Assembly (NCBI GenBank): GCA_018241725.1 | Contig: JAFEDI010000144.1 | Span: 113,908-177,907, forward strand | Reading direction: 5' to 3' | DNA: 64,000 bases | DNA from: Pseudomonadota bacterium | GTDB lineage: Bacteria; Pseudomonadota; Gammaproteobacteria; Burkholderiales; Rhodocyclaceae | Shown here: positions 1 to 64,000 of the stretch, piece after piece | Layout of the letters: each line of letters opens with the position of its first letter | Position numbering within the stretch: position 1 is the stretch's first letter | The notes under the pieces: model-generated | What the model saw: the letters and a program-made list of their open reading frames with translations, nothing else | Databases searched by the model: none | What the model was told of the DNA's origin: nothing | Position numbers and translations under genes: made by a program

Positions 1-944
1 GTCGTGGCGCCCACGTAGAGGAAATTCCAGCCCAGCCCGACACCGACGAGGGCCAGCTGGAAATGGACCAGCGCATCGCCGCCCAGCGCGCCCCCGACCG
101 CCAGCAGCAGCGCGACGCAGCCGGCCAGCATCACCGGCAGGCTGCCCCAGCGGTGGATCAGGTGACCGGTGACGAAGGACGGCGCGAACATCGCCAGCAG
201 GTGCCACTGGATCACCTCCGCGGTGGCGTCGAAATCCAGCCGCGCACACAGCATGGCCAGCGGCGTGGCGGTCATCAGCAGGTTCATCGCGCCATAGCCC
301 ACCGCGCCGGCCGCCAGCGCCAGGCGCACCCGCCCATCGCTCAGGATCTCGCGCATCGGCCGGGACGGGCCGACCACGTGGGCGACCGGCTCCGGCAGGC
401 GCAGCTGACCAGCCAGCACCGCCGCCACCAGCGACAGCCCGGCGAGGATCAGGAAGCTGGCCAGGAAGGGCGTGTCGAGCAGGTGGCGCGTCCCGCGGGC
501 CAGGAAGGGGCCAAGAAAGGCCGCCAGCACGCCGCCGCTGAGGGTCAGCGATACTGCCAGCCCGCGCTCCGCGGCGGGCACCGCCTCCAGCGCGGCGAAA
601 CGGTAGTACTGGCCGGTCGCCCCCTGCACGCCGATGCCGATGCCGGCCAGCACGAACAGCGGGAAGTGATTCAGCACCAAGGCCAGCGCGGCCAGGGCCA
701 GGCCGGCCGCGCCGCACAGGGCGCCGGCCACGAAGATGCGCTGCCGCCCGAAGCGTGCCAGCAGGCGGGCAGCGACCTGCAGGGCGAGCAGCGTCGCCAC
801 GTATTGAGCAGCCAGCGGCACGGTCGCCAGGCCGGCCGCCACCGACAGGCTGCGGCTGATCGACACCGAGGCGGCCAGCACGAAGCCGATGACGGTCATC
901 GTCAGGGCCTGGCACAAGGCCAGCAGTAAGACATTGCGGTTCAT
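1..944 (-). CDS. MFS transporter, 3' part cut by window edge
   Basis: Reading right to left from the ATG at 942-944 the frame stays open to base 1, so about 314 residues are seen and the C-terminus is missing. The protein begins MNRNVLLLALCQALTMTVIG and is a run of hydrophobic helices with short basic loops (for example ARFGRQRIFVAGA near residue 75), the usual major facilitator pattern. About nine to ten membrane segments are visible, so roughly the last two are lost. The substrate cannot be read from sequence. It is divergent from a GlxA-type regulator 85 bases away; a shared control region carrying a 10-base inverted repeat suggests that regulator controls it. A plus-strand open frame at 63-929 is its shadow. 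Confidence 0.85.
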   Translation of the reverse strand, partial: MNRNVLLLALCQALTMTVIGFVLAASVSISRSLSVAAGLATVPLAAQYVATLLALQVAARLLARFGRQRIFVAGALCGAAGLALAALALVLNHFPLFVLAGIGIGVQGATGQYYRFAALEAVPAAERGLAVSLTLSGGVLAAFLGPFLARGTRHLLDTPFLASFLILAGLSLVAAVLAGQLRLPEPVAHVVGPSRPMREILSDGRVRLALAAGAVGYGAMNLLMTATPLAMLCARLDFDATAEVIQWHLLAMFAPSFVTGHLIHRWGSLPVMLAGCVALLLAVGGALGGDALVHFQLALVGVGLGWNFLYVGAT

Positions 945-963
945 GGGGCGGGACTCCGGAAAT

Positions 964-993
964 TTGGACAGCCCCATCCTCACAGGCTAGAGT
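964..993 (+). promoter_or_regulatory. Possible sigma-70 promoter of the GlxA-type regulator
   Basis: TTGGAC at 964-969 and TAGAGT at 988-993 are 18 bases apart. Transcription would start near 1001, about 30 bases before the ATG at 1030. Match is moderate only. Confidence 0.35.
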
Positions 994-994
994 A

Positions 995-1031
995 ATGGCA
1001 GAAATGACTATGAAGCCACCTTTTCTGCCAT
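995..1031. promoter_or_regulatory. Inverted repeat overlapping the GlxA-type start codon (possible operator)
   Basis: ATGGCAGAAA at 995-1004 and TTTCTGCCAT at 1022-1031 are perfect 10-base inverted arms with 17 bases between. The right arm runs into the ATG at 1030 and the left arm lies where transcription would begin. A protein bound here would block the regulator gene itself; autoregulation and control of the divergent transporter is the natural reading, but the ligand and binding protein are inferred. Confidence 0.45.
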
Positions 1032-2025
1032 GACCCGCGCCATTGCCCTCCTCGTCTATCCCGGCTTCCAGCTGCTCGACGCTGCCGGCCCGCTGAGCGC
1101 CTTCGAAGCCGCCAACGGCGCGCTGCCGGGCAGCTACCGGCTGGACGCGATATCCCTCGCCGGCGGCCTGGTGGCGAGTTCCAGCGGCATCCAGATTCTG
1201 ACCCGCGCGGCAGACACATTGGCCGCCGTGGATACCCTGCTGGTGGCCGGAGGCGCCGGTGTGGACGCAGCCTCAACCGATGCTGCCATCCTCGCCTTCG
1301 TCGGCGCCGCCTGCACGGCCGCCCGGCGGGCCGCCAGCGTGTGCTCGGGGGCCTGGCTGCTGGCTTCCGCCGGCCTGCTGGACGGCCGCCGCGCCACCAC
1401 CCACTGGCGGCGCTCGCCGGCTTTCGCCAAGCGCTTTCCCCAGGTTCAGCTGGACGCGGACCGGATCTACATCCGCGACGGCAAGTTCTGGACCTCGGCG
1501 GGCATCACCGCCGGCATCGACCTGAGCCTCGCGCTGATCGCCGACGACCTGGGCGACAGCGTCGCCCGCCAGGTGGCGCGGCAACTGGTGGTGTACTACC
1601 GGCGCCCCGGCGGGCAATCCCAGTTCTCGGAGATCGCCGGCATGCAGGTGGCCGGCGGCACCTTCACGGACTTGCTGGACTATGTCCGGCACAACCTGCA
1701 GGCGCGCCTGGACGTGGACGAACTCGCCGCACGGGCGTGCATGAGCCCGCGCCATTTCGCGCGGCGCTTCAAGGCGGAGATGGGGGTGACGCCGGCCCGG
1801 GCGGTCGAGCGGCTAAGGGTGGAGGCCGCCGCCGCCGCGCTGGAGAGCGGCAGCGCGTCGGTCCAGGCGGTGGCTCGCAGCTGCGGCTTCGGCGACGCGG
1901 AGCGCCTGCGCCGCGCTTTCCTGCGGATTCACGGCGTGCCGCCGTCGTCCCGGCGGCGCGGCCGTGTAGAAGAAGATCAGACGCCGGCCAGCGCGCCGCG
2001 CAGTTCGCCGATCACCGAGTTGTAG
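1030..2025 (+). CDS. GlxA-family transcriptional regulator (DJ-1/PfpI domain plus AraC HTH)
   Basis: 331 residues. Residues about 5-170 form a DJ-1/PfpI-type amidase-like domain (start [20 protein letters not shown]-like, with the nucleophile-elbow CSGAW near residue 105). Residues about 215-315 form a double helix-turn-helix AraC domain ([20 protein letters not shown]). Such proteins are cytoplasmic activators whose amidase fold acts as a sensor rather than an enzyme. The usual C-terminal end would come soon after HGVPPSS; the last 17 or so residues are encoded inside the 3' end of convergent rpe, giving a 49-base tail-to-tail overlap. The gene is divergent from the MFS transporter, its likely target. 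Confidence 0.88.
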
Positions 2026-2669
2026 CGCTGCGGGTCGCTGTCCTTGCTGGCCCCGAAGACGGCCGAGCCGGCGACGAAGGTGTCGGCGCCGGCTCGGGCG
2101 ATCTCGGCGATGTTGCCGACCTTCACCCCACCGTCGATCTCCAGCAGGATCTTGCGGCCGCTACGCTCGGCATAGGCGTCGATCTTGGCGCGGGCCTCGC
2201 GCAGCTTGTCGAGGGTGCCGGGGATGAAGGACTGGCCGCCGAAGCCGGGGTTCACGCTCATCAGCAGCACCACGTCGAGCTTGTCCATCACGTAGTCCAT
2301 CCAGTTGAGGGGCGTCGCCGGGTTGAACACCAGGCCGGCCTGGCAGCCGCTGTCGCGGATCAGGCCGAGGGTACGATCGACGTGGTCGGAGGCGTCCGGG
2401 TGAAAGGTGATCACGTTGGCCCCAGCCTTGGCGAAGTCCGGCACGATGCGGTCCACCGGCTTGACCATCAGGTGCACATCGATCGGCGCCGTGGTGTAGG
2501 GGCGGATCGCCTCGCAAACCAGCGGGCCGATGGTCAGGTTGGGCACGTAATGGTTGTCCATCACGTCGAAGTGGATCCAGTCGGCGCCGGAGGCGATCAC
2601 GTTGCTCACCTCTTCGCCGAGCTTGGCGAAATCGGCGGACAGGATGCTGGGAGCGATGCGGTAGGTCAT
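1977..2669 (-). CDS. rpe: Ribulose-phosphate 3-epimerase
   Basis: 230 residues, the normal family length. It interconverts D-ribulose 5-phosphate and D-xylulose 5-phosphate in the pentose phosphate and Calvin pathways, in the cytoplasm. The TIM-barrel motifs are all present: APSILSADF at residues 6-14, [12 protein letters not shown] with metal ligands H33 and D35, DVHLMV with H66, [10 protein letters not shown] in the phosphate-binding part, and EIDGGV with the catalytic Asp near residue 177. The start MTYRIAPS fits the family. It ends 49 bases inside the convergent GlxA-type gene. Confidence 0.97.
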
Positions 2670-2830
2670 GGGTAGATCCTGGCAGGGGAGACGCGGAGGG
2701 GCGCCAGTTTACCCGCCCCGCTCAGGTCCGCCAACGCGGGCCGGAGGAAGGCCAGCGCCCGAGCGCTGCGGTTGCAGCTGAGGGGCAATTCAGTTTCAAT
2801 AAGGACTCCCCAACCCGAGCGTCCACAAAA

Positions 2831-3217
2831 ATGACAAGCGCCATCGACCAGGAAACCATCGAGGTCACTGCCGTATCCCGCTTCATCGAAGAGCAGTCAG
2901 ACCTGGAAGCGGACCGCTACGTGTTCGCCTACCACATCACCATCCGCAACGTCGGCCGCATCACCGCCCAACTGGTCAGCCGCCACTGGATCATTGCCGA
3001 CGCCGAAGGCACGGTGCAGGAAGTCCAGGGCGCCGGCGTGATCGGCCAGCAACCGGTGCTGCAGCCCGGCCAGTCCTTCGAATACACCAGCGGCTGCACA
3101 ATCGCCACTCCGGTCGGCACGATGAAGGGCAGCTACCAGATGGTTGCCGAAGACGGTACGCCCTTCGACGCGGACATCCCCGAATTCACGCTGGCCATGC
3201 CGCGCACCCTGCACTGA
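2831..3217 (+). CDS. apaG: ApaG family protein
   Basis: 128 residues, a single fibronectin-III-like beta domain that fills the whole protein. Family signatures include YHITIRNVG (about residues 36-44), SRHWIIAD, and the Gly-rich GVIGQQPVLQPG segment. ApaG is widespread in proteobacteria. It has been linked to Co2+/Mg2+ resistance in enterics, but its molecular role is unclear, so no reaction is assigned. It stands alone between rpe (divergent) and a convergent chemoreceptor that begins 23 bases downstream of its stop. Confidence 0.95.
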   Translation: MTSAIDQETIEVTAVSRFIEEQSDLEADRYVFAYHITIRNVGRITAQLVSRHWIIADAEGTVQEVQGAGVIGQQPVLQPGQSFEYTSGCTIATPVGTMKGSYQMVAEDGTPFDADIPEFTLAMPRTLH

Positions 3218-3239
3218 GGGCCGCGCGGCCGGCCACCGC

Positions 3240-4874
3240 TCACACGACGAACTGGCCGATCGCCTTGCTCATGCGGTCCACCGACTGATCCAGGCTCGCC
3301 ACCGCGCTCTGGGTCTGGCTGACCACCGCCACGTTCTGGTCGGTCATCGACGCCACCCGCTCGATGCTCTGGGCCATTAGCGTCATCGCGCTGCGCTGCT
3401 CGGCCGACGAATGGGTGATGTCATTCACCATGCCGAGAGTGCGCTCCATCTGGGCGTTGATCTCCTGCAGCGCGCTCTGCGCCCCCTGCACCAGCAGCAC
3501 CCCGTCGCGCACCTGGCCGGCGCCATCGCGCATGCCGTCCACCGCCTTCTGGGTCTCGCTCTGGATGCCGGCCACCATCGTGCTGATCTCCTGGGTCGCC
3601 TTGCCGGTGCGCTCGGCCAGCTTGCGCACCTCGTCGGCCACCACCGCGAAGCCGCGGCCCTGCTCGCCGGCACGCGCAGCCTCGATGGCGGCGTTGAGAG
3701 CCAGCAAGTTGGTCTGCTCGGCGATCTCGCGGATCACACCGGTGATACGCGAAATCTCCACCGACTGCTGACCCAGCAGCTCCACCTGCCCGGCGGCATC
3801 GCGCACCGTGTCGGCGAGGATCATGATCATGTCGCAGGCCTTGGCCGACACCTGACCGCCGCGCTCCGACACCTCGCTGGCGGTCTGCGCGGCGCCGCGG
3901 GTGGCTCCGGCATGCTCGGCCACCTCGCCGATCGCCACGGTGATCTGCTGGATGCCGGCCGCCGCCGATGAGGTCGCATCGCTTTGCACCCGTGCCGCCT
4001 CGTTCACATTGCTGACGCCGGACGCCACTTCACCCGACACTACCGCCACCTGCCGGGCCGTATCGCCCATGCCCTGCACGGTGGCCTGCACCGATGACAC
4101 GAAGCGGTCCGCGTCGCGGGCGATCTCGCCGAGCACATCGCAGCGGGACAGCTCGAAGCGCTGACGCAGGTCGCCGGTGCTCAGCAGGCGGCCCAGGTAG
4201 GCGTGCAGCGCCTCCGCATCCCGAGCCAGGCCAGGCACGAAGCCGAGCAAGAAGCACAGCCCCCACAGCAGGCCCAGGCCACCCACACCGAGCATGAACT
4301 CACGCATGAACGGCAGGCTGACAAAGCTCTGCGCCACCGCGCCGGCCGCCAGCACCAACAGCAGACTGCCCGCCCCCACCAGTTGGACTGGCGCCGAGGC
4401 GAACACCGCCCACGGCGAACGATGTGCGGCCACCACCCGGCCATGCTCGATGCGGATCGAGCGATCGCCCTCACGGACGCGCCGGTAGGCGTCTTCCGCG
4501 GCTCGCACGTCTTCCCGCGACGGGCGCGAGCGCACGGACTGGAAACCGACCACCCGGCCGTTCTCTCGCACCGGCGACGCATTCGCCACCACCCAGTAGT
4601 AGCCGCCGTCGCTGCGCCGGTTCTTCACCAGGCCTCGCCAGGGCAGGCCGGCCTTGAGGTCGCGCCACATGTCGGCGAAGGCCTCCTTTGGCATGTCCGG
4701 GTGGCGCACCATGTTGTGAGGCTGGCCGAGCATGGCCTCGCGGCGGTAACCACTGATGTTGGCAAAAGCCTCGTTGGCCTCGACGATGCCGCCCTGCAGG
4801 TCGGTACGGGAATAGATGAACTCGCCCTCGGGAAGCAGTGTTTCAACGTTCGTGACAGGAAGGTTCGTGCGCAT
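3240..4874 (-). CDS. Aer-like methyl-accepting chemotaxis protein with N-terminal PAS domain
   Basis: 544 residues. A PAS domain occupies about residues 10-125 ([32 protein letters not shown]), typical of Aer-type energy or oxygen taxis receptors that bind FAD or haem in the cytoplasm. Two adjacent hydrophobic segments at about 165-215 form a membrane hairpin with almost no periplasmic part. A HAMP-like stretch follows, then the long signalling coiled coil with the conserved hairpin tip [20 protein letters not shown] near residues 390-410, which contacts CheA and CheW. No periplasmic ligand domain exists, so the input must come through the PAS domain. No che genes are in the window. Start ATG at 4872-4874. 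Confidence 0.93.
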
Positions 4875-5202
4875 TTCGGATCACCGTATTTCGTGGGTTT
4901 GCCCGGCTTCCGCCAACTCTGGCGCGGAAACAACACGGGAACTGGTCCTGGGAGACCAAATGCAGTTCCTGTGCCAAGCGTCCGCTGGAGCAAACGGCCA
5001 ATGGCGAGCCGGCCTGGGCAGGCGAAACCCGGGAGCTGCGAAGGAACGCACTCCCGAAATACGTCGAACAAGCCCGTCCAAGCCGGTCCGGCGGCATCCC
5101 CAGCTCATTGCGGAGATATGAAAAACTCACGCATCAAAAATGAAAAAATCAAAAAATGCCCAGTGATTTTGTCGACAAACTGACTTTTTCGACACTATTT
5201 GG
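4875..5202. other. Intergenic region with a nested inverted repeat
   Basis: The divergent gap between the chemoreceptor and the GGDEF-EAL gene is 474 bases; this part has no convincing gene. It holds a nested inverted repeat: GGAACTG at 4938-4944 with CAGTTCC at 4963-4969, and GGTC/GACC inside. In the chemoreceptor direction this would lie in its 5' untranslated region. An A-rich stretch at about 5117-5157 precedes the NtrC-like sites annotated separately. Confidence 0.4.
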
Positions 5203-5248
5203 GCCTTATTGCAGTGCACCAACCCGCCTTTCTGCACCATCGCAGTGC
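5203..5248 (+). promoter_or_regulatory. Pair of NtrC-type binding sites upstream of the GGDEF-EAL gene
   Basis: GCACC-ATCGC-AGTGC at 5234-5248 matches the NtrC consensus GCACY-N5-RGTGC at all ten defined positions. A second site, GCCTT-ATTGC-AGTGC at 5203-5217, matches 8 of 10. Their centres are 31 bases apart, about three helical turns, as in classical NtrC enhancers. A sigma-54 promoter follows 40 bases downstream. Confidence 0.65.
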
Positions 5249-5288
5249 ATTTTTCAGAGATTCCCAACACAGGACGGGGCCTCCCGGC

Positions 5289-5304
5289 GGGCATGGTGCT
5301 TGCT
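5289..5304 (+). promoter_or_regulatory. Sigma-54 promoter of the GGDEF-EAL gene
   Basis: GGGCATGGTGCTTGCT against the consensus TGGCACGN4TTGCW: the invariant GG (5290-5291) and GC (5302-5303) are ten bases apart, and only positions 1 and 6 differ. The predicted start of transcription is near 5315, about 34 bases before the GTG start at 5349. Confidence 0.65.
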
Positions 5305-5348
5305 GAAGTGTAGCCATCCTCCATTGCAGCTCTTCGCAGGCCATCACC

Positions 5349-7877
5349 GTGCAAGCACAACTCGGACGCCCTCGCCGAACCAGCCTCATCACGCCCCGGG
5401 CAGTGGACAGGACCCGCATCCTCGACACGCTGGTGAACAACCTCGAGGGTATGGTCTATCGCAGCATGGACGACGCCTACCGGACGATGGTCTTCATCAG
5501 CCAGGGCAGCGCCGAGCTGTGCGGCTACGCCCCGGCGGAGATCGTCGACAACGCCTGCATCTCCTGGGAGGAGGTCACCCATACCGACGACCGGGCCCGC
5601 GTCCGCGCGCAGATCCGCAGCGCTGCCCGCAATGGCCAGCGCTTCGCAGTGCAGTACCGCATCACCACCGCCAGCGGCCACACCAAGTGGGTACTGGAGC
5701 GGGGCATCACGGTGCCCGACGAGCAGGGCAAGAGCGTCATCGAGGGCTACATCGAAGACGTGACCCCGCGACGCGCGACGCTGGAGGCACTGGAGCGTAC
5801 CGAACTGCGCTACCGCCACATCTTCGAGTACGCATCGGAAGGCATCTTCCAGACCACCCGCGACGGCTGCTACCTGGCCGCCAACCCGGCGCTGGCCCGG
5901 CTATATGGCTACGAGACGCCCCAGCAGCTGATGGCCGACCTGTCCGACATCGAGAGCCGGCTCTATGTGGACCCCAGCCGCCGCGACGCCTTCCGCCAGC
6001 AGATGGAAAGCCACGGCGAAGTCATCAATTTCGAATCCCTGGTGCGCCGGCGCGACGGCTCGATCATCTGGATTTCCGAGAACGCCCACACCGTACGCGG
6101 GCCCCAGGGTGAGTTCATCTGCTACGAGGGCACCGTCCAGGACATCACCGAGCGCAAAAGCACCGAGGAACACCTGCGCCTGCTGGCCACGGTGTTCTCC
6201 AACAGCAACGAGGCGATCATCGTCACCGATGCGCAGAACCGCATTGTCGCCACCAACCAGGCCTTCACCAAACTTACCGGCTACCCGCAGGAAGAAGTCG
6301 TCGGCCAGAACCCGCGCGTGCTGTCCGCCGGCAACACGCCGCCGGAAATCTACAAGGAGATGTGGGACAGCCTGAACAACAGCGGTGCCTGGCAGGGAGA
6401 GCTGTGGGACCGCCGCAAGAACGGCGAGCCCTACCCCAAGTGGCTGTCAATCTCCCTGGTCCGCGACGAGAACGGGCAGGTACAGAACTACATCGGCAAC
6501 TTCATCGACATCTCGGAGCTGAAGGCCTCCGAAGAGCGCATCCGCCACCTGGCCCACCACGACACGCTGACCAACCTGCCCAACCGCTTCAGCCTCAACG
6601 AAAAGCTGGAGCAGGCGATCGGCTTCTGCCGCCGCAACGACATGCAGATGGCGCTGATGCTGATCGACCTGGATCGCTTCAAGGCCATCAATGACACCCT
6701 CGGCCACCACGTCGGCGACGAACTGCTGATCCAGGTCGCCAACCGCCTCAGCAACACGGTGCGCAAGAGCGACATCGTGGCCCGTCTTGGCGGCGACGAG
6801 TTCGTCGTCGTGCTGCCGGACGTGGACACCCCAGCCGACGCCGCCTACGTGGCCGACAAGATCGTCGCCGCGATCTCCGCGCCCTACCTGATCAACGGCC
6901 AGGAACAGCGCACCTCGCCGAGCATCGGCATCTGCATGTACCCGGACGACGCGCTGGAAATCGGTGACCTGCTGAAGGACGCCGACGTGGCGATGTATTA
7001 CGCCAAGGCCAAGGGCCGCGGCAACTACCAGTTCTTCACCGAAGGCATGAACGCCGCCACGGCCCAGCGTCTGGCCCTCGAATCGGAACTGCGCGTCGGC
7101 CTCGAACGGGAGCAGTTCGTGCTGTACTACCAGCCCCAGGTGGACCTGCGCAGCGGCCGCATCGTCGGCGTGGAAGCGCTGGTGCGCTGGCAGCACCCGA
7201 CACGCGGCCTGGTCCCGCCATCCGAGTTCATCCCGGTGGCCGAGGAGGCCGGCATCATCGACGCCCTCGGCGACTGGGTACTGCAGGAAGCCTGCCGCCA
7301 GCTGCGCGACTGGCGCGACAAGGGCCTCGGCACGATCCGCATGTCGATCAACCTGAGCACCGGCCAGTTCCTCGACAAGACCCTGCCACGGCGCATCCAT
7401 GACCTGCTGGAACAGCACAACCTGCCGGCCGAGCTGCTCGACCTGGAAGTCACCGAGTCGGTGTCGATGGCCTCCCCCGACGAGACCATCGAGGTCATGA
7501 AGGCGCTCACCGAGAGCGGCCTGACCCTGTCCATCGACGACTTCGGCACCGGCTACTCGTCGCTGGCCTACCTCAAGCTGTTCCCGATCCGCACGCTGAA
7601 AATCGACCGTTCCTTCGTGAAGGACATCGAGACCGACCCCAGCGATGCTGACATTTGCGACGTGACGGTGCTGCTGGCCCACAAGATGGGACTGGAAGTG
7701 ATCGCCGAGGGTGTCGAGACGGAGGCCCAGCTCAAGTTCCTGCTCAGCATCGGCTGCGAGAAGATCCAGGGCTACCTGATCAGCCAGCCGCTGCCAGCCG
7801 ACCAGGCCGAGACCTTCCTGCTACAGCGCGCACCGATGACCGGCCTGGGCACCGTAGACCTGTGGTCCACGCCATGA
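5349..7877 (+). CDS. PAS-PAS-PAS-GGDEF-EAL cyclic-di-GMP turnover protein
   Basis: 842 residues, no membrane segment. Three PAS/PAC sensor modules lie at about residues 15-140, 150-275 and 280-400, then a GGDEF diguanylate cyclase domain with intact G481-G482-D483-E484-F485, then an EAL phosphodiesterase domain with intact E609-A610-L611 and the downstream [13 protein letters not shown] loop. Both catalytic motifs look functional, so it could make or degrade c-di-GMP depending on the PAS input. The start is GTG at 5349; an in-frame stop at 5304-5306 and no upstream ATG leave little choice. A sigma-54 promoter with NtrC sites lies just upstream, so nitrogen status probably controls its expression. 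Confidence 0.93.
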
Positions 7878-7888
7878 GCCTGTAAACG

Positions 7889-7920
7889 CCACGGGCGCCG
7901 CCCGAAGGCGACGCCCGTGG
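7889..7920. terminator. Strong hairpin between convergent genes
   Basis: CCACGGGCG at 7889-7897 pairs with CGCCCGTGG at 7912-7920. Inside, CGCC and GGCG pair around a CGAA tetraloop, with one mismatch between the two stems. No long T run follows on either strand. It lies between the GGDEF-EAL stop and the end of the small protein gene, so it probably ends both transcripts. Confidence 0.6.
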
Positions 7921-7943
7921 TGCCGCGCGGCAAACGGCACGGC

Positions 7944-8261
7944 TCAGGCCAGCGCCGTCACAGGTACTTCGAAGTGCTCCAGCAACATCTGCACGATGGC
8001 TGCCAGCGGCAGATCCTCGGCGCCGGTCGGCACCGGCAGCAGGGGCGCGCCATCCGGCTCGGGGAAATCCAGATTGATACCGTAGCGGCCGGGCCGCTGG
8101 CCGTAGGCGTACACGTAGGCGGCCAGCCCCACATCGGCATGGCTGAAGAAGCCCACCGCCTCCTCGTTGTTGCGCCACGCCTCGCTGAGCACCACACCGG
8201 CACGGGACAGCGGGCCTTCCACCTGTTCCATCAGGTGGGCAATCGAGCGGTACTTGTTCAT
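7944..8261 (-). CDS. Uncharacterised small protein, third gene of the SagB-rhodanese/ankyrin operon
   Basis: 105 residues, acidic, with no signal peptide, membrane segment or cysteine. I do not recognise the family. The N-terminal half is helical with several aromatics (SEAWRNNEEAVGFFSHADVG), the middle is Pro/Gly-rich (GINLDFPEPDGAPLLPVPTG), and the end is an amphipathic helix. It starts 21 bases after the rhodanese-ankyrin stop on the same strand, so it is almost certainly co-transcribed from the sigma-54 promoter at 10756-10771. Its place in that operon suggests a role linked to nitrogen-fixing growth, but nothing in the protein shows one. Confidence 0.75.
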   Translation of the reverse strand: MNKYRSIAHLMEQVEGPLSRAGVVLSEAWRNNEEAVGFFSHADVGLAAYVYAYGQRPGRYGINLDFPEPDGAPLLPVPTGAEDLPLAAIVQMLLEHFEVPVTALA

Positions 8262-8282
8262 CGCGGTTCTCCTGGGCTTTGT

Positions 8283-9125
8283 TCAGTTGGCGGTGTGGCG
8301 CAACAGCTTCAGGCAGGCGAGGGTGGACGCCAGGTCCACCGCGCGGGCGTCGTCGAAGTTGCGGATGTAGGGATCGGCACCGGCGGCCAGCAAGACCTCG
8401 ACCACGTCATCGCGGCCACTGGAGGCCGCGTACATCAGGCAGGTGGCGCCGGTGTCATTGATGTTGTCCACATCGGCACCGGCGGCGATGAGGCGCGCCA
8501 GCGTCGGCTTGTCCCGCGACACGCAAGCCAGCCACAGGGCCGTGTTGCCGTCGCCATTGCGGCGGGCCGGACTCACGCCGGCCGCCAGCAGTTCTTCCAC
8601 CAAGTCGGCGGAGCCGGCATAGGCCGCGCGCATCAGCGGCGTGAGGCCCTGGGCGCGGGGCGCATCCAGGTCGCTCGGATCGAACCCGAACTCGGCCACG
8701 AAAGCCTGCAGCGCCTCGCTGGCCGACACAGGCAGGGCCACCGAGGCGAGGCCGCCGGTGCGCTGCGCCAGCGCCGCGTTGAGGGGCTCGAAACCGCCAT
8801 CCACGCTGTACACCTCAACGAAGCGGAAGTCGGAAAACATCTCGGCGTACACCTGGCTGGCGTTGCCGTGGTAGCAGTAGATCAGCACCGGGGTGCTCTT
8901 CGGCAGGCGGCGGATGGTGCCACCGAGCAGGGCTTCGGTGAGGTGCTCAGCTCCATCGATATGGCGCCGCTCAAAGGTCACCCGGTCGCGCACGTCGTAG
9001 ACGGCCAGAGCCGGCAGCGTGCTGCTACCGCGTCGCTGGATCAGGTCGGCGGCGGTATCCGCGTCGATGCGGACGAAGCCGGTAGCCGTGGTCTGGGAGG
9101 AACTGGAAGTGATCGTGGAACTCAT
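8283..9125 (-). CDS. Rhodanese-like plus ankyrin-repeat protein
   Basis: 280 residues. Residues about 10-115 form a rhodanese domain with the active-site loop CYHGNAS (Cys near residue 83), the form found in GlpE-like sulfurtransferases, so a persulfide could be carried. Residues about 140-275 hold four ankyrin repeats (GLTPLMRAAYAGSADLVEELL; GNTALWLACVSRDKPTLARL; GATCLMYAASSGRDDVVEVLL), a protein-binding scaffold. It begins four bases before the stop of the SagB-like gene (ATGA overlap), pointing to translational coupling. A sulfurtransferase tethered to a partner by ankyrin repeats in a nif-type regulon could deliver sulfur for cluster or cofactor assembly; this is inference. Confidence 0.88.
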   Translation of the reverse strand: MSSTITSSSSQTTATGFVRIDADTAADLIQRRGSSTLPALAVYDVRDRVTFERRHIDGAEHLTEALLGGTIRRLPKSTPVLIYCYHGNASQVYAEMFSDFRFVEVYSVDGGFEPLNAALAQRTGGLASVALPVSASEALQAFVAEFGFDPSDLDAPRAQGLTPLMRAAYAGSADLVEELLAAGVSPARRNGDGNTALWLACVSRDKPTLARLIAAGADVDNINDTGATCLMYAASSGRDDVVEVLLAAGADPYIRNFDDARAVDLASTLACLKLLRHTAN

Positions 9126-10723
9126 CGCAGGGCATCCTTGCGCCCCGGGTAAGGGGGCGTGGTTTCAACGCGGCCGTCGATGACCGGCAGGCCGATGGTG
9201 AAGTGGTAGAGGGTCTGGAAGGCGCCGTCGTCGAGACCGGCGACGCCATGCACCGGATCGTCGAAGAAGCAGCCGATACCGGTACCGCGCAGGCCCAGCG
9301 CCTCGGCTTCCAGGTAGAGCACCTGGCCGAGGGCGCCGGCCTCCCGGTACAGGTCGCGGTAGGCCGGCGGATCGGCATCGACCAGCTCGGCGAAGGGCGC
9401 CAGCATGCCGAAGGCGATGCAGGCGTTCGACGCGATGTCCTGATGGCAGTGCAGGCTGCGGGCCACCCGGCGCAGTTCCAACGGGTCCGCCGGGGCCAGG
9501 CTGAACAGGGTGTCGGCGGCGAGCAGGCCATCCACCAGCAGCAGCTTGTAGCGGGCCTGCAGGCGTTCGGCCAGGCCGCCCTCGACGGGGCCGCGGGGCA
9601 GGAAATAGACGCCGGGCGCCAGGCCTTCGACGCGATGGACGAACATCAGCAGACCGACACGCGCGCCCGCCGCGGGGCGCAGGGCTTCCAGCAGGCGCTC
9701 GAAATCGGCGCGCCCCATCACGTGGGCCGGGTCGAAGCGCTGGGCGCTGCGCCGCCGCAGGATCAGGGACGCTGGCTGCACGCGCGGAATGCGCTGGGGG
9801 TTGGGCGCCGCGCCGCTGTCGTCGGCACGCCGCGTCGCCGCCGCCACTTCCGCGATGACCGGCCAGCGGAACATCGGGAAGCGGTCGATCAGGCTGGCCA
9901 CGCCCTGCCAGCGGGCAGCCCCGCCGGCTTCGTGCAGGGCCACGGGATCCAGCCAGGTGGCGCCGCCGGCGAAGTCCACCGCCAGCAGCAGCTCTGCCTC
10001 CTCCTGGCTGACCTCGGCACGCCGACCGGGGAACTCGGCCGCCCGGTCCAGCCCCAACAGGGTCGCCAGCGTGTGGCTACCGACCTGGGACTGCTCGACC
10101 ATCCGCCAGCCCAGCAGCGCCGCTGCGTAATCGAGGCAGGCCTGGGCGTGGCCGGTATCCAGCTGGCAGTAGCGGAAGGCCCGCTCACCATACTTCCAGG
10201 CTTCCCGCCACATCACGCAGGACAGGCCGACCGCCAGCACCGGGCCAGCCGCCAGCGGCTGCATATGCACGGCCCGCAGTTCCAGCGCGTGGATCTCCGG
10301 CCGGTAATGGTAGAGCCCGTCGGCCAGCGCCGGAATGCCGGCCACCAGCACGTAGGCCTCGACCGGGTGGAGGTTGCCGCTCGACGGATTGGCACGCACA
10401 GCCCAGCGATCCGGCCCGAGAGTTTTCCAGGCAGTCAGGCCGAAGGACAGGTGCAACAGCGCACCGATGCTGGCCAGGTCAGGGATGGCCGGCGTGACCG
10501 GCGCCGCCGTCAGATGTTCGGCACTGGCCAGCGGCAGCTCGATCGGCGGCACGCCCTCGTAATGGCGGAAGGCCGCCGGCTGGGCATCCCAGTCCAGTGT
10601 ACCGGGGCCGGCGGCATAGGCCTCGAAGCGGTGCTTGCTACGCTGATGATAGGCCTGCACCGCCGCCGCAGCGGAAAGGGGCATAGGCACGACATCGGGC
10701 GGGGCGGCGAGGGTCTCGGACAT
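9122..10723 (-). CDS. Double-domain SagB/ThcOx-like nitroreductase-family oxidoreductase
   Basis: 533 residues, about twice a single nitroreductase domain. The first half (about 60-260) has the SagB-like signature NPSSGNLHPVEAYVL and the YHY and GERAFRYC elements. The second half (about 310-515) repeats the fold, with RRRSAQRFDP, YFLPRGP and ASNACIAFGMLAPFAEL. SagB/ThcOx enzymes are FMN-dependent dehydrogenases that oxidise azolines in peptides, but no YcaO cyclodehydratase or precursor peptide is nearby, so the substrate here is probably different. It is the first gene of an operon with the rhodanese-ankyrin protein, behind a sigma-54 promoter and a TGT-N10-ACA element typical of NifA-activated genes. 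Confidence 0.88.
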   Translation of the reverse strand: MSETLAAPPDVVPMPLSAAAAVQAYHQRSKHRFEAYAAGPGTLDWDAQPAAFRHYEGVPPIELPLASAEHLTAAPVTPAIPDLASIGALLHLSFGLTAWKTLGPDRWAVRANPSSGNLHPVEAYVLVAGIPALADGLYHYRPEIHALELRAVHMQPLAAGPVLAVGLSCVMWREAWKYGERAFRYCQLDTGHAQACLDYAAALLGWRMVEQSQVGSHTLATLLGLDRAAEFPGRRAEVSQEEAELLLAVDFAGGATWLDPVALHEAGGAARWQGVASLIDRFPMFRWPVIAEVAAATRRADDSGAAPNPQRIPRVQPASLILRRRSAQRFDPAHVMGRADFERLLEALRPAAGARVGLLMFVHRVEGLAPGVYFLPRGPVEGGLAERLQARYKLLLVDGLLAADTLFSLAPADPLELRRVARSLHCHQDIASNACIAFGMLAPFAELVDADPPAYRDLYREAGALGQVLYLEAEALGLRGTGIGCFFDDPVHGVAGLDDGAFQTLYHFTIGLPVIDGRVETTPPYPGRKDALR

Positions 10724-10755
10724 GATGCGGACACAAAACGGGTTGCCTCCACGTC

Positions 10756-10771
10756 AGCAAGATCGGTGCCT
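10756..10771 (-). promoter_or_regulatory. Sigma-54 promoter of the SagB-like operon
   Basis: On the minus strand the sequence is AGGCACCGATCTTGCT; only positions 1 and 7 differ from TGGCACGN4TTGCW, and the GG and GC are correctly ten bases apart. Predicted start near 10745, about 22 bases before the ATG at 10723. Confidence 0.75.
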
Positions 10772-10803
10772 ACCCCTGACAATCGCATATTTCGAGCAAG
10801 GAC

Positions 10804-10822
10804 GAGACCCAACAGGGGTCTC
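10804..10822. repeat. Short perfect inverted repeat between promoter and upstream element
   Basis: GAGACCC at 10804-10810 and GGGTCTC at 10816-10822 with five bases between. It lies between the sigma-54 promoter and the TGT-N10-ACA site, upstream of the predicted start, so it is not in the SagB-like transcript. Its role is unknown. Confidence 0.35.
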
Positions 10823-10866
10823 ACGACTCCGCGTCTGGCCAGCGCATCCGACAAGCCCCTGCATTT

Positions 10867-10882
10867 TGTCGGTTTCGTGACA
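10867..10882 (-). promoter_or_regulatory. NifA-type upstream activator sequence
   Basis: TGT (10867-10869), ten bases, ACA (10880-10882): an exact TGT-N10-ACA palindrome. Its centre is about 118 bases upstream of the -12 element at 10757-10758, inside the usual range for NifA sites acting by DNA looping. The motif is short, so chance is possible, but promoter and site together are persuasive. Confidence 0.6.
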
Positions 10883-11142
10883 GCCCCGCGGCAGACAATG
10901 AAACCTCATCCCTTGCCAGGCATCACTTCGCCTTACGTGCCGACAAGGCAATTTCACACAGCAAAAACATCAAATATGTCAATATTATTAAATTGGTTGA
11001 TTTTTCACAAAACGTAACGAAATTAACTGCCGGACAATCGCGATGCCCCGGCACCAACAGCTATAAGACAAGACTTCATATTGAGGCGCGAAAAGTCGCC
11101 ATGCAGGGATTCCGCGCCCACCCAGCATAATCAGGCCATACC
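10883..11142. other. AT-rich intergenic stretch before the CZB chemoreceptor
   Basis: No gene is seen. Bases about 10950-11030 are unusually AT-rich for this window and should hold the chemoreceptor promoter, but no clear sigma-70 or sigma-28 pair could be picked out. Confidence 0.4.
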
Positions 11143-12276
11143 ATGTGGATCAGCAGAACAGAATACGAACAACTCCAGGCCCAACTCCGCCGCGCCAGCG
11201 AGCGGGAAGCAGGATTACAAGCGGAGAACGAGGCCTTTCAGCAGGAAATCGACACCTTGCGCCGTGCGGAAGACGAAAAGCGCGTCCAATGTGAAAACCT
11301 TCTCGGCGTCGTACAGCGCATGGCCGAGTTCGGCTCTTCGCTGACCGGCGCCCAAGGTAGCCTGGCCGAAATGGCCGGCCTGCTCCGGAACGAGAAGGAC
11401 AAGGCCGTCGAAGCCGCCCATGTGTCCAAGGCCAGCGGGCAAGCAACCACGGAGATCGCCGAAAGCCTGCAGCGCCTGGCGGCCGAATCGGAGAAGTCGG
11501 CAACCGAAGTGGCCACCCTCGCCCAACGGGCCGACGAGATCGGCGCCATCGTCAATCTGATCCGCGGCGTTGCCGATCAGACCAACCTGCTGGCCCTCAA
11601 CGCGGCCATCGAGGCGGCTCGCGCCGGCGAGGCCGGCCGCGGTTTCGCCGTCGTTGCCGACGAAGTCCGCAAACTGGCCGAACGCACCTCCAGTGCCACC
11701 GCAGATATCTCGGCGCTGGTGGAACGCATCCACGACGATTCGACCCAGGCACGCGACAGCATGCGGCGCCTGGCCGAGGCCTCCAGCCAGTTCAGCGATC
11801 GCGGCCAACGTGCCACCGAGGACATGCGCCTGCTGATGGGCCTGTCCGCCAACATGGAGAACGTGATCGCCGGCAGTGCGATGAAGAGCTTCGTCGAAGT
11901 CGCCAAGATCGACCACATCGTCTTCAAGTTCCGCATTTATCTGGCCATTTTCGGCCTCCTCGACCTCAAGGCGTCCGAGCTCGCCACTCACACGGCGTGC
12001 CGCCTCGGCAAGTGGTACTACGACGGCGAAGGCCATGCCTGCTTCAGCCAGTTGCCCGGTTACAGGGAAGTCGAACCGCCGCACATCGAGGTGCACCGGG
12101 CCGGCGTGGCGGTACTCACCGCCTACGCCAACAGCGACATGGGCGCGGCACTCCGCCATCTCGATGTGATGGAACAAGCGTCCATGCGCGTTCTCGACAA
12201 CCTGCAGAAAATGGGCGAAGCGGCACTGAACGATCCATCCATTCTGTGCCAGGAAGACGGCGGCCACCGGCACTGA
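11143..12276 (+). CDS. Soluble chemoreceptor-like protein with C-terminal CZB zinc-binding domain
   Basis: 377 residues without a membrane segment. An N-terminal coiled coil (residues about 5-45) leads into a short MCP signalling region with the conserved tip [20 protein letters not shown] near residues 148-167. Residues about 255-365 form a CZB domain: a His at the start of the first helix ([10 protein letters not shown]), then [12 protein letters not shown] and PHIEVH, the Cys and His residues that bind zinc. CZB receptors and their relatives sense zinc or oxidants such as hypochlorite and act on chemotaxis or diguanylate cyclase partners. It is a single gene; start ATG at 11143. Confidence 0.92.
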
Positions 12277-12343
12277 GGCCTGCTACAGGGGAAGGGGCAG
12301 CGCGCATTGACGCCCTTGTCCGCGACGCCGAGAATCCAGCGCC

Positions 12344-12970
12344 ATGCCCAGCCCCGACACCCTGCTCGCCTTTCTCGGCATCTCCGTGCTGATCACCCTC
12401 GCACCGGGCCCCGACAACCTGATGGTCATCGGCCACAGCCTGGCCCGTGGCCGGCGCGCCGGCATGGCCTTTGGCCTGGGCTGCGCGGCGGGCTGCATGA
12501 CGCACACCGCGTGGGCGGCCCTCGGCATCGCGGCGGTGGTGCGCGCCTCCCCCAGCCTGCTCCTGGCCGTCAAACTGGCCGGTGCGGCCTGGCTGCTGTG
12601 GCTCGGTATCCAGGCCCTGCGTGGCGGCGGACGCCTTTCCCCGGCGAACGGCCTGCCAGCCCAGCCGTGGCAGCGCGACCTGCGCCGCGGCTTCGTCGCC
12701 AATGCCCTGAACCCCAAGGTCGGCCTGTTCTTCCTGGCCTTCCTGCCCCAATTCACCGATCCGGCCCACGGCAACCCGAGCTTGCAGATGCTCGCCCTCG
12801 GCCTGCTCTTCACGATCCAGACCGCGATCGTCTTCAGCGCACTGGCGCTGGCCGCCGGCGCCATCGGCCGCCTGCTGGCCCGCCGCCCCCGGCTCGGCCC
12901 GTGGCTCGACCGCCTGTGCGGCGTGCTGTTCATCGGCCTCGCCGCCCGCCTGATCGCCAGCGACAGCTGA
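12344..12970 (+). CDS. LysE/RhtB-family amino-acid exporter
   Basis: 208 residues with about six membrane segments, the family size. The diagnostic N-terminal ITLAPGPDNLMVIGHSLARG (residues about 16-35) contains the conserved PGP motif, and GFVANALNPKVGLFFLAFLP (about 111-130) is the second family signature. These inner-membrane proteins export amino acids such as threonine, homoserine or lysine by proton antiport; the substrate here is not known. It stands alone between the CZB receptor and the Atm1-like transporter. Confidence 0.93.
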   Translation: MPSPDTLLAFLGISVLITLAPGPDNLMVIGHSLARGRRAGMAFGLGCAAGCMTHTAWAALGIAAVVRASPSLLLAVKLAGAAWLLWLGIQALRGGGRLSPANGLPAQPWQRDLRRGFVANALNPKVGLFFLAFLPQFTDPAHGNPSLQMLALGLLFTIQTAIVFSALALAAGAIGRLLARRPRLGPWLDRLCGVLFIGLAARLIASDS

Positions 12971-12998
12971 TCCCCCCTCCCGTCCGGCCAGCACCCCT

Positions 12999-13077
12999 GG
13001 GGCGAATGAACTCACTCCAAGGATGAACTCGCCCCTACAATCGGCTTCGTCCAACCACGTTTGCCGGGCGAATCCAC
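12999..13077. repeat. Intergenic palindromic repeat (GGGGCGA...TCGCCCC type)
   Basis: GGGGCGAATGAACTC at 12999-13013 is followed by an opposing GGATGAACTCGCCCCTAC ending near 13038, and a further GGGCGAATCCACTCGCCCC at about 13067-13085. The same core, GTAGGGGCGA with TCGCCCCTAC, occurs between nrtA and nrtB (51030-51099), so this looks like a dispersed extragenic palindrome. Confidence 0.5.
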
Positions 13078-13099
13078 TCGCCCCCATATTCAGAAAAAA

Positions 13100-14914
13100 A
13101 TGCGACGCTCCCCCTCCGGCCCCGCCCCTTTACCCGCCTCCGGCGAACGCCACGACTGGCAGACCATCAGGAAACTGCTGCCCTACCTGTGGGCCTACAA
13201 GTGGCGCATGCTGTTCGCCCTCGGCTGCCTGATCTCCGCCAAGTTCGCCAACGTCACCGTTCCGCTGATCTTCAAGCAACTGGTGGATGGCCTCGACATC
13301 TCCCGCTCCCAGGCCTTCATCGTGGTGCCGGCGGCACTGCTGGTGGCCTACGGCGCGCTGCGCTTCTCCACCTCGCTGTTCACCGAGCTGCGCGAGATCG
13401 TCTTCGCGCGGGTCACCCAGGAGGCGGTGCGCGAGATCTCGCTGCAGGTCTTCGGCCACCTGCATGCGCTGTCCCTGCGCTTCCACCTGGAACGCCAGAC
13501 CGGCGGCCTGACCCGCGACATCGAGCGCGGCACCCGCTCCATCGGCTCGCTGATCAGTTACACGCTGTACTCCATCCTGCCGACCTTCGTGGAAATCGGC
13601 CTGGTGCTGGGCATCCTGCTGGTGAAGTACGAACCGAGCTTCGCGCTGATCACCGTCGTCACGTTGACGCTCTACATCACCTTCACCTTCAAGGTCACCA
13701 ACTGGCGTACCGCGCTGCGCCGCCAGGCCAACGAGCTGGACTCTGCCGCCAACGCGCGGGCCATCGACAGCCTGATCAACTTCGAGACGGTGAAGTACTT
13801 CAACAACGAAGCCTTCGAGACCCGCCGCTATGACACCGAGCTGAAAAAGTGGACGGCCGCCCAGATCAAGAACCAGAAGTCCCTGTCCCTCCTCAACATG
13901 GGCCAGGCGGCGATCATCGCCGTCGGAGTCACTGCAATGATGTGGCGCGCCGCCGACGGCGTGGCCGCCGGGCGCATGACCCTCGGCGACCTGGTGCTGG
14001 TCAATGCCTTCCTGATCCAGCTCTACATCCCGCTCAACTTCCTCGGCGTGCTGTACCGGGAGATCCGCCAGGCCCTCACCGACATCGAGCGCATGTTCGA
14101 CCTGCTCGCCACCCACCGGGAAGTGGCCGACGGCCCCGACGCCCGCGCGCTGGCCCGCGGCCCGGCCAGCGTCGGCTTCGATGGCGTCAACTTCGCCTAC
14201 GATCCGAACCGCCCGATCCTCCACGACGTCGACTTCACCATCCCCGCCGGCCAGACTGTGGCGGTGGTCGGCCACTCCGGCTCCGGCAAATCCACGCTGG
14301 CGCGCCTGCTGTTCCGCTTCTACGACGTGCAGGGCGGCGCGGTGCGCATCAATGGCCAGGACATCCGCAGCCTCACCCAGGACAGCCTGCGGGCCGCCAT
14401 CGGCATCGTTCCGCAGGACACCGTGCTGTTCAATGACACCCTGCTCTACAACATCCAGTACGGCCGCCCCGACGCCAGCCGCGAGGAGGTGGAAGCCGCC
14501 GCCCGCGCCGCCCAGCTGGAGGACTTCATCGCCCGCTTGCCGGACGGCTGGCAGACCCGCGTCGGCGAGCGCGGCCTGAAGCTGTCCGGCGGCGAGAAGC
14601 AGCGCGTGGCCATCGCCCGCACGCTGCTGAAGAACCCGGACATCCTTATCTTCGACGAAGCCACCTCGGCCCTCGACTCGAAGACAGAGAAGGCCATCCA
14701 GGCCCAGCTCGACGCCGCCGCCCGCGGCCGCACCACGCTGGTCATCGCCCACCGCCTGTCCACGGTGATGAACGCCGACGAGATCCTGGTCCTCGATCAG
14801 GGCCGCGTCGTCGAGCGCGGCAGCCACGCAGAACTGCTCGCCCGCGCCGGCGCCTACGCGCAGATGTGGGCGCTGCAACTGGAAGAGCGGGCAGCAGAAG
14901 AAGAGGTGGCCTGA
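13100..14914 (+). CDS. Atm1-type ABC transporter, fused permease and ATPase
   Basis: 604 residues from the ATG at 13100; a 13-residue longer form from a TTG at 13061 is possible but would run through the palindromic repeat. Residues about 40-330 form the six-helix exporter domain (YLWAYKWRMLFALGCLISAK), with ERQTGGLTRDIERGTRSIGS being typical of the Atm1/HMT1 branch. Residues about 355-590 form the ATPase: Walker A GHSGSGKSTLARL, signature LSGGEKQRVAIARTL, Walker B ILIFDEATSALD. Family members act as homodimers in the inner membrane and export glutathione-linked metals or persulfides. No regulator is adjacent. Confidence 0.93.
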   Translation: MRRSPSGPAPLPASGERHDWQTIRKLLPYLWAYKWRMLFALGCLISAKFANVTVPLIFKQLVDGLDISRSQAFIVVPAALLVAYGALRFSTSLFTELREIVFARVTQEAVREISLQVFGHLHALSLRFHLERQTGGLTRDIERGTRSIGSLISYTLYSILPTFVEIGLVLGILLVKYEPSFALITVVTLTLYITFTFKVTNWRTALRRQANELDSAANARAIDSLINFETVKYFNNEAFETRRYDTELKKWTAAQIKNQKSLSLLNMGQAAIIAVGVTAMMWRAADGVAAGRMTLGDLVLVNAFLIQLYIPLNFLGVLYREIRQALTDIERMFDLLATHREVADGPDARALARGPASVGFDGVNFAYDPNRPILHDVDFTIPAGQTVAVVGHSGSGKSTLARLLFRFYDVQGGAVRINGQDIRSLTQDSLRAAIGIVPQDTVLFNDTLLYNIQYGRPDASREEVEAAARAAQLEDFIARLPDGWQTRVGERGLKLSGGEKQRVAIARTLLKNPDILIFDEATSALDSKTEKAIQAQLDAAARGRTTLVIAHRLSTVMNADEILVLDQGRVVERGSHAELLARAGAYAQMWALQLEERAAEEEVA

Positions 14915-15032
14915 CGGAGTCGCACGGAGCGCATTGCAAACCTTTGCAAACAGGCGAAGGTGTAACTTCGGCGAAATGCTCGTCGCGTAGCGTCAATCAA
15001 TTCCGCTACCCGATCTGCAAGGAGTTTTCCCG

Positions 15033-16442
15033 ATGTTCGCCCCCCGTCTGCTCGCGCTTCTCGTCCCGGCCCTCGTCGCCACCTCTGCCCATGCCGGCAT
15101 CGCCCTGATCGGCCAGGGCAGCCTGTCCGGCACCGACCTGTCCGGCCTCACCGGCACTCTCGAAAACGGCCAGGCCGCCAACCTCCTCGGCGGCCTCGGC
15201 TCAGCCATCGCCTGGGCCGGCGGCGACACCTTCCTGCTGGCGCCGGACCGCGGCCCCAACGCCGTCAACTGGAACGCCGCGGTGGACAACACCACCAGCT
15301 GGATTCCCCGCTTCCAGACCCTCAGCCTGGGCCTGTCCGGCACCAGTTTCAGCAGCAGCAGCGTGGCCACCCTCACGCCGACACTCAGCGCCACCACGCT
15401 GCTGTCCAGCACCACCGCCCTCAACTACGGCAGCGCCCCGGTGCTGAGCGGCAGCAACGGCCAGAACTACTTCACCGGCCGCTCCGACGCCTTCGATGCC
15501 GGCCTGTCCACCAACAGCGCCAATGCCCGCCTCGATCCGGAAGGCATCCGCGTCGCCGGCGACGGCAAGAGCGTCTACGTCTCAGACGAATACGGCCCCT
15601 ACATCTACCGCTTAGACCGCGCAACCGGCGAGCGCACCGGCGTGATCACGCTGCCCGACAAGTTCGCGGTGTCCAACCTGTCCGCCGTCGGCGACACCGA
15701 GATCGCCAACAACACCAGCGGCCGCGTCGCCAACAAGGGCATGGAAGGCCTCGCCATCACGCCGGACGGCAAGACCCTGGTCGGCATCATGCAGAGCCCG
15801 CTGATCCAGGACGGCGGCACCAATGCCGGCGTGGTGCGCATCGTCACCGTGGATCTCGCCACCGGCAAGGTCACCCACGAGTACGCCTACCAGCTCGAGA
15901 ACATCGGCACCGCCGCCAAGCCCAAGTACACCGGCATCAGCGAGATCGTAGCCATCAACGACCACGAGTTCCTCATCGACGAACGGGATGGCAAGGGCCT
16001 CGGCGATGACTCCAAGGCCGTATTCAAGAAGCTCTACCACGTGGACCTGAGCACCGCCCAGGACGTCAGCAACATCACCGGCGAGAGCGCACTGGCCGCC
16101 AAGGCTGTCGGCAAGAGCGTGTTCGCGGACCTGGCGGCCCTGTTGAAGGCCAACGGCTACACCGACCGTATGATCCCGGCCAAGATCGAAGGTCTCGCCT
16201 TCGGCCCCGACGTGCTGGTGGACGGCGTGCTGCAGCACACCCTGATCGTCACCAACGACAACGACTTCCTCGATACCGTCGGCGTGAACGGCGTGCCCAC
16301 CGCCAACCCGAACCAGTTCTTCGTGTTCGGCATCAGCGGCGACCTGCTCGCCGGCTACGAGGCCCAGCGCATTCCCGAGCCGGCCAGTCTCGCGCTGGCG
16401 GCCCTGGGTCTAGGCGGCCTGGTGCTGCGCCGCAAGAAGTAA
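15033..16442 (+). CDS. PEP-CTERM secreted esterase-like/phytase-like protein
   Basis: 469 residues. A signal peptide with the AxA site SAHA is followed at about residue 22 by an esterase-like beta-propeller domain (PF13449 type), with DPEGIRVAGDGKSVYVSDEY and GMEGLAITPDGKTLVGIMQS as characteristic strands. The C-terminus is a textbook PEP-CTERM sorting signal: PEPASLALAALGLGG, a hydrophobic helix, then RRKK. Such proteins are cut and anchored or released by an exosortase, which is not in this window, though an exosortase-associated acyltransferase lies at 44349. The substrate is unknown; phosphate esters are plausible. The first bases of its leader carry a TTGCAAAC direct repeat. Confidence 0.92.
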   Translation: MFAPRLLALLVPALVATSAHAGIALIGQGSLSGTDLSGLTGTLENGQAANLLGGLGSAIAWAGGDTFLLAPDRGPNAVNWNAAVDNTTSWIPRFQTLSLGLSGTSFSSSSVATLTPTLSATTLLSSTTALNYGSAPVLSGSNGQNYFTGRSDAFDAGLSTNSANARLDPEGIRVAGDGKSVYVSDEYGPYIYRLDRATGERTGVITLPDKFAVSNLSAVGDTEIANNTSGRVANKGMEGLAITPDGKTLVGIMQSPLIQDGGTNAGVVRIVTVDLATGKVTHEYAYQLENIGTAAKPKYTGISEIVAINDHEFLIDERDGKGLGDDSKAVFKKLYHVDLSTAQDVSNITGESALAAKAVGKSVFADLAALLKANGYTDRMIPAKIEGLAFGPDVLVDGVLQHTLIVTNDNDFLDTVGVNGVPTANPNQFFVFGISGDLLAGYEAQRIPEPASLALAALGLGGLVLRRKK

Positions 16443-16449
16443 GCACCGC

Positions 16450-16491
16450 GCCTCCCTGGACCGGGCCCAGTAGGGTCTCGTCCGGGGAGGC
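16450..16491 (+). terminator. Hairpin after the PEP-CTERM gene
   Basis: GCCTCCCTGGAC at 16450-16461 pairs with GTCCGGGGAGGC at 16480-16491 with a T-G pair inside the stem. There is no T tract, so it may be a weak or processing signal rather than a full intrinsic terminator. Confidence 0.4.
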
Positions 16492-16573
16492 CTGTGGGAC
16501 TTGCCCGGTCGGCGCACATCCGAAAGCCGCCCCTTGATGCACAATGAAGCCCCTTGCGGCTTCAACCGGACCC

Positions 16574-17734
16574 ATGCCCCCGCTTCCTCGCAGCATCGCC
16601 CACCTGGACATGGACGCGTTCTACGCGTCGGTGGAGCTGTTGCGCTACCCGCAGCTGCGTGGCCTGCCCGCCGTGGTGGGCGGACGCCGTGCGACGGCGG
16701 CCGAGGATCCGGCCCATTTCCCGCGCCTGCGCGACTACGTCGGCCGCGGCGTGATCACCACCGCCACCTACGAAGCGCGGGCCCTCGGCGTGCATTCCGG
16801 CATGGGCCTCATGAAGGCCGCCCAACTGGCGCCGGACGCACTGCTGCTGCCCGCCGACTTCGACACCTACCGCCACTACTCGCGCCTCTTCAAGGCGGCA
16901 GTGCGCGACATCACGCCGGACCTAGAGGACCGCGGTATCGACGAGATCTACCTGGACCTCAGCGCTCTCAACCCGGACGGCAGCCGCGAAGGCGCCCGCG
17001 CCATCGCGCTGCGCCTGCAGCAGACCGTGCGCGACGCCACCGGCCTGTCCTGCTCCCTCGGTGTGGCCCCCAACAAGCTGCTCGCCAAGCTGTGCTCCGA
17101 TCTGGAAAAACCAGCCGGCATCACCGTAGTGGCCGCCGACGACATTCCGGCCCGGATCTGGCCGCTGCCCGCCAAGCGCATCAACGGCATCGGGCCGAAG
17201 GCCGCGGAACGGCTGGACGCGCTGGGCATCCACAGCATCGGCGAGCTGGCCGCAGCCGATCCCCTGTGGCTGCAGGAACAGTTCGGCGCACGCTACGGCC
17301 AATGGCTGCACCAGGCTGCCCACGGACAGGACGAGCGCCCGGTGGTCACCCACAGCGAACCGAAGAGCCTCTCCCGCGAAACCACCTTCGAGCGCGACCT
17401 GCACCCACGCCAGGACCGCAACGAACTGTCCCAGCGCTTCACCCGCCTGTGCGAACAGCTTGCCGCCGACCTGGCCCGCAAGGGCTATGTCGGCAAGACC
17501 GTCGGGCTCAAGCTGCGCTTCGACAACTTCCACACCGTCACCCGCGACCTGACGCTGCCCACGCCCATTGGCGAGGCTGCAGCGATCCGTCGGGCCGCCG
17601 GCGAATGCCTCAAGCGCGTGCTGCTGGAACGACGCATCCGCCTGCTCGGCGTGCGCGTCGGCAACCTGGCGCGGCGCGATGCGATCCCCGAACACGAAAC
17701 ACCGCTACCGGTCCAGGCTGAGCTCTTTGTGTAG
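16574..17734 (+). CDS. dinB: DNA polymerase IV (Y family)
   Basis: 386 residues from the ATG at 16574 (MPPLPRSIAHLDMDAFYASV); a start ten codons earlier at 16544 is possible. The enzyme copies past damaged bases with low fidelity. Palm motifs are present: HLDMDAFYASVE with the first catalytic Asp, DEIYLDLS with the second acidic pair, and SLGVAPNKLLAKLCSDLEKP. Thumb helix-hairpin-helix is NGIGPKAAERLDALGIHSIG, and the little finger follows to the C-terminus. No LexA-type CTGT-N8-ACAG box is evident upstream. It does not end with an obvious QLxLF beta-clamp motif; the end, PLPVQAELFV, is a relaxed version of one. Confidence 0.94.
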   Translation: MPPLPRSIAHLDMDAFYASVELLRYPQLRGLPAVVGGRRATAAEDPAHFPRLRDYVGRGVITTATYEARALGVHSGMGLMKAAQLAPDALLLPADFDTYRHYSRLFKAAVRDITPDLEDRGIDEIYLDLSALNPDGSREGARAIALRLQQTVRDATGLSCSLGVAPNKLLAKLCSDLEKPAGITVVAADDIPARIWPLPAKRINGIGPKAAERLDALGIHSIGELAAADPLWLQEQFGARYGQWLHQAAHGQDERPVVTHSEPKSLSRETTFERDLHPRQDRNELSQRFTRLCEQLAADLARKGYVGKTVGLKLRFDNFHTVTRDLTLPTPIGEAAAIRRAAGECLKRVLLERRIRLLGVRVGNLARRDAIPEHETPLPVQAELFV

Positions 17735-17778
17735 AACACGGCTCAAACCATCACAACAAGACTTCCAGGAGATCCGCA

Positions 17779-20178
17779 ATGCCGCACCCGAACCTCGAAC
17801 CGGCCATCCCCAGCGCCATCGAACCCTGGCGCCAGAACCTCCGCGGCGAGCACGACGCACTGCTGCGTGGTCCGCGCCCGGCCTGGTGGTGGACCGGGCT
17901 GGCACCGGAGAACTGTCCCGGCATGCAAGCAGACGGGCATCTCACCGCGCTGCCCCAACCCAACCTCACCACCTGTACCCGCGAATCCGTGCTGGCCGCC
18001 TTCGACAACGGCTGGACGCTGACCGAGGTGCTGTTCGCCAGCCTGCAGGGCGAGGAAGCCTTCTACCGCCCGCCCTACCACCACCTGCGCCACCCGATGG
18101 TCTTCTACTACGGCCACCCGGCGGCGCTGTACATCAACAAGCTGCGCGTCGCCGGCCTCATCGACACGCCGGTCAATCCCTACTTCGAACGCATCTTCGA
18201 GACCGGCGTGGACGAAATGCGCTGGGACGACATGTCGAAGAACGAGATGCTGTGGCCCAGCTTCGCGGAAGTGCACACCTACCGTGAGCAGGTCTACCTC
18301 ACGGTGCGCCGCCTCATAGAGACCCACCCCGGCCTGGTCCACGGCCATGCGACTATCACCATGGACGATCCGCTGTGGGCGCTGTTCATGGGCTTCGAAC
18401 ACGAACGCATCCACATCGAGACCTCCTCGGTGCTGATCCGCGAACTGCCCCTCGACGACGTACGCCGCCCGGAGGAATGGCCGGCCCTGCATGCCAGCGC
18501 CGGCACGCCAGCCCACTTCCCGCCGGTCGCCGGACAGGATTTCCCGACCTCACGCCTGCTGACCATCCCGGCCTCCGTCGTGAAGTTCGGCAAGCCGCGC
18601 AACTGGCCGAGCTTCGGCTGGGACAACGAATACGGCGAGCGCAGTGTCGCGCTGCAGGCCTTCCAGGTGGAAAACCAGTTGGTCAGCAATGGCGCCTTCC
18701 TGGAGTTCATCCAGAGCGGCGGCTACCTGGAGCGCCAGTACTGGACCGACGCCGGCTGGGAATGGCGCGGCTTCCGCAACAGCAAGTGGCCCTGTTTCTG
18801 GGTGCCGGACGGCCCCGCCGGGCTGCACCGCTACAAACTGCGCACCCTGTTCGAAACCATCGAAATGCCATGGAACTGGCCGGCCGAGGTCAATGCCCAC
18901 GAAGCCGCCGCCTACTGCGCCTGGCGCAGCGCCCGCGACGGTATCCCCTGTAGGCTGCCCACCGAGGCCGAGCACCACGCGCTGCGCGACGCCTCATGGG
19001 CCGAAACCGATCCTCCCGCCCACCACGACGGCGCCGCCCTCGCCACTGTCTACGGCTGGAACAGCCAGCTCGCCCACGGCTCCCCGTGGCCGGTGGATGC
19101 CGGCGCACCTGGCCTGACCGGTGCCCACGACGTGTTCGGCAACGTCTGGCAGTGGCACGGCGACGATTTCCACCCACTGCCCGGCGCCCGCGTCCATCCC
19201 TACTACGACGACTTCTCTACGCCCTGCTACGACGGCCAGCACCAGATGATCCTCGGCGGATCGTGGATTTCCTGCGGCGACGAGGCCAGCGTGTGGGCAC
19301 GCTTCCACTTCCGCCCGCACTTCTTCCAGCACGCCGGCTTCCGCGTCGTACAGGCCGCCCACGACGGCCAGGTCGTGAAGCTCGACGGCGCGGACAGCGC
19401 CAGCCAAGTCTATGAAGACGCCCGCATGGTGGACGACTACATGCTCCTTCACCACGGCGAACCGCAGACCCAGATGCCGTGGGCCGGCGGCCCCCAGCGC
19501 GCCACGTCCTTCCCGCAACGCTGCGCCGACTGGCTGCTCGACGGCGCCAGGCAGTTCGGCTCCGGCAGCGCCCGCGCGCTGGACGTCGGCTGCGCAGTGG
19601 GCGGCGGCAGCTTCGAACTGGCCCGTGGCTTCGGCGAGGTGCTTGGCGTGGACCTGTCCCGCGCTTTCATCGACGCCGCCAGCACGCTGCAGAAAGATGG
19701 CAGCCGCCCCTACTTCCGCCGCGACGAGGGCGATCTGGGCGAAACCGTGATGGCCCGCATCGACCCGGCCATCGAGCGCGGCCGGGTGAGCTTCCGCCAG
19801 GCCGACGCCTGTTCGCTGCCCGCCGAGCTGGCCGACTTCGACGCGGTACTGCTGGCCAACCTGCTGTGCCGCCTGCCCAGCCCGATGGCCCTGCTCGGCC
19901 GCCTCGGCGGACCGCGCGGGCTGGTCAAGGTCGGCGGCCTGCTCGCTCTGTTCTCGCCTTATTCCTGGCTGGAGCAATTCACTCCGCGGGAATCCTGGCT
20001 CGGCGGCTACGAGAAGGGCGGCAAGGCGGCACGCAGCGCCGACACCCTCAAGGCCTTTCTGGTCACCGAAGGCTTCGTGCTGCGCCGGGAGGAAGAGGTG
20101 CCGCTGGTGATCCGCGAACACGCCCGCAAGTACCAGTTCATCGTCACCCACGGCATGCTGTGGCAACGGGAGCGCTGA
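17779..20178 (+). CDS. ovoA: 5-histidylcysteine sulfoxide synthase with methyltransferase domain (ovothiol synthase)
   Basis: 799 residues. It joins L-cysteine and L-histidine with oxygen in the first step of ovothiol A synthesis, then the C-terminal domain methylates the imidazole. Domains: a DinB-like helical bundle at about 20-220 with the iron-binding H208-x3-H212-x-E214 motif, a formylglycine-generating-enzyme-like sulfoxide synthase core at about 270-530 (GNVWQWHGDDFH; GGSWISCGDEASVWARFHFRPH), and a class I SAM methyltransferase at about 590-790 (ALDVGCAVGGGSFELARGFG). The family partner OvoB, a PLP lyase, is not in the window. It follows dinB by 44 bases. Ovothiol is an antioxidant thiol, of use to cells exposed to peroxides. 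Confidence 0.95.
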   Translation: MPHPNLEPAIPSAIEPWRQNLRGEHDALLRGPRPAWWWTGLAPENCPGMQADGHLTALPQPNLTTCTRESVLAAFDNGWTLTEVLFASLQGEEAFYRPPYHHLRHPMVFYYGHPAALYINKLRVAGLIDTPVNPYFERIFETGVDEMRWDDMSKNEMLWPSFAEVHTYREQVYLTVRRLIETHPGLVHGHATITMDDPLWALFMGFEHERIHIETSSVLIRELPLDDVRRPEEWPALHASAGTPAHFPPVAGQDFPTSRLLTIPASVVKFGKPRNWPSFGWDNEYGERSVALQAFQVENQLVSNGAFLEFIQSGGYLERQYWTDAGWEWRGFRNSKWPCFWVPDGPAGLHRYKLRTLFETIEMPWNWPAEVNAHEAAAYCAWRSARDGIPCRLPTEAEHHALRDASWAETDPPAHHDGAALATVYGWNSQLAHGSPWPVDAGAPGLTGAHDVFGNVWQWHGDDFHPLPGARVHPYYDDFSTPCYDGQHQMILGGSWISCGDEASVWARFHFRPHFFQHAGFRVVQAAHDGQVVKLDGADSASQVYEDARMVDDYMLLHHGEPQTQMPWAGGPQRATSFPQRCADWLLDGARQFGSGSARALDVGCAVGGGSFELARGFGEVLGVDLSRAFIDAASTLQKDGSRPYFRRDEGDLGETVMARIDPAIERGRVSFRQADACSLPAELADFDAVLLANLLCRLPSPMALLGRLGGPRGLVKVGGLLALFSPYSWLEQFTPRESWLGGYEKGGKAARSADTLKAFLVTEGFVLRREEEVPLVIREHARKYQFIVTHGMLWQRER

Positions 20179-20196
20179 ACACCCAGCCGGCCTGAA

Positions 20197-22554
20197 CTAC
20201 TCGGGCAGGCTTTGGGCCGCCGACAGGCCGCTGCCGAGAAGCTGTGTCCGCAGCGCCTTCGCGGTATCCGGCGCCTGGAGCTTGATCCGCTCGTAGGCTC
20301 CGGCCGCCGCGGGCCCATTACCCTCGGCCAGGTAGCTCACGGTCAGCAGGCTCAGGGCGGGTATCAGGTTCGGCTGCCTCGCCAGCACCACCTCGACCTG
20401 CGCCCGCGCCTTCTGGAAAAGGCGGGCGCTCAGATAAGCCTGAGCCAGGTACATGCGCGCATCCGGCGACAAGGGTTTCAGGCTGATCGCCTTTTCCAGT
20501 GCCTGGATGGCACGCCCGAGGTTGCGGCTGCGCAACTGGGCCTCCCCCAGGTTGACCCACGCATTGGCCTGCTCCGGGTCGAGGCGCACCGCAGTCTCCA
20601 ACGCCTCCACGGCTTCGGGTAGGCGGCCCAGCTTGATCAGCGCAAAACCCTTGCCGCTCCACGCCAGTACATTGACGGGATCGATCTCGATGGCCTTGAG
20701 TTCATAACGCAAGGAGCCTTCCATGTCGCCCTTCGCCCCCAGTATCCGGGCGGTCGTCAGACACATGCGCAGCAGCTTCGGATCGGCCGCTTCAGCCTGC
20801 CGGACCATTGCCAGGGCCTGGTCCGGATTGCCGGTGCCGAGCAGGCTTTCCGCCCACGAAACCCGCTCGTCCGGCGTCAGGCTCCCCAGGGCATCGAGCT
20901 TCTGGAAGGCCATGCCAGCCTCCCGCGGCTTGCCGGCTGCCAGATAGGCCAGCGCCACCTGGCGCCAGCCTCCCACGCTCTTCGGCTCGAGCTCGATGGC
21001 CTTCAGGGCGTCGTCCAGAGCCGGCTGCACGCGCTTGAGCTCCAGCCTGATCATGCTCCGGTTGGCCAGATAGATGGCCTGGCCGGGCGCCAGCCGGACC
21101 GCCTGATCGAAGGCCTTCTCCGCCTCCGAGAGCCGTGTCAGCTTCAGCAGTACCCCGCCGAGCCCGGTCCAGGCATCAGCCGACCCGGGCGCCAGTTCGA
21201 CGGCCTTGCGCATGGCCTCCTCGGCGGGTCCCAGGCGCCCCCGGTTGAGTTCCGCGAAGCCGAGGGCCAACTGCGTCTTTTCGGCGCTGTTGTGGCTGAT
21301 GGCGGCATCGCGGGCCACCCGGCGGGCTTCGTCGGGCCTGCCGGTTTCCGCGTAAAGCTCGGCCAGGCGGCGCCGCGCCGTGCTGTCCGAATCGCCGAGG
21401 CGCAGCGCCGTCGCAAACGCCTTCACGGCGTCGTCCCGCTTGCCCAGCCGGTCTTCGATCAGCCCCAGCTGGCGCCAGGCGGACGCGCTGCCCGGGTTGC
21501 GCCGGATGGCCTCCCGAGAGGAAATCCCGGCCTCGGCCAGGCGCCCTTCGTCGAACAGCCAGCTGGAACGCAGCAAGGGGGCCCAGGCGCTGAAAGGCTG
21601 ACGGTGCGCCGCCTCCTGCATGGACTTCTCGGCTTCGTCGCGCGCGCCGCTACGATACTGCACGGAGGCCAGCAGCTCCCACGCCTGGGCGTGATCGCGG
21701 TCCAGCTCGAGGGTTCTCCGCAGGCTGGACTCCGCTTCGCCGTAGCGTTGCAGCTCTACGAGGCTACTGGCGTGTATGAAAGCGGCGTGCGCGGAGCGCG
21801 GCTGGGCAGCCATCCAGGCACGCGCATGGGGCTCCAGTTCGGCCCATTTCCGGGCCTCGATCAAGGCCTCGGCCTCCGTCGCCCAGGCCCTCTCCGGCGC
21901 CGGCAGCGCGGGGGGTGGCGGCGGCTCGTCGCCACCGACCAGGATGCGCGCTACCTGCTCGGCCGGCAGGATCATGTTGAAGTTCTGGCCAGTGCCGAGC
22001 ACCGCCCGGGTGATACCGAGCAGCCGCCCTTCCCGGTCGAACAGCCCGCCACCGCTGGAGCCGGGCGATTGGGGCGCCGTCGCCACAAGAAAGGGCTGCG
22101 GCAGTTCGAGCCGGGCACTGGCAAGCAGGCCGGCGCTCACCGCCAGCCCGAAGCCAAGGGGATTCCCCACCGCAAACACCGTTTCGCCGACGGCCTTCCC
22201 ATCGACCTGGCGCAGGGGGACCGGCGCAGCCGTCAGGCCGCCGACGGCCAGCAGGCACAGGTCCGCCGGCGCATTGCGGCGCAGCCAGTGCCCGGCCAGT
22301 TCCCGCGGTCCGGTCAGCACGCTGATCGCGCTCGCATCCTCGATCACGTGGCAGTTGGTCGCCACCAGTCCGGCCCCGACCACCACGCCGCTCCCCTGGG
22401 CCGCAATCTTCCCCTCCTCGTCGAAAGTCTTGATCGTCACCACGGAGGGTGACACGCGCGCGAAGACACGTTCGGCGTCCCCTTCCTCACGTGCCAGCGC
22501 GCTCCTTCCAGTCAGGCCGGCGAGTACCAGCACCAATACAGCCGCCTTCCTCAT
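20197..22554 (-). CDS. Trypsin-like serine protease with TPR repeats, catalytic triad intact
   Basis: 785 residues. A signal peptide (about 1-22) leads to a trypsin-like domain at about 30-220 with an intact triad: H69 in TNCHVIED, D98 in PADLCLLAV, and S167 in SPGSSGGGLFD. The rest, about 240-770, is some fourteen tetratricopeptide repeats (for example AWTGLGGVLLKLTRLSEAEK; AWVNLGEAQLRSRNLGRAIQ). It should be exported and cleave proteins brought in by the repeat superhelix. It overlaps the upstream paralogue by four bases (ATGA at 22551-22554), so the two are translated together. The paralogue has the same architecture but a dead active site. The product and ovoA are convergent. Confidence 0.9.
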   Translation of the reverse strand: MRKAAVLVLVLAGLTGRSALAREEGDAERVFARVSPSVVTIKTFDEEGKIAAQGSGVVVGAGLVATNCHVIEDASAISVLTGPRELAGHWLRRNAPADLCLLAVGGLTAAPVPLRQVDGKAVGETVFAVGNPLGFGLAVSAGLLASARLELPQPFLVATAPQSPGSSGGGLFDREGRLLGITRAVLGTGQNFNMILPAEQVARILVGGDEPPPPPALPAPERAWATEAEALIEARKWAELEPHARAWMAAQPRSAHAAFIHASSLVELQRYGEAESSLRRTLELDRDHAQAWELLASVQYRSGARDEAEKSMQEAAHRQPFSAWAPLLRSSWLFDEGRLAEAGISSREAIRRNPGSASAWRQLGLIEDRLGKRDDAVKAFATALRLGDSDSTARRRLAELYAETGRPDEARRVARDAAISHNSAEKTQLALGFAELNRGRLGPAEEAMRKAVELAPGSADAWTGLGGVLLKLTRLSEAEKAFDQAVRLAPGQAIYLANRSMIRLELKRVQPALDDALKAIELEPKSVGGWRQVALAYLAAGKPREAGMAFQKLDALGSLTPDERVSWAESLLGTGNPDQALAMVRQAEAADPKLLRMCLTTARILGAKGDMEGSLRYELKAIEIDPVNVLAWSGKGFALIKLGRLPEAVEALETAVRLDPEQANAWVNLGEAQLRSRNLGRAIQALEKAISLKPLSPDARMYLAQAYLSARLFQKARAQVEVVLARQPNLIPALSLLTVSYLAEGNGPAAAGAYERIKLQAPDTAKALRTQLLGSGLSAAQSLPE

Positions 22555-24398
22555 CGGGCTGCCTCCTCGTAGGGGGATAGATAGTTGAGGTAGGCCTCTT
22601 CCGCCACCTTGCCGTCGATCGCCCGCAACCTGTCGTAGGTGCTGCGTGCCGCATCCCGCTGGCCCAGGGCCTGATGGGCCGCCATCAAGGCGCCCCAGAC
22701 CTTGGGCTGGGCAGGGTCGAGCTGCAGCGAACGCTCCAGTGCCGGCAACGCCTCCTTGTGGCGCGCCAGGATGCTCAGCGTGAAACCCTTCTGGCGCCAG
22801 TTGCGCGCCTCTCCCGGAACCCTCGCCGCCAGTGCGTCGAACACGGCCAGCGCCTCCGCCGGGCGCCCGCCGTCCTTCAGCGTGACACCCAGTTGGTAGC
22901 GCCAGTCATCCTGCGCAGGCTGGGCCTCCACCGCAGCCTTGAAGGCAGCGATCGCATCGGGATAGTTCTTCAGCTGGTAGTGGGCAAAACCGATCCCCGC
23001 CCACGCCCGGTCGGGCTCCTCGAATCTGCGCGCCAGGCACGCCTGATATGCCTCGATGGCGGCCTCCGGACGCTCCAGGGCACCCAGCGCAATGCCGCGC
23101 CAGAACCAGGCCGTCGCGCCATCCCGCTCCGCTTCGGGCAAACGTTCGATGACCGCCAGCGCACGGGCTGGCTGGGCCGCGTTGATGTAGGCCCGCGCCA
23201 GACCGAAGCGCGGCCCCGACGCCTCCGGGTACAAGCCGCGGATTCGCGACCAGATCGAGATCGACGTGGCGTGATCCCCGCGGAGCTGGGCCAGCTCCGC
23301 CAGACCCCGGTAGGCCTCGATCAGCCAGGGATCGAGCTCGATGGCAGTACGGTAGGCCGCCTCGGCGTCCTTGTTGAGGCGGGCAGCGGTGCGCACCTGT
23401 CCGAGCACCAGGTGGACAACGGCCAGCTCCCGATGCTCGGCGGCCAGCGTGGTAGCCAACGCCAGCGCCTCGTCCCGCCGTCCGCCGGCCAGCAGTGCCG
23501 ACACCAGGCCGATCCCCCACTCCGCCCGCCCCGGGGCAATCCGGCGCAGCGCGGTCCAGGCCTCCAGCTCCCGGTCGGCCTGCTTGAGGCCGCGGGCCGC
23601 GGCCACCCGGAAGCCCCAGGCGTCGATGCTGTCAGGCTCGCGGCGAATCCATTCCGCCGCCTGGGCATCCAGTTCCTGCCACTTGCCCTGCTTCCTCAGG
23701 AGAGTCGCCGCATCGTAGCGCCTCAGGGCTTCAGTAGCCGCGGCTGCCCGCGCCTCGATCTCGTCGCTCCAACTGATCGCCGCCGCGAAATTGACGTTCT
23801 GGCCATCGCGGCGGCGGTAGTCGATGATGCCCACCACGGCACCGGACTCATCCACCAGCGCCCCGCCCTCGGAGCCCGGCGAAATCGGCGCGGTGAACTG
23901 GATCAGCTCTCCCACCGGATTGCGCCGGATGCCGGCCACCACGCCCTCGGAGATCCCCACGCCCAATCCCAGCGCGTTCGACAGCGCGAAGACGCGGCTT
24001 CCGGTGGCCGGCAGGCTCCGCCGCAGGGCTACGCCGGATGACGGCAGCCCGTCGACGACGATCAGGCACAGGTTGCGTTCCCGGTCTCGCGCGGCGAGTC
24101 GTGCCGTGTGCGCCTGCGCCGCGATCTTCAGCGTCAGACCACCGGCGGAATCCAGCCCTTCACACACCGTCACGAAGCGCCCGGCGCCGATCTCGGTAGC
24201 GGTCAGGCTGCCGGTTGCCTGGCCATTGCTGCCGGCCACTTCGAGCACGGCCACCGCCGGCGACGCAAGGGTGAAGATCTGCTGGGGGCCGAGGGCCTGG
24301 GCTGCTTGCGGCCCGAGCAGGGTTCCGCACAGGCAACACATGCCAAGCATGCCGCCCCGGGTGGCAAGGTAATACGACAGACGAAGGGACAATGACAT
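22551..24398 (-). CDS. Trypsin-fold pseudoprotease with TPR repeats
   Basis: 615 residues. A signal-like N-terminus (residues about 1-35) precedes a trypsin-fold domain at about 40-210 and about ten TPRs up to the end. Aligned with the downstream paralogue, each triad position is changed: H to E80 (TVCEGLDS for TNCHVIED), D to N109 (RNLCLIVV for ADLCLLAV), and S to E177 (SPGSEGGALVD for SPGSSGGGLFD). The oxyanion-loop glycines remain, so the fold is probably kept while hydrolysis is not possible. It is the first gene of a two-gene operon and may act as a partner or regulator of the active copy. Start ATG at 24396-24398. Confidence 0.88.
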   Translation of the reverse strand: MSLSLRLSYYLATRGGMLGMCCLCGTLLGPQAAQALGPQQIFTLASPAVAVLEVAGSNGQATGSLTATEIGAGRFVTVCEGLDSAGGLTLKIAAQAHTARLAARDRERNLCLIVVDGLPSSGVALRRSLPATGSRVFALSNALGLGVGISEGVVAGIRRNPVGELIQFTAPISPGSEGGALVDESGAVVGIIDYRRRDGQNVNFAAAISWSDEIEARAAAATEALRRYDAATLLRKQGKWQELDAQAAEWIRREPDSIDAWGFRVAAARGLKQADRELEAWTALRRIAPGRAEWGIGLVSALLAGGRRDEALALATTLAAEHRELAVVHLVLGQVRTAARLNKDAEAAYRTAIELDPWLIEAYRGLAELAQLRGDHATSISIWSRIRGLYPEASGPRFGLARAYINAAQPARALAVIERLPEAERDGATAWFWRGIALGALERPEAAIEAYQACLARRFEEPDRAWAGIGFAHYQLKNYPDAIAAFKAAVEAQPAQDDWRYQLGVTLKDGGRPAEALAVFDALAARVPGEARNWRQKGFTLSILARHKEALPALERSLQLDPAQPKVWGALMAAHQALGQRDAARSTYDRLRAIDGKVAEEAYLNYLSPYEEAAR

Positions 24399-24497
24399 TC
24401 CCGCAGCTCTCCTGGCGACGGGAGAGCCCCCATCGATGGCATTCGAATTTATCCCGCCAACATTACCATCACCGTGGGCCGGCCAGGGTGAAGCGCC

Positions 24498-25385
24498 TCA
24501 CACCACCAGCGTCTCGCGCATCCAATCGACAAACACCCGCACGCGCGCCGGCAGCAGGCGCGCGTGCGGATAGACCACGCTGACCGGCCGCGGCGGCGGC
24601 TCGAAGTTTTCCAACACGGCCCACAGGCGACCGTCGGCCAGATGGCCGGCGATCTGGTACGACAGGAAACAGCCGAAGCCCAGCCCGGCCACGCAGGCAT
24701 CCACCGCCGGCGCCACGTGGTTGAACTCGAGCCGCCCCTTAACTGGCACGCCGAAGGAGCGACCCTTGTCCTCGAAGCGCCACCAGCCTCCCGAACCCGA
24801 CAGGAAGCCGATGCAGTCGGCCTGCAATAGATCCTTCGGATGAGCCGGTAGCGGCCGGCCGCGCAGGTAGTCCGGGCTGGCCACCACCATGCGCCGCACC
24901 GCGCCGACCGGATGGGCGATCAGCGTCGAATCCTCCAGCGCCCCGATTCGGATCCCCACGTCGATACCTTCCTCGAGCAGGTTCACGACCCGGTCGAAGA
25001 GCAGCAGACGGCAGCGCAGCTGCTCGTGGCGCTGCATGAAGCGGTTAACTGCCGGTGCCACGTACATCTGGCCGAACAGCACCGGCGCCGTCACGCTGAG
25101 CTGGCCGGACAGCTCAGCGGCCTCTTCCTTCAGGGCCGCCTCCGCCTCATCGAGGGAGGCCAGCAGGTTGCGGCAGCTCGCCAGATAATGCCGCCCCTCC
25201 TCGGTCAGCACGATGCGGCGGGTCGTGCGGTTGAACAGGCGCACGCCCAGCTCGGCCTCCAGCGCCGCCAGCGTGCGCACCACCGCCGGCAGCGAGCTGC
25301 CCAGGCTACGCGCGGCGGCACTGAGGCTGCCGTCGTCGGCGATGCGCACGAAGGTCGCCATGGCCTTCAGCTTGTCCATGGTCAT
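24498..25385 (-). CDS. LysR-family transcriptional regulator
   Basis: 295 residues from the ATG at 25383-25385 (MTMDKLKAMATFVRIADDGS); the longer open frame from 25445 is unlikely because LysR proteins begin just before the first helix. The winged helix-turn-helix (about 5-65) has SLSAAARSLGSSLPAVVRTLAALE, and residues about 95-290 form the substrate-binding-like effector domain. It is divergent from a glutathione S-transferase and flavin-type oxidase pair 104 bases away, the usual layout for a LysR regulator and its targets. The gap carries ATCGGAT twice (about 25393 and 25434), a possible binding half-site. Effector unknown. Confidence 0.92.
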   Translation of the reverse strand: MTMDKLKAMATFVRIADDGSLSAAARSLGSSLPAVVRTLAALEAELGVRLFNRTTRRIVLTEEGRHYLASCRNLLASLDEAEAALKEEAAELSGQLSVTAPVLFGQMYVAPAVNRFMQRHEQLRCRLLLFDRVVNLLEEGIDVGIRIGALEDSTLIAHPVGAVRRMVVASPDYLRGRPLPAHPKDLLQADCIGFLSGSGGWWRFEDKGRSFGVPVKGRLEFNHVAPAVDACVAGLGFGCFLSYQIAGHLADGRLWAVLENFEPPPRPVSVVYPHARLLPARVRVFVDWMRETLVV

Positions 25386-25489
25386 TACTCCATCTATCGG
25401 ATGAGTGAAATCAGGATTACGCCATTTATCCACAAATCGGATCAACGCACACTCTCCTCCGTCACTTCCCCTCCCCCGAAAGGAACGCC

Positions 25490-26122
25490 ATGAACACGCC
25501 CGCCCAGCCGATCAAGCTGTACCGCTTCCCGCTCTCCGGCCACAGCCACCGGGCCGAGCTCTTCCTGTCCCTGCTCGGCCTGCCCGTCGAACCGATCGAC
25601 GTGGACCTGGCCGGCGGCGAGCAGAAGACCCCCGCCTACCTGGCGATGAACGCCTTTGGCCAGGTGCCGGTGATCCAGGACGGCGACGTGACCATCGCCG
25701 ACTCCACCGCCATCCTGGTCTACCTGGCCCGTCGCTACGGCGACGCCAGCTGGCTGCCCACCGACCCGGCCGGCGCCGCCCAGGTCCAGCGCTGGCTGTC
25801 GGTCGCCTCCGGGCAGGTTGCCTACGGCCCCTGCGCAGCCCGCCTGATTACGGTGTTCGGCATGGACTTCAACCCGAAGGAGGTCATCGCCCGCGCCCAC
25901 GCGCTGTTCGCGGTGATGGAGAAGGAGCTGGCCGAACGCCCCTTCCTCGTCGGTGACCACGCCACCATCGCCGACGTGGCCAACCACACCTACATCGCCC
26001 ACGCGCCGGAAGGCAATGTGTCGCTGGCCGACTATCCGAACATCCGCTCCTGGCTGGCCCGCGTGGAAGCGCTGCCGGGCTTCATCCCGATGCCGGCTAC
26101 CGCCATCGGCCTGGCGGCCTGA
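25490..26122 (+). CDS. Glutathione S-transferase family protein
   Basis: 210 residues. The N-terminal thioredoxin-like domain (about 8-85) begins [20 protein letters not shown] and carries the glutathione-binding cis-Pro and [15 protein letters not shown] segments; the C-terminal all-helical domain (about 95-205) includes [20 protein letters not shown] with the N-capping motif. It conjugates or reduces electrophiles with glutathione; the physiological substrate is not known. It lies five bases upstream of a pyridoxamine-phosphate-oxidase-like gene and is divergent from a LysR regulator, so the pair is probably an inducible detoxification operon. Confidence 0.93.
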
Positions 26123-26127
26123 CGACC

Positions 26128-27030
26128 ATGGCCGGCCCCAGCTTCCACACCGGCGAAGAAGCGCTGCAGGCCCGCGCCGGTAGCCGCGAACGGCTGGCCG
26201 AGGTCGGCCCTCGGGTGATCCGGCCGGCCATGCCGGAAACGCACCAGACCTTCTTCGGCCAGTTGCCCTTCGTCGTGGCCGGCGCGGTGGATGCGGACAG
26301 CCAGCCATGGACGTCCCTGCTGATCGGCGCGCCGGGCTTCATCCACGCCCCGACCGACGACCGCCTGCGCATCAAGGCGCTGCCACCGGCCGGCGATCCG
26401 CTGGAAGGTCTGCTGGAAAACGGCGCCCGCATCGGCCTGCTCGGCATCGAAGCCCACACACGGCGACGCAACCGGGCCAACGGGCGGATCGTCGCGGTGG
26501 ACGGCGCCGGCGTCGACGTCCATGTCGAGCAGAGTTTCGGCAACTGCCCGAAATACATCCAGCCGCGCCAGGCCGAGTACGTGCCAGGCCAGGGCATCCA
26601 AGCGGCAAGCACGGACTTCACCGGGCTGGGCGAGCCGGTGCGTGCCCTTGTCGCGGCAGCCGACACCTTCTTCATCGCCAGCGCCCACCCGGACGACGAC
26701 GGCCTGCCGGCCCACGGCGTGGACGTCTCCCACCGGGGTGGCCCGGCGGGCTTCGTGCACATCGACGGCGACACGCTGACGGTGCCCGACCTGGCCGGCA
26801 ACAACTATTTCAACACCCTCGGCAACCTGCTGCTGGCGCCGTGCGCCGGCCTGCTGTTCATCGACTTTGCCCGTGGCGACCTCGCCTGGCTGGCCGCCGA
26901 TGCGGAGATCGTCCACGAAGGCCCGGACCTCGCCGCCCACCCGGGTGCCCTGCGCCTGCTCCGGCTGCACGTCAGGACGAGCCGTCACGCACCCGCCGCC
27001 GTGCCGCTGCGCTGGCACGGGGCCCCCTGA
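26128..27030 (+). CDS. Pyridoxamine 5'-phosphate oxidase-like flavin-binding protein
   Basis: 300 residues. Residues about 25-140 and 165-290 form two split-barrel modules of the FMN-binding pyridoxamine-phosphate-oxidase superfamily (RPAMPETHQTFFGQLPFVVA; AADTFFIASAHPDDDGLPAHGVDVSHRGG; FNTLGNLLLAPCAGLLFIDF). The two-module form is common in proteins of unknown substrate that sit beside GST or ferredoxin reductase genes. It starts five bases after the GST stop and is likely translated with it. Vitamin B6 synthesis is not its likely role; reduction of a small electrophile with FMN or F420-like cofactor is a guess. Confidence 0.85.
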   Translation: MAGPSFHTGEEALQARAGSRERLAEVGPRVIRPAMPETHQTFFGQLPFVVAGAVDADSQPWTSLLIGAPGFIHAPTDDRLRIKALPPAGDPLEGLLENGARIGLLGIEAHTRRRNRANGRIVAVDGAGVDVHVEQSFGNCPKYIQPRQAEYVPGQGIQAASTDFTGLGEPVRALVAAADTFFIASAHPDDDGLPAHGVDVSHRGGPAGFVHIDGDTLTVPDLAGNNYFNTLGNLLLAPCAGLLFIDFARGDLAWLAADAEIVHEGPDLAAHPGALRLLRLHVRTSRHAPAAVPLRWHGAP

Positions 27031-27064
27031 GGCCATCCCGCCACAACGGGCACACCATCAAACG

Positions 27065-27093
27065 AAAGGGCCACGCCGTCGACGTGGCCCTTT
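27065..27093. terminator. Bidirectional intrinsic terminator
   Basis: AAAGGGCCACG at 27065-27075 pairs with CGTGGCCCTTT at 27083-27093, a perfect 11-base stem with a 7-base loop and short A/T flanks on both sides. It separates the convergent oxidase-like and phosphoesterase genes. Confidence 0.8.
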
Positions 27094-27134
27094 CACCATC
27101 CCGGCGCCACAAAGGCCCGGGGCGGATGGCTGCC

Positions 27135-28817
27135 TCAAAGGGTCAGCGCATTGCTCAAGTCACCCATCGGCTGGGCGCCACTGGCCTTCAGCGCCTTGTC
27201 GCGGGCGGTCAGGCCCGGCAGCGTGTCGAGGCCGAACACACGGGTGATGAAGCGCAGGATCGACGCGGTGTCGTACTGGGTGTGGTCAACCGTGCCCTTC
27301 TTGGCGAAGGGCGAGATGACGATGGCCGGGATGCGGGTACCCGGACCGATCAGATCGCCCTTCGGCGGCGCCACGTGGTCCCACACGCCACCGAACTCGT
27401 CATAGGTGATGACGATCACCATGTTCTTCCACTGGGGGCTGGCCTGCAGCTTGGCCACCAGATCAGCGATCTTGGCGTCGCCGTCGGTCAAATTGGCGTA
27501 ACCCTCGTGCTGGTTGTACACCCCTTCCGGCTTGTAGAAGGCCACCGCCGGCAGCGTACCGGCTGCGGCATCGGCAACCAGATCGGTGTAATCCTTCAAG
27601 TGCGCGCTGCGGTTCGCGGCCTGGGTCGCCGGATCGAAGGACGCGTAGTAGTTGAACGGCTGATGGTGGGGCTGGAAGTCCACGTTGGTGGTGGTCGCCA
27701 CGCCGTAGCTGTTGCCGGCGTAGATCACCGAGCGGGCGGTGGCCGGGTCCTGCATGCCATCGGTGAGCGCGGCATTCCACGCACCGCCGTACCACTTCCA
27801 GCTCACGTTCTTGGCGTTCATCAGGTCGCCGATGGTGACGCCGGTCTGCGGCGGCAGCGTGGTGGCCTTAGCGGTATTGGCATACAGGGCGCTGTTGCCG
27901 CTCACGCTGGAAGGCGCGTTGCCGCTCGGCTGGTAGGGCGGCTGCATGGTGTTGACCGCGTAGAACTTGCCGTCGCCGAAGTAGTTGGCCGGCGTGATGT
28001 TGCCGCTCAACACATAGGACGGGGGTCCGTCCATCGCGGAAGCCGGACTTGCCGCGGAGGTGGTCAGCTGGGGCAGGTAGTTCCCGCTGGCATCCTTGTT
28101 GAGCGCCGCAATGGTGGGCTTGGCGGCGGCGGTGTCGGCGTTCGGGTATTCCGGCGCGCAGGCGCAGATCAAATACTGGTGGTTCAGGAAGGAACCGCCG
28201 AAGGCGCCCTGGAAGAAGTTGTCGGCCAGCACGTATTGCTGGGCCAGCTTGTACATGGCGGAGCCGCTGTAGTCGAAGTGCCCCATGGTCAGGCCGCCGG
28301 CATCGGCCCAGGCAGCGAACATGTCGTTCTTGCCGCCGTTGATCTGCATCTGATTCTCGAAGAAGCGGTGGTACAGGTCGCGGGTCACCGTGCCGGTGGT
28401 CAGGGTGGCATTGGCGCTGGCCTGGAAGGCCGTCTCGATGGAGAACGGCGCATTGGCGAGGCCGGCGCTCTGGGCCTGGGTCACCACCGGAGTGACGCCA
28501 CCAGCGGTCACGCCGCCCCAGGTCTGCGGCAGGGTGCTCAGTACGTTGCCGTTGCGATCCTTTTGCGGAACGTAGTTGGCATTCAGCTTGCCGCTTGCGT
28601 CGTACAGGCTGCTCAGGCCGTTGGCGCCGGGGAAATTGCCGTAGAGGTTGTCGAACGAACGGTTCTCGGCATAGATCACGACCACGTTCTTGACGTTTGC
28701 CTTCAGGGAGGCGGTCTGGTCGGAATGGTGATCACTGCCACAGGCGCTGAGGACCAGCGCCGCAATCAGGGTGAGAGGCCAGCTCTGCCGGCCGAAGGGG
28801 AGGGATTTTGTTTTCAT
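27135..28817 (-). CDS. Lipoprotein phosphoesterase of the AcpA/phospholipase C family
   Basis: 560 residues from the ATG at 28815-28817. The start [20 protein letters not shown] followed by LVLSACGSD is a lipoprotein signal with Cys at about residue 26, so the protein is anchored in the outer or inner membrane; the longer frame from 28889 would bury this signal. The alkaline-phosphatase-like phosphoesterase motifs are present: [20 protein letters not shown] near residue 45, [10 protein letters not shown], and [17 protein letters not shown] near residue 480 with a metal-binding Asp-Glu and Asp-His. Family members hydrolyse phosphate monoesters or phospholipids in the periplasm. It is divergent from a MauG-like di-haem protein. 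Confidence 0.9.
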
Positions 28818-28965
28818 GGGGTGCCCGATCCAGGTTGAAGAAGCCGCTGGCAGTCTGGATCGTCCATGTGACATCGGTTTGACCTTCAATGACAGGGTTC
28901 TGTCATGGTGCCGCCATCCTCATGCGCTAGAAAGACGGGTTCAATGCTCACCCCTTGCCCGTTTC

Positions 28966-30252
28966 ATGCATCTGACACTTCGCCTTCTGCTCGGCTGCCT
29001 GGCCGTCGCCCTCTCCGGCTGCGAGCGCGATGTCGCCGCAACAACCGTCCGCACAACCCAGCCCGTGGCGGCCAAGGCATTCTACGAAACGGCCTTCGAG
29101 CGCAAACCCGACGCCGCCGGGCTTGAAGCCCTCGGGCGCAAGCTGTTCTCCGACCCGAGCCTGTCGGTCTCCGGCCGGCAATCCTGCGCCTCCTGCCACA
29201 GCCCGGCCCACGCCTACGGCCCACCCAACGCGCTGTCGGTCCAGCCCGGGGGCGCCGAGATGACCGACCAGGGCCAGCGCGCTGCGCCGTCCCTGATGTA
29301 CCGGCAAGGCACGCCGCCCTTCTCCGAGCATTTCAACGACACGGACGGCGACGATGGCGCCGACCAGGGGCCGACCGGCGGACGGACCTGGGACGGCCGT
29401 GTCAGCTCGGTCCACGAACAGGCCGCGCTACCCCTGCTGTCACCGCTGGAGATGGGCAATGCCGACCCGGCGGCGGTCGTGGCCCACCTGCGCGCCTCAC
29501 CCTCCGCAGCGGCTTTCCTGGCGGCCTTTGGCGAACGCGTGCTGGACGACGTGCCCAAGGCCTGGAACGGCCTGCTGTGGGCTCTGGAGGTGTTCCAGCA
29601 AAGCCCCGCCGACTTCTACCCCTATTCGAGCAAGTACGACGCCTTCCTGCGCCATCAGACCACGCTCAGCCCCCAGGAAGAGCGCGGTCTCGCCCTCTTC
29701 AACGATCCCCGCAAGGGCAACTGCGCCCAATGCCATCCCAGCGCCATCAAGCGCGGAACCTTTCCGCTGTTCACCGACGAAGGCCTGCTCGCCCTCGGCG
29801 TGCCTCGCAATCGGCAGATCGCCGCCAACCGGGATCCGGCCTGGTTCGACATGGGGCTGTGCGGCCCCATGCGCACCGACCTGAAGACGCACACCGAATA
29901 CTGTGGAGCCTTCAAGACGCCTTCCCTGCGCAATGCCGCGCGCCGCCGGAGCTTTTTCCACAATGGCGTGTTCCACAGTCTGGAAGATGTAGTGCGCTTC
30001 TATGCGCAACGCGACAGCAATCCGGAGCGCTTCTACCCCGCGGGCGCCGACGGTCATGTGGAACGCTTCGACGATCTGCCCGCAGCGTTCCGCGGCAACG
30101 TGGTTTCCGACCCGCCCTTCGGCCGCCAGCCCGGAAGGGGGGCTGCACTCAGCGAGAAGAACGTCGCAGACCTGGTGGCTTTTCTCAAGACGCTGAACGA
30201 CGGCTACCTGGCACCCACCACACAGCTCAGCCGGGCAGCCCCAGGAAACTGA
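28966..30252 (+). CDS. Di-haem MauG/cytochrome c peroxidase-family lipoprotein
   Basis: 428 residues from the ATG at 28966. MHLTLRLLLGCLAVALSGCE is a lipoprotein signal with lipobox LSGC; the longer frame from 28771 lacks this at its start. Two haem c motifs are present: C74-A-S-C77-H78 and C253-A-Q-C256-H257. The layout, with a haem-binding domain in each half, is that of the bacterial cytochrome c peroxidase/MauG family, which reduces H2O2 or uses it to oxidise a protein partner. No partner such as methylamine dehydrogenase is nearby. It is anchored at the periplasmic face and divergent from the phosphoesterase lipoprotein by 148 bases. Confidence 0.92.
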   Translation: MHLTLRLLLGCLAVALSGCERDVAATTVRTTQPVAAKAFYETAFERKPDAAGLEALGRKLFSDPSLSVSGRQSCASCHSPAHAYGPPNALSVQPGGAEMTDQGQRAAPSLMYRQGTPPFSEHFNDTDGDDGADQGPTGGRTWDGRVSSVHEQAALPLLSPLEMGNADPAAVVAHLRASPSAAAFLAAFGERVLDDVPKAWNGLLWALEVFQQSPADFYPYSSKYDAFLRHQTTLSPQEERGLALFNDPRKGNCAQCHPSAIKRGTFPLFTDEGLLALGVPRNRQIAANRDPAWFDMGLCGPMRTDLKTHTEYCGAFKTPSLRNAARRRSFFHNGVFHSLEDVVRFYAQRDSNPERFYPAGADGHVERFDDLPAAFRGNVVSDPPFGRQPGRGAALSEKNVADLVAFLKTLNDGYLAPTTQLSRAAPGN

Positions 30253-30280
30253 CCCAAGCATGGGTCATCATGCGGACGGC

Positions 30281-30820
30281 TCAGCCGATCGAGCCGAGCA
30301 GACTCTGGTCCACCTCACTCTGCACCAACTGGCCGGCCAACGCCGGATTCTGCTTCAGTACCTGCGTCCAGTTGCTGTTCAGGTCCGTCGATCCGCCCGT
30401 CGTCGAACTCCCGCTCGACGACGGGCTTGTATCCGTAGCCTGCGTGCTGCTCGATGAGGCAGCCCCCGTCGACACCGAAGCGCTGCTCAAAGACAAGGCC
30501 TCCTGCAGGATGGAATCCATGCTGCTGGAAGCACCGCTCGCGTCCGACGAATCGCTTTGCAGCAGCGGATCCGACAGCAGGGTCGAGACCTGCATCTGGC
30601 TCAACAGACCCTGGGCATTGTAGGTGGTGGTCGAGCTGTCGGAACTCCCACTCTGCGAACTGAGCGAGACAATGGCCGATGCCAGTCCATCCGACGATCC
30701 GCTGCCTCCCTGCTCCACAGCCGCCAGCAATTCCGAACCGATACTGGAACTACTCAACGTGCTCCCGCTACTTCCGAGCAGCGTGGCCGAGAGCCCCGAG
30801 TTGATGGACGAAACGGACAT
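30281..30820 (-). CDS. Serine-rich low-complexity protein of unknown function
   Basis: 179 residues, close to one third serine, with almost no Arg, Lys, His or Cys. Ser/Gly/Thr runs (STLSSSSIGS; SASVSTGAASSSS; SSSGSSTTGG) are broken by short helical parts (SELLAAVEQGG, MDSILQEALSL, VLKQNPALAGQLVQSEVDQS). There is no cleavable signal peptide. A strong ribosome binding site (GGAGGG) lies before the ATG at 30818-30820. The composition resembles flagellar-hook or type I/III-exported proteins, which also lack signals, but no secretion gene is nearby. I do not recognise the family. It is convergent with the MauG-like gene, 28 bases away. Confidence 0.75.
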   Translation of the reverse strand: MSVSSINSGLSATLLGSSGSTLSSSSIGSELLAAVEQGGSGSSDGLASAIVSLSSQSGSSDSSTTTYNAQGLLSQMQVSTLLSDPLLQSDSSDASGASSSMDSILQEALSLSSASVSTGAASSSSTQATDTSPSSSGSSTTGGSTDLNSNWTQVLKQNPALAGQLVQSEVDQSLLGSIG

Positions 30821-31110
30821 GTTTCCCTCCTTCCCCGCGCCTCGCTCACGGAATCAGGCGCTGGCGTTCACGTTGTTCCCGACCGGCGAATGCCCATGAT
30901 CCGCCAGATTCTTCTCAAGGGCCTGCAAGAAGGATTGCAGGGTGGGCCCGCTTCGACATCACAGCACGCGGTGCAACGGGAGACATCGGGGATGTTCCGG
31001 AGAACCGCTTGGTGATGTCTCTATCGACCAAACCGGCAGCAAGAAACAACGATCGAGTGCAAAGATACGTAAAGACCGGAACACCAAGAGTAACAGGCCG
31101 TAAGTGCTCG
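30821..31110. other. Intergenic, nothing recognised
   Basis: About 290 bases between two genes read leftward. No gene, clear terminator or promoter pair could be supported; composition is slightly AT-richer than the neighbours. Confidence 0.4.
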
Positions 31111-31779
31111 TCAGCGCTGCAGCGCCTGCAGGGTGATCTTCTTGATCGTGCCGTCACAGCGCTCGGCCACCCGGCGGTATTCCTCCGGCGTGTCGATCTG
31201 CGCCTGCACGAGTTCCACCTTGTTGATCTCGCGCCGCACGTAGGGGCCCCAGCGCTCCTCCAGCTCATTGGAAATGCGCGCCTGTGTCTGGCCAACCGGA
31301 CCACGCCACGGGCCGCCGGTGGTGAAGCGGCGGGATAAGGTGTCGGCCAACTCCTTTTCGATACTGGCCAGATGCTGGCGGTAGGCGTCCACGTGGCGCT
31401 GCTCGTGCTGGTAGATCTCCCGGTAAGCGCAGCTGCCCTTCGGGAATTCCTTCGCCACATACACCGTCAGGGGGCTGAAGCCGTAGATCATGCTGATCTG
31501 CGGGCTGGCGCATTCCCACTGGCGGGATGCATCGACGCGGGACACCACCTTGGTCTCGAAGCGCACGATGGCGGCGCCCCGCGTCAGACCGAGCACCCGC
31601 TGCCCTTCCTGCAGGGAACGCGGCCCCATCAAGCTGAGGGTGCGCAGGCCGGTCACCGTATCCAGCCCGACCGGCTCCTCGTGCAGCTTCACCGTCACCG
31701 ACGGCTTCGGCAGCTCGTCACAGACGTCGGCAAAGCTGTTGCAGCAGAACAGGGCGAGCAGCAGGGGCAGGAAACGCAT
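31111..31779 (-). CDS. Exported HEQRH zincin-like protein of unknown function
   Basis: 222 residues from the ATG at 31777-31779; the earlier start at 31803 would put eight polar residues before the signal peptide. MRFLPLLLALFCCNSFADVC is a signal sequence, so the protein goes to the periplasm. Residues H125-E-Q-R-H129 form a HExxH zinc-protease core in a helix (YQHEQRHVDAYRQHL) with a third ligand possible nearby, as in DUF922-type proteins. Four cysteines remain after the signal and could form disulfides. It resembles uncharacterised putative metalloproteases; activity is not shown. It stands alone downstream of the ALDH7 gene. Confidence 0.78.
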   Translation of the reverse strand: MRFLPLLLALFCCNSFADVCDELPKPSVTVKLHEEPVGLDTVTGLRTLSLMGPRSLQEGQRVLGLTRGAAIVRFETKVVSRVDASRQWECASPQISMIYGFSPLTVYVAKEFPKGSCAYREIYQHEQRHVDAYRQHLASIEKELADTLSRRFTTGGPWRGPVGQTQARISNELEERWGPYVRREINKVELVQAQIDTPEEYRRVAERCDGTIKKITLQALQR

Positions 31780-31861
31780 GGATTCGGGCTCAACGGATCT
31801 CACTCAGGAGGACCGCAGCCTAACAGCTGACGGCGCTTACGGGGCCCTACGCAGACCGTGC

Positions 31862-33379
31862 TCAAGCACCCGGTGCATCGAAACGCACCCCCTGGGCCAG
31901 CGGCAGCGCGCTGGAGTAATTGATGGTGTTGGTAGCCCGCCGCATGTAGGCCCGCCAGGCGTCTGCGCCGGCCTCGCGGCCGCCGCCGGTCTCCTTCTCG
32001 CCGCCAAAGGCGCCGCCGATCTCGGCACCGGACGGACCAATATTCACGTTGGCGATGCCGCAGTCGCTGCCGGCCGCCGACAGGAAGCGCTCCGCCTCGC
32101 GCAGGTCGGTGGTGAAGATCGCCGATGCCAGCCCCTGGGGCACACCGTTGTGCAGCGCGATCGCCTCCTCCAGCGTGCGGTAGCGCAGCACGTAGAGGAC
32201 GGGGCTGAAGGTCTCTCGGCGCACCAGCGCGCTCTGGCCGGGCATCTCCACCAGCGCCGGGCGCACGTAGCAGCCGTCCGGGCAGTCGGCCACCGCCGCC
32301 ACCTCACCACCATGCACGCAGCCACCCTCGGCGTGGGCCTGGACCAGCGCCGCCCGGTGGGCGTCGAGGGATACGCTGTCGATCAGCGGGCCGACCAGGG
32401 TGGCGGGCTCCAGCGGATTGCCGACCGGCAGGCTGGCGAAGGCCGCCTTGAGACGCGGCAGCAGGTGCGCCGCGACGGATTCGTGCGCGATCAGGCGGCG
32501 CAGCGTCGTGCAGCGCTGGCCGGCAGTGCCGGCGGCGGCGAAGACGATGGCCCGCAGCGCCAGTTCCAGATCGGCGCTGGGCGCGACGATCATCCCGTTG
32601 TTGCCACCCAGCTCCAGCAGGCAGCGCCCGAAGCGCGCCGCCACCCGTGGCGCCACGCTGCGCCCCATCGCCGTCGAGCCGGTGGCCGACAGCAGCGCCA
32701 CATCCGGATGGTCGGCCAGCGCCGTGCCGAGGGCGCCGGGGCCGATCACCACCTGGCTGAGGTCCGGCGGCAGGTCCCCCGCCTCGGCCATCGCCTGCTC
32801 CAGCAAGCCCTGGCAGGCCAGCGCACAGAGAGGGGTGCGCGACGACGGTTTCCACACCACCGCATCACCGCACACCAGCGCCAGCGCGGCATTCCACGCC
32901 CACACCGCGACCGGGAAATTGAATGCACTGATGACGCCACACACACCGAGGGGATGCCAGCTTTCCATCAGGCGATGGCCGGGACGCTCGCTGGCCATCG
33001 TCAGGCCGTAGAGCTGGCGGGACAGGCCGACCGCGAAGTCGCACATGTCGATCATCTCCTGCACCTCGCCCTGCCCCTCGGACAGGATCTTGCCGCTCTC
33101 GATGCTGACCAGCCGGCCAAGCGCCGCCTTGTGCCGGCGCAGCACATCACCGAAACAGCGCAGCAGTTCGCCACGGCGGGGCGCCGGCACCTCGCGCCAG
33201 CCAAGGAAAGCCGCCCGCGCCCGCGCCACCACGGCGTCCAGATCGTCGCATTCGACGCAACTGCCGATGCGACTGCCGTCGATCGGCGAGCGGGCCACCA
33301 GACTGCCGGCCTCCGGCGCGGGCAGACCGAAACCGGCGAACAGTACGGCAACTTCGGAAGACAGCAGCGGATGCAGCAT
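31862..33379 (-). CDS. amaB: ALDH7-type aldehyde dehydrogenase (alpha-aminoadipic semialdehyde/piperideine-6-carboxylate)
   Basis: 505 residues. The NAD-dependent aldehyde dehydrogenase motifs are present: LELGGNNGMIV with the catalytic Glu and FAAAGTAGQRCTTLRR with the catalytic Cys. The Asn-Asn after LELGG and the CTTLRR sequence are features of the ALDH7 (antiquitin) branch, which oxidises alpha-aminoadipic semialdehyde in lysine and pipecolate breakdown. The N-terminal SGVCGVISAFNFPVAVWAWN-like motif binds cofactor. No other lysine catabolism genes are in the window, so it may serve as a general detoxifying or osmoprotective aldehyde dehydrogenase. It is divergent from ada. Confidence 0.9.
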   Translation of the reverse strand: MLHPLLSSEVAVLFAGFGLPAPEAGSLVARSPIDGSRIGSCVECDDLDAVVARARAAFLGWREVPAPRRGELLRCFGDVLRRHKAALGRLVSIESGKILSEGQGEVQEMIDMCDFAVGLSRQLYGLTMASERPGHRLMESWHPLGVCGVISAFNFPVAVWAWNAALALVCGDAVVWKPSSRTPLCALACQGLLEQAMAEAGDLPPDLSQVVIGPGALGTALADHPDVALLSATGSTAMGRSVAPRVAARFGRCLLELGGNNGMIVAPSADLELALRAIVFAAAGTAGQRCTTLRRLIAHESVAAHLLPRLKAAFASLPVGNPLEPATLVGPLIDSVSLDAHRAALVQAHAEGGCVHGGEVAAVADCPDGCYVRPALVEMPGQSALVRRETFSPVLYVLRYRTLEEAIALHNGVPQGLASAIFTTDLREAERFLSAAGSDCGIANVNIGPSGAEIGGAFGGEKETGGGREAGADAWRAYMRRATNTINYSSALPLAQGVRFDAPGA

Positions 33380-33598
33380 GACGGACTCCCGACGAGGTGA
33401 TCACGTCGATTGGACAAGCGAACAGCAGGAACAATCCCGGCAAGGTCCGCTCACGCGTCTCAGGCATCCTTCCCGCAGCTTGCTGCTTGCAGGGGTGAAT
33501 TCACTCGCATCCCAATTCAAAAGCAAGCCGCGGAGTGCAAGCCGGCCCGGCAAAGGCTAGATTGCGGGTATCAGCGTAGCGAATCCGACACCCCGACC
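33380..33598. other. Divergent ALDH7/ada intergenic region
   Basis: 219 bases without a gene. It contains GGGGTGAATTCACTCGCATCCC at about 33493-33514, a degenerate relative of the GGGGCGA palindromes seen at 12999 and 51030. No convincing Ada box was found. Confidence 0.35.
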
Positions 33599-34672
33599 AT
33601 GGATGCCCCTCTCCACAACCATGCCGCCCAAACCCTTGCCGATCCGCGCTGGGCTGCGGTGCTGGCCCGCGACCCGACGGCCGACGGTCGCTTCTTTTAC
33701 TCGGTGAAGAGCACCGGCGTGTACTGCCGTCCGTCCTGCGGATCGCGCCGGCCACGGCCGGAGAACGTGGCCTTCCACGCCAGCGCGGCCGAGGCCGAAG
33801 CGGCCGGCTTCCGCCCCTGCCGGCGCTGCCGGCCGGACCTGCCGCCCCTCGCCGAACGCCAGGGGGCGCTGGTCGCCGAGCTGTGCCACTTCATCGACAA
33901 TGCCGATCACGTACCGAACCTGGATGAACTCGCCCGCCGGGCCCAACTCAGTCCCTTCCACCTGCAGCGTCTGTTCAAGGCAACGACGGGACTCACGCCA
34001 CGCGCCTACGCAGCTGCCCTGCGGGCGCGCCGCCTTCGCGACGGCCTCGCCGCCAGCCCATCGGTCAGCGCCGCCCAGTACGACGCCGGCTACGCCTCCA
34101 GCGGACGCTTCTACGCCGACACCGACGCCGCGCTGGGCATGACGCCGAGCCAGTACCGGGCCGGCGGCGCCGACACCGAGATCCGCTTCGCGATCGGCCA
34201 GAGCACTCTCGGTGCCATCCTGGTCGCGGCCAGCCCGCGTGGCGTCTGCGCGATCAGCCTCGGCGACGACGCGGACGCCCTCGCCCGCGAACTGCAGGAC
34301 CGCTTCCCCCACGCCCGCCTGGTCGGTGATGACCCGGACTTCGCCGCGCTGGTAGCCCGGGTCGCCGGCTTCGTCGAAAGCCCCGCCCAGGGCCTCGATC
34401 TGCCGCTGGACCTGCGCGGCACCGCCTTCCAGCTACGCGTCTGGCACGCGCTGCGGGAGATTCCGGTGGGCAGCCGACTGAGCTACACCGAGCTGGCCCG
34501 CCGCCTCGGCCTGCCGCGGGCGGTACGTGCGGTGGCTGGCGCCTGTGCGGCCAACACGCTGGCGGTGGCCGTACCCTGCCATCGAGTGGTGCGCAACGAC
34601 GGCGGCCTGGCCGGCTACCGCTGGGGCGTCGAGCGCAAGCAGGCCCTGCTCGAACGCGAGGCCCGACCATGA
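33599..34672 (+). CDS. ada: Bifunctional Ada: methylation-responsive regulator and O6-methylguanine-DNA methyltransferase
   Basis: 357 residues from the ATG at 33599, which sets the normal Ada length; the upstream frame is noncoding. The N-terminal domain has the four zinc Cys C43, C47, C74 and C77 (GVYCRPSCGSR; FRPCRRCRPD), one of which accepts methyl groups from phosphotriesters. An AraC-type HTH follows at about 95-180, then the methyltransferase domain with VPCHRVVR and acceptor Cys C327. Methylated Ada activates its own operon in E. coli; here ada, alkB and probably alkA follow in the same direction. It overlaps alkB by four bases. Confidence 0.95.
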   Translation: MDAPLHNHAAQTLADPRWAAVLARDPTADGRFFYSVKSTGVYCRPSCGSRRPRPENVAFHASAAEAEAAGFRPCRRCRPDLPPLAERQGALVAELCHFIDNADHVPNLDELARRAQLSPFHLQRLFKATTGLTPRAYAAALRARRLRDGLAASPSVSAAQYDAGYASSGRFYADTDAALGMTPSQYRAGGADTEIRFAIGQSTLGAILVAASPRGVCAISLGDDADALARELQDRFPHARLVGDDPDFAALVARVAGFVESPAQGLDLPLDLRGTAFQLRVWHALREIPVGSRLSYTELARRLGLPRAVRAVAGACAANTLAVAVPCHRVVRNDGGLAGYRWGVERKQALLEREARP

Positions 34673-35310
34673 CCCTCGACCTCTTCGCGGCGGCGGACCC
34701 GTGCCAGCCCATCACCCCCGGCGCGATGCTGCTGCACGGTTTTGCACTGGCTGAGGCGGAAGCCATCCTCGCCGACGTACGGGCCATCACCGCCCGGGCG
34801 CCCTTCCGGCGCATGTTCACCCCGGGCGGCCAGGCCATGTCGGTGGCGATGAGCAACTGCGGCAGCCTCGGCTGGATCAGCGACCGCCAGGGCTACCGCT
34901 ACGTTGCCGCCGACCCGGACAGCGGCCAGCCGTGGCCGCCCTTGCCGCCGCGCCTGCTGCACCTGGCCGACGCGGCGGCGGAGCGGGCCGGTTTTCCCTG
35001 CTTCGTGCCGGACGCCTGCTTGATCAACCGCTACGCGCCGGGCACCCGCATGTCCCTGCACCAGGACCGGGACGAGCAGGACTTCACGCACCCCATCGTG
35101 TCCGTGTCCCTCGGCCTGCCGGTCACCTTCCTGTTCGGTGGCCTGGCCCGTAGCGACAAGGCCGCGCGCCTCACCTTGAGCCACGGCGACGTGCTAGTGT
35201 GGGGCGGCCCGGCGCGGCTGCGCTTCCACGGCGTGCTACCGCTGCTGGACGGCCAGCATCCGGCCACCGGCGCGTACCGCATCAACCTCACGTTCAGAAA
35301 GGCCGCATGA
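34669..35310 (+). CDS. alkB: AlkB DNA/RNA dealkylase (Fe(II)/2-oxoglutarate dioxygenase)
   Basis: 213 residues. It oxidatively removes methyl groups from 1-methyladenine and 3-methylcytosine. Iron ligands are H131 and D133 in MSLHQDRDE and H187 in RFHGVLPL; 2-oxoglutarate is held by R204 in AYRINLTFR, with R210 following. The nucleotide-lid region NRYAPGTRM precedes the iron site. The start overlaps the ada stop by four bases (ATGA), an arrangement also found in E. coli, so the two are translationally coupled and induced together by alkylation damage. Confidence 0.95.
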   Translation: MTLDLFAAADPCQPITPGAMLLHGFALAEAEAILADVRAITARAPFRRMFTPGGQAMSVAMSNCGSLGWISDRQGYRYVAADPDSGQPWPPLPPRLLHLADAAAERAGFPCFVPDACLINRYAPGTRMSLHQDRDEQDFTHPIVSVSLGLPVTFLFGGLARSDKAARLTLSHGDVLVWGGPARLRFHGVLPLLDGQHPATGAYRINLTFRKAA

Positions 35311-35404
35311 AGGTGTTCGGAAACCCACACGTTCCGGTGGAGGCGGTTGAGTTCTCCCCCACCGTTTTCGGTACTCCAACCGCAGCCCTGCCAAGGACTA
35401 CACC

Positions 35405-36277
35405 ATGCGCCTCGCTCTGCCCGCCAGCTTCCGCCCCGCCGACATCCTGGCTTTCCAGGCCCGCGATCCGCAGCAGCTGGCGGAGCGGGTCGACGCCGAC
35501 GGTTTTGCCAAAGGGCTGATCTGGCACGGCGCGCCGGCCTGCCTGCGGGTCGCCTTCCAGCACGGCCACGTGAACGTGGAACTGGACGTGGACGGCACAC
35601 CGGCCAGCGCCGGGGCGGTCGCCGGCCTGGCCCGCCATGTGCTCGGCCTCGACCAGCCGGTGGACGCCTTCGAATCGGCCCACCGCCACCATCCCCAGCT
35701 CGGCCCACTGCTCGCCCGCCACGGCGGACTGCGCGTGCCGCAGGCCGCGACGCCTTTCGAGGCGCTCAGCTGGGCCGTCACCGGGCAGCAGATCAGCACT
35801 GCCGCAGCGATCTCCATACGCCGGCGGCTGATCGCCTGCATCGGCGTCCGCCACAGCAGCGGCCTGGCCTGCTATCCGGATGCGGCGCACCTCGCCATTC
35901 AGGACGAAGCGCGCCTGCGCGACGCCGGCCTGTCTCAAAGCAAGGCGCGCGCCCTGCTGAGCCTCGCCGGCCTGGTTGCCGACGGCGTCCTGCCGCTGGA
36001 GGCCTGGCTGACGGGCACCCCCGCCGACGACATCCGCAACCGCCTGCTGGCGGTACGCGGCATCGGACCATGGACGGTGGATTACGCGCTGCTGCGCGGC
36101 TTCGCGCACCTGGACGGCTCCCTGCACGGCGACGCGGCAGTGCGCCGCGGCCTGCAGAAGCTGCTGAGCCGGGAGGACAAGATCGGCGAGGCCGAAACCA
36201 AAGCCTGGCTCGCCGGCTTCACGCCCTGGCGCGCGCTGGCCGCGGCACACCTGTGGGCGGTCGCCAAGGAAGCATGA
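35405..36277 (+). CDS. alkA: DNA-3-methyladenine glycosylase II family
   Basis: 290 residues. It removes alkylated purines in base excision repair. The helix-hairpin-helix LLAVRGIGPWTVDYALLRGF (about residues 216-235) and the following acidic LHGDAAVRRGL with the likely catalytic Asp are the HhH-GPD superfamily core; the N-terminal half is the AlkA-type beta domain. It lies 94 bases after alkB on the same strand, so it may be in the ada-alkB transcript or have its own Ada-dependent promoter. Convergent with frdB 30 bases downstream. Confidence 0.92.
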   Translation: MRLALPASFRPADILAFQARDPQQLAERVDADGFAKGLIWHGAPACLRVAFQHGHVNVELDVDGTPASAGAVAGLARHVLGLDQPVDAFESAHRHHPQLGPLLARHGGLRVPQAATPFEALSWAVTGQQISTAAAISIRRRLIACIGVRHSSGLACYPDAAHLAIQDEARLRDAGLSQSKARALLSLAGLVADGVLPLEAWLTGTPADDIRNRLLAVRGIGPWTVDYALLRGFAHLDGSLHGDAAVRRGLQKLLSREDKIGEAETKAWLAGFTPWRALAAAHLWAVAKEA

Positions 36278-36307
36278 CGGCCCCTCGGGAAGCGAAAAGG
36301 CGGAGAG

Positions 36308-37039
36308 CTACTTGAGCCCGACCGCCACCATCCGGCGGCGCAGGAAGGCGATCTGCGTCTGCAGTGGCAGGCCCTTCGGGCACACGTCGTGGCAGCCGAG
36401 CAGGGACATGCAGCCGAACACACCACTGTCGTCGCCGATCAGTTCGTAGTAGTCCTCGTCGCTGCGCTCGTCGCGGGGATCGAGGCGGAAACGGGCGATC
36501 TTGTTGAGACCCACCGCGCCGACGAAATCCTCACGCATGCGCAGCGTGCCGCAACCGGCAACGCAGCAGCCGCACTCAATGCAGCGGTCGAGCTCGTAGA
36601 TGGCCTCGGCCAGCTCCGGCTCCATCCGCGCTTCGACGGCCGTCAGGTCGGGCTCGGCCTGGCTGTGGATCCAGGTTTCCAGGCGCTCGGCGGTACCGCG
36701 CATCCAGCTGCCGGTATCCACCGACAGGTCGCCGATCAGAGCGAACACCGGCAGCGGCGCCAGCGTGATCAAAGGCCCGAAGTCGCGGGTCAGGCTGCGG
36801 CATGCCAGCCCCGGCCGCCCATCGATGAGCATCCCGCAGCTGCCACAGATGCCAGCCCGGCACACGAAATCGAACTGCAGGGACGGATCGAGGGTGTCTC
36901 GGATCTCGTTGAGGGCGATGAACAACGTCATGCCCTCCGCCTCGTCGACGCGGAAATCCTGCCAGTGGGGCGCGATGCCTTCGCCTGGGCTGCTGCGCAG
37001 GATGCGCAGCGTCAGCTGGCGGGGCGTATCGGTGCTCAT
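36308..37039 (-). CDS. frdB: Fumarate reductase iron-sulfur subunit
   Basis: 243 residues. It passes electrons from quinol to the flavin subunit. The [2Fe-2S] cluster ligands are C60, C65, C68 and C80 (CRAGICGSCGMLIDGRPGLAC without the flanks); CIECGCCVAGC and GCHDVCP with another Cys hold the [4Fe-4S] and [3Fe-4S] clusters. The sequence is of the Wolinella/epsilonproteobacterial QFR type rather than E. coli frdB. It is the last gene of frdCAB, 76 bases after frdA. Start MSTDTPRQLT at 37037-37039. Confidence 0.94.
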   Translation of the reverse strand: MSTDTPRQLTLRILRSSPGEGIAPHWQDFRVDEAEGMTLFIALNEIRDTLDPSLQFDFVCRAGICGSCGMLIDGRPGLACRSLTRDFGPLITLAPLPVFALIGDLSVDTGSWMRGTAERLETWIHSQAEPDLTAVEARMEPELAEAIYELDRCIECGCCVAGCGTLRMREDFVGAVGLNKIARFRLDPRDERSDEDYYELIGDDSGVFGCMSLLGCHDVCPKGLPLQTQIAFLRRRMVAVGLK

Positions 37040-37115
37040 CGGTGTCGTCCTCCGTGGGGTGCGTCAGTGGTGGTCCGGTGCAGCGTCGACACCCGCCTGC
37101 CGGGCGTGGAAGCCA

Positions 37116-39095
37116 TCACCGGGGATCTCCCAGTCTTTCGTTGTGGCCCCGGAAACGCAGCGGGACCAAGTGCTCGTAGGGCATCAGGGCCTGCTGCACG
37201 ATGGCACGGTCTGCATGCCCGAAAGCCTCACGGATGGCGGCGACCTCGGCCGCCCGCGACGCCGTCGCCGGATGCTCGATGGCATCCCGCGCGCCGTAGC
37301 CACGCCAGCCCGGTGGCAGCTCCATGCCACGCACGTCGAGGGCCTCGTAGGCCAGCGTCGGCAGGGTCTGGAACGGGTCGTTCCAGCTGGCGAGGGTACG
37401 CATGAGCCAGTTGGCGTCGTCCCGGCGCGGGCAGTCCTCCCGGTAATGGGCACCGCGGCTCTCGGTGCGCTGGAGGGCGCCGTAGGCGACGCACAAGGCC
37501 AGCTTGAGCATCTTCTGCACGCGATAGGCCGCCACCAGCTCCGGGTTGCTGCCCGGCCGCTTGGTGGCCACGCCGATCCGCCGGCTGCGCTGGAGCAGCA
37601 CCTGGAGTTCGTCCACGGCCTCGGCCAGCAGGTCGCCGCGGCGGAAGATGCCGACCTTGTCGGTCATGATGTCCTGCATGCGCCGCCGGATGTCGGTGGC
37701 GCTCTCCATGCCCTTTCCCTGCAGCAGCGCATCGAGCCTACCCTGCTCGGCGGCGAGGAATCCCTGCACCAGCGCGGTGGACACCTGCAGCTCGCCCGCC
37801 GGCGACTCCACGAAATCAGCGATGTTCTCGCCGACGATCATGCCGGCCACCACCGTCTCGGCCACCGAGTTGCCACCGAGCCGGTTGAAGCCATGCAGAT
37901 CCCAGCAGGCCGCCTCGCCGCAGGCGAACAGACCGGCCAGGCCATAGGCCTCGCCGCGCGCGTCGGTGCGGATGCCACCCATCGAATAATGCTGGGCCGG
38001 CCGCACCGGGATGAAATCGCGGGCCGGATCGATGCCCAGGAAGTGGCGGCAGATTTCCTTCACCTCGCGCAAGCGGCCGTCGATGTGGGCGGCGCCGAGC
38101 AGCGTGATGTCCAGCCACAGGTGCTCGCCGAAGCGGCTCTTCACCCCATGGCCGGCGCGGATGTGCTCCTCCATGCGGCGGGACACCACGTCGCGGGAGG
38201 CCAGCTCCTTCTTCTCGGGCTCGTAGTCGGGCATGAAGCGGTGGCCGGCGGCGTCCTTCAGCAGGCCTCCATCGCCACGGCACCCCTCGGTGACGAGGAT
38301 GCCGGCCGGGAAGATCGTCGTCGGGTGGAACTGCACCGCCTCCATGTTACCGAGGGAGGCGGCGCCGGTTTCCAGCGCGATCGCCGCGCCAATGCCCTCG
38401 TTGATCACCGCGTTGGAGGTGACCCGGTAGATACGCCCGAAGCCGCCGGTGGCGATGCAGGTCGCCTTCGCCACGTAGGCGCTGAGTTCGCCCGTCACCA
38501 GGTTGCGCACAATGGCGCCGTGGCAGCGTCCGCCCTCGTGGATCAGCGCGATGGCTTCCATGCGCTCGTGCACCGGGATGCCCTCGGCCACCGCCTTGTC
38601 GCTGACGGCGTAGAGCATGGCGTGACCAGTGCCGTCGCTGACGTAGCAGGTTCGCCATTTCTTGGTGCCACCGAAGTCGCGGGCGGCGATCAGTCCATGG
38701 GCCTCGGGCCGCTCGCTGAGCATCACCCGGCGGCCGTCCATCACCACCTCCCGCTCGCCGGCGCGCACCCGGTTCCACGGCACCCCCCAGGCCGCCAGTT
38801 CGCGCACCGCCTGCGGCGCCGCATGCACGAAGAGACGCGCCACGGCCTGGTCGCAGCCCCAGTCGGAGCCCCGCACGGTGTCCTCGAAATGCACGTCCTC
38901 GTTGTCGCCCTCGCCTTTGGCAGTGTTGCCGAGGCTGGCCTGCATGCCCCCCTGAGCCGCCGCCGAATGGGACCGCTTGGCCGGCACGAGGCTGAGGATG
39001 ACCACCTCGTGGCCGCGGCGCCGCGCGCCGACGGCCGCGCGCAGGCCGGCGAGGCCACCGCCGATGACGAGCACGTCGGTATAGACGATGCGCAT
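37116..39095 (-). CDS. frdA: Fumarate reductase flavoprotein subunit (Wolinella type)
   Basis: 659 residues, matching the W. succinogenes size. It reduces fumarate to succinate with covalent FAD on the cytoplasmic side. The FAD-binding fold is [36 protein letters not shown] has the His that binds FAD covalently. [19 protein letters not shown] is the capping region typical of the QFR branch, and [14 protein letters not shown] lies at the substrate site. It begins one base after the frdC stop. The neighbourhood and cytochrome b type favour fumarate respiration rather than succinate oxidation, but both directions are chemically possible. Confidence 0.95.
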
Positions 39096-39096
39096 C

Positions 39097-39975
39097 TCAG
39101 CCTCCCCGCCGGCTGGGCACGACCACCGGTGTCACGGCAGCGCCCTCGGCCAGGGTGGCCGGCGTTCCATCACCCGACGGCGCATAGCGCTCGCCGGCCC
39201 GCTCAGCGTGGGCGATGCCCAGCCGCACATAGGCCAGCAGGCTGACCAGGCCAAGCCCGATGAAGAACAGACTGAAGGCGGTTTTGAGCCGACGCAGGCG
39301 GCGCCGGGCTGCGTCCGGATTGCCACCCGGCAGCCAGCCCCATTTCAGCGCCAGCCGGTACAGGCCAATGCCGCCGTGGATCTCCGCCGCGAACAGCAGG
39401 AGCAGGTACAGCGGCCACATGCTGCCGGTCCACACGCGGTCGGCAGATTCGTAGGGGCCGATCAACTCCGGATGGACCAGCATGCCGTACAGGTGGATGC
39501 TGGCCAGGAAGAACAGCGCGAAGCCGGTCCATAGCTGGAGCCACCACAGGCCGGTGTCGTCGTGGCGCAAGCGCGCGCGGTGTTCGGCAAAGGCCTGGTA
39601 CTGGCGGAAACTGGCCGGGAACTTGCGCAACGCCAGCCAGGCGTGCAGCACGAATACCGCCAGCACACCGCCGACCACACAGGAGACGATCCACGGCTGC
39701 GGCGTGGCGAGGAAATAGGCACCCTCGAAGAAGCGCGCCACCGTGTAGAAGGCGTCCTGGCTGATCAGGATGGACGACACGAAGAACATGTGGGCCACCA
39801 GGAACAGCGCCAGGAACAAACCGGACGCGCTCTGCAGCAGATCGAGCCGCGCCGGCCAGCGGCTGCGACGGAGTCGTGGATGCGCGGTGACGTGCGTCAG
39901 CGCGAGCGGTGTCTCCGGCGCCTGACGTGCAATGGGAGGTGGCAGCGTGGCGCTACGTTCGAGCAGGCGGCTCAT
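39097..39975 (-). CDS. frdC: Fumarate reductase cytochrome b subunit
   Basis: 292 residues from the ATG at 39973-39975 ([11 protein letters not shown]); the longer frame from 40107 adds a basic, noncoding-looking stretch. Five membrane helices lie between about residues 45 and 260. Four His positions suitable for two haems b are in [25 protein letters not shown] and [21 protein letters not shown] matches the W. succinogenes FrdC loop. It is therefore a diheme type B quinol:fumarate reductase anchor. First gene of frdCAB; divergent from the nif-type ferredoxin. The C-terminal 30 residues after the last helix are a Pro/Gly-rich tail. Confidence 0.92.
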
Positions 39976-40260
39976 GGCGATGGACCTCGAAATGCCACTC
40001 CCAGTACGGGGGAGGAAACCGACCGGGTCGCAGGCGAAACGGCGCCGCGGGGCGAAGTCCTGGCAAGCCTGGCCTGCCGGAGCCCCGCTCCGATATCGAC
40101 TCGGCATTTCAATCTAACACAACAATATTGCGGCGCAGCATATACCTGGAACACGATCCCCACCGTAAATCCCCGGACCGAGCGACAAATGGCGTGGCCA
40201 TGTCGCATACGCACCACACGTACCGGCGCCAAGTCCTTGATTCCTTTTGCTACAGCGTAC
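39976..40260. other. Divergent control region of frdCAB and the ferredoxin
   Basis: No gene is supported. The AT-rich part around 40110-40145 is the likely frdC promoter region. TGT-N10-CCA at 40201-40216 is one base off a NifA site, about 66 bases before the ferredoxin -12 element. A clear FNR site was not found. Confidence 0.4.
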
Positions 40261-40276
40261 TGGCGCAGAACCTGCT
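40261..40276 (+). promoter_or_regulatory. Sigma-54 promoter of the [2Fe-2S] ferredoxin
   Basis: TGGCGCAGAACCTGCT: GG and GC are ten bases apart, with three differences (positions 5, 7 and 12) from TGGCACGN4TTGCW. Predicted start near 40287; GGAG lies before the ATG at 40308. Confidence 0.65.
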
Positions 40277-40307
40277 TGAAGGGGCACACCTATTTGCGGA
40301 GCGCATC

Positions 40308-40631
40308 ATGCCGAAACCGAAGAAGCACATCCTCGTCTGCGTCCAGGGCCGCCCGCCCGGCCATCCGCGCGGCTCCTGTCAGGAAAAGGGCTGCAACACC
40401 GTGTGGCAGGCCTTCCAGCAGGAGTTCCAGCAGCGCAACCTGTGGAATGACTTCCTGCTCACCAATACCGGCTGTCTCGGCCCCTGCCAGGCCGGCCCCA
40501 GCGTGCTGGTCTATCCGGACAACGTGATGTACAGCGGCGTGACCACCGCCGACGTGACCGCCATCGTCGAGGAGCACATCCTGCTCGACCAACCGGTGGA
40601 ACGCCTGAAAGCCCCCGAAGGCATCTGGTGA
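40308..40631 (+). CDS. Thioredoxin-like [2Fe-2S] ferredoxin (Shethna protein I type)
   Basis: 107 residues from the ATG at 40308, next to a GGAG site; the open frame runs upstream to 39909 but that is noncoding. The start MPKPKKHILVCVQGRPPGHP and the Cys set C11, C24, C29, C56 and C60 (GCLGPC) match the thioredoxin-fold [2Fe-2S] ferredoxins first described as FeSI in Azotobacter, where they are linked to nif gene clusters. It is a soluble one-electron carrier with a likely role in nitrogenase metabolism. A sigma-54 promoter immediately upstream supports nif-regulon membership. Confidence 0.92.
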   Translation: MPKPKKHILVCVQGRPPGHPRGSCQEKGCNTVWQAFQQEFQQRNLWNDFLLTNTGCLGPCQAGPSVLVYPDNVMYSGVTTADVTAIVEEHILLDQPVERLKAPEGIW

Positions 40632-40693
40632 TCCCTGCCACCGGGCGCGGCGCGGGATAAACTGGCGGGCCTCAGTACACCGGGCTTCCCGCC

Positions 40694-41146
40694 ATGCAGA
40701 TCTGGATCGACGCCGACGCCTGCCCGGCGGTCGTCAAGGACATCGTTTTTCGCGCCGCCGAGCGCCTGGAAATACCGACCATCCTGGTCGCCAACCGGAT
40801 GTTGCGCACGCCTCCGTCGCGCTTCATCCGGGCCGTCCAGGTGCCGTCCGGCTTCGATGTGGCCGACGCCCACATCGTCAGCCAAGTGGAGGCTGGCGAC
40901 CTGGTCATCACCGCCGACATCCCGCTGGCCTCGGCGGTGCTCGAACGCCAGGCCCACCCACTGAATCCCCGCGGCGAGATGTACACCGCCGCCAACATTG
41001 CCGAACGCCTGTCGATGCGCAACTTCCTGGAGGAACTGCGCGGCGCCGGCGTGCAGACCGGCGGCCCGCCGGCCTTCAGCCAGGCCGACCGGCAGGCCTT
41101 CGGCGCCGCGCTGGACCGTTTCCTGGCCCGCGCGGTGCGCGCCTGA
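40694..41146 (+). CDS. YaiI/YqxD (DUF188) family protein
   Basis: 150 residues, full family length. The diagnostic start [20 protein letters not shown] and the [20 protein letters not shown] motif, with acidic residues arranged as in PIN-like nucleases, identify UPF0178. Function is not established; the acidic cluster suggests a metal-dependent nuclease fold. It lies 62 bases after the ferredoxin and may be read through from its promoter, but the family is not known to be nif-linked. Convergent with the cation exporter 7 bases downstream. Confidence 0.93.
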
Positions 41147-41153
41147 ACAGAGC

Positions 41154-42164
41154 TCAGCCCAGCTTCAGCGGCGCCGCGCAGCCATCGTCGATGCCTTCGA
41201 TCTCGATCTGGACGGTCGGGTGCTGGATGTGGAAACGCTCGTCCAGTTCGTGGGCAAGGTTCGTGAAGAACGCGTCGCCGGGGTGGCCGCCGGGCATCAC
41301 GAGATGGGCGGTCAGGGCGACATCGGAAGTGCCGAGGGCCCAGATGTGCAGGTCGTGGACACCGTTCACGCCGGGCAGGCTACGCAGCCAGGCATGCACC
41401 TCGAGCAGGTCGATACCGTCCGGCACGCCGTCGAAAACCAGGTGCAGGGACTGACGGAACAGGCCCCAGGTGCCCAGCACGATGACCACTGCGATGGCCA
41501 GGCTGACCAGCGGGTCGAGCCATTGCCAACCGAAGTGCAGGTACAGCGCGCCGGCGGCAACCACGCCCAGGGACACCAGCGCGTCGGCGGCCATGTGCAG
41601 GAAGGCGCCGCGGATGTTGAGGTCATCCTTGCTGCCTGACATGAACAGCGCCGCAGTGATGCCGTTGATCACCACGCCGATGGCGGCCACCACGATGATC
41701 GTCCACCCGCCCACGGCCTCCGGCGCCTGCAGACGCTGCACGGCCTCCAGGACCAGCGCGCCCATCGCGAACAGCAGCAGCATCGCATTGGCCAGCGCGG
41801 CGAGGATGGACGCGCGCTGCCAGCCGTAAGTGCGCTGATGGGTCGGACGCAGGCGGCCGGCCAGCGCGGCTCCCCACGCCAGGATCAGGCCGGCGACGTC
41901 GGACAGGTTGTGGCCGGCGTCGGCGAGCAACGCCAGGGAGTCCACGCGCCAGCCGTAGAAGGCCTCGATGAGGACGAAGCCGATGTTCAGGCAGATGCCG
42001 ATCGCGAAGGCCCGGTCATAGGACACCGGGCCGTGGTGATGATGGCCGTGTCCGTGGTGCCCATGAGCATGACTATGATCGTGATGATGGTGATCGTGGT
42101 CGCCGGCATGGTCACGGTGATCGTGATCGTGATCGTGATCGTGGGCAGGGTGGTCGTTGCTCAT
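41154..42164 (-). CDS. Cation diffusion facilitator (CzcD/ZitB/DmeF-like)
   Basis: 336 residues. A 45-residue N-terminal tail is almost all His, Asp and Gly (DHDHDHDHRDHAGDHDHHHH), a metal-binding extension. Six membrane helices follow at about 52-250, with ADAGHNLSDVAGL (helix II) and MAADALVSLGVVAAG (helix V) giving the HD/DD metal site, then a cytoplasmic domain ending with HIQHPTVQIEIE. It exports Zn2+, Co2+, Cd2+ or Ni2+ by proton exchange. Its ATG shares a base with the stop of the nitroreductase gene, so it is the last gene of the ThiF-nitroreductase operon, an unusual place. The DNA shows GATCGTGATCGTG tandem repeats from the His-Asp codons. Confidence 0.93.
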   Translation of the reverse strand: MSNDHPAHDHDHDHDHRDHAGDHDHHHHDHSHAHGHHGHGHHHHGPVSYDRAFAIGICLNIGFVLIEAFYGWRVDSLALLADAGHNLSDVAGLILAWGAALAGRLRPTHQRTYGWQRASILAALANAMLLLFAMGALVLEAVQRLQAPEAVGGWTIIVVAAIGVVINGITAALFMSGSKDDLNIRGAFLHMAADALVSLGVVAAGALYLHFGWQWLDPLVSLAIAVVIVLGTWGLFRQSLHLVFDGVPDGIDLLEVHAWLRSLPGVNGVHDLHIWALGTSDVALTAHLVMPGGHPGDAFFTNLAHELDERFHIQHPTVQIEIEGIDDGCAAPLKLG

Positions 42165-43240
42165 CAGGCTTGCAGCATCAGTTCATCCACGCTCTTGCGT
42201 ACCGAGCGGGACCAGGGGACGGGAGACACGCCGACCCGGCAGAAGAAGGTCAGCGCCTGCTCACGGCCGAAACCGCCGATGCGCTCGAACTCCTCCGCCA
42301 GCGCCGCAGCACCGCGGCCGATTTCAGGCAAGGCGGAAAAGCTGCGGCCGGCGCGGGCATACCAGCGGAAGATAAGCGGCGTCATCTCCGGTTGCAAGTG
42401 CAGACCGACTGATGTGGCGGTCAGCCACAGGCGCTGCATCGCGATGCCGCCGCTTACATAGTCCTCGACGCTCGTCGGCGGCTGCTCGGGGCGGATCAGC
42501 ACGTGGGACGCGCAGGCCAGCGCCGGAATGTAATCCAGCTGGACCCGCGGTGCGATGGTTCCACCCAGATATTTGTTGAAGAACTCGACCCGGCCCCAAT
42601 TGGCCATCACCCACTCCATCAGGCGCGCAGTGAGGCCGTCCACACCGACCGCCTGCTCCGGGATGCGATCCTTGCTGTAACGGCTGCGCCACTCGATGAT
42701 CTCCTTGTGCACCGGGAAAGCTTCCGGGCAGGTCAGGCGCAGGTAGGCATTACGCCACAGCAGGCCTGCCACCTGACGGCGCGCGGCGAACGACTCGAAG
42801 AACTGTACCGCGTAGCCGGCCCCCGGCGCTGCGGCCAGGGCCTGGCGCTGAGCCTCGGTCAGCGGCGTGGTGCGCATCGGGCGGCGCTGCACCACGCGCG
42901 TCTCGATGAAAGGCAGCAAGGCGTCCGCCGCCAGCCCGGGCTGCTCCGCCAGGCGAACGTCGAACACCGGCGCCACGTCACTGGACGCCAGCCGCCGGCT
43001 CCAGCTCGCCGCCAGCCCTTCGCCGCTGGCGGCGATGCGCAGGGTTTCCAGCAGTGCTCCATGGGCCATGTGGCTGGCATGGCCGTCGAAGTCGTAGAGG
43101 CACCAGTCGCGGGTGTCGTTGCCATGCACGGCAATGTGGTCGTCGCCGAGGATCTCGAAGCGCCACGGCTGGGTGTTGTCGCCGCTGGGCGCCCAGCGGG
43201 CCAGGTCAAGGATCTTCAGCAGGGTTTCGCGACGGGTCAT
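42164..43240 (-). CDS. Nitroreductase-fold protein paired with a ThiF-like enzyme
   Basis: 358 residues from the ATG at 43238-43240 (MTRRETLLKILDLARWAPSG). The flavin-binding start RWAPSGDNTQPWRFE and the later GGIAMQRLWLTATSVGLHLQ match the nitroreductase superfamily; it is longer than ordinary nitroreductases (about 200-220 residues) because of inserts at about 130-240. This size and its ThiF partner recall Rv1355c-type proteins, in which ThiF and nitroreductase domains are fused. It starts 11 bases after the ThiF-like stop and shares a base with the CDF start. The enzyme would reduce or oxidise a small molecule activated by the ThiF protein. Confidence 0.86.
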   Translation of the reverse strand: MTRRETLLKILDLARWAPSGDNTQPWRFEILGDDHIAVHGNDTRDWCLYDFDGHASHMAHGALLETLRIAASGEGLAASWSRRLASSDVAPVFDVRLAEQPGLAADALLPFIETRVVQRRPMRTTPLTEAQRQALAAAPGAGYAVQFFESFAARRQVAGLLWRNAYLRLTCPEAFPVHKEIIEWRSRYSKDRIPEQAVGVDGLTARLMEWVMANWGRVEFFNKYLGGTIAPRVQLDYIPALACASHVLIRPEQPPTSVEDYVSGGIAMQRLWLTATSVGLHLQPEMTPLIFRWYARAGRSFSALPEIGRGAAALAEEFERIGGFGREQALTFFCRVGVSPVPWSRSVRKSVDELMLQA

Positions 43241-43251
43241 GGCCGGTCTCC

Positions 43252-44136
43252 TCAGGCGCGCGCCGCCTCGCGCATGGCCCGTAGCTGACGCCGGGCAATG
43301 GCAAGGCCGATGCGCTGGATCGGGTTGTTGTTGCCGCCGGGCCGCCAGGTCTTCACATAGCGGTTGCGGTAGGCATCGAACTGGAAGCCCCACGGCGCGC
43401 ACAAGACCTCGCCGCGGCCGAGCAGGATCTTCAGGGATTCAGTAGCGGTCACGCCGGCACACAGCTGGCAGGCGGCAATGGTACTGGGGCCGCGGCGGGC
43501 AACGAAATCAACCCGCGACGGGTCCGCCAGGTAGGCCCTCTGCAGCATGGCCGGCGACAGGCCGAGCAGGAAGCGCACCGCCATCTCGTCGTCATCGCAG
43601 CCATCCAGGCGGAAATATTCCTCGAAGCTCATGCGTCCCGGCAGGAAGCTCAGCACTGCCGTCCCCATACCCAGCGGCGCCGCCGTCACAGCCGGGATGC
43701 CGTGCCGGTCGCAGGCATTGAAGGTGTCGCGCCGGGCACTGAAGGCAAAGAAGTCCAGACCATCCACATAGAGATCGACACCGGCCAGGAACTCGTCCAG
43801 ATTGCCTGCATTGACGCCGCCGCCGAACACGCGAATGTCCACGTCCGGGTTGATGTCACGGGCCATCTCGGCCATCACCTCGGCCTTCGGGCGGTCGAGC
43901 GTAGACATCATCGCACCGGCCTGGCGGTTGAAATTCACCAGGTCGAAAGTATCCAGGTCCGCCACGTGGAAGGCCCCCACGCCCAGGCGGGTCAGGGTCA
44001 GCAGATGCACGCCCCCAACCCCACCGACGCCTGCAATGGCGATCCGCTTGCCGCGCAACGCGGTCTGCTCTGCCTCAGTCACCCAGCCGATGTTGCGGGA
44101 GAAGGCTTCGTCGTAGTCAAAAATGCGGCGCGACAT
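43252..44136 (-). CDS. ThiF/MoeB/E1-like adenylyltransferase
   Basis: 294 residues from the ATG at 44134-44136 (MSRRIFDYDEAFSRNIGWVT). The nucleotide-binding IAIAGVGGVGGVHLLTLTR (residues about 33-51), DLDTFDLVNFNRQAGA and DRPKAEVMAE elements are standard for E1-like enzymes that adenylate a carboxylate. Only one CxxC (ACQLCAG) is present, so the usual four-Cys zinc site of MoeB/ThiF is missing. HesA-type nif proteins are relatives, yet the tight pairing with a long nitroreductase fits the Rv1355c group better. Its substrate may be a small acyl-amino acid rather than a ubiquitin-like protein; the divergent N-acyltransferase makes that attractive, but it is inferred. Confidence 0.87.
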   Translation of the reverse strand: MSRRIFDYDEAFSRNIGWVTEAEQTALRGKRIAIAGVGGVGGVHLLTLTRLGVGAFHVADLDTFDLVNFNRQAGAMMSTLDRPKAEVMAEMARDINPDVDIRVFGGGVNAGNLDEFLAGVDLYVDGLDFFAFSARRDTFNACDRHGIPAVTAAPLGMGTAVLSFLPGRMSFEEYFRLDGCDDDEMAVRFLLGLSPAMLQRAYLADPSRVDFVARRGPSTIAACQLCAGVTATESLKILLGRGEVLCAPWGFQFDAYRNRYVKTWRPGGNNNPIQRIGLAIARRQLRAMREAARA

Positions 44137-44266
44137 GCTGTCTGTATCCTTCGGGCAGTGGAATCTTATGATACGACACTTCCCGGCCGACCCATTCGGC
44201 ACATCCACGCCCCAAGCCGGGCGACAAAACACGCCATTGGCATAGACACGTACTACAATTGAAGCA

Positions 44267-44317
44267 GATACCCATTTCCCTTCAAGGAATCAGTATTACC
44301 AGCCGTAAATGGGTATC
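44267..44317. promoter_or_regulatory. Long inverted repeat between the ThiF-like operon and the acyltransferase
   Basis: GATACCCATTT at 44267-44277 and AAATGGGTATC at 44307-44317 are perfect 11-base inverted arms with a 29-base spacer, 40 bases centre to centre. TTCAAGG occurs beside both arms (44281 and 44333). The spacing suits a regulator binding both arms on one face of the DNA, but a hairpin in the acyltransferase leader is also possible. Confidence 0.5.
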
Positions 44318-44348
44318 GCCAGTAATTTAGACTTCAAGGGCTACCGCC

Positions 44349-45116
44349 ATGTCGCTACTCGATCGCTTCAGCCTCGGTGAAGGATTCAGGAAGTACTTCG
44401 AGATCGCCACCGCCTTCGACGACGCCGGCCGCAACGATGTGTTCGGCATTCGGCACGAGGTGTATTGCGAGGAACTCGGCTTCGAGCCGGTCCGCCCGGA
44501 CCGCCGCGAGACGGACGAATACGACCGTCACAGCCTGCACTGCCTGCTGCGCACCTCCACCGAGCCTCACGTATTAGTGGGCTGCAACCGCCTGGTGATG
44601 GCCCGTCCCGAAGAACCGGACTATCCACTGCCCTTCGAGCGCACCTGCGCTGCCACGCTGGACCGATCCATCATCGATCCCGCCAAGGAGCCCCGCGGCG
44701 CCATCGCCGAAGTCTCGCGCCTCGCCGTACGCGCCTACTACCGCCGACGCAAGGGCGAGACCAAGGCCGCCGTGGCGCTCAGCGACGACGATTTCGGTAC
44801 CAAGGAACAACCGCGCTTCCCCTACATTCCGATCGGTCTCTATCTGGGCGTAATCGCACTCGCCAAGCACGAGGGCATCGAGACCCTGTTCGTCCTTACC
44901 GAGCCCCGGCTGGCGGACCATTTCGCCAAGCTGGGCGTCAAGATCACCCAGATTGGCGGCCCGGTCGAACACCGGGGCATCCGCGTACCGTCGATGATGA
45001 ACGTGGACAGCATCATCAAGGGCCTGCGCTTCTTCGTGAAACCCATCTGGCGTGTCGTCGCCGAGGAAATCGAAGCCGGCTACAGCACCGGCCATCCGTC
45101 CTTCCGGCCGGTCTGA
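44349..45116 (+). CDS. PEP-CTERM/exosortase-associated acyltransferase (LuxI/FeeM-like)
   Basis: 255 residues. It belongs to the GNAT-like family TIGR03694, related to autoinducer synthases and N-acyl amino acid synthases. Signs are FGIRHEVYCEELGFEP (residues about 32-47), VGCNRLVMARP (about 77-87), EVSRLAVRAYYRRR (about 119-132) and the late PIGLYLGVIALAKHEGIET. It probably joins an acyl chain from acyl-ACP to an amino acid or amine. Genomes with this family also encode exosortase, consistent with the PEP-CTERM protein at 15033. It is divergent from a ThiF-nitroreductase pair, with a palindrome between, and followed by nifF 114 bases on. Confidence 0.87.
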   Translation: MSLLDRFSLGEGFRKYFEIATAFDDAGRNDVFGIRHEVYCEELGFEPVRPDRRETDEYDRHSLHCLLRTSTEPHVLVGCNRLVMARPEEPDYPLPFERTCAATLDRSIIDPAKEPRGAIAEVSRLAVRAYYRRRKGETKAAVALSDDDFGTKEQPRFPYIPIGLYLGVIALAKHEGIETLFVLTEPRLADHFAKLGVKITQIGGPVEHRGIRVPSMMNVDSIIKGLRFFVKPIWRVVAEEIEAGYSTGHPSFRPV

Positions 45117-45164
45117 TCCCTCCCCCGTTCCGGGGATCCTCCCAGCAGCATCGGGTTCCGGAGC

Positions 45165-45180
45165 TGGCCCGTCTCTTGCA
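45165..45180 (+). promoter_or_regulatory. Sigma-54 promoter of nifF
   Basis: TGGCCCGTCTCTTGCA differs from TGGCACGN4TTGCW only at position 5. Predicted start near 45191; AGGAGA lies before the ATG at 45231. No exact TGT-N10-ACA was seen within about 350 bases upstream. Confidence 0.82.
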
Positions 45181-45230
45181 AAGGACGAGTCAGCACCAAC
45201 CAAACCCAAACTGTCCTAGGAGAATCCCTC

Positions 45231-45740
45231 ATGAGCAAGATCGGTCTTTTTTACGGTAGCGAGACGGGCAACACCCGCAAGGTGGCCAAGTCCATCGTGA
45301 AAAAGCTCGGCGAAGATGTGGTCGAGCTGTTCAACGTGTCCAAGGCCACGGCTGACGATGTTGCCAAGTTCAGCTCCCTCATCCTGGCGACCCCGACCCT
45401 CGGCGACGGCGAACTGGTGGACTCCTGGAAAGAGTTCTTCCCGACCTTCAAGGGCGTTGATCTGTCTGGGAAAACCGTGGCCATCTTCGGCTTCGGCGAC
45501 CAGGATGCCTATGGTCACGAGTTCTGTGATGCGATGGCCATCCTTTTCGATGCCGTCAAGGCCCAGGGCGCCACCGTCATTGGCGGCTGGCCCACCGACG
45601 ACTACGAGTTCTCCAAGTCCAAGGCGGTGGTGGACGGCGAATTCGTCGGGCTGGCCCTCGACAACGACAACCAGAAGGAACAGACCGAAGAGCGCGTCGA
45701 CACCTGGCTCGACCAGATCAAGTCAGAACTGCTCGGCTGA
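45231..45740 (+). CDS. nifF: Long-chain flavodoxin, NifF type
   Basis: 169 residues. It binds FMN non-covalently and donates low-potential electrons to the nitrogenase iron protein. The phosphate loop is YGSETGNTRKVAKS (residues 8-21); TPTLGDGELVDSW and FGFGDQDAYG line the flavin, and the C-terminal part, EFSKSKAVVDGEFVGLALDN, closely matches Azotobacter NifF rather than housekeeping FldA. Long-chain form (the 20-residue loop is present). A near-perfect sigma-54 promoter is directly upstream. The next gene, unknown, follows 76 bases downstream. Confidence 0.92.
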   Translation: MSKIGLFYGSETGNTRKVAKSIVKKLGEDVVELFNVSKATADDVAKFSSLILATPTLGDGELVDSWKEFFPTFKGVDLSGKTVAIFGFGDQDAYGHEFCDAMAILFDAVKAQGATVIGGWPTDDYEFSKSKAVVDGEFVGLALDNDNQKEQTEERVDTWLDQIKSELLG

Positions 45741-45756
45741 TGGCTGCGCCCGCGCC

Positions 45757-45772
45757 TGTCGTAAACACGACA
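45757..45772 (+). terminator. Hairpin after nifF
   Basis: TGTCGT (45757-45762) pairs with ACGACA (45767-45772) around AAAC; outside it CGCCCGCGCC and GGCGGGCG can extend the stem. No T tract, so partial termination or mRNA processing between nifF and the next gene is more likely than a full stop. Confidence 0.4.
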
Positions 45773-45816
45773 AACGGCGGGCGGGGTGTCAGGCATGCCA
45801 CAGGTCGGGGGCGTCC

Positions 45817-46260
45817 ATGAGTGACGCCCCCGATACCTTTGGCGGCGCCCGCCTGATCTTCGCCCACAAACATCCCACCAGTGCGCGCCTCCGCTTCGTC
45901 CGCTTCGAGCACGGCATGTGCGGCTTCACCCCCTTTCCAGCCGCAGCCAGCCTGTGCCCGGACGAGGAAGTCCCCGAATCCCCGGTCGTCACGCTGCCAT
46001 CGGTCCATCTGGCGGAAGCAGAGCGGCGCCTCGGCCTACCCTCCGGTGGTCTCAAGATCGAACCGGAATTCCGGCAATGCGTGGATGTCGGCGAAGCCTG
46101 CGTCGAGGTCCACCTGGCCATGTTCACCGCCATGGACCCGCCCTTCGAGGCGATTGCCGGTGCCGGCGGCCGCTTCGTGGCGATCACCGAAGCCCGTGGC
46201 TGCGCACAGATCGAACTGGAACTGCTGCGCAAAGCCTACGAGGCCGTCCTCGGCGGCTGA
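45817..46260 (+). CDS. Uncharacterised protein downstream of nifF
   Basis: 147 residues from the ATG at 45817. Soluble, no signal peptide, acidic. I do not recognise the family. It has five cysteines, including GMCGFTP, RQCVDVGEACVEVH and RGCAQIE, so metal or cluster binding is possible. The C-terminal part (FEAIAGAGGRFVAITEARGC) looks like an alpha/beta fold. Position after nifF, behind its sigma-54 promoter, and before bacteriohaemerythrin and nifZ suggests expression under nitrogen-fixing conditions. Convergent with the haemerythrin gene across a strong terminator. Confidence 0.75.
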   Translation: MSDAPDTFGGARLIFAHKHPTSARLRFVRFEHGMCGFTPFPAAASLCPDEEVPESPVVTLPSVHLAEAERRLGLPSGGLKIEPEFRQCVDVGEACVEVHLAMFTAMDPPFEAIAGAGGRFVAITEARGCAQIELELLRKAYEAVLGG

Positions 46261-46265
46261 GCCCT

Positions 46266-46290
46266 GCCGGCCCACGTGCGGTGGGCCGGC
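46266..46290. terminator. Bidirectional hairpin between the nifF-linked gene and haemerythrin
   Basis: GCCGGCCCAC at 46266-46275 and GTGGGCCGGC at 46281-46290 form a perfect 10-base stem with a 5-base loop, between convergent genes. No T tract. Confidence 0.65.
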
Positions 46291-46296
46291 GACCCA

Positions 46297-46683
46297 TCAC
46301 GTGGAGCGGGCCTTCAGGTGCGCCGCCAGCGCCGCATCCATCGTGGCCGCATGCAGGTCGAACCAGCCCGGCACCTGCTCGCGGATGTAGGCCTTGGCCA
46401 TCATCGTCGAGCCCTTCTCGACCCGCTCGCGGAAACGCCGCAGATCACCAAGCACCCGACGGTGCTCGCCGGCATGCTCGCCCTCCGCCGGAAAGGCGCT
46501 GTCGCGCATCCACGTCTCCTCGTTGGCGAAGTGCGTCTCGGTGTGCGCGCACAGGGCCGCAAAGGCCTCCACGAAGGCCGCGCCAGTGGCCGCCCCGGCC
46601 GCATTCACCAGAGCCACAAACTCCCGGTGGGTGTCATCCATTTCCGCCAGGCCAAGCAGGTGGCGCTCGTCGGACCATTCCAT
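46297..46683 (-). CDS. Bacteriohaemerythrin
   Basis: 128 residues from the ATG at 46681-46683, chosen over a GTG at 46695 because GGAGAG sits correctly before it. A di-iron four-helix bundle that binds O2; ligands are H19 (MDDTHREF), H51 and E55 (HTETHFANEE), H70 and H74 (GEHAGEHRRV), H111 and D116 (FDLHAATMD). All seven are present. Its place between nifF and nifZ and a sigma-54 promoter of its own point to scavenging or delivering oxygen while nitrogenase is being made; respiratory supply is an alternative. The C-terminal end is HLKARST. Confidence 0.93.
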   Translation of the reverse strand: MEWSDERHLLGLAEMDDTHREFVALVNAAGAATGAAFVEAFAALCAHTETHFANEETWMRDSAFPAEGEHAGEHRRVLGDLRRFRERVEKGSTMMAKAYIREQVPGWFDLHAATMDAALAAHLKARST

Positions 46684-46733
46684 CGCACTCTCCACATCAA
46701 GATACGCCGCCAGCCGGCGCTATCCAGTCGATC

Positions 46734-46749
46734 AGCGAAAAGCGTGCCG
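46734..46749 (-). promoter_or_regulatory. Sigma-54 promoter of bacteriohaemerythrin
   Basis: On the minus strand CGGCACGCTTTTCGCT; positions 1 and 13 differ from TGGCACGN4TTGCW. Predicted start near 46723. It is only four bases from the opposing nifZ promoter. TGT-N10-AGA at 46844-46859, inside nifZ, is a one-mismatch NifA-like site at a suitable distance. Confidence 0.65.
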
Positions 46750-46753
46750 GGCG

Positions 46754-46769
46754 TGGCACCGAACTTGCT
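46754..46769 (+). promoter_or_regulatory. Sigma-54 promoter of nifZ
   Basis: TGGCACCGAACTTGCT differs from the consensus only at position 7. Predicted start near 46780, with GGAG before the ATG at 46807. Confidence 0.82.
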
Positions 46770-46806
46770 GCACTGGCACATCACCACCTGAAACCGGAGA
46801 AGACTC

Positions 46807-47094
46807 ATGGAAGACATCGTCCAATACCAGCTCGGAGACGTGGTGTTCTGCCGCGAAGACCTGTTCAACGACGGCGGCCTGCCCGGCTATGAGGAAGGCG
46901 CGCTGATCGCCGCGGCCGGCACCCGCGGCGTGGTGGTCCAGTTCGGCCACGTGGAAGCCATGCCGAGCGAGGAGATCTACCTGGTGCGCTTCGAGGGCGA
47001 GGGCCAGGACCTCGGCCTGCCGATCGGTTGCCTGCCCGAGGAGCTGACCCAGGACGAGGCCGAGGCGGCCGAGTTGCGCGCCGCGGCCCACTGA
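46807..47094 (+). CDS. nifZ: NifZ-family nitrogen fixation protein
   Basis: 95 residues. NifZ helps form the P-cluster of the MoFe protein. The family pattern is clear: LFNDGGLPGYEEGALIA (residues about 18-34), GTRGVVVQFGHVE, then IYLVRFEGEGQDLGLPIGCL and a closing PEEL. The fold is a small SH3-like barrel. It has its own near-consensus sigma-54 promoter and is followed 12 bases later by a NifX/NafY protein. The structural genes nifHDK are not in the window, so these accessory genes lie at the edge of, or apart from, the main cluster. Confidence 0.9.
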   Translation: MEDIVQYQLGDVVFCREDLFNDGGLPGYEEGALIAAAGTRGVVVQFGHVEAMPSEEIYLVRFEGEGQDLGLPIGCLPEELTQDEAEAAELRAAAH

Positions 47095-47106
47095 GCGGAG
47101 CCACAG

Positions 47107-47490
47107 ATGAAGATCGCCATTCCCGTCACCGGTGAGCGCCACGTCGCCGGCCATGCCGGCCAGGCCCGCAACTGGCTGGTCTACGACTGCATCCCGGGCT
47201 CGCCGCTGCCCGCCCCGGACACCATCGTGCTGGCCCGCGAGCAGGTGCTGCACCACTTCGAGGACGACGGCCCGCATCCGCTCGACGGCGTCGAGGTGGT
47301 CATCGCCGCCAGTGCTGGCGACGGCTTCGTGCGCCACATGGCCAAGCGCGGCGCCGAAGTACTGCTGACAGGAGAACAACAACCCGACTCGGCCCTGGCC
47401 CGTATCCTGGCCGGCGAAGCGCTGCCCGACCCGCGTTTCGACATCACCACCACACTCTGCAAGATCCGCGACCTATTCTCCCGGCATTGA
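47107..47490 (+). CDS. NifX/NafY-family FeMo-cofactor-binding protein
   Basis: 127 residues. The N-terminal MKIAIPVTGERHVAGHAGQA and the later VEVVIAASAGDGFVRHMAKR and GAEVLLTGEQ segments match the dinitrogenase iron-molybdenum cofactor family (PF02579), whose members NifX, NafY and the NifB C-terminus carry FeMo-co or its precursors; the His in AGHAGQARNW is a likely cofactor contact. Within this family I cannot say which ortholog it is. It follows nifZ by 12 bases with its own GGAG site and shares the sigma-54 transcript. Confidence 0.88.
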   Translation: MKIAIPVTGERHVAGHAGQARNWLVYDCIPGSPLPAPDTIVLAREQVLHHFEDDGPHPLDGVEVVIAASAGDGFVRHMAKRGAEVLLTGEQQPDSALARILAGEALPDPRFDITTTLCKIRDLFSRH

Positions 47491-47574
47491 ACTCCCACGG
47501 CGACGGCGGGTCTGTCACGTGCCTGCAATTCCCGGGCCGTAGCCTGAGACGGCCCACCATCCCAGGAGAATGCC

Positions 47575-48168
47575 ATGTACCTGTCCCCGTCCGACATCCA
47601 GCAGACCCGTATCTCGACCCTCGACAACCTGCACGCGGCATCGCGTGCATGGGTCGAGGCCACCGAGAAGCTCGCCGATCTGGCCCTGCGCAACGGCCGC
47701 CAGCTCTTCGAGGAAGGCCGCGAGCATCTGGAGGAGCTGGCCTCCCGCAGCGAGATCAAGCTCGACGCGCTACCCGTCGAGCGCCTGTCCGACTGGCGCG
47801 CCGACTCCGCCAATCTGGTCCGTGAATACTTCGAGATCATCGGCGATGCGCATCAGTCCATCCTGAAGCTGGCCCGCGACCAGGTCGCCGTGTTCGACCA
47901 GGCCCTCAACCGCCAGCTCGAACATGCCGCTCGCAGTGCCGACGCCAACGGCGAAGCTGCCATCGGCCACGTGAAGAAGGCCCTGCGTCAGGCCGAAGCC
48001 GGCTTCAACGAGTTGGCCGATGCCGCGGCCCGCGGCGCCGACCTGGTGGAAGAACAGGTCCGCCAGGTGTCGGACGCCCTGAGCAGCGACGACACGGACA
48101 CCAATGAAGCCAGCGGCGAAACCGCCGTCGCGCCGCGCAGCCGTCGCCGCAGCAGCAGCGCGGAATAA
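47575..48168 (+). CDS. Phasin family protein
   Basis: 197 residues, almost entirely helical and acidic. Heptad-like patterns run through residues about 10-155 (LHAASRAWVEATEKLADLAL; FEIIGDAHQSILKLARDQVA), as in phasins that coat polyhydroxyalkanoate granules. The basic Ser-rich tail RSRRRSSSAE is typical of many proteobacterial phasins. It lies 84 bases after the NifX-like gene; PHA storage often accompanies nitrogen-limited growth. No PHA synthase gene is in the window, so granule binding is inferred from family only. Confidence 0.8.
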   Translation: MYLSPSDIQQTRISTLDNLHAASRAWVEATEKLADLALRNGRQLFEEGREHLEELASRSEIKLDALPVERLSDWRADSANLVREYFEIIGDAHQSILKLARDQVAVFDQALNRQLEHAARSADANGEAAIGHVKKALRQAEAGFNELADAAARGADLVEEQVRQVSDALSSDDTDTNEASGETAVAPRSRRRSSSAE

Positions 48169-48276
48169 GCCCGCCACCGCCGGCGGACCGGGCAGGCCCG
48201 TTGGCGGTAAAATCGGGATTCCCGGCGACGGGGCCAGGCGCCCCTGCCGCCCGCCTTCACCACAGCCAGGAATCCC

Positions 48277-49095
48277 ATGAGCACCGCATCCCTCTACCAG
48301 GCCCGTTACGGCAGCGCCGACGTCGCCGTACCGTCCGCCGGTTCCCCCATCATCGATCACCTGCTGGCCCACCGCTCGGTGCGCGCCTACCTGCCCGACC
48401 CGGTCAGCGACGACACCCTCGCCGCGATCATCGCCGCCGCCCAGTCCGCCGCCAGCTCCTCCAACCTGCATGCATGGAGCGTCGTGGCCGTCCGCGATCC
48501 GGCCCGCAAGGCCCGTCTGGCCGAGCTGGCCGGCGATCAGGATCACATCCGCCAGGCCCCGCTGCTGCTGGTGTGGCTGGCCGACCTGGCCCGCCTGGAG
48601 GCGGTCGCGCAGAAGCTCGGCGAAACCCCGGCCGCACTGGACTACCTGGAAATGTTCGAAGTAGGCGTCATCGACGCCGCGCTGGCGGCGCAGAACGCGG
48701 TCACCGCCGCCGAATCCCTCGGCCTCGGCACCGTGTATATCGGTGCAATGCGCAACCGGCCGGAAGACGTGGCAGCCGAACTCCAGCTACCGTCGAAGGT
48801 CGTCGCGATGTTCGGCCTGTGCGTCGGCACCCCCGACCCGCTGCAGCCCGCGTCGGTCAAGCCGCGCCCGCTGCAGTCCGTGGTGTTGCATCAGGAAACC
48901 TATTCCCTGCCCGCCCAGCAGGCCGGCCTGGAGTACTACGACAGCGCGATGAGCGCCTTCTACACCAGCCAGGGCATGAAGGTACGCGGCACCTGGTCCA
49001 ACCATTCGACCAAGCGCGTCCGCGACGCCGGCTCCCTGTCCGGCCGCGACCGCCTGGTGGAAGCCCTCAACACGCTGGGCTTCGCACTGAAGTAA
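48277..49095 (+). CDS. NfsA-like NADPH-dependent nitroreductase
   Basis: 272 residues, with HRSVRAYLPDPVSDDTLAAI (residues about 32-51), QSAASSSNLHAWSVVAV for FMN binding, and GLGTVYIGAMRN as the nitroreductase core; the C-terminal extension with GTWSNHSTKRVRDAG is the NfsA/FRP signature that contacts NADPH. It reduces nitroaromatics, quinones or flavins. The name of the true substrate is not known. It stands between the phasin and the convergent nitrate transporter operon. Confidence 0.92.
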   Translation: MSTASLYQARYGSADVAVPSAGSPIIDHLLAHRSVRAYLPDPVSDDTLAAIIAAAQSAASSSNLHAWSVVAVRDPARKARLAELAGDQDHIRQAPLLLVWLADLARLEAVAQKLGETPAALDYLEMFEVGVIDAALAAQNAVTAAESLGLGTVYIGAMRNRPEDVAAELQLPSKVVAMFGLCVGTPDPLQPASVKPRPLQSVVLHQETYSLPAQQAGLEYYDSAMSAFYTSQGMKVRGTWSNHSTKRVRDAGSLSGRDRLVEALNTLGFALK

Positions 49096-49209
49096 GCCCG
49101 CAAGCGCGCCCCATTGGGTGGGTCATGCGCCCCCCAGCTGCTTGCTCGGCGTCCGCAGGTGAGTGAATCCGCTGCCACGGTTTGCGCCGACTGGCTACGA
49201 AAACGAAAA

Positions 49210-49231
49210 GGCCCGGGCGCATGCCCGGGCC
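49210..49231 (-). terminator. Intrinsic terminator of the nitrate transporter operon
   Basis: On the minus strand GGCCCGGGC, loop ATGC, GCCCGGGCC, followed by TTTTCGTTTTCG. A 9-base GC stem with a U-rich tail 27 bases after the nrtD stop. On the plus strand there is no T tract. Confidence 0.8.
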
Positions 49232-49257
49232 ACTCCGCTTCAGTGTCAGCCCCCCGT

Positions 49258-50049
49258 TCAGGCCGCCTTCTTCATCTGCTTCTGATACAGGAACTCCAGT
49301 ATCGCCCCACGGCATTCCGCGAAGTGCGGATCGTGGGCCAGTTGCAGGCGGTCCCGCGGCTTGGCCAGCTTCACCTCGAGGATCTCGCCGATGGTCGCCG
49401 CCGGGCCGTTGGTCATCATCACCACGCGGTCGGACAGCAGCACCGCCTCATCCACGTCGTGGGTCACCATCACCACGGTGGCACCGGTCTTTTCCATCAC
49501 GCCGATCAGCTCGTCCTGCAGGGACGCGCGGGTCAGCGCGTCGAGGGCACCGAAGGGCTCGTCCATCAGCAGGATCTTGGGCTCCATCGCGAAGGCGCGG
49601 GCGATGCCGATGCGCTGCTTCATGCCACCGGAGATCTCGTGCGGCATCTTCTGCGCGGCATGGCTCATATGCACCATTTCCAGCGCGGCGTTGGTACGGG
49701 CCTTGAGCTTGTCCTTGCCTTCCTTGGCGCCGAAGACGCGCTCGACGGCCAGATGGACGTTCTCGAAACACGTCAGCCAGGGCAGCAGGGAGTGGTTCTG
49801 GAAGACCACCGCCCGCTCCGGCCCGGGGCCGGCGATCTCGCGGCCGTTGCAGATCATCGCGCCGGAGGTGGGCAACGTGAGGCCGGCGATCAGGTTGAGC
49901 AGTGTGGATTTGCCGCAGCCCGAGTGGCCGATGAGGGACACCACCTCGCCTTGGCGGATCTGCAGATTGACGTTCTGCAGCGCGACGAAGCGGCCCTTCT
50001 TGGTGTCGAAAGTCATGCCGACGTTTTCGACCTTGACGATTGCGTTCAT
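49258..50049 (-). CDS. nrtD: Nitrate ABC transporter ATP-binding protein
   Basis: 263 residues, the single-ATPase form. Walker A is GHSGCGKSTLLN, the signature ISGGMKQRIGIARA, Walker B KILLMDEPFGALD, and the H-loop VTHDVDEAVLLS. The sequence belongs to the NrtD/SsuB/TauB group; the preceding NrtA- and NrtB-type genes indicate nitrate or nitrite. It is the last gene of nrtABD, 25 bases after nrtB, and is followed by a strong intrinsic terminator. Confidence 0.93.
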   Translation of the reverse strand: MNAIVKVENVGMTFDTKKGRFVALQNVNLQIRQGEVVSLIGHSGCGKSTLLNLIAGLTLPTSGAMICNGREIAGPGPERAVVFQNHSLLPWLTCFENVHLAVERVFGAKEGKDKLKARTNAALEMVHMSHAAQKMPHEISGGMKQRIGIARAFAMEPKILLMDEPFGALDALTRASLQDELIGVMEKTGATVVMVTHDVDEAVLLSDRVVMMTNGPAATIGEILEVKLAKPRDRLQLAHDPHFAECRGAILEFLYQKQMKKAA

Positions 50050-50074
50050 GGTGAGCTCCTCGTTCCGGATTCAG

Positions 50075-51013
50075 TCAGTTGTTGCCGTAGCTGAAGCGGC
50101 GGGCGATCAGCAGGAGGAATTGTTCGAGCACGAGGCCGACGATACCGATCACGAAGATGGCGATGATGATGTGCTCGACCTTGAGGTTGTTCCACTCGTC
50201 CCACACCCAGAAGCCGATGCCGACGCCGCCGGTGAGCATCTCGGCGGCCACGATGACCAGCCAGGCGGTGCCGATGGACAGGCGGATGCCGGTCAGCATG
50301 TAGGGCAGCACGGACGGGAAGAGGATCTTGGTGATGATCTTGAACTCGGACAGGTTCAGCACCCGTGCCACGTTCAGGTAATCCTGCGGCACACGCTGCA
50401 CGCCCTGCGCGGTGTTGAGGATCATCGGCCAGATGGAGCAGATGAAGATGGTCCAGGTGGAGGCCGGGTCGGCAGCCTTGAAGACCATCAGGCCGATCGG
50501 CAGCCAGGCCAGCGGCGAAACCGGGCGCAGGATGCTGATGATCGGTTCGAGCATGCTGTTCATGAAGGCGAAGCGACCGATGATGAAGCCCATCGGGATG
50601 CCGACCAGCGCCGCAACACCAAAGCCGATGGCAACCCGCTTGAGGGACGACAGGATGTTCCAGCCGATGCCCTGGTCATTCGGCCCGTTCTGGTAGAAGG
50701 GATCGGAGAAAAGCGTGATGGCCGCATCGAGGGTCTTTGCCGGGCCGGGGAAATCGGCGGACTTCATCGCCACCAGCGCCCACAGGCCGATGATGAAGGC
50801 AAAGCCGAGCAGCGGCGGCAGCACCGCGCGCAGGAAAGAGCCACAGCGTTCGCCGATGGAAACGGACGGTTCGGCTGCTGGCGCCGGGGTGACAGGTGCG
50901 GCAAGCATTGAGGCCTCCTGCTTGGAAACGATGATGTCATTCCGCGTATCGGAAGCGGCTTCGGTGTCGGGCCCGACAGTCACGAGGCCAGAGGTAAGGG
51001 TCGCAGTGCTCAT
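50075..51013 (-). CDS. nrtB: Nitrate ABC transporter permease
   Basis: 312 residues with a long polar N-terminal part (about 1-70) and about six membrane helices. The ABC-permease EAA loop is seen in residues about 215-235 (NVARVLNLSEFKIITKILFP). The start MSTATLTSGLVTVGPDTEAA is preceded by a palindromic repeat in the gap to nrtA. It forms the channel for the NrtA-bound anion, probably as a homodimer with NrtD. Confidence 0.93.
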   Translation of the reverse strand: MSTATLTSGLVTVGPDTEAASDTRNDIIVSKQEASMLAAPVTPAPAAEPSVSIGERCGSFLRAVLPPLLGFAFIIGLWALVAMKSADFPGPAKTLDAAITLFSDPFYQNGPNDQGIGWNILSSLKRVAIGFGVAALVGIPMGFIIGRFAFMNSMLEPIISILRPVSPLAWLPIGLMVFKAADPASTWTIFICSIWPMILNTAQGVQRVPQDYLNVARVLNLSEFKIITKILFPSVLPYMLTGIRLSIGTAWLVIVAAEMLTGGVGIGFWVWDEWNNLKVEHIIIAIFVIGIVGLVLEQFLLLIARRFSYGNN

Positions 51014-51029
51014 CTGGGTCTCCAGAATT

Positions 51030-51099
51030 CTGTAGGGGCGAATCGCTTCGCCCGCGGATATGGATCGGCAGTGCTGGGCGAGCGGACTCGCCCCTACAG
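51030..51099. repeat. Palindromic repeat between nrtA and nrtB
   Basis: CTGTAGGGGCGA at 51030-51041 and TCGCCCCTACAG at 51088-51099 are perfect 12-base inverted arms; CGCTTCGCCC and GGGCGAGCG pair inside. It ends one base from the nrtA stop codon. The core is shared with the repeat at 12999-13085. In RNA it makes a long hairpin that may protect nrtA mRNA or lower nrtB expression. Confidence 0.65.
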
Positions 51100-51100
51100 G

Positions 51101-52357
51101 TCAGGCGTGGATCTTGAAGCTGGCGGCGTACTTCTTCGGATCCTTGCCGTCCCACACCACGCCGTCGATCAGCTTGGACGTGCGGAAATCGGACTTGGGC
51201 ACCGGTACGCCGACGATGCCGGCGGCCTGCTTGTACAGCTCCGTCTTGTTGATCGCCTTGGCCACCGCCAGATAATCCACGTCCTGCTTGAGCAAGCCCC
51301 AGCGACGGTGCTGGGTGAGGAACCACATGCCGTCGGACAGATAGGGGTAATTCACCAGACCGTCGTTGTAGAACTTCATGTAGTTCTTTTCGGACCAACT
51401 CTTGCCGAGCCCGTTTTCGTACTGGCCGATCATGCGGCTGCGGATCACATCCACGTCGGTATTCACGTAACTCTTGGCGGCCACGGTTTCGGCGGTCTTG
51501 GCGCGGTTGGCGGCGCTGGCGTCGATCCACTTGGAGGCTTCGAGGATCGCGCAGATCATCGCGCGGGCGGTGTTGGGGTACTTGGCGGCGAACTCGGCGG
51601 TGGCGCCCAGCACCTTTTCCGGGTGGTCGGTCCAGATGTCCTGGGTGGTCACCGCGGTGAAGCCGATCTTGTCCACGATCGCCCGCTGGTTCCACGGCTC
51701 GCCGACGCAGTAGCCGTCCATGTTGCCGACGCGCATGTTGGCGACCATCTGCGGAGGCGGCACAACGATGTTCTTGACGTCCTTGAAGGGGTCGATGCCG
51801 TGGGCAGCCAGCCAGTAGTACAGCCACATGGCATGGGTACCGGTGGGGAAGGTCTGGGCGAAGGTGTATTCCTTGTCCTTCCTGGCAACGACCTTGGCCA
51901 GCGAGGCGCCATCCACCGCGCCCTTTTCCTTCAGGCCGTTGGACAAGGTGATCGCCTGGCCGTTGTTGTTGAGGGTCATCAGCACCGCCATGTCCTTCTT
52001 CGGGCCGCCGATGCCCAGGTGCAGGCCATACACCAGGCCGTACAGCACGTGGGCGGCATGCAGCTCGCCATTGGCCAGCTTGTCGCGCACGCCGGCCCAG
52101 GAGGCCTCCTTGCTCGGGGTGATCTTGATGCCGTACTTCTTGTCGAAGCCCATCACCGAGGCCATCACCACCGAGGAACAGTCGGTCAGCGGGATGAACC
52201 CGATCTTCACTTCCTCCAGTTCCGGCTTGTCGGAACCCGCGGCCCACGCGCCGCCCGCCGGGAGCATCGTCCCCATCGCTGCAATACCTCCAATAGTCGC
52301 GCCAGCTTTCAGAAAGCCACGGCGGGAAAGAATCTTGTCGTCGAATTGCGCGCTCAT
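51101..52357 (-). CDS. nrtA: Nitrate-binding protein of the NrtA/CmpA family, Tat-exported
   Basis: 418 residues from the ATG at 52355-52357, just after an in-frame GTG at 52360. SRRGFLKAGATIGGIAAMG is a twin-arginine signal, so the protein folds before export. The mature part matches the periplasmic nitrate/bicarbonate-binding family: VKIGFIPLTDCSSVVMASVM at about residue 50, QAITLSNGLKEKGAVDGA, and NMRVGNMDGYCVGEPWNQRA. It captures nitrate for NrtB/NrtD. The gene is preceded by a 130-base leader with a two-hairpin antiterminator target and an intrinsic terminator, and by a sigma-54 promoter. Confidence 0.94.
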   Translation of the reverse strand: MSAQFDDKILSRRGFLKAGATIGGIAAMGTMLPAGGAWAAGSDKPELEEVKIGFIPLTDCSSVVMASVMGFDKKYGIKITPSKEASWAGVRDKLANGELHAAHVLYGLVYGLHLGIGGPKKDMAVLMTLNNNGQAITLSNGLKEKGAVDGASLAKVVARKDKEYTFAQTFPTGTHAMWLYYWLAAHGIDPFKDVKNIVVPPPQMVANMRVGNMDGYCVGEPWNQRAIVDKIGFTAVTTQDIWTDHPEKVLGATAEFAAKYPNTARAMICAILEASKWIDASAANRAKTAETVAAKSYVNTDVDVIRSRMIGQYENGLGKSWSEKNYMKFYNDGLVNYPYLSDGMWFLTQHRRWGLLKQDVDYLAVAKAINKTELYKQAAGIVGVPVPKSDFRTSKLIDGVVWDGKDPKKYAASFKIHA

Positions 52358-52381
52358 CACATGCCCCTGATCCGCTTACCC

Positions 52382-52487
52382 AAAAAAAAGAGGCGTCACA
52401 TCTCCCCGCACGATTCGCGCTGGGGGGATGGACGCCTTTGTCCAAGTCTGATCGCCTGATCAAGCCGGGCCGCCGTTGGTCCGACTT
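52382..52487 (-). promoter_or_regulatory. ANTAR-type two-hairpin leader with overlapping intrinsic terminator
   Basis: Reading leftward from the predicted start, hairpin P1 (52487-52462) has a 10-base stem with one A-C mismatch and the six-base loop AACGGC. P2 (52444-52429) has the stem TGGAC/GTCCA and loop AAAGGC. Both loops have A at position 1 and G at position 4, the rule for ANTAR protein targets. The terminator (52437-52391, then eight T at 52389-52382) begins inside the P2 loop with AGGCGTC pairing with GACGCCT, so P2 and the terminator exclude each other. This is the NasT-type antitermination layout. Confidence 0.85.
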
Positions 52488-52499
52488 CTGCCATGATTT

Positions 52500-52515
52500 A
52501 GCGAGGACCGTGCCA
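52500..52515 (-). promoter_or_regulatory. Sigma-54 promoter of nrtABD
   Basis: On the minus strand TGGCACGGTCCTCGCT; only position 13 differs from TGGCACGN4TTGCW. Predicted start near 52489, immediately before hairpin P1. Confidence 0.82.
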
Positions 52516-52602
52516 ACAACAACAAGCTATTGATTAGAATAAAAAATCCTAGAATGAACACAAACCTACCCCTTAAGAGGTAGCAACATTCCGCTCCTTG
52601 AA

Positions 52603-52649
52603 TGCACTTCCGCAGTGCAGCAATCGGCTTTTCGGCACCATTCCGGCCC
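52603..52649 (-). promoter_or_regulatory. Pair of NtrC-type sites upstream of nrtA
   Basis: GCACT-TCCGC-AGTGC at 52604-52618, within a perfect TGCACT...AGTGCA palindrome, matches GCACY-N5-RGTGC completely. GCACC-ATTCC-GGCCC at 52635-52649 matches 8 of 10. Centres are 31 bases apart. The strong site is about 120 bases upstream of the predicted start. Confidence 0.7.
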
Positions 52650-52747
52650 ACTTCGAGGAAAGACCGTTAAATCCACAAGAAAAAAGGCGGTAGCGCCTTC
52701 GCGCCACCGCCCCATCAATATCCACACCCTGCCGGGCACTACTCCAT

Positions 52748-53323
52748 TCAGAGTAGGAGGTTGGCCATATCTATCACATCCTGGGCCACGTCGGCCACCT
52801 TGCGGCCGCGCTCCATCGCCAGCTTGCGCAGCGCGTGATAGGCCGCATCCTCATCGAGGCCGCGGGCCTTCATCAGCACGCCCTTGGCCTTGTCCACGAT
52901 GATGCGCTCGCTCAACTTGCGGGTCGCGTCATCCCGTTCGGCACGCAGATGCTGGAAGGCCTCGAACTGGGCAATGGCCACCTCGACCAGCGAATCGAGC
53001 CGCTCGGACGACACCGAATCAACGACATACGAGGAAACACCGGCTTTCACGGCCCGGCGGATCGCCGCCGAATCGGAATCCTGCGAGAACAGCAGCACCG
53101 GGCGCGGACAGTCCCGGTTCATGATGGCCAGATGCTCGAGGGTGTCGCGGCTGGGCGAGTCGGCCTGGATGAAGATCACGTCCGGCTTGGTGGCCAGAAC
53201 CTGCTCGGACAGATCGAAGGCATTCGACAACACCGCCGCCACCTGATGGCCGGCGAGCGCCACCGCTGCACAAACGTCCGCGGCACGCTCCCGGGAGGAA
53301 TCGACAACGAGCACTCGAAGCAT
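52748..53323 (-). CDS. nasT: NasT-type ANTAR antiterminator
   Basis: 191 residues. A receiver-like domain (about 1-120) leads to a helical linker and a C-terminal ANTAR RNA-binding domain (about 130-190: SERIIVDKAKGVLMKARGLD and AYHALRKLAMERGRKVADVA). NasT binds leader RNA to stop termination in nitrate assimilation genes and is held inactive by NasS until nitrate is present. At the usual phosphoacceptor position this protein has Gln (DVIFIQADSPSRD), so phosphorylation is unlikely. No nasS gene is adjacent. Located upstream of nrtA on the same strand, 390 bases away, beyond the NtrC sites. Confidence 0.92.
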   Translation of the reverse strand: MLRVLVVDSSRERAADVCAAVALAGHQVAAVLSNAFDLSEQVLATKPDVIFIQADSPSRDTLEHLAIMNRDCPRPVLLFSQDSDSAAIRRAVKAGVSSYVVDSVSSERLDSLVEVAIAQFEAFQHLRAERDDATRKLSERIIVDKAKGVLMKARGLDEDAAYHALRKLAMERGRKVADVAQDVIDMANLLL

Positions 53324-53452
53324 GAGAAAACACCCTGGAAAGACATGGCACTTTAAAGCATGAAGTGCGCCAGAGATACATCAACCTGCTCTCCTTATGA
53401 GGGTAACAGGGGAGGCAAGTTCATTCGCCCTCACTGCAGGGATAGATCGTCA

Positions 53453-55015
53453 TCACGACGCCCGGGCGGCCCCTTCGCCATCGACCAGACAGTCGAGGAT
53501 CAGCACCGACACATCGTCAGCCGCCGACTGGCGGCCCAGGTGGCGGGTCAGCGCATCGCGCAGGCCGGCCACCCGTGACGCCGGCGGCGTTGCACGCAGG
53601 GTTTGCTCCAGGCCGGCATTGCCGAAGGACTGGCCTTGGCGGTTCTCGGCCTCGGTCAGGCCATCCGAGCAGAGCACGATCTGCGATGCAGCATTCCAGC
53701 CGAAGACCTCGCAGGCAATCCCGGCCTCCGCAGAGGGCAGGATGCCGAGAGGCAGCTGCCGGGAAACAAAGCGCTGCAGCACCGTACCACGCTCATCGAT
53801 CAGCAGCACGTCGGGCACGCCGCCGACCCAGATCTGCCCCTGCGGTGCAGCGGCCTCCAGGCGTACCAGCGCCGATGCGACGAAGCGCCCGGCGGGCAGC
53901 AGGCCGCACAACAGATCGTTGAGCTCGGTCACCAGGCTCGTCAGCGGTGCGTTGCGCGCAGCCCCTCGATAAAAGGCTCCCAGCGCAGGCAGCACGCTCA
54001 CCGCAGCGGCCAGCCCGTGGCCGGTGGCATCGGCCAGCATCGCGTACAGGGCGCCGTCCGGTGCCCGCGCCACGGCCACCACGTCGCCGGAGAAATTGCG
54101 CGCCGGCAGCACCGCATACTGCACCGCGCGGTCGTGCAGCCAATCGCTGCGGATCTGGCGCTCCATGATGTTCATCGCCAGCTCCTGCTCGCGCTCCGAC
54201 TCGTCGTGGTAGCGCTGCAGACGGGCTGCATCTTCGACCAGCTGGCGCTGGATGCGGCGCGCCTCGGAGACGTCGCGGACGACACCAATGAACATGCGCC
54301 GGTTGGGCAACTGGAGATCGGACATTCCGACCTCCATCGGGAAGGTCGCAGCGCTTTTGCGGCGCCCCAGCATCTCGCGGATCTGACCGCCGGCCTTCAT
54401 CTGCCCGGACGACAACAGCCTGGGAATGGACAGCTCGGTACCGAAATCGCCATCCGACATCAGCATGCCGAGGGGCTGCCCAATCATCTCCGACGACGAA
54501 TAGCCGAAGATCTGGCTTGCCGCCCGGTTCACCGACAGGATGCGGCCATTCTCGTCGGCCGAGATGATGCCGTCGATGACCCCGTTGGCCACCGCCCGGA
54601 CCTGCTCCAGGGAACTCGCCAGCCGCCGCTGCATGTCGAGCAGGCGGCGCAGGGCCTTGAAACGCGCGGCAAAAACCGGGAAGGACAGGGGTTTGGCCAG
54701 GTAATCGTCGGCGCCGATGTCCAATCCATGAACGATGTCTCCCTCACCGCTGAGGGCCGACAGGATGATCACCGGTACCCAGCGATCGCCGGCAATGCTG
54801 CGGATCTGGCGGATCGCCTCGAAGCCATCCATCCGCGGCATCATCAGGTCCATCAACACCACGTCCGGCGATTCGCGCCGGAACAGCTCGACGGCTTCGA
54901 CGCCATCCTCCGCATAGATGGGAACGCAATTCAGGTGGGCCAGGAAAGTGCCTACGATGCTCCGGTTCGACGCAATGTCATCCGCAACCAGCACGCGCAA
55001 CGGTTTTTCTGCCAT
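53453..55015 (-). CDS. Receiver-PAS-PP2C (RsbU/SpoIIE-like) phosphatase
   Basis: 520 residues. The receiver domain (about 5-125) has the phosphorylatable Asp in PDVVLMDLMMPRMDG and the Lys in YLAKPLSFPVF. A PAS domain spans about 145-265 (VNRAASQIFGYSSSEMIGQP). A SpoIIE/PP2C-type Ser/Thr phosphatase domain fills about 300-510, with ADATGHGLAAAVSVLPALGA and VLCSDGLTEAEN providing the metal-binding Asp residues. It should dephosphorylate an anti-anti-sigma STAS protein, releasing it to bind an anti-sigma kinase. It lies 66 bases after a receiver-ATPase gene and forms a module with it and the sensor kinase. Confidence 0.92.
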   Translation of the reverse strand: MAEKPLRVLVADDIASNRSIVGTFLAHLNCVPIYAEDGVEAVELFRRESPDVVLMDLMMPRMDGFEAIRQIRSIAGDRWVPVIILSALSGEGDIVHGLDIGADDYLAKPLSFPVFAARFKALRRLLDMQRRLASSLEQVRAVANGVIDGIISADENGRILSVNRAASQIFGYSSSEMIGQPLGMLMSDGDFGTELSIPRLLSSGQMKAGGQIREMLGRRKSAATFPMEVGMSDLQLPNRRMFIGVVRDVSEARRIQRQLVEDAARLQRYHDESEREQELAMNIMERQIRSDWLHDRAVQYAVLPARNFSGDVVAVARAPDGALYAMLADATGHGLAAAVSVLPALGAFYRGAARNAPLTSLVTELNDLLCGLLPAGRFVASALVRLEAAAPQGQIWVGGVPDVLLIDERGTVLQRFVSRQLPLGILPSAEAGIACEVFGWNAASQIVLCSDGLTEAENRQGQSFGNAGLEQTLRATPPASRVAGLRDALTRHLGRQSAADDVSVLILDCLVDGEGAARAS

Positions 55016-55081
55016 TACAGAGTCTCTGCAGTTGGCGGGTGCGCCCTTAGGCGGCGCGCCCGCATATCCATCCAGTACGTA

Positions 55082-55987
55082 TCAGACCAGGCCCTGGACC
55101 TTGGGAACCGTGACCACAACCTGGTTGCCCGGCGGCAGGTAGGTCAGGCTCGCAAAGGCCAGCTGGCGGGACAGGGCGATGCCACGCCCGTTGGGGGCAA
55201 AGGCGCGCTCCGGATCGAAATCGAGGAACTGGCGCCAGTCGAAGCCTTCGCCATCGTCGCGGATCTCGAACACCCAGCGGCTGTCGTCGCTGCGCACGCG
55301 CAGACGCACGACCTTGTCCCGGTTTTCCGGCAAAGCAAGCCGCCGGGTAATCTCCTCCTCCCAGCTGTCACTCTCACGCAGACGACTCTTCTCGGAGAAT
55401 TCGATCCCCAGGTTGCCGTGCTCGACGCCATTCACCAACAGTTCGGACAAGCCCATCGCCAGCATGTCCGGTTGTGGCCCCAGCAAGGCGATGAAGGAGG
55501 CCAGCACCCGCGCCTCTTCGAGGGTACGGATGCGGAATTCGCCCTCCTTGATGCAGCGGAAGGCCTGCGCCTGCTCAGCCAGGCTGGCCGTCAGCTCGCG
55601 GCGCACGCGCATGTCGTCGAGGGCGGAGCGGATGATGGTCTGCAGCGCCTCGCCCTCGAAAGGTTTGGTGAGGTAGTAGAAAGCCCCGGCCGCCAGCCCT
55701 TCGCGGACCTGTTCGGGTGAGGTCGCGGCGGTCTGCATGATCACCGGGATCGAACGCAGACGTTCATCGCTCTTGATCCGGCGCAGCACGCTGATGCCGT
55801 CCATGCCCGGCATCATGCGGTCGAGCAGGACCAGGTCGAAGCGGGAGTCCGGCTGACTCAAGGCTTGCCAGGCCGCTTCGCCGGAATCCACCATCACCAG
55901 TTCGAAGCCCATTTCATCCAGGTATTCGCCGACGATATCCAGATTGAAAGGTTCGTCGTCTACGACCAGTATTCTTGCCTTGCTCAT
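55082..55987 (-). CDS. Receiver domain fused to RsbW-like HATPase (anti-sigma-type kinase)
   Basis: 301 residues. The receiver domain (about 3-125) has the acidic pair DDE, the phosphoacceptor in FDLVLLDRMMPGMDG and the Lys in YYLTKPFEGEA. Residues about 165-295 form a GHKL ATPase of the anti-sigma-factor kinase type: LSELLVNGVEHGN (N box), EIRDDGEGFDW (G1) and NGRGIALSRQLA (G2). No HisKA domain is present, so it is not a histidine kinase. It probably phosphorylates a STAS partner on Ser/Thr. It starts four bases before the sensor kinase stop (ATGA overlap). No STAS gene or sigma factor is in the window. Confidence 0.9.
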   Translation of the reverse strand: MSKARILVVDDEPFNLDIVGEYLDEMGFELVMVDSGEAAWQALSQPDSRFDLVLLDRMMPGMDGISVLRRIKSDERLRSIPVIMQTAATSPEQVREGLAAGAFYYLTKPFEGEALQTIIRSALDDMRVRRELTASLAEQAQAFRCIKEGEFRIRTLEEARVLASFIALLGPQPDMLAMGLSELLVNGVEHGNLGIEFSEKSRLRESDSWEEEITRRLALPENRDKVVRLRVRSDDSRWVFEIRDDGEGFDWRQFLDFDPERAFAPNGRGIALSRQLAFASLTYLPPGNQVVVTVPKVQGLV

Positions 55988-58900
55988 GTTTCTCCTTCTT
56001 TGGCCTCTGCCAACGTCGGCCTGTCCTGTTCGGCCAACGGCAATGCGACGATGAATTCTGCACCGCCGGCCGAATTATTGCGCGCGCGGATGAAGCCGCC
56101 ATGAGCGGCGACGATCTCCTGGCAGATCGCCAGCCCCAGCCCCGTTCCACCGGCGCCGGTACGGGTCCGGCTGCTCTGCACGAACTTGTCGAAGACCGCG
56201 CCGAGTTCCCCCACCGGAATGCCCACCCCTTCGTCGGACACGCAGAACACCAGCGCAGGGCCGTCTTGCGCAGCTGGCGCGGCTGCGCCATCGGACAGCC
56301 GACCGACATGCAGGGACAGCAGGATACCCTTGCCCTCCGGCGTGAACTTGGCGGCATTCGACAGCAGATTCATCACCACCTGCCCCAAGCGCGCCGCGTC
56401 CCCGTTGATACGTGGCAGTTTGGCGTCCCGCTCGACGCGCACCTGCAGCGCGCGGGCCTGGAACAGCGCCTCGAACTCCCGCAGTCCGTCCTGCACGACC
56501 CTGGACATGTCCATCGTTTGCAGGTTCAGCACCATCTGCCCGGCCTCCAGCTTGGAGAGGTCGAGCAGATCGTTGAGCAATAGCAACAAACGCTCGCCGC
56601 TGACCCGGATGCGATGGAAATAGCCGCGCAGCTTCTCGTGCCCAGCCTGGGTGATGCGGCTTTCACCGAGGCGGGCGTAACTGAGCACGCCGTGCATCGG
56701 CGTGCGCAACTCATGGGACATGTTGGCCAGGAAAACCGACTTGGCCTCGTTGGCAGCCTCGGCAGCCTCCTTGGCAGCCTGCAGATCCCGCGTACGCGCC
56801 TCCACCAGCGTGGCCAGGTCGAGGTTGTGGTCGAGGATCTGCGCCTCGCGGGCCTTCACTTCGTCGATGTCGGTCTGCGTGCCGATCATGCGCAGCGCCC
56901 GGCCGTTGTCGTTGCGCTCCACCACCAGGCCCCGCGCCATCACCCATTTGTACTTGCCGTTCCTGCAGAGCAGCCGCGCCTGGTGCGTGAAATAGGGCGT
57001 ATCCCCGCGCAGATGCGCATCGCGGGCCGCCAGCAGCCCCGACAGGTCGTCGGGATGGACCCGCCACGCCCACTCCTTGCCGCTATCCTCGGCCTCCTCC
57101 GCCCCATAGCCGAGCATGCTCAGCCAGCGCGGGGAGCGGAAGACCTTGCCGCTCGCGATATTCCAGTCCCACACCCCGTCGCCGGCGCCGTCCAGTGCGA
57201 ACTGCCAGCGGGCCTCGCTTTCGCGCAGGGCCAGTTCGGTCTCCTTGAGGTCGGTAACGTCGCGGATCACTGCCAGTGCCCCGCCGGTGCGTACGGCCCG
57301 GAAGCGCGCTTCGAAATGACGTTGGCGGCCCCCACGGGCAGACGTGTACTCGACACGCTGCAGCAGCCCGCTGAGCGACGCGGCCTGGGCCGCCTCGGCG
57401 AAGCGGCGTGCCATGTCCGGCGACAGGGACTCGTCCAGGCGCTTGCCGAGAAAAGCCTCCGGCGGCATCGACAGGGTTTCCCGGCTGTCCGCGTGATAGC
57501 GCACGATGCGCATCTCGCCATTGAGCTGGAACAGCATGTCGGGCATTGCGGCAATCAGGGACTCGTTGGTGGCGTGGGCCTCCTGAATGGCTTGCTGCTC
57601 GGCCTTGCGGGCCGTCACGTCCTCGACGATGACCCAGCGCTGCCCATCGCTGCCGCCGACCACCGTGGTCGTCACCAGCACCGGTACGCGTCGCCCATCC
57701 TTGCGCACGAACTCGGTCTCGCGGGCACTGGCGATGACCGTCGGCGCTCCAGCCGGATCGCCATCGGCCTTCGCTCCAGGCTCCAGTTCGCAGCCGCCGC
57801 GCAGTTCGTCCTCCGAATACCCGGTAATGCGGCAAAAAGCCGGATTGGCCTGCTGGTAAAGCCCCTCGGCGTCGATCAGGGCCATACCGAGGGACGCGTG
57901 CTGGTACAACGCATCGAGACGGGCATGGGAATCCACCACAGCCTGGCGGGCACGTCGCAGGGCCGTGACATCGGACGCGGCACCAGCCGTGCGCAACGGC
58001 TTGCCAGCGGCATCGAACTCGGCCTTGCCGGCCAGGTGGAACCAGCCAATGCTGCCGTCGACGCGGGCAATCGGCACCACGCAGTCGAGGGCGCGGGTAT
58101 CACGGATCAAGCTCCGGAACGCGGCGATGAAATCGCGCCGCCCCGACACCGACATGGAACGCAGGATGCCGCGTCCGCTGCGTGGCAACCCGCCCTCCGG
58201 GTAACCCAGCAGGCGGTCGCAGCGCGTTGACAGGAAGATCTCGCGCCGGTCGGCCTGCCACTCCCAGATTCCTTCGTCGGTCGCCGAGACGGCCAGTTCG
58301 AAGCGCTTCTCACTGGCGCACAGCTCCCGGGTCATATCGGCAGCCAGGCTCTCGGCCCGCTTCTGTTGCCCGGCCAGGCTCGCCACCACAAGGGCCAGCA
58401 AGACACTGGCCGCACAGCCTCCCAAAGCGGCCAGCGTGGATGTCGCCCATTGGCTCGTTGCTGGCGGTGCCAGAATCGACAGACGCCAGTCGCGCTCGCC
58501 AAAGCGCACTTCCCGCACCACCACCGGCGACACCTGCGTGGTGGCCACGTCCGAGTAGACGCGTCGAGGTATCGCGTCGGTGACGTCATCCACCACCAGA
58601 TCGTAGCCAGCGATGGCCGCCACACGCAGCGTGTCGAACATCGGCGTCACCGCAATGGCGAGCACCACAAGTCCATCGGCAACGTCCCCGTCGCTGGCAC
58701 CGAGTTCGTCGACCGCTCTCGCCGCCCGGTACAGCACGACGCCGGGCACCCTCTCGGCAGAATCCCTTCCCGTCAGCTCGGCGAGAGCGCTCATCGCCAT
58801 CTCGCCGGACTTCAGCGCGGCGTCCATCGCCCACCGACGTATCGGGTCGGCGTAGCCATCCAGACCAATCACGCTATCTGCGCGATCGCTGAGCGGCCAT

Positions 58901-59394
58901 AGATACACCAGCGGAAAACTCAGGCGCTGGCCCCGCGGATCGGGCCGCGGCAGCACGCGGGTCGGTTTGCCGTAGCTGGCCGACAGCAAGGCCTCGATGG
59001 CCGGGATGCGCTGCGCTTCGACACGCCGTGCAAAGCCGATGCCCAGCACCTCGGGCAGCGCCTCGGTCGGCTTCAGGCCGGCCACGTAGGTCTCGAATTC
59101 GCGCCGCTCGACGAGGTTCTGGGCGGAGAACATCCCGGTGACCCCGCGCAGAATGAAATCGACCTTGCCGAAACGCTCCTTCAGTTGATGCTCGAGCCGA
59201 TCTGCCGCCGCCTCGTGGCGGGCCTGCTCGAACTCCGCGTCCTGATCGGCCAGATAGGACCATCCCCAGCCGGTAGCCAGCAGCCCCACCCCCAGAACCA
59301 GGCCGAACCAACGCCGCTCCGTACCCGGCAAGCTGCGCAGGTGGCGAAGGACGGCCCGGAAGCGGCTCAACGAGGTAGCGGGTATCGGACTCAT
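55984..59394 (-). CDS. CHASE-PAS sensor histidine kinase
   Basis: 1136 residues from the ATG at 59392-59394; a start 16 codons earlier is possible. A membrane segment (about 30-50) precedes a periplasmic CHASE domain (about 65-290: VDFILRGVTGMFSAQNLVER; VLGIGFARRVEAQRIPAIEA), then a second membrane segment (about 305-330). Four PAS domains follow (about 350-860), then HisKA with ANMSHELRTPMHG and a HATPase domain with NLLSNAAKFTPEG, SDEGVGIP and GTGLGLAICQEI. There is no attached receiver, so it signals to separate proteins, most simply the two receiver-bearing proteins encoded after it. CHASE domains sense small extracellular ligands. Confidence 0.92.
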   Translation of the reverse strand: MSPIPATSLSRFRAVLRHLRSLPGTERRWFGLVLGVGLLATGWGWSYLADQDAEFEQARHEAAADRLEHQLKERFGKVDFILRGVTGMFSAQNLVERREFETYVAGLKPTEALPEVLGIGFARRVEAQRIPAIEALLSASYGKPTRVLPRPDPRGQRLSFPLVYLWPLSDRADSVIGLDGYADPIRRWAMDAALKSGEMAMSALAELTGRDSAERVPGVVLYRAARAVDELGASDGDVADGLVVLAIAVTPMFDTLRVAAIAGYDLVVDDVTDAIPRRVYSDVATTQVSPVVVREVRFGERDWRLSILAPPATSQWATSTLAALGGCAASVLLALVVASLAGQQKRAESLAADMTRELCASEKRFELAVSATDEGIWEWQADRREIFLSTRCDRLLGYPEGGLPRSGRGILRSMSVSGRRDFIAAFRSLIRDTRALDCVVPIARVDGSIGWFHLAGKAEFDAAGKPLRTAGAASDVTALRRARQAVVDSHARLDALYQHASLGMALIDAEGLYQQANPAFCRITGYSEDELRGGCELEPGAKADGDPAGAPTVIASARETEFVRKDGRRVPVLVTTTVVGGSDGQRWVIVEDVTARKAEQQAIQEAHATNESLIAAMPDMLFQLNGEMRIVRYHADSRETLSMPPEAFLGKRLDESLSPDMARRFAEAAQAASLSGLLQRVEYTSARGGRQRHFEARFRAVRTGGALAVIRDVTDLKETELALRESEARWQFALDGAGDGVWDWNIASGKVFRSPRWLSMLGYGAEEAEDSGKEWAWRVHPDDLSGLLAARDAHLRGDTPYFTHQARLLCRNGKYKWVMARGLVVERNDNGRALRMIGTQTDIDEVKAREAQILDHNLDLATLVEARTRDLQAAKEAAEAANEAKSVFLANMSHELRTPMHGVLSYARLGESRITQAGHEKLRGYFHRIRVSGERLLLLLNDLLDLSKLEAGQMVLNLQTMDMSRVVQDGLREFEALFQARALQVRVERDAKLPRINGDAARLGQVVMNLLSNAAKFTPEGKGILLSLHVGRLSDGAAAPAAQDGPALVFCVSDEGVGIPVGELGAVFDKFVQSSRTRTGAGGTGLGLAICQEIVAAHGGFIRARNNSAGGAEFIVALPLAEQDRPTLAEAKEGET

Positions 59395-59454
59395 GACCCG
59401 CAGGTGTACGGCCTGCGGCCCCAAAGCTTGAGGCGCCGCCACGCCTCATCACAA

Positions 59455-59679
59455 TCAGCGGCAGCCGACCTCGTCCTTGACGCCGAACTTGCGCAGGATG
59501 TTTTCCAGCGGACAGAAGCGTGTGAAGCCGCTCTGCAGCAGGTTGGCACCTACAAAGGCGGTGAACCACAGGAAGTTGTGGCTGACGAAGAAAGGGCTGC
59601 CCTCCACGCCGAGGCCGAGGGAGACGAGCACGAAGGTGCCTGCAAAAACTCGCACCCACTGGTTGATGTTCAGCTTCAT
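59455..59679 (-). CDS. DUF2892/YgaP-like membrane protein
   Basis: 74 residues with two membrane segments (VFAGTFVLVSLGLGV; FLWFTAFVGANLLQSGF). The MKLNINQWVRVFAG start and the FTRFCPLENILRKFGVKD ending match the YgaP-type DUF2892 family, often fused or next to rhodaneses and efflux systems. It overlaps the RND permease by four bases (59676-59679) and is read from the same transcript. Function unknown; a small accessory of the pump is the simplest idea. Another frame through this region is longer but lacks the family match. Confidence 0.85.
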   Translation of the reverse strand: MKLNINQWVRVFAGTFVLVSLGLGVEGSPFFVSHNFLWFTAFVGANLLQSGFTRFCPLENILRKFGVKDEVGCR

Positions 59680-62600
59680 GATGGCTCTCCGCCGTGCGCG
59701 CCGCGCCCATGGGTGGCGGCAAAGTACAGGACCGGGATGACGACCAGGGTCAGCAGCGTGGATACCAGCACGCCGAAGATCAGGCTGATCGCCAGCCCGT
59801 TGAAGATCGGATCGTCGAGGATGAACAGCGCACCGATCATCGCCGAGAGACCGGTCAGGCCGATCGGCTTGGCACGCACCGCCGCCGCGTGGATGGTGGC
59901 TTCCGCCATCGGCACGCCGGCCGCCACCTGCTGGTCGATGAAATCCACCAGCAGGATCGAGTTGCGCACGATGATGCCGGCCAGCGCGATCATCCCGATC
60001 ATGCTGGTGGCTGTGAACTGGCTGTGCAGCAGTGCATGCCCCGGCATCACGCCAATGAGGGTCAGCGGGATCGGCGCCATGATGATCAGCGGCACCAGGT
60101 AGCTGCGGAACTGGGCCACCACCAGCACGTAGATCAGCACCAGGCCTACCGCGTAGGCGGCGCCCATGTCGCGGAAGGTTTCGTAGGTGATCTGCCATTC
60201 GCCATCCCACTTGATGGCATAGGCCGCATAGGGGTCGTCCGGCTGGTGGATGAACCACTCGTCGAGGGTGCCGGCCAGGCGTTCGCCGACCAGCGGCAGG
60301 TTCTTCACGCGGCTGCGGATGTCGAACATGCCGTACAGCGGCGAATCCAGGTGGCCGCCCATGTCGCCGGTCACATAGACCACCGGCAGCAGATCCTTGT
60401 GATAGATCACCTGCTCCCGCCGCGTCGGCTCCACCTGCACCAGCTCCGACACCGGCACCAGCGCACCGCCGGCCTCCGCAGCGCGGGCGCGGACGCGCAT
60501 CTGCAGGATCTGCTCGATGCCCGACAGGTCTTCCGACGGCAGCGTCAGGCGCACCGGGATCTCGTACTTGTTGTCGCCGCCATGCACCGGGGTAACGTTC
60601 TCGCCGCCGAGGCCCAGGCGAACCACTTCGACGATGTCGGCCTGTGCCACGCCGAGCTGGGCCGCCTTGGCCTGATTGACGCGCAGCACCAGCTTGGGCG
60701 CCGCCTCGTCCACCGTGTCATCCACGCCGACGATATCCGCGCTGGCCTCGAAAGCCGCACGCACCTTGCCGGCCACTACCACCTGCCCGGCGTAATCGGG
60801 GCCATACACCTCGGCGACGATCGGCGACAGCACCGGCGGCCCCGGCGGCACCTCCACCAGCTTGGCGTTGCCGCCATGCTTCTTCGCGATGGCCGCCACC
60901 GCGTCGCGCACGCTCACCGCGATCTCGTGGCTCTGCCGGCTGCGATGGTGCTTGTCCACCAGATTGACCTGGATGTCCCCCATCTCCGGCTGGGCGCGCA
61001 GGTAGTACTGGCGGACCAAGCCATTGAAGTTGATCGGCGACGCGGTACCCGCATAGGCCTGGAAGTCGGTGACCTCGTCCACCTTGGCCAACTCGGCGCC
61101 GATCTCGCGCAGCACCTCGGCGGTGGCCTCGACCGGCGTACCGACGGGCATGTCGAGGACCACCTGGAACTCGCTCTTGTTGTCGAAGGGCAGCATCTTC
61201 AGCACGACCAGTTGCACCACCGCCAGCGACACCGACAGGGCGATCGCCAGCACCACGCCGAACCACAGCTTGGCGCGTGCGCGGCCACCGCGTACCGGAT
61301 CGAGCAGCGGCGTCATCAGGCGGCGGAACAGTGCTTCGAGTTGGCGGGTGAGTCGGTCGGGGCCGTGTTCCCGCGGAGTTTCCGTGTCCGCCGGAGCGTG
61401 TTCGCCCTTCATCAGCTTGCCGGCCAGCCACGGCGTCACTACGAAGGCCACCGCCAGCGAGATGAACATGCCCATCGACGCATTGATCGGGATCGGGCTC
61501 ATGTACGGCCCCATCAGGCCACTCACGAAAGCCATCGGCAGCAGCGCCGCAATGACCGTGAAGGTAGCCAGGATGGTCGGCCCGCCGACCTCGTCCACCG
61601 CCTTCGGAATCAGCTGCCACAAGGGCTTGCCCGGCTCCAGGGTGTGCCAGCGGTGGATGTTCTCGACGACCACGATGGCGTCGTCCACCAGGATGCCGAT
61701 CGAGAAGATCAGCGCGAACAGGCTGACCCGGTTCAGGGTGAAGCCCCAGGCCCAGGACGCGAACAGCGTCGCCGCCAGGGTCAGGGTCACCGCCGCGCCG
61801 ACGATCACCGCCTCGCGCTTGCCGAGCGCGAAGAACACCAGCAGCACCACTGCCGAAGTCGCGAAAACCAGCTTGCCGATCAGCTTGTCGGCCTTCTCGG
61901 TCGCAGTCGCACCGTAGTTGCGGGTGATCGTCACCTCGACGCCGTCGGGCACGATGCTGCCTTTCAAGGCCTCGATGCGGCGGATCACTCCGTCGGCCAC
62001 GTCAGCCGCGTTCTCACCGGGTTTCTTGGAGATCGACAGGGTCACCGCCGGGAAGCGCTCGCCGGCCGCCGCGCCAGCCTCCGGCGCCCCCTTGCCGAGG
62101 CCATGCCACACATAGCGCGACGGCTGGTCCGGCCCATCGAACACCGTCGCCACGTCGGCCACATGCACCGGCTTGCCACCGGACACGCCAACCACCAGGC
62201 GCCGCACGTCGGCGGCGCTCTCCACATAGGTGCCGGTCTGCACCAGCACCTCCTGGTTGGCGCGGGTCAGCACGCCGCTCGGCTGGGACGCATTGGCGAG
62301 CAGCAGCGCCCCCTTCAGGTCCTGTGGCGTAATGCCGAAGGCGTTCATCCGCCCTACATCAAGCAGCACGCGCAGCACATGGCCGGGGCCACCGATGGTG
62401 CTCACGTCGCGGGTGCCCTTGACCCGCTTGAGCTCGACCTCCACCGCCTGCGCCACCTGCTGCAGGTCGAAGGCCGAGCGGGCCTCGTCCCGCGTCCAAA
62501 GCGTAAGGGCTACGATCGGCACGTCATCGATGCCCTTCGGCTTGATGATCGGTTCGGCCACGCCGAGCTCCGGGGAGATCCAGTCCCGGTGGCTGTGGAT

Positions 62601-62942
62601 GGTGTCGTACAGGCGCACGATGGCGTCCTGGTTCTTCACGCCGACCTTGAACTGCACGGTGATCACCGCCATGCCCGGGCGGGATACCGAGAACACGTGG
62701 TCCATCCCGGCAATACGCGACAGCACCTGCTCCGCCGGCCGGGCGACAAGGGCTTCCACGTCCTTCGCTGAGGCGCCAGGGAAGGCCACCATCACGTCGG
62801 CCATGGTCACGTCGATCTGCGGCTCCTCCTCCTTCGGCGTGATCAGCGCGGCGAACACGCCGAGCAGCATCAGCACCAGGGCCAACAGGGGCGTGAGGGC
62901 GTTGCGCTGGAACAGCGCCGCGAGACGTCCGGCGATACCCAT
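59676..62942 (-). CDS. RND-family efflux permease (AcrB-like)
   Basis: 1088 residues, family length. Twelve membrane helices and two large periplasmic loops are seen. The proton relay pair is in [20 protein letters not shown] (about residue 410). Early [19 protein letters not shown] and [20 protein letters not shown] are typical of RND pumps of the hydrophobe/amphiphile or heavy-metal class; the acidic triads used by metal-specific CzcA proteins are not obvious, so organic substrates are favoured. It works with the adaptor encoded just before it (two-base gap) and an outer membrane channel from elsewhere, since none is in the window. Confidence 0.93.
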   Translation of the reverse strand: [1088 protein letters not shown]

Positions 62943-62944
62943 GG

Positions 62945-63997
62945 TTAGCGTACCTTCCGGGCCAGGCCGGCACGCACCGGGTCGAGGGCCACACTCTCGC
63001 CGCCGGCAAGGCCGGCCAGTACTTCGACGCTGCCGTCGTCCAGCGCGTTGCCGAGGCGCAGCTGGCGCAGGCTGAAGCCACCCTTGCCGTCCGCTACGTA
63101 GATGCCGGTCAATTCACCGCGACGCAGCACCGCAGCCGCCGGCACCGCCAGGCGCGGCGCCTCGCCGACGGCGAAATGCACGCGCGCCGCCATGCCCGGC
63201 ACCACGCCGGCCACGTCGCCCGGCAGATTCACGCGCACGCGGGCGGTATGGGTGCGCGGATCGGCCGCCGGCAGCACGACGACGGACGCCGCCTCCAGCC
63301 AGCGCCCGGATTCGGGAAACTCGACCCGCGCCTTCATGCCGGCCTTGACCAGCTCGGCCAGCCGGGCCTGGGGCACGTCGGCCACCGCGCGCAGGCCACC
63401 CGGCTCATAGACGATCAGCAGCGGACGCCCCGGCTGGGCCATTTCGCCGGCCTCCGTGAGGCGCTGGGCTACGACGCCATTCAGCGGCGAGGTGACGGTG
63501 GCGAAGCCACGGGAGGCGTCGGCCTGCGCGCGCCCGGCTTCGGCCGCTTTCTGCTGGGCCAGCGCCGCGTCATACGCGGCCTGGGCCTGGTCGAGGGCCG
63601 CAGCGCTGACGAAATTTCGCGCCTTCAGGCTGCGGGCCCGCTCCAAGCCCAGGCGGGCATCGCCGAGCCGGGCCTGGGCCGCCGCGACGTTGGCCGCGGC
63701 GCCGGCCACTGCCTGGTCGGCCTCACGGGTGTCGATGCGCATCAGCACCTCGCCCTGGCGCACCCGTGCGCCAGCGTCTACCTTGGCCTCCAGCACGCGG
63801 CCCTGCACCTGGGACGCAACGGTGGCCTGGCGGACCGCCTCGATGACGGCTTCGCTGACGTAGGTGCCGGCGCGGGCCAGCGCACGAACCTGGACAGTGG
63901 GAACGGCGTCCGCGCCATCGGCCGCCAACAGCGGCCCATGGGCGAACACGAGGCCGGCCAGCAGGCCGGCACGCAGGGCGGGGAGGTATCGGAACAT
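62945..63997 (-). CDS. RND efflux periplasmic adaptor
   Basis: 350 residues with a cleavable signal (MFRYLPALRAGLLAGLVFAH, then GPLLAADG). A lipoyl/barrel-sandwich part (ATVASQVQGRVLEAKVDAGA) is split by a coiled-coil hairpin (about 95-175: ANVAAAQARLGDARLGLERA), and beta-barrel and membrane-proximal parts follow. It bridges the RND permease and an outer membrane channel. The gene is complete: the ATG is at 63995-63997, three bases from the window end, so its promoter and any upstream regulator are outside. First gene seen of the adaptor-permease-DUF2892 operon. Confidence 0.93.
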   Translation of the reverse strand: MFRYLPALRAGLLAGLVFAHGPLLAADGADAVPTVQVRALARAGTYVSEAVIEAVRQATVASQVQGRVLEAKVDAGARVRQGEVLMRIDTREADQAVAGAAANVAAAQARLGDARLGLERARSLKARNFVSAAALDQAQAAYDAALAQQKAAEAGRAQADASRGFATVTSPLNGVVAQRLTEAGEMAQPGRPLLIVYEPGGLRAVADVPQARLAELVKAGMKARVEFPESGRWLEAASVVVLPAADPRTHTARVRVNLPGDVAGVVPGMAARVHFAVGEAPRLAVPAAAVLRRGELTGIYVADGKGGFSLRQLRLGNALDDGSVEVLAGLAGGESVALDPVRAGLARKVR

Positions 63998-64000
63998 AAA

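Follow-up and report, generated by a model that had tools for sequence, protein, structure and literature searches.

Routes in which an acyltransferase, a ThiF cyclase and a flavin oxidase lead to acyl-oxazolones or N-acyl dehydroamino acids are described, in the portions of the literature available, for OxzAB, TyzABC and TrzAS, as well as for the kyonggic acid, thalassotalic acid and stieleriacine clusters. An N-acyl amino acid is formed, activated at its carboxylate by the E1 and oxidised by the flavoenzyme, as demonstrated for TyzABC (PMC10404671) and TrzAS (PMC12856293), according to the accessible text of those papers. The oxazolone ring is described as acid-labile and easily hydrolysed (PMC12856293, available text), and no oxazolone was detected for the Massilia, Thalassotalea and Stieleria compounds in the accessible sections of PMC12479983. 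The function of acyl-oxazolones is called a major unresolved question in the available part of PMC12856293, and no product is reported for any TIGR03694-PRK08223 pair in the literature as partially accessible.

The locus studied here lies in a window (i.e., the whole stretch of DNA that was analysed) of 64,000 nucleotides from a Burkholderiales genome. A previous sequence-only reading had proposed the same chemistry for it, namely an N-acyl amino acid, carboxylate activation by an E1 and flavin oxidation, and was aware of no account treating it as a single pathway. The outline stands, being that shown for TyzABC and TrzAS, but its novelty does not, given such pathways were published between 2021 and 2025, including a Massilia cluster (PMC12479983, in the part available). 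What looks new is the tie with exosortase A, for which no published account was found in literature searches: the presence or absence of ThiF tracks exosortase A across genomes of the order. Our main reading, to which we assign a probability of roughly 0.65, is that the three genes form an acyl-oxazolone route that now serves the exosortase A (XrtA)/PEP-CTERM matrix system as an accessory.

The acyltransferase gene, of the TIGR03694 type, was identified by ORF call and family profile at positions 44349-45116 of the forward strand (255 aa). Divergent from it, on the reverse strand, are the gene of a ThiF/E1-like protein of the PRK08223 family at 43252-44136 (294 aa), a predicted ATP-dependent N-acyl amino acid cyclase, and that of an Acg-like flavin oxidase of the nitroreductase superfamily at 42164-43240 (358 aa), a predicted alpha,beta-desaturase. 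The bounds of these three ORFs correspond to likely start codons, and the positions (42164-45116) and families that had been proposed for them are confirmed. The ThiF stop and the oxidase start are 11 bases apart on the same strand, and the oxidase stop codon has one base in common with the start codon of a CDF-family metal exporter (41154-42164, reverse strand, TIGR01297 245.3 bits). This overlap makes a ThiF-oxidase-CDF operon probable. In loci of the Zoogloea type, the exporter adjoins either ThiF or the oxidase and is a probable operon partner; it is rare outside them (8/50 evaluable named loci overall). Flavodoxin and nif-like genes adjoining the acyltransferase were considered as members of the unit, but were left out because, among the Zoogloea-type loci, they are present in a single one (L068) and absent from the others.

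The divergent promoter region contains a perfect inverted repeat at 44267-44317 (strand not applicable), with 11-base arms GATACCCATTT (44267-44277) and AAATGGGTATC (44307-44317). It had been described as a perfect 11-base palindrome with a 40-base period; the arms are indeed perfect and their starts 40 apart, yet the form is that of an inverted repeat with 29 bases between the arms. With a repeat defined as an arm of at least 11 bases and a loop of 3-40, 5 of 5000 dinucleotide shuffles of the 212-base intergenic region hold one, and 13, some overlapping, are found in the whole window. The inverted repeat occurs once in its own genome and, among named loci with a scannable upstream region, only in L068, the nearest relative (ThiF 97% identical), being absent from other Zoogloea-type upstream regions. 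Given this lack of conservation, it was rejected as regulatory evidence and does not argue for a shared regulator.

The gene neighbourhood was surveyed around ThiF. Eighty named ThiF loci were fetched, of which 50 were evaluable (i.e., extended at least 5 kb either way from ThiF) and 30 were dropped, and 20 loci around other ThiF-superfamily genes in the same genomes served as controls, 18 evaluable and two dropped. The control genes are below-cut-off ThiF matches, presumed and not annotated to be of the MoeB/TcdA type. In the order set, which does not include the window's own genome, 7/29 loci were not evaluable at 5 kb, among them L062, which had been included as a below-cut-off case. The profiles used for the neighbourhoods derive from 28 order loci, the C15 locus of the window's own genome and the window itself. 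An oxidase was called at 60 bits or more, and a PEP-CTERM gene by a custom regular expression.

Within 5 kb of ThiF, an acyltransferase is present in 41 of the 50 named loci, an oxidase in 42, both in 33 and a PEP-CTERM gene in 37; a few contigs used for the profiles recur among the named loci. The 18 control loci presented no acyltransferase, no oxidase, no pair of the two and one PEP-CTERM gene, which is the single control positive by the regular expression at 5 kb. Collapsing the named loci to 37 genus-like groups, with labels taken from record titles, yielded 30, 33, 26 and 30, respectively, and an XrtA-locus gene is within 5 kb in 15/50 named loci against 0/18 controls. These values indicate that the acyltransferase and the E1 belong together (41/50 named loci), and the flavoenzyme too in most loci of the order (42/50 named loci), compared with 0/18 controls.

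The association is nonetheless not universal, the oxidase being directly downstream of ThiF on the same strand in 75/108 loci. The acyltransferase is absent within 5 kb in 9/50 named loci and the oxidase in 8/50, and five of the eight genomes with oxidase-less loci have no match to the window oxidase genome-wide. Among ThiF genomes of the phylum sample that lie outside the order, an oxidase match is near ThiF in 1/5; some Zoogloea and four of the five loci outside the order keep acyltransferase and ThiF while lacking the oxidase. In loci with no TIGR03694 type within 5 kb, a FeeM-type synthase (PF21926 182.9 bits; 2g0b E 4.6e-21) is found in 7/16 named and 13/19 order loci. TIGR03694 was rejected as an obligate ThiF partner because the two show no association within exosortase-positive genomes (12/27 against 10/27, p 0.39), and FeeM-type synthases replace it in some loci.

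The association with exosortase A was evaluated in a sample of 150 genomes of Burkholderiales, the order of the source DNA. ThiF (PRK08223) is present in 29/150, and 27 of those 29 have exosortase A, compared with 13 of the 121 genomes without ThiF; the two ThiF genomes with no exosortase are G013 and G135. Seen from the other side, ThiF is present in 27/40 genomes with exosortase A, 0/14 with other exosortases only and 2/96 with none, leaving 13/40 exosortase A genomes without it. The tie with exosortases in general also stands within families: when exosortases of any kind were shuffled within families, the observed 27 was reached in 13 of 200000 shuffles, and in 9/9 informative families every ThiF genome has an exosortase of some kind. 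In the phylum sample, ThiF is present in 8/299 genomes, seven of the eight with an exosortase. The PEP-CTERM link suggested beforehand is supported more strongly than the sequence alone could show, both in the order genomes (27/29) and in the neighbourhoods (37/50).

The 5 kb on either side of the window's own ThiF gene contain no PEP-CTERM or XrtA gene. The exosortase A of this genome is on another contig (C126), together with XrtA genes, an ABC ATPase, a LolA-like gene and a DUF1302 gene. The sole PEP-CTERM ORF found in the window (15033-16442, forward strand), about 26 kb from the operon, has the C-terminal tail PEPASLALAALGLGGLVLRRKK and scores 19.9 bits against TIGR02595 (cut-off 16); its product is a candidate substrate of exosortase A, outside the operon.

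An alternative we regard as possible, if somewhat doubtful, is that the pathway releases an N-acyl (dehydro)amino acid of the kyonggic or thalassotalic acid type as its free, secreted end product (a surfactant, antibiotic or community signal), with the ring as a transient intermediate and the exosortase tie reflecting a shared biofilm lifestyle. In the accessible text of PMC12479983, the producers Massilia kyonggiensis and Thalassotalea have clusters of acyltransferase, ThiF and nitroreductase, and a Massilia without ThiF and nitroreductase makes saturated compounds only; in addition, the ring is reported, in the sources as available, to hydrolyse readily. A shared lifestyle, however, predicts neither the preference for exosortase A over other exosortases (27/40 vs 0/14) nor the presence of a PEP-CTERM gene at 5 kb or less in 37/50 loci.

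The acyltransferase passes the curated cut-off of TIGR03694 (249.9 bits, cut-off 111.95), while against the FeeM Pfam family PF21926 it is below the gathering threshold (22 bits, threshold 27). Its predicted structure (pLDDT 84.8) has AHL synthases as top fold matches, FeeM (2g0b) coming at rank 13, so in sequence and fold the protein is nearer to AHL synthases. Its Glu121 is invariant across 50 sequences and aligns with a Glu of FeeM-type synthases, in an alignment with a hhalign probability of just 43%. Family, fold and this conserved Glu suggest a predicted N-acyl amino acid synthase. The best matches in both sequence and fold, which include TofI, BjaI and LasI, and the location on the opposite strand in the window would also suit a LuxI-type signal synthase acting alone, with ThiF and the oxidase as unrelated neighbours. 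This is improbable given that an acyltransferase accompanies ThiF in 41/50 named loci and none of the 18 controls, and that a single model, PRK14852, unites the three domains. Over its 989 positions, FeeM-type proteins match within 72-224, the window ThiF at 311-588 and, weakly (22.3 bits), the oxidase at 614-689. As none of 200 genomes of the phylum has a triple-fusion protein above the PRK14852 cut-off, it is this model that speaks for a triple fusion.

The oxidase scores 49.6 bits against Pfam PF00881 (cut-off 23.5). Its AlphaFold model (pLDDT 94.3) has the Acg homologue 2ymv as first fold match (E 1.5e-13, TM 0.69/0.75), which is also matched by profile (E 2.1e-9). The resemblance to Rv1355c-type proteins that had been noted holds as homology but not as family membership: against the Rv1355c-family model NF005901 (cut-off 476), the oxidase scores 116.2 bits and ThiF 59.9, neither reaching the cut-off, and the two are separate genes. 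E1-like and nitroreductase-fold pairs modify thiazole/oxazole-modified peptides. Following this precedent, ThiF and the oxidase could modify a peptide as in azol(in)e peptide clusters, perhaps PepA, PepA-like genes being located immediately after the oxidase in several relatives; the Acg-like character of the oxidase argues against this, and we hold it very improbable.

The ThiF protein passes the curated cut-off of PRK08223/NF006077 (475.7 bits, cut-off 266) and scores 135.8 bits against Pfam ThiF. Its closest solved sequences are TcdA, ThiF and MoeB. Residues R71, K84, D125 and D128, which we take to be the MoeB catalytic residues, are identical in 107/107 aligned sequences, so the ATP-site residues are intact; the Asp pair (D125, D128) aligns with that of TcdA. 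Scores are far short of the cut-offs of the MoeB models (TIGR02355, 50.8 of 376.55 bits; PRK05690, 67.1 of 266) and of the ThiF model TIGR02356 (83.2 bits, cut-off 275.25). An ordinary MoeB/ThiF-type adenylyltransferase adjacent by chance to a detoxifying nitroreductase, as Pfam-level annotation by itself would have it, is therefore extremely improbable, the more so as the 18 evaluable control loci have no acyltransferase or oxidase nearby.

Under the main reading of an acyl-oxazolone route serving the exosortase A system, the TIGR03694 enzyme would first N-acylate a probably aromatic amino acid with a fatty acyl chain donated by acyl-ACP or acyl-CoA, as its family, fold and conserved Glu suggest. 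By homology to demonstrated reactions, ThiF would then adenylate the carboxylate with ATP, the amide oxygen closing an oxazol-5(4H)-one ring, and, on the same grounds, the flavin oxidase would use O2 to introduce a double bond beside the ring, a step missing in some relatives. Once hydrolysed, this predicted product would give N-acyl dehydroamino acids such as those isolated from other bacteria. Gene content suggests that the lipid would be used where the exosortase A system acts, in the envelope or extracellular matrix. In Methylomonas LW13, the distinct polysaccharide band was lost when a PEP-CTERM-type N-acyl amino acid synthase was disrupted, as stated in the available text of PMC11072679.

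Many relatives have an ABC/FtsX/LolA-like transport set beside the locus. The label Lol-like is loose, the ABC ATPase scoring 214.7 bits against a LolD cut-off of 307.75 and the FtsX permease 91.7 against 362.45 for LolC/E; the LolA-like protein passes its Pfam cut-off. One speculative and rather unlikely extension is that the oxazolone is an activated acylating lipid (an azlactone), made by the N-acyl amino acid synthase and ThiF, through which PEP-CTERM proteins or exopolysaccharide amino groups would be anchored to the envelope, the ABC/FtsX transporter and LolA-like carrier moving the lipid or lipid-bound protein towards the outer membrane. It fits the persistence of acyltransferase and ThiF without the oxidase and the association of ThiF with exosortase A rather than with other exosortases. 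If true, it would name a chemical partner of exosortase products.

Two questions converge here: the purpose of acyl-oxazolones, and the reason why synthases of N-acyl amino acids are found alongside PEP-CTERM sorting. Both become testable, in flocculating water bacteria that are harmless, through a ThiF cyclase whose occurrence follows that of exosortase A. If the link is functional, acyl-oxazolones would act as lipids of the matrix or of sorting across a broad range of Proteobacteria, and would offer a chemical handle on wastewater flocculation.

In comparison with known systems, TyzABC (PMC10404671), compared by description from the accessible text, shares with the window a separate ThiF and a single-domain flavin oxidase in a predicted operon, with the adjacent acyltransferase on the opposite strand. 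By its gene numbers (Rv2336, Rv2337c, Rv2338c), however, that acyltransferase is convergent with the operon, whereas the one in the window is divergent; the system is actinobacterial, beside mmpL9 and cys genes, and the text available does not mention exosortase or PEP-CTERM. OxzAB of Pseudoalteromonas rubra (de Rond et al. 2021), likewise compared by its partially available description, also combines acyltransferase, ThiF and flavin oxidase and makes acyl-tyrazolones and acyl-phenazolones, but OxzB is a fused ThiF-oxidase, unlike the separate genes here. TrzAS (of the Rv1356c-Rv1355c type, PMC12856293) resembles the predicted window pathway in that a ThiF cyclase and a flavin oxidase act on an N-acyl amino acid, and the Acg homologue 2ymv is the closest solved structure for both oxidases; in the part of that paper available, TrzS is fused, whereas the window proteins are separate and far under the Rv1355c-family cut-off.

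The kyonggic acid, thalassotalic acid and stieleriacine clusters (PMC12479983), compared by description, also have acyltransferase, ThiF and nitroreductase together, including in the beta-proteobacterium Massilia. Their accessible description differs in covering only N-acyl (dehydro)tyrosine and (dehydro)phenylalanine compounds, in calling the role of ThiF enigmatic and in making no mention of exosortase or PEP-CTERM. In three related Oxalobacteraceae loci (L125, L129 and L138), ThiF belongs to PRK08223 and no acyltransferase is within the sequenced stretch examined. Finally, the main texts on the XrtA/PEP-CTERM/exopolysaccharide system (Haft et al. 2006, PMC1569441) and on the PrsT-PepA floc system (PMC9850573) mention neither "ThiF" nor "nitroreductase", whereas ThiF here co-varies with exosortase A and, in several relatives, forms a row together with pepA-like and prsT genes.

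The sequence-only reading had described an E1-like protein, a nitroreductase and a divergent acyltransferase, all three of which are present in the window. The ThiF protein (43252–44136, reverse strand) matches the PRK08223 profile with 475.7 bits (cut-off 266), scores far below the MoeB, ThiF and TcdA family cut-offs in the profile search, and has Arg71, Lys84, Asp125 and Asp128 invariant in an alignment of 107 sequences. Among the matches listed, its nearest named relatives are in the Proteobacteria SZAS-77 MAG (97% identity), a Zoogloeaceae MAG (88%) and Zoogloea genomes (82–87%). Eleven bases downstream lies a nitroreductase-superfamily oxidase (42164–43240, reverse strand), whose predicted model (pLDDT 94.3) has the Acg homologue 2ymv as its best structural match (E = 1.5e-13; second best 1e-5). 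The TIGR03694 acyltransferase (44349–45116, forward strand) is divergent from ThiF, with 212 bases between them; the top fold matches of its predicted model (pLDDT 84.8) are the AHL synthases TofI, BjaI and LasI, with FeeM at rank 13. Its Glu121, invariant in 50 sequences, is aligned with the glutamate of the FeeM-type synthases (hhalign E = 0.00024, with a probability of only 43%) and may be the counterpart of the conserved glutamate which, in the available passages of PMC4897644, mutation shows to be required in such a synthase.

The oxidase is followed by a CDF-type exporter, whose start codon has one base (42164) in common with the oxidase stop codon; this overlap suggests that the metal exporter is translationally coupled with the pathway. 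On the other side, after the acyltransferase (45231–49095), are a flavodoxin gene, small NifZ-like and NifX-like genes, a phasin-like gene and an NfsA-like nitroreductase gene, the nif and phasin names being our own presumed assignments. Within loci L068–L097, the flavodoxin and NifX part occurs only in L068, and the NfsA-like and phasin-like genes are also present in other Zoogloea-type loci. The divergent region holds an 11-base inverted repeat that is unusual for its stretch (5 of 5000 shuffles contain such a repeat). Since it was seen only in the nearest relative among the scanned named loci, the idea of a shared regulator acting through this palindrome is not supported.

The neighbourhood survey covered a named set, consisting of the best 80 of at least 568 ThiF relatives from named genomes, and an order set of 28 loci. 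Neighbour profiles were built from the order-sample loci, a 5.9-kb contig of the window's own genome (C15, locus L063) and the window; a few contigs are common to the order and named loci, hence the sets are not fully independent. The acyltransferase and oxidase thresholds were 60 bits, so that weaker oxidase relatives are counted too. Within 5 kb of ThiF, the 50 evaluable named loci (from the best 80 of at least 568) presented an acyltransferase in 41 (TIGR03694 type 34, FeeM type 9), an oxidase in 42, both in 33, at least one in 50, a PEP-CTERM gene in 37, an FtsX/LolA-like/MMPL gene in 30 and an XrtA-locus gene in 15. In the 22 evaluable order loci, an acyltransferase was present in 16, an oxidase in 18, both in 13 and at least one of the two in 21; a PEP-CTERM gene was present in 18, an FtsX/LolA-like/MMPL gene in 10 and an XrtA-locus gene in 11. 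Of the control loci, which surround other ThiF-superfamily genes from these genomes, 18 were evaluable; one of them had a PEP-CTERM gene, and none had a gene of the other four classes. When loci (named set: best 80 of at least 568) were gathered into 37 genus-like groups, labelled by us after the titles of the records, 30 had an acyltransferase, 33 an oxidase and 30 a PEP-CTERM gene. The arrangement acyltransferase-FtsX-FtsX, divergent from ThiF-oxidase-PepA-like, is seen in relatives from Thauera, Denitromonas and Pseudothauera (L083, L084, L111, L147). L105, L115, L130 and L134 each have a row of genes that includes a FeeM-type synthase, ThiF, the oxidase, prsT and a PEP-CTERM gene.

The set is not always complete. 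Within 5 kb, no acyltransferase was found in 9 and no oxidase in 8 of the 50 named loci (best 80 of at least 568). The eight genomes with oxidase-less loci, five of them MAGs by title, presented no match to the window oxidase in five cases, a weak one in one and a good one elsewhere in two. In four Zoogloea MAG loci (L070, L071, L075, L082) the CDF exporter directly follows ThiF without an intervening oxidase, and in three of these four genomes no window-oxidase match was found. In the phylum sample, five ThiF genomes lie outside the order. Each has a TIGR03694-type profile match no more than 5 kb from ThiF, PEP-CTERM genes are nearby in three, and just one (G166) has an oxidase match near ThiF, which leaves acyltransferase plus ThiF as the constant core. 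Glycosyltransferase genes stand beside the ThiF-oxidase genes in L038, L040, L043, L047, L052 and L138 and no more than about 3 kb away in L125 and L129 (macrolide/UDP-type, per the one annotated member, L040), and O-methyltransferase genes in L057 and L058; tailoring of the product is possible.

The link to the PEP-CTERM system proved stronger than had been claimed. A single order sample of 150 genomes served for all four profile counts: PRK08223 exceeded its cut-off in 29, TIGR03694 in 22, exosortase TIGR02602 in 54 and exosortase A TIGR03109 in 40. An exosortase accompanies TIGR03694 in every one of its 22 genomes (exosortase A in 20), in agreement with the naming of that family. Craig et al. 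in 2011 are said to have dealt with acyl amino acid synthases and PEP-CTERM. An exosortase is present in 27 of the 29 ThiF genomes, the exceptions being G013 and G135, versus 27 of the 121 others (Fisher 1e-12, kinship ignored). With ThiF shuffled within 51 families the mean was 21.1, and the observed 27 was reached in 13 of 200000 shuffles; in 9 of 9 informative families, all ThiF genomes have an exosortase. Moreover, the tie is to exosortase A specifically: ThiF occurs in 27 of 40 exosortase-A genomes versus 0 of 14 with other exosortases only (p = 6e-6, kinship ignored). In eight genomes (G016, G021, G056, G062, G092, G111, G112, G118) ThiF lies about 25 kb or less from the exosortase on the same contig; in the remainder it is farther off or on a separate contig. 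In the phylum sample (n = 299), an exosortase is present in 7 of 8 ThiF genomes versus 39 of 291 others (match threshold E 1e-20), and the TIGR03694-type match is weak (63 bits) in the ThiF genome without one, which is among the five outside the order.

The window's own genome is a 5.93-Mb draft in 151 contigs over which the parts are scattered. The acyltransferase-ThiF-oxidase trio is on the window contig, while C126 carries exosortase A together with XrtA genes, DUF1302, an ABC ATPase and a LolA-like gene, and C144 carries an FtsX pair. On C15, which has no ThiF, a second TIGR03694-type acyltransferase adjoins a PepA-like PEP-CTERM gene and a FeeM-type synthase. Given this dispersal, the exosortase link there rests on co-occurrence and relatives rather than adjacency. 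An ABC ATPase (LolD/DevA-like, below cut-off), a LolA-like protein (PF17131) and a DUF1302 protein recur near XrtA genes in L123, L121, L145 and L191, the first three additionally with two FtsX permeases; this set may be an envelope transport route that specifically serves the exosortase A system.

The words "exosortase" and "PEP-CTERM" are absent from the main texts of PMC10404671, PMC12856293 and PMC12479983. In the open-licence literature, oxazolone joined with PEP-CTERM or exosortase yielded only unrelated mentions, and N-acyl with PEP-CTERM and ThiF, exosortase with nitroreductase and acyltransferase, or Zoogloea with PEP-CTERM and acyltransferase were not found together. These searches thus brought up no published account of a tie between ThiF/oxidase and exosortase A, although this does not prove that none exists. 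This tie is the part of the finding worth following, the pathway itself being known in kind.

By analogy, the window set most likely acts as the known acyl-oxazolone sets do: the acyltransferase would form an N-acyl amino acid, the ThiF cyclase would use ATP to close an oxazolone ring on it, and the flavin oxidase would desaturate using O2. The route proposed by the sequence-only reading was right in outline, yet not undescribed, since the same succession is known, from the sections consulted, for TyzABC (PMC10404671) and TrzAS (PMC12856293), and acyltransferase-ThiF-nitroreductase clusters occur in producers of kyonggic acid, thalassotalic acid and stieleriacine (PMC12479983, in part). No product for any PRK08223-TIGR03694 pair is reported in the consulted literature. 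The excerpts of PMC12479983 term the ThiF role enigmatic, no oxazolone having been seen; those of PMC12856293 describe hydrolysis of the ring by acid to the open oxidised compound, and this lability could account for the missing oxazolone. The same excerpts of PMC12856293 give 2ymv as the structure closest to TrzS, and state that cyclisation precedes oxidation in TrzS, whereas the order is not obligate in TyzABC. As far as the available TyzABC description goes, tyzA adjoins tyzBC on the opposite strand, like the window acyltransferase and the ThiF-oxidase pair, but by gene numbers tyzA is convergent with tyzBC, whereas the window acyltransferase is divergent.
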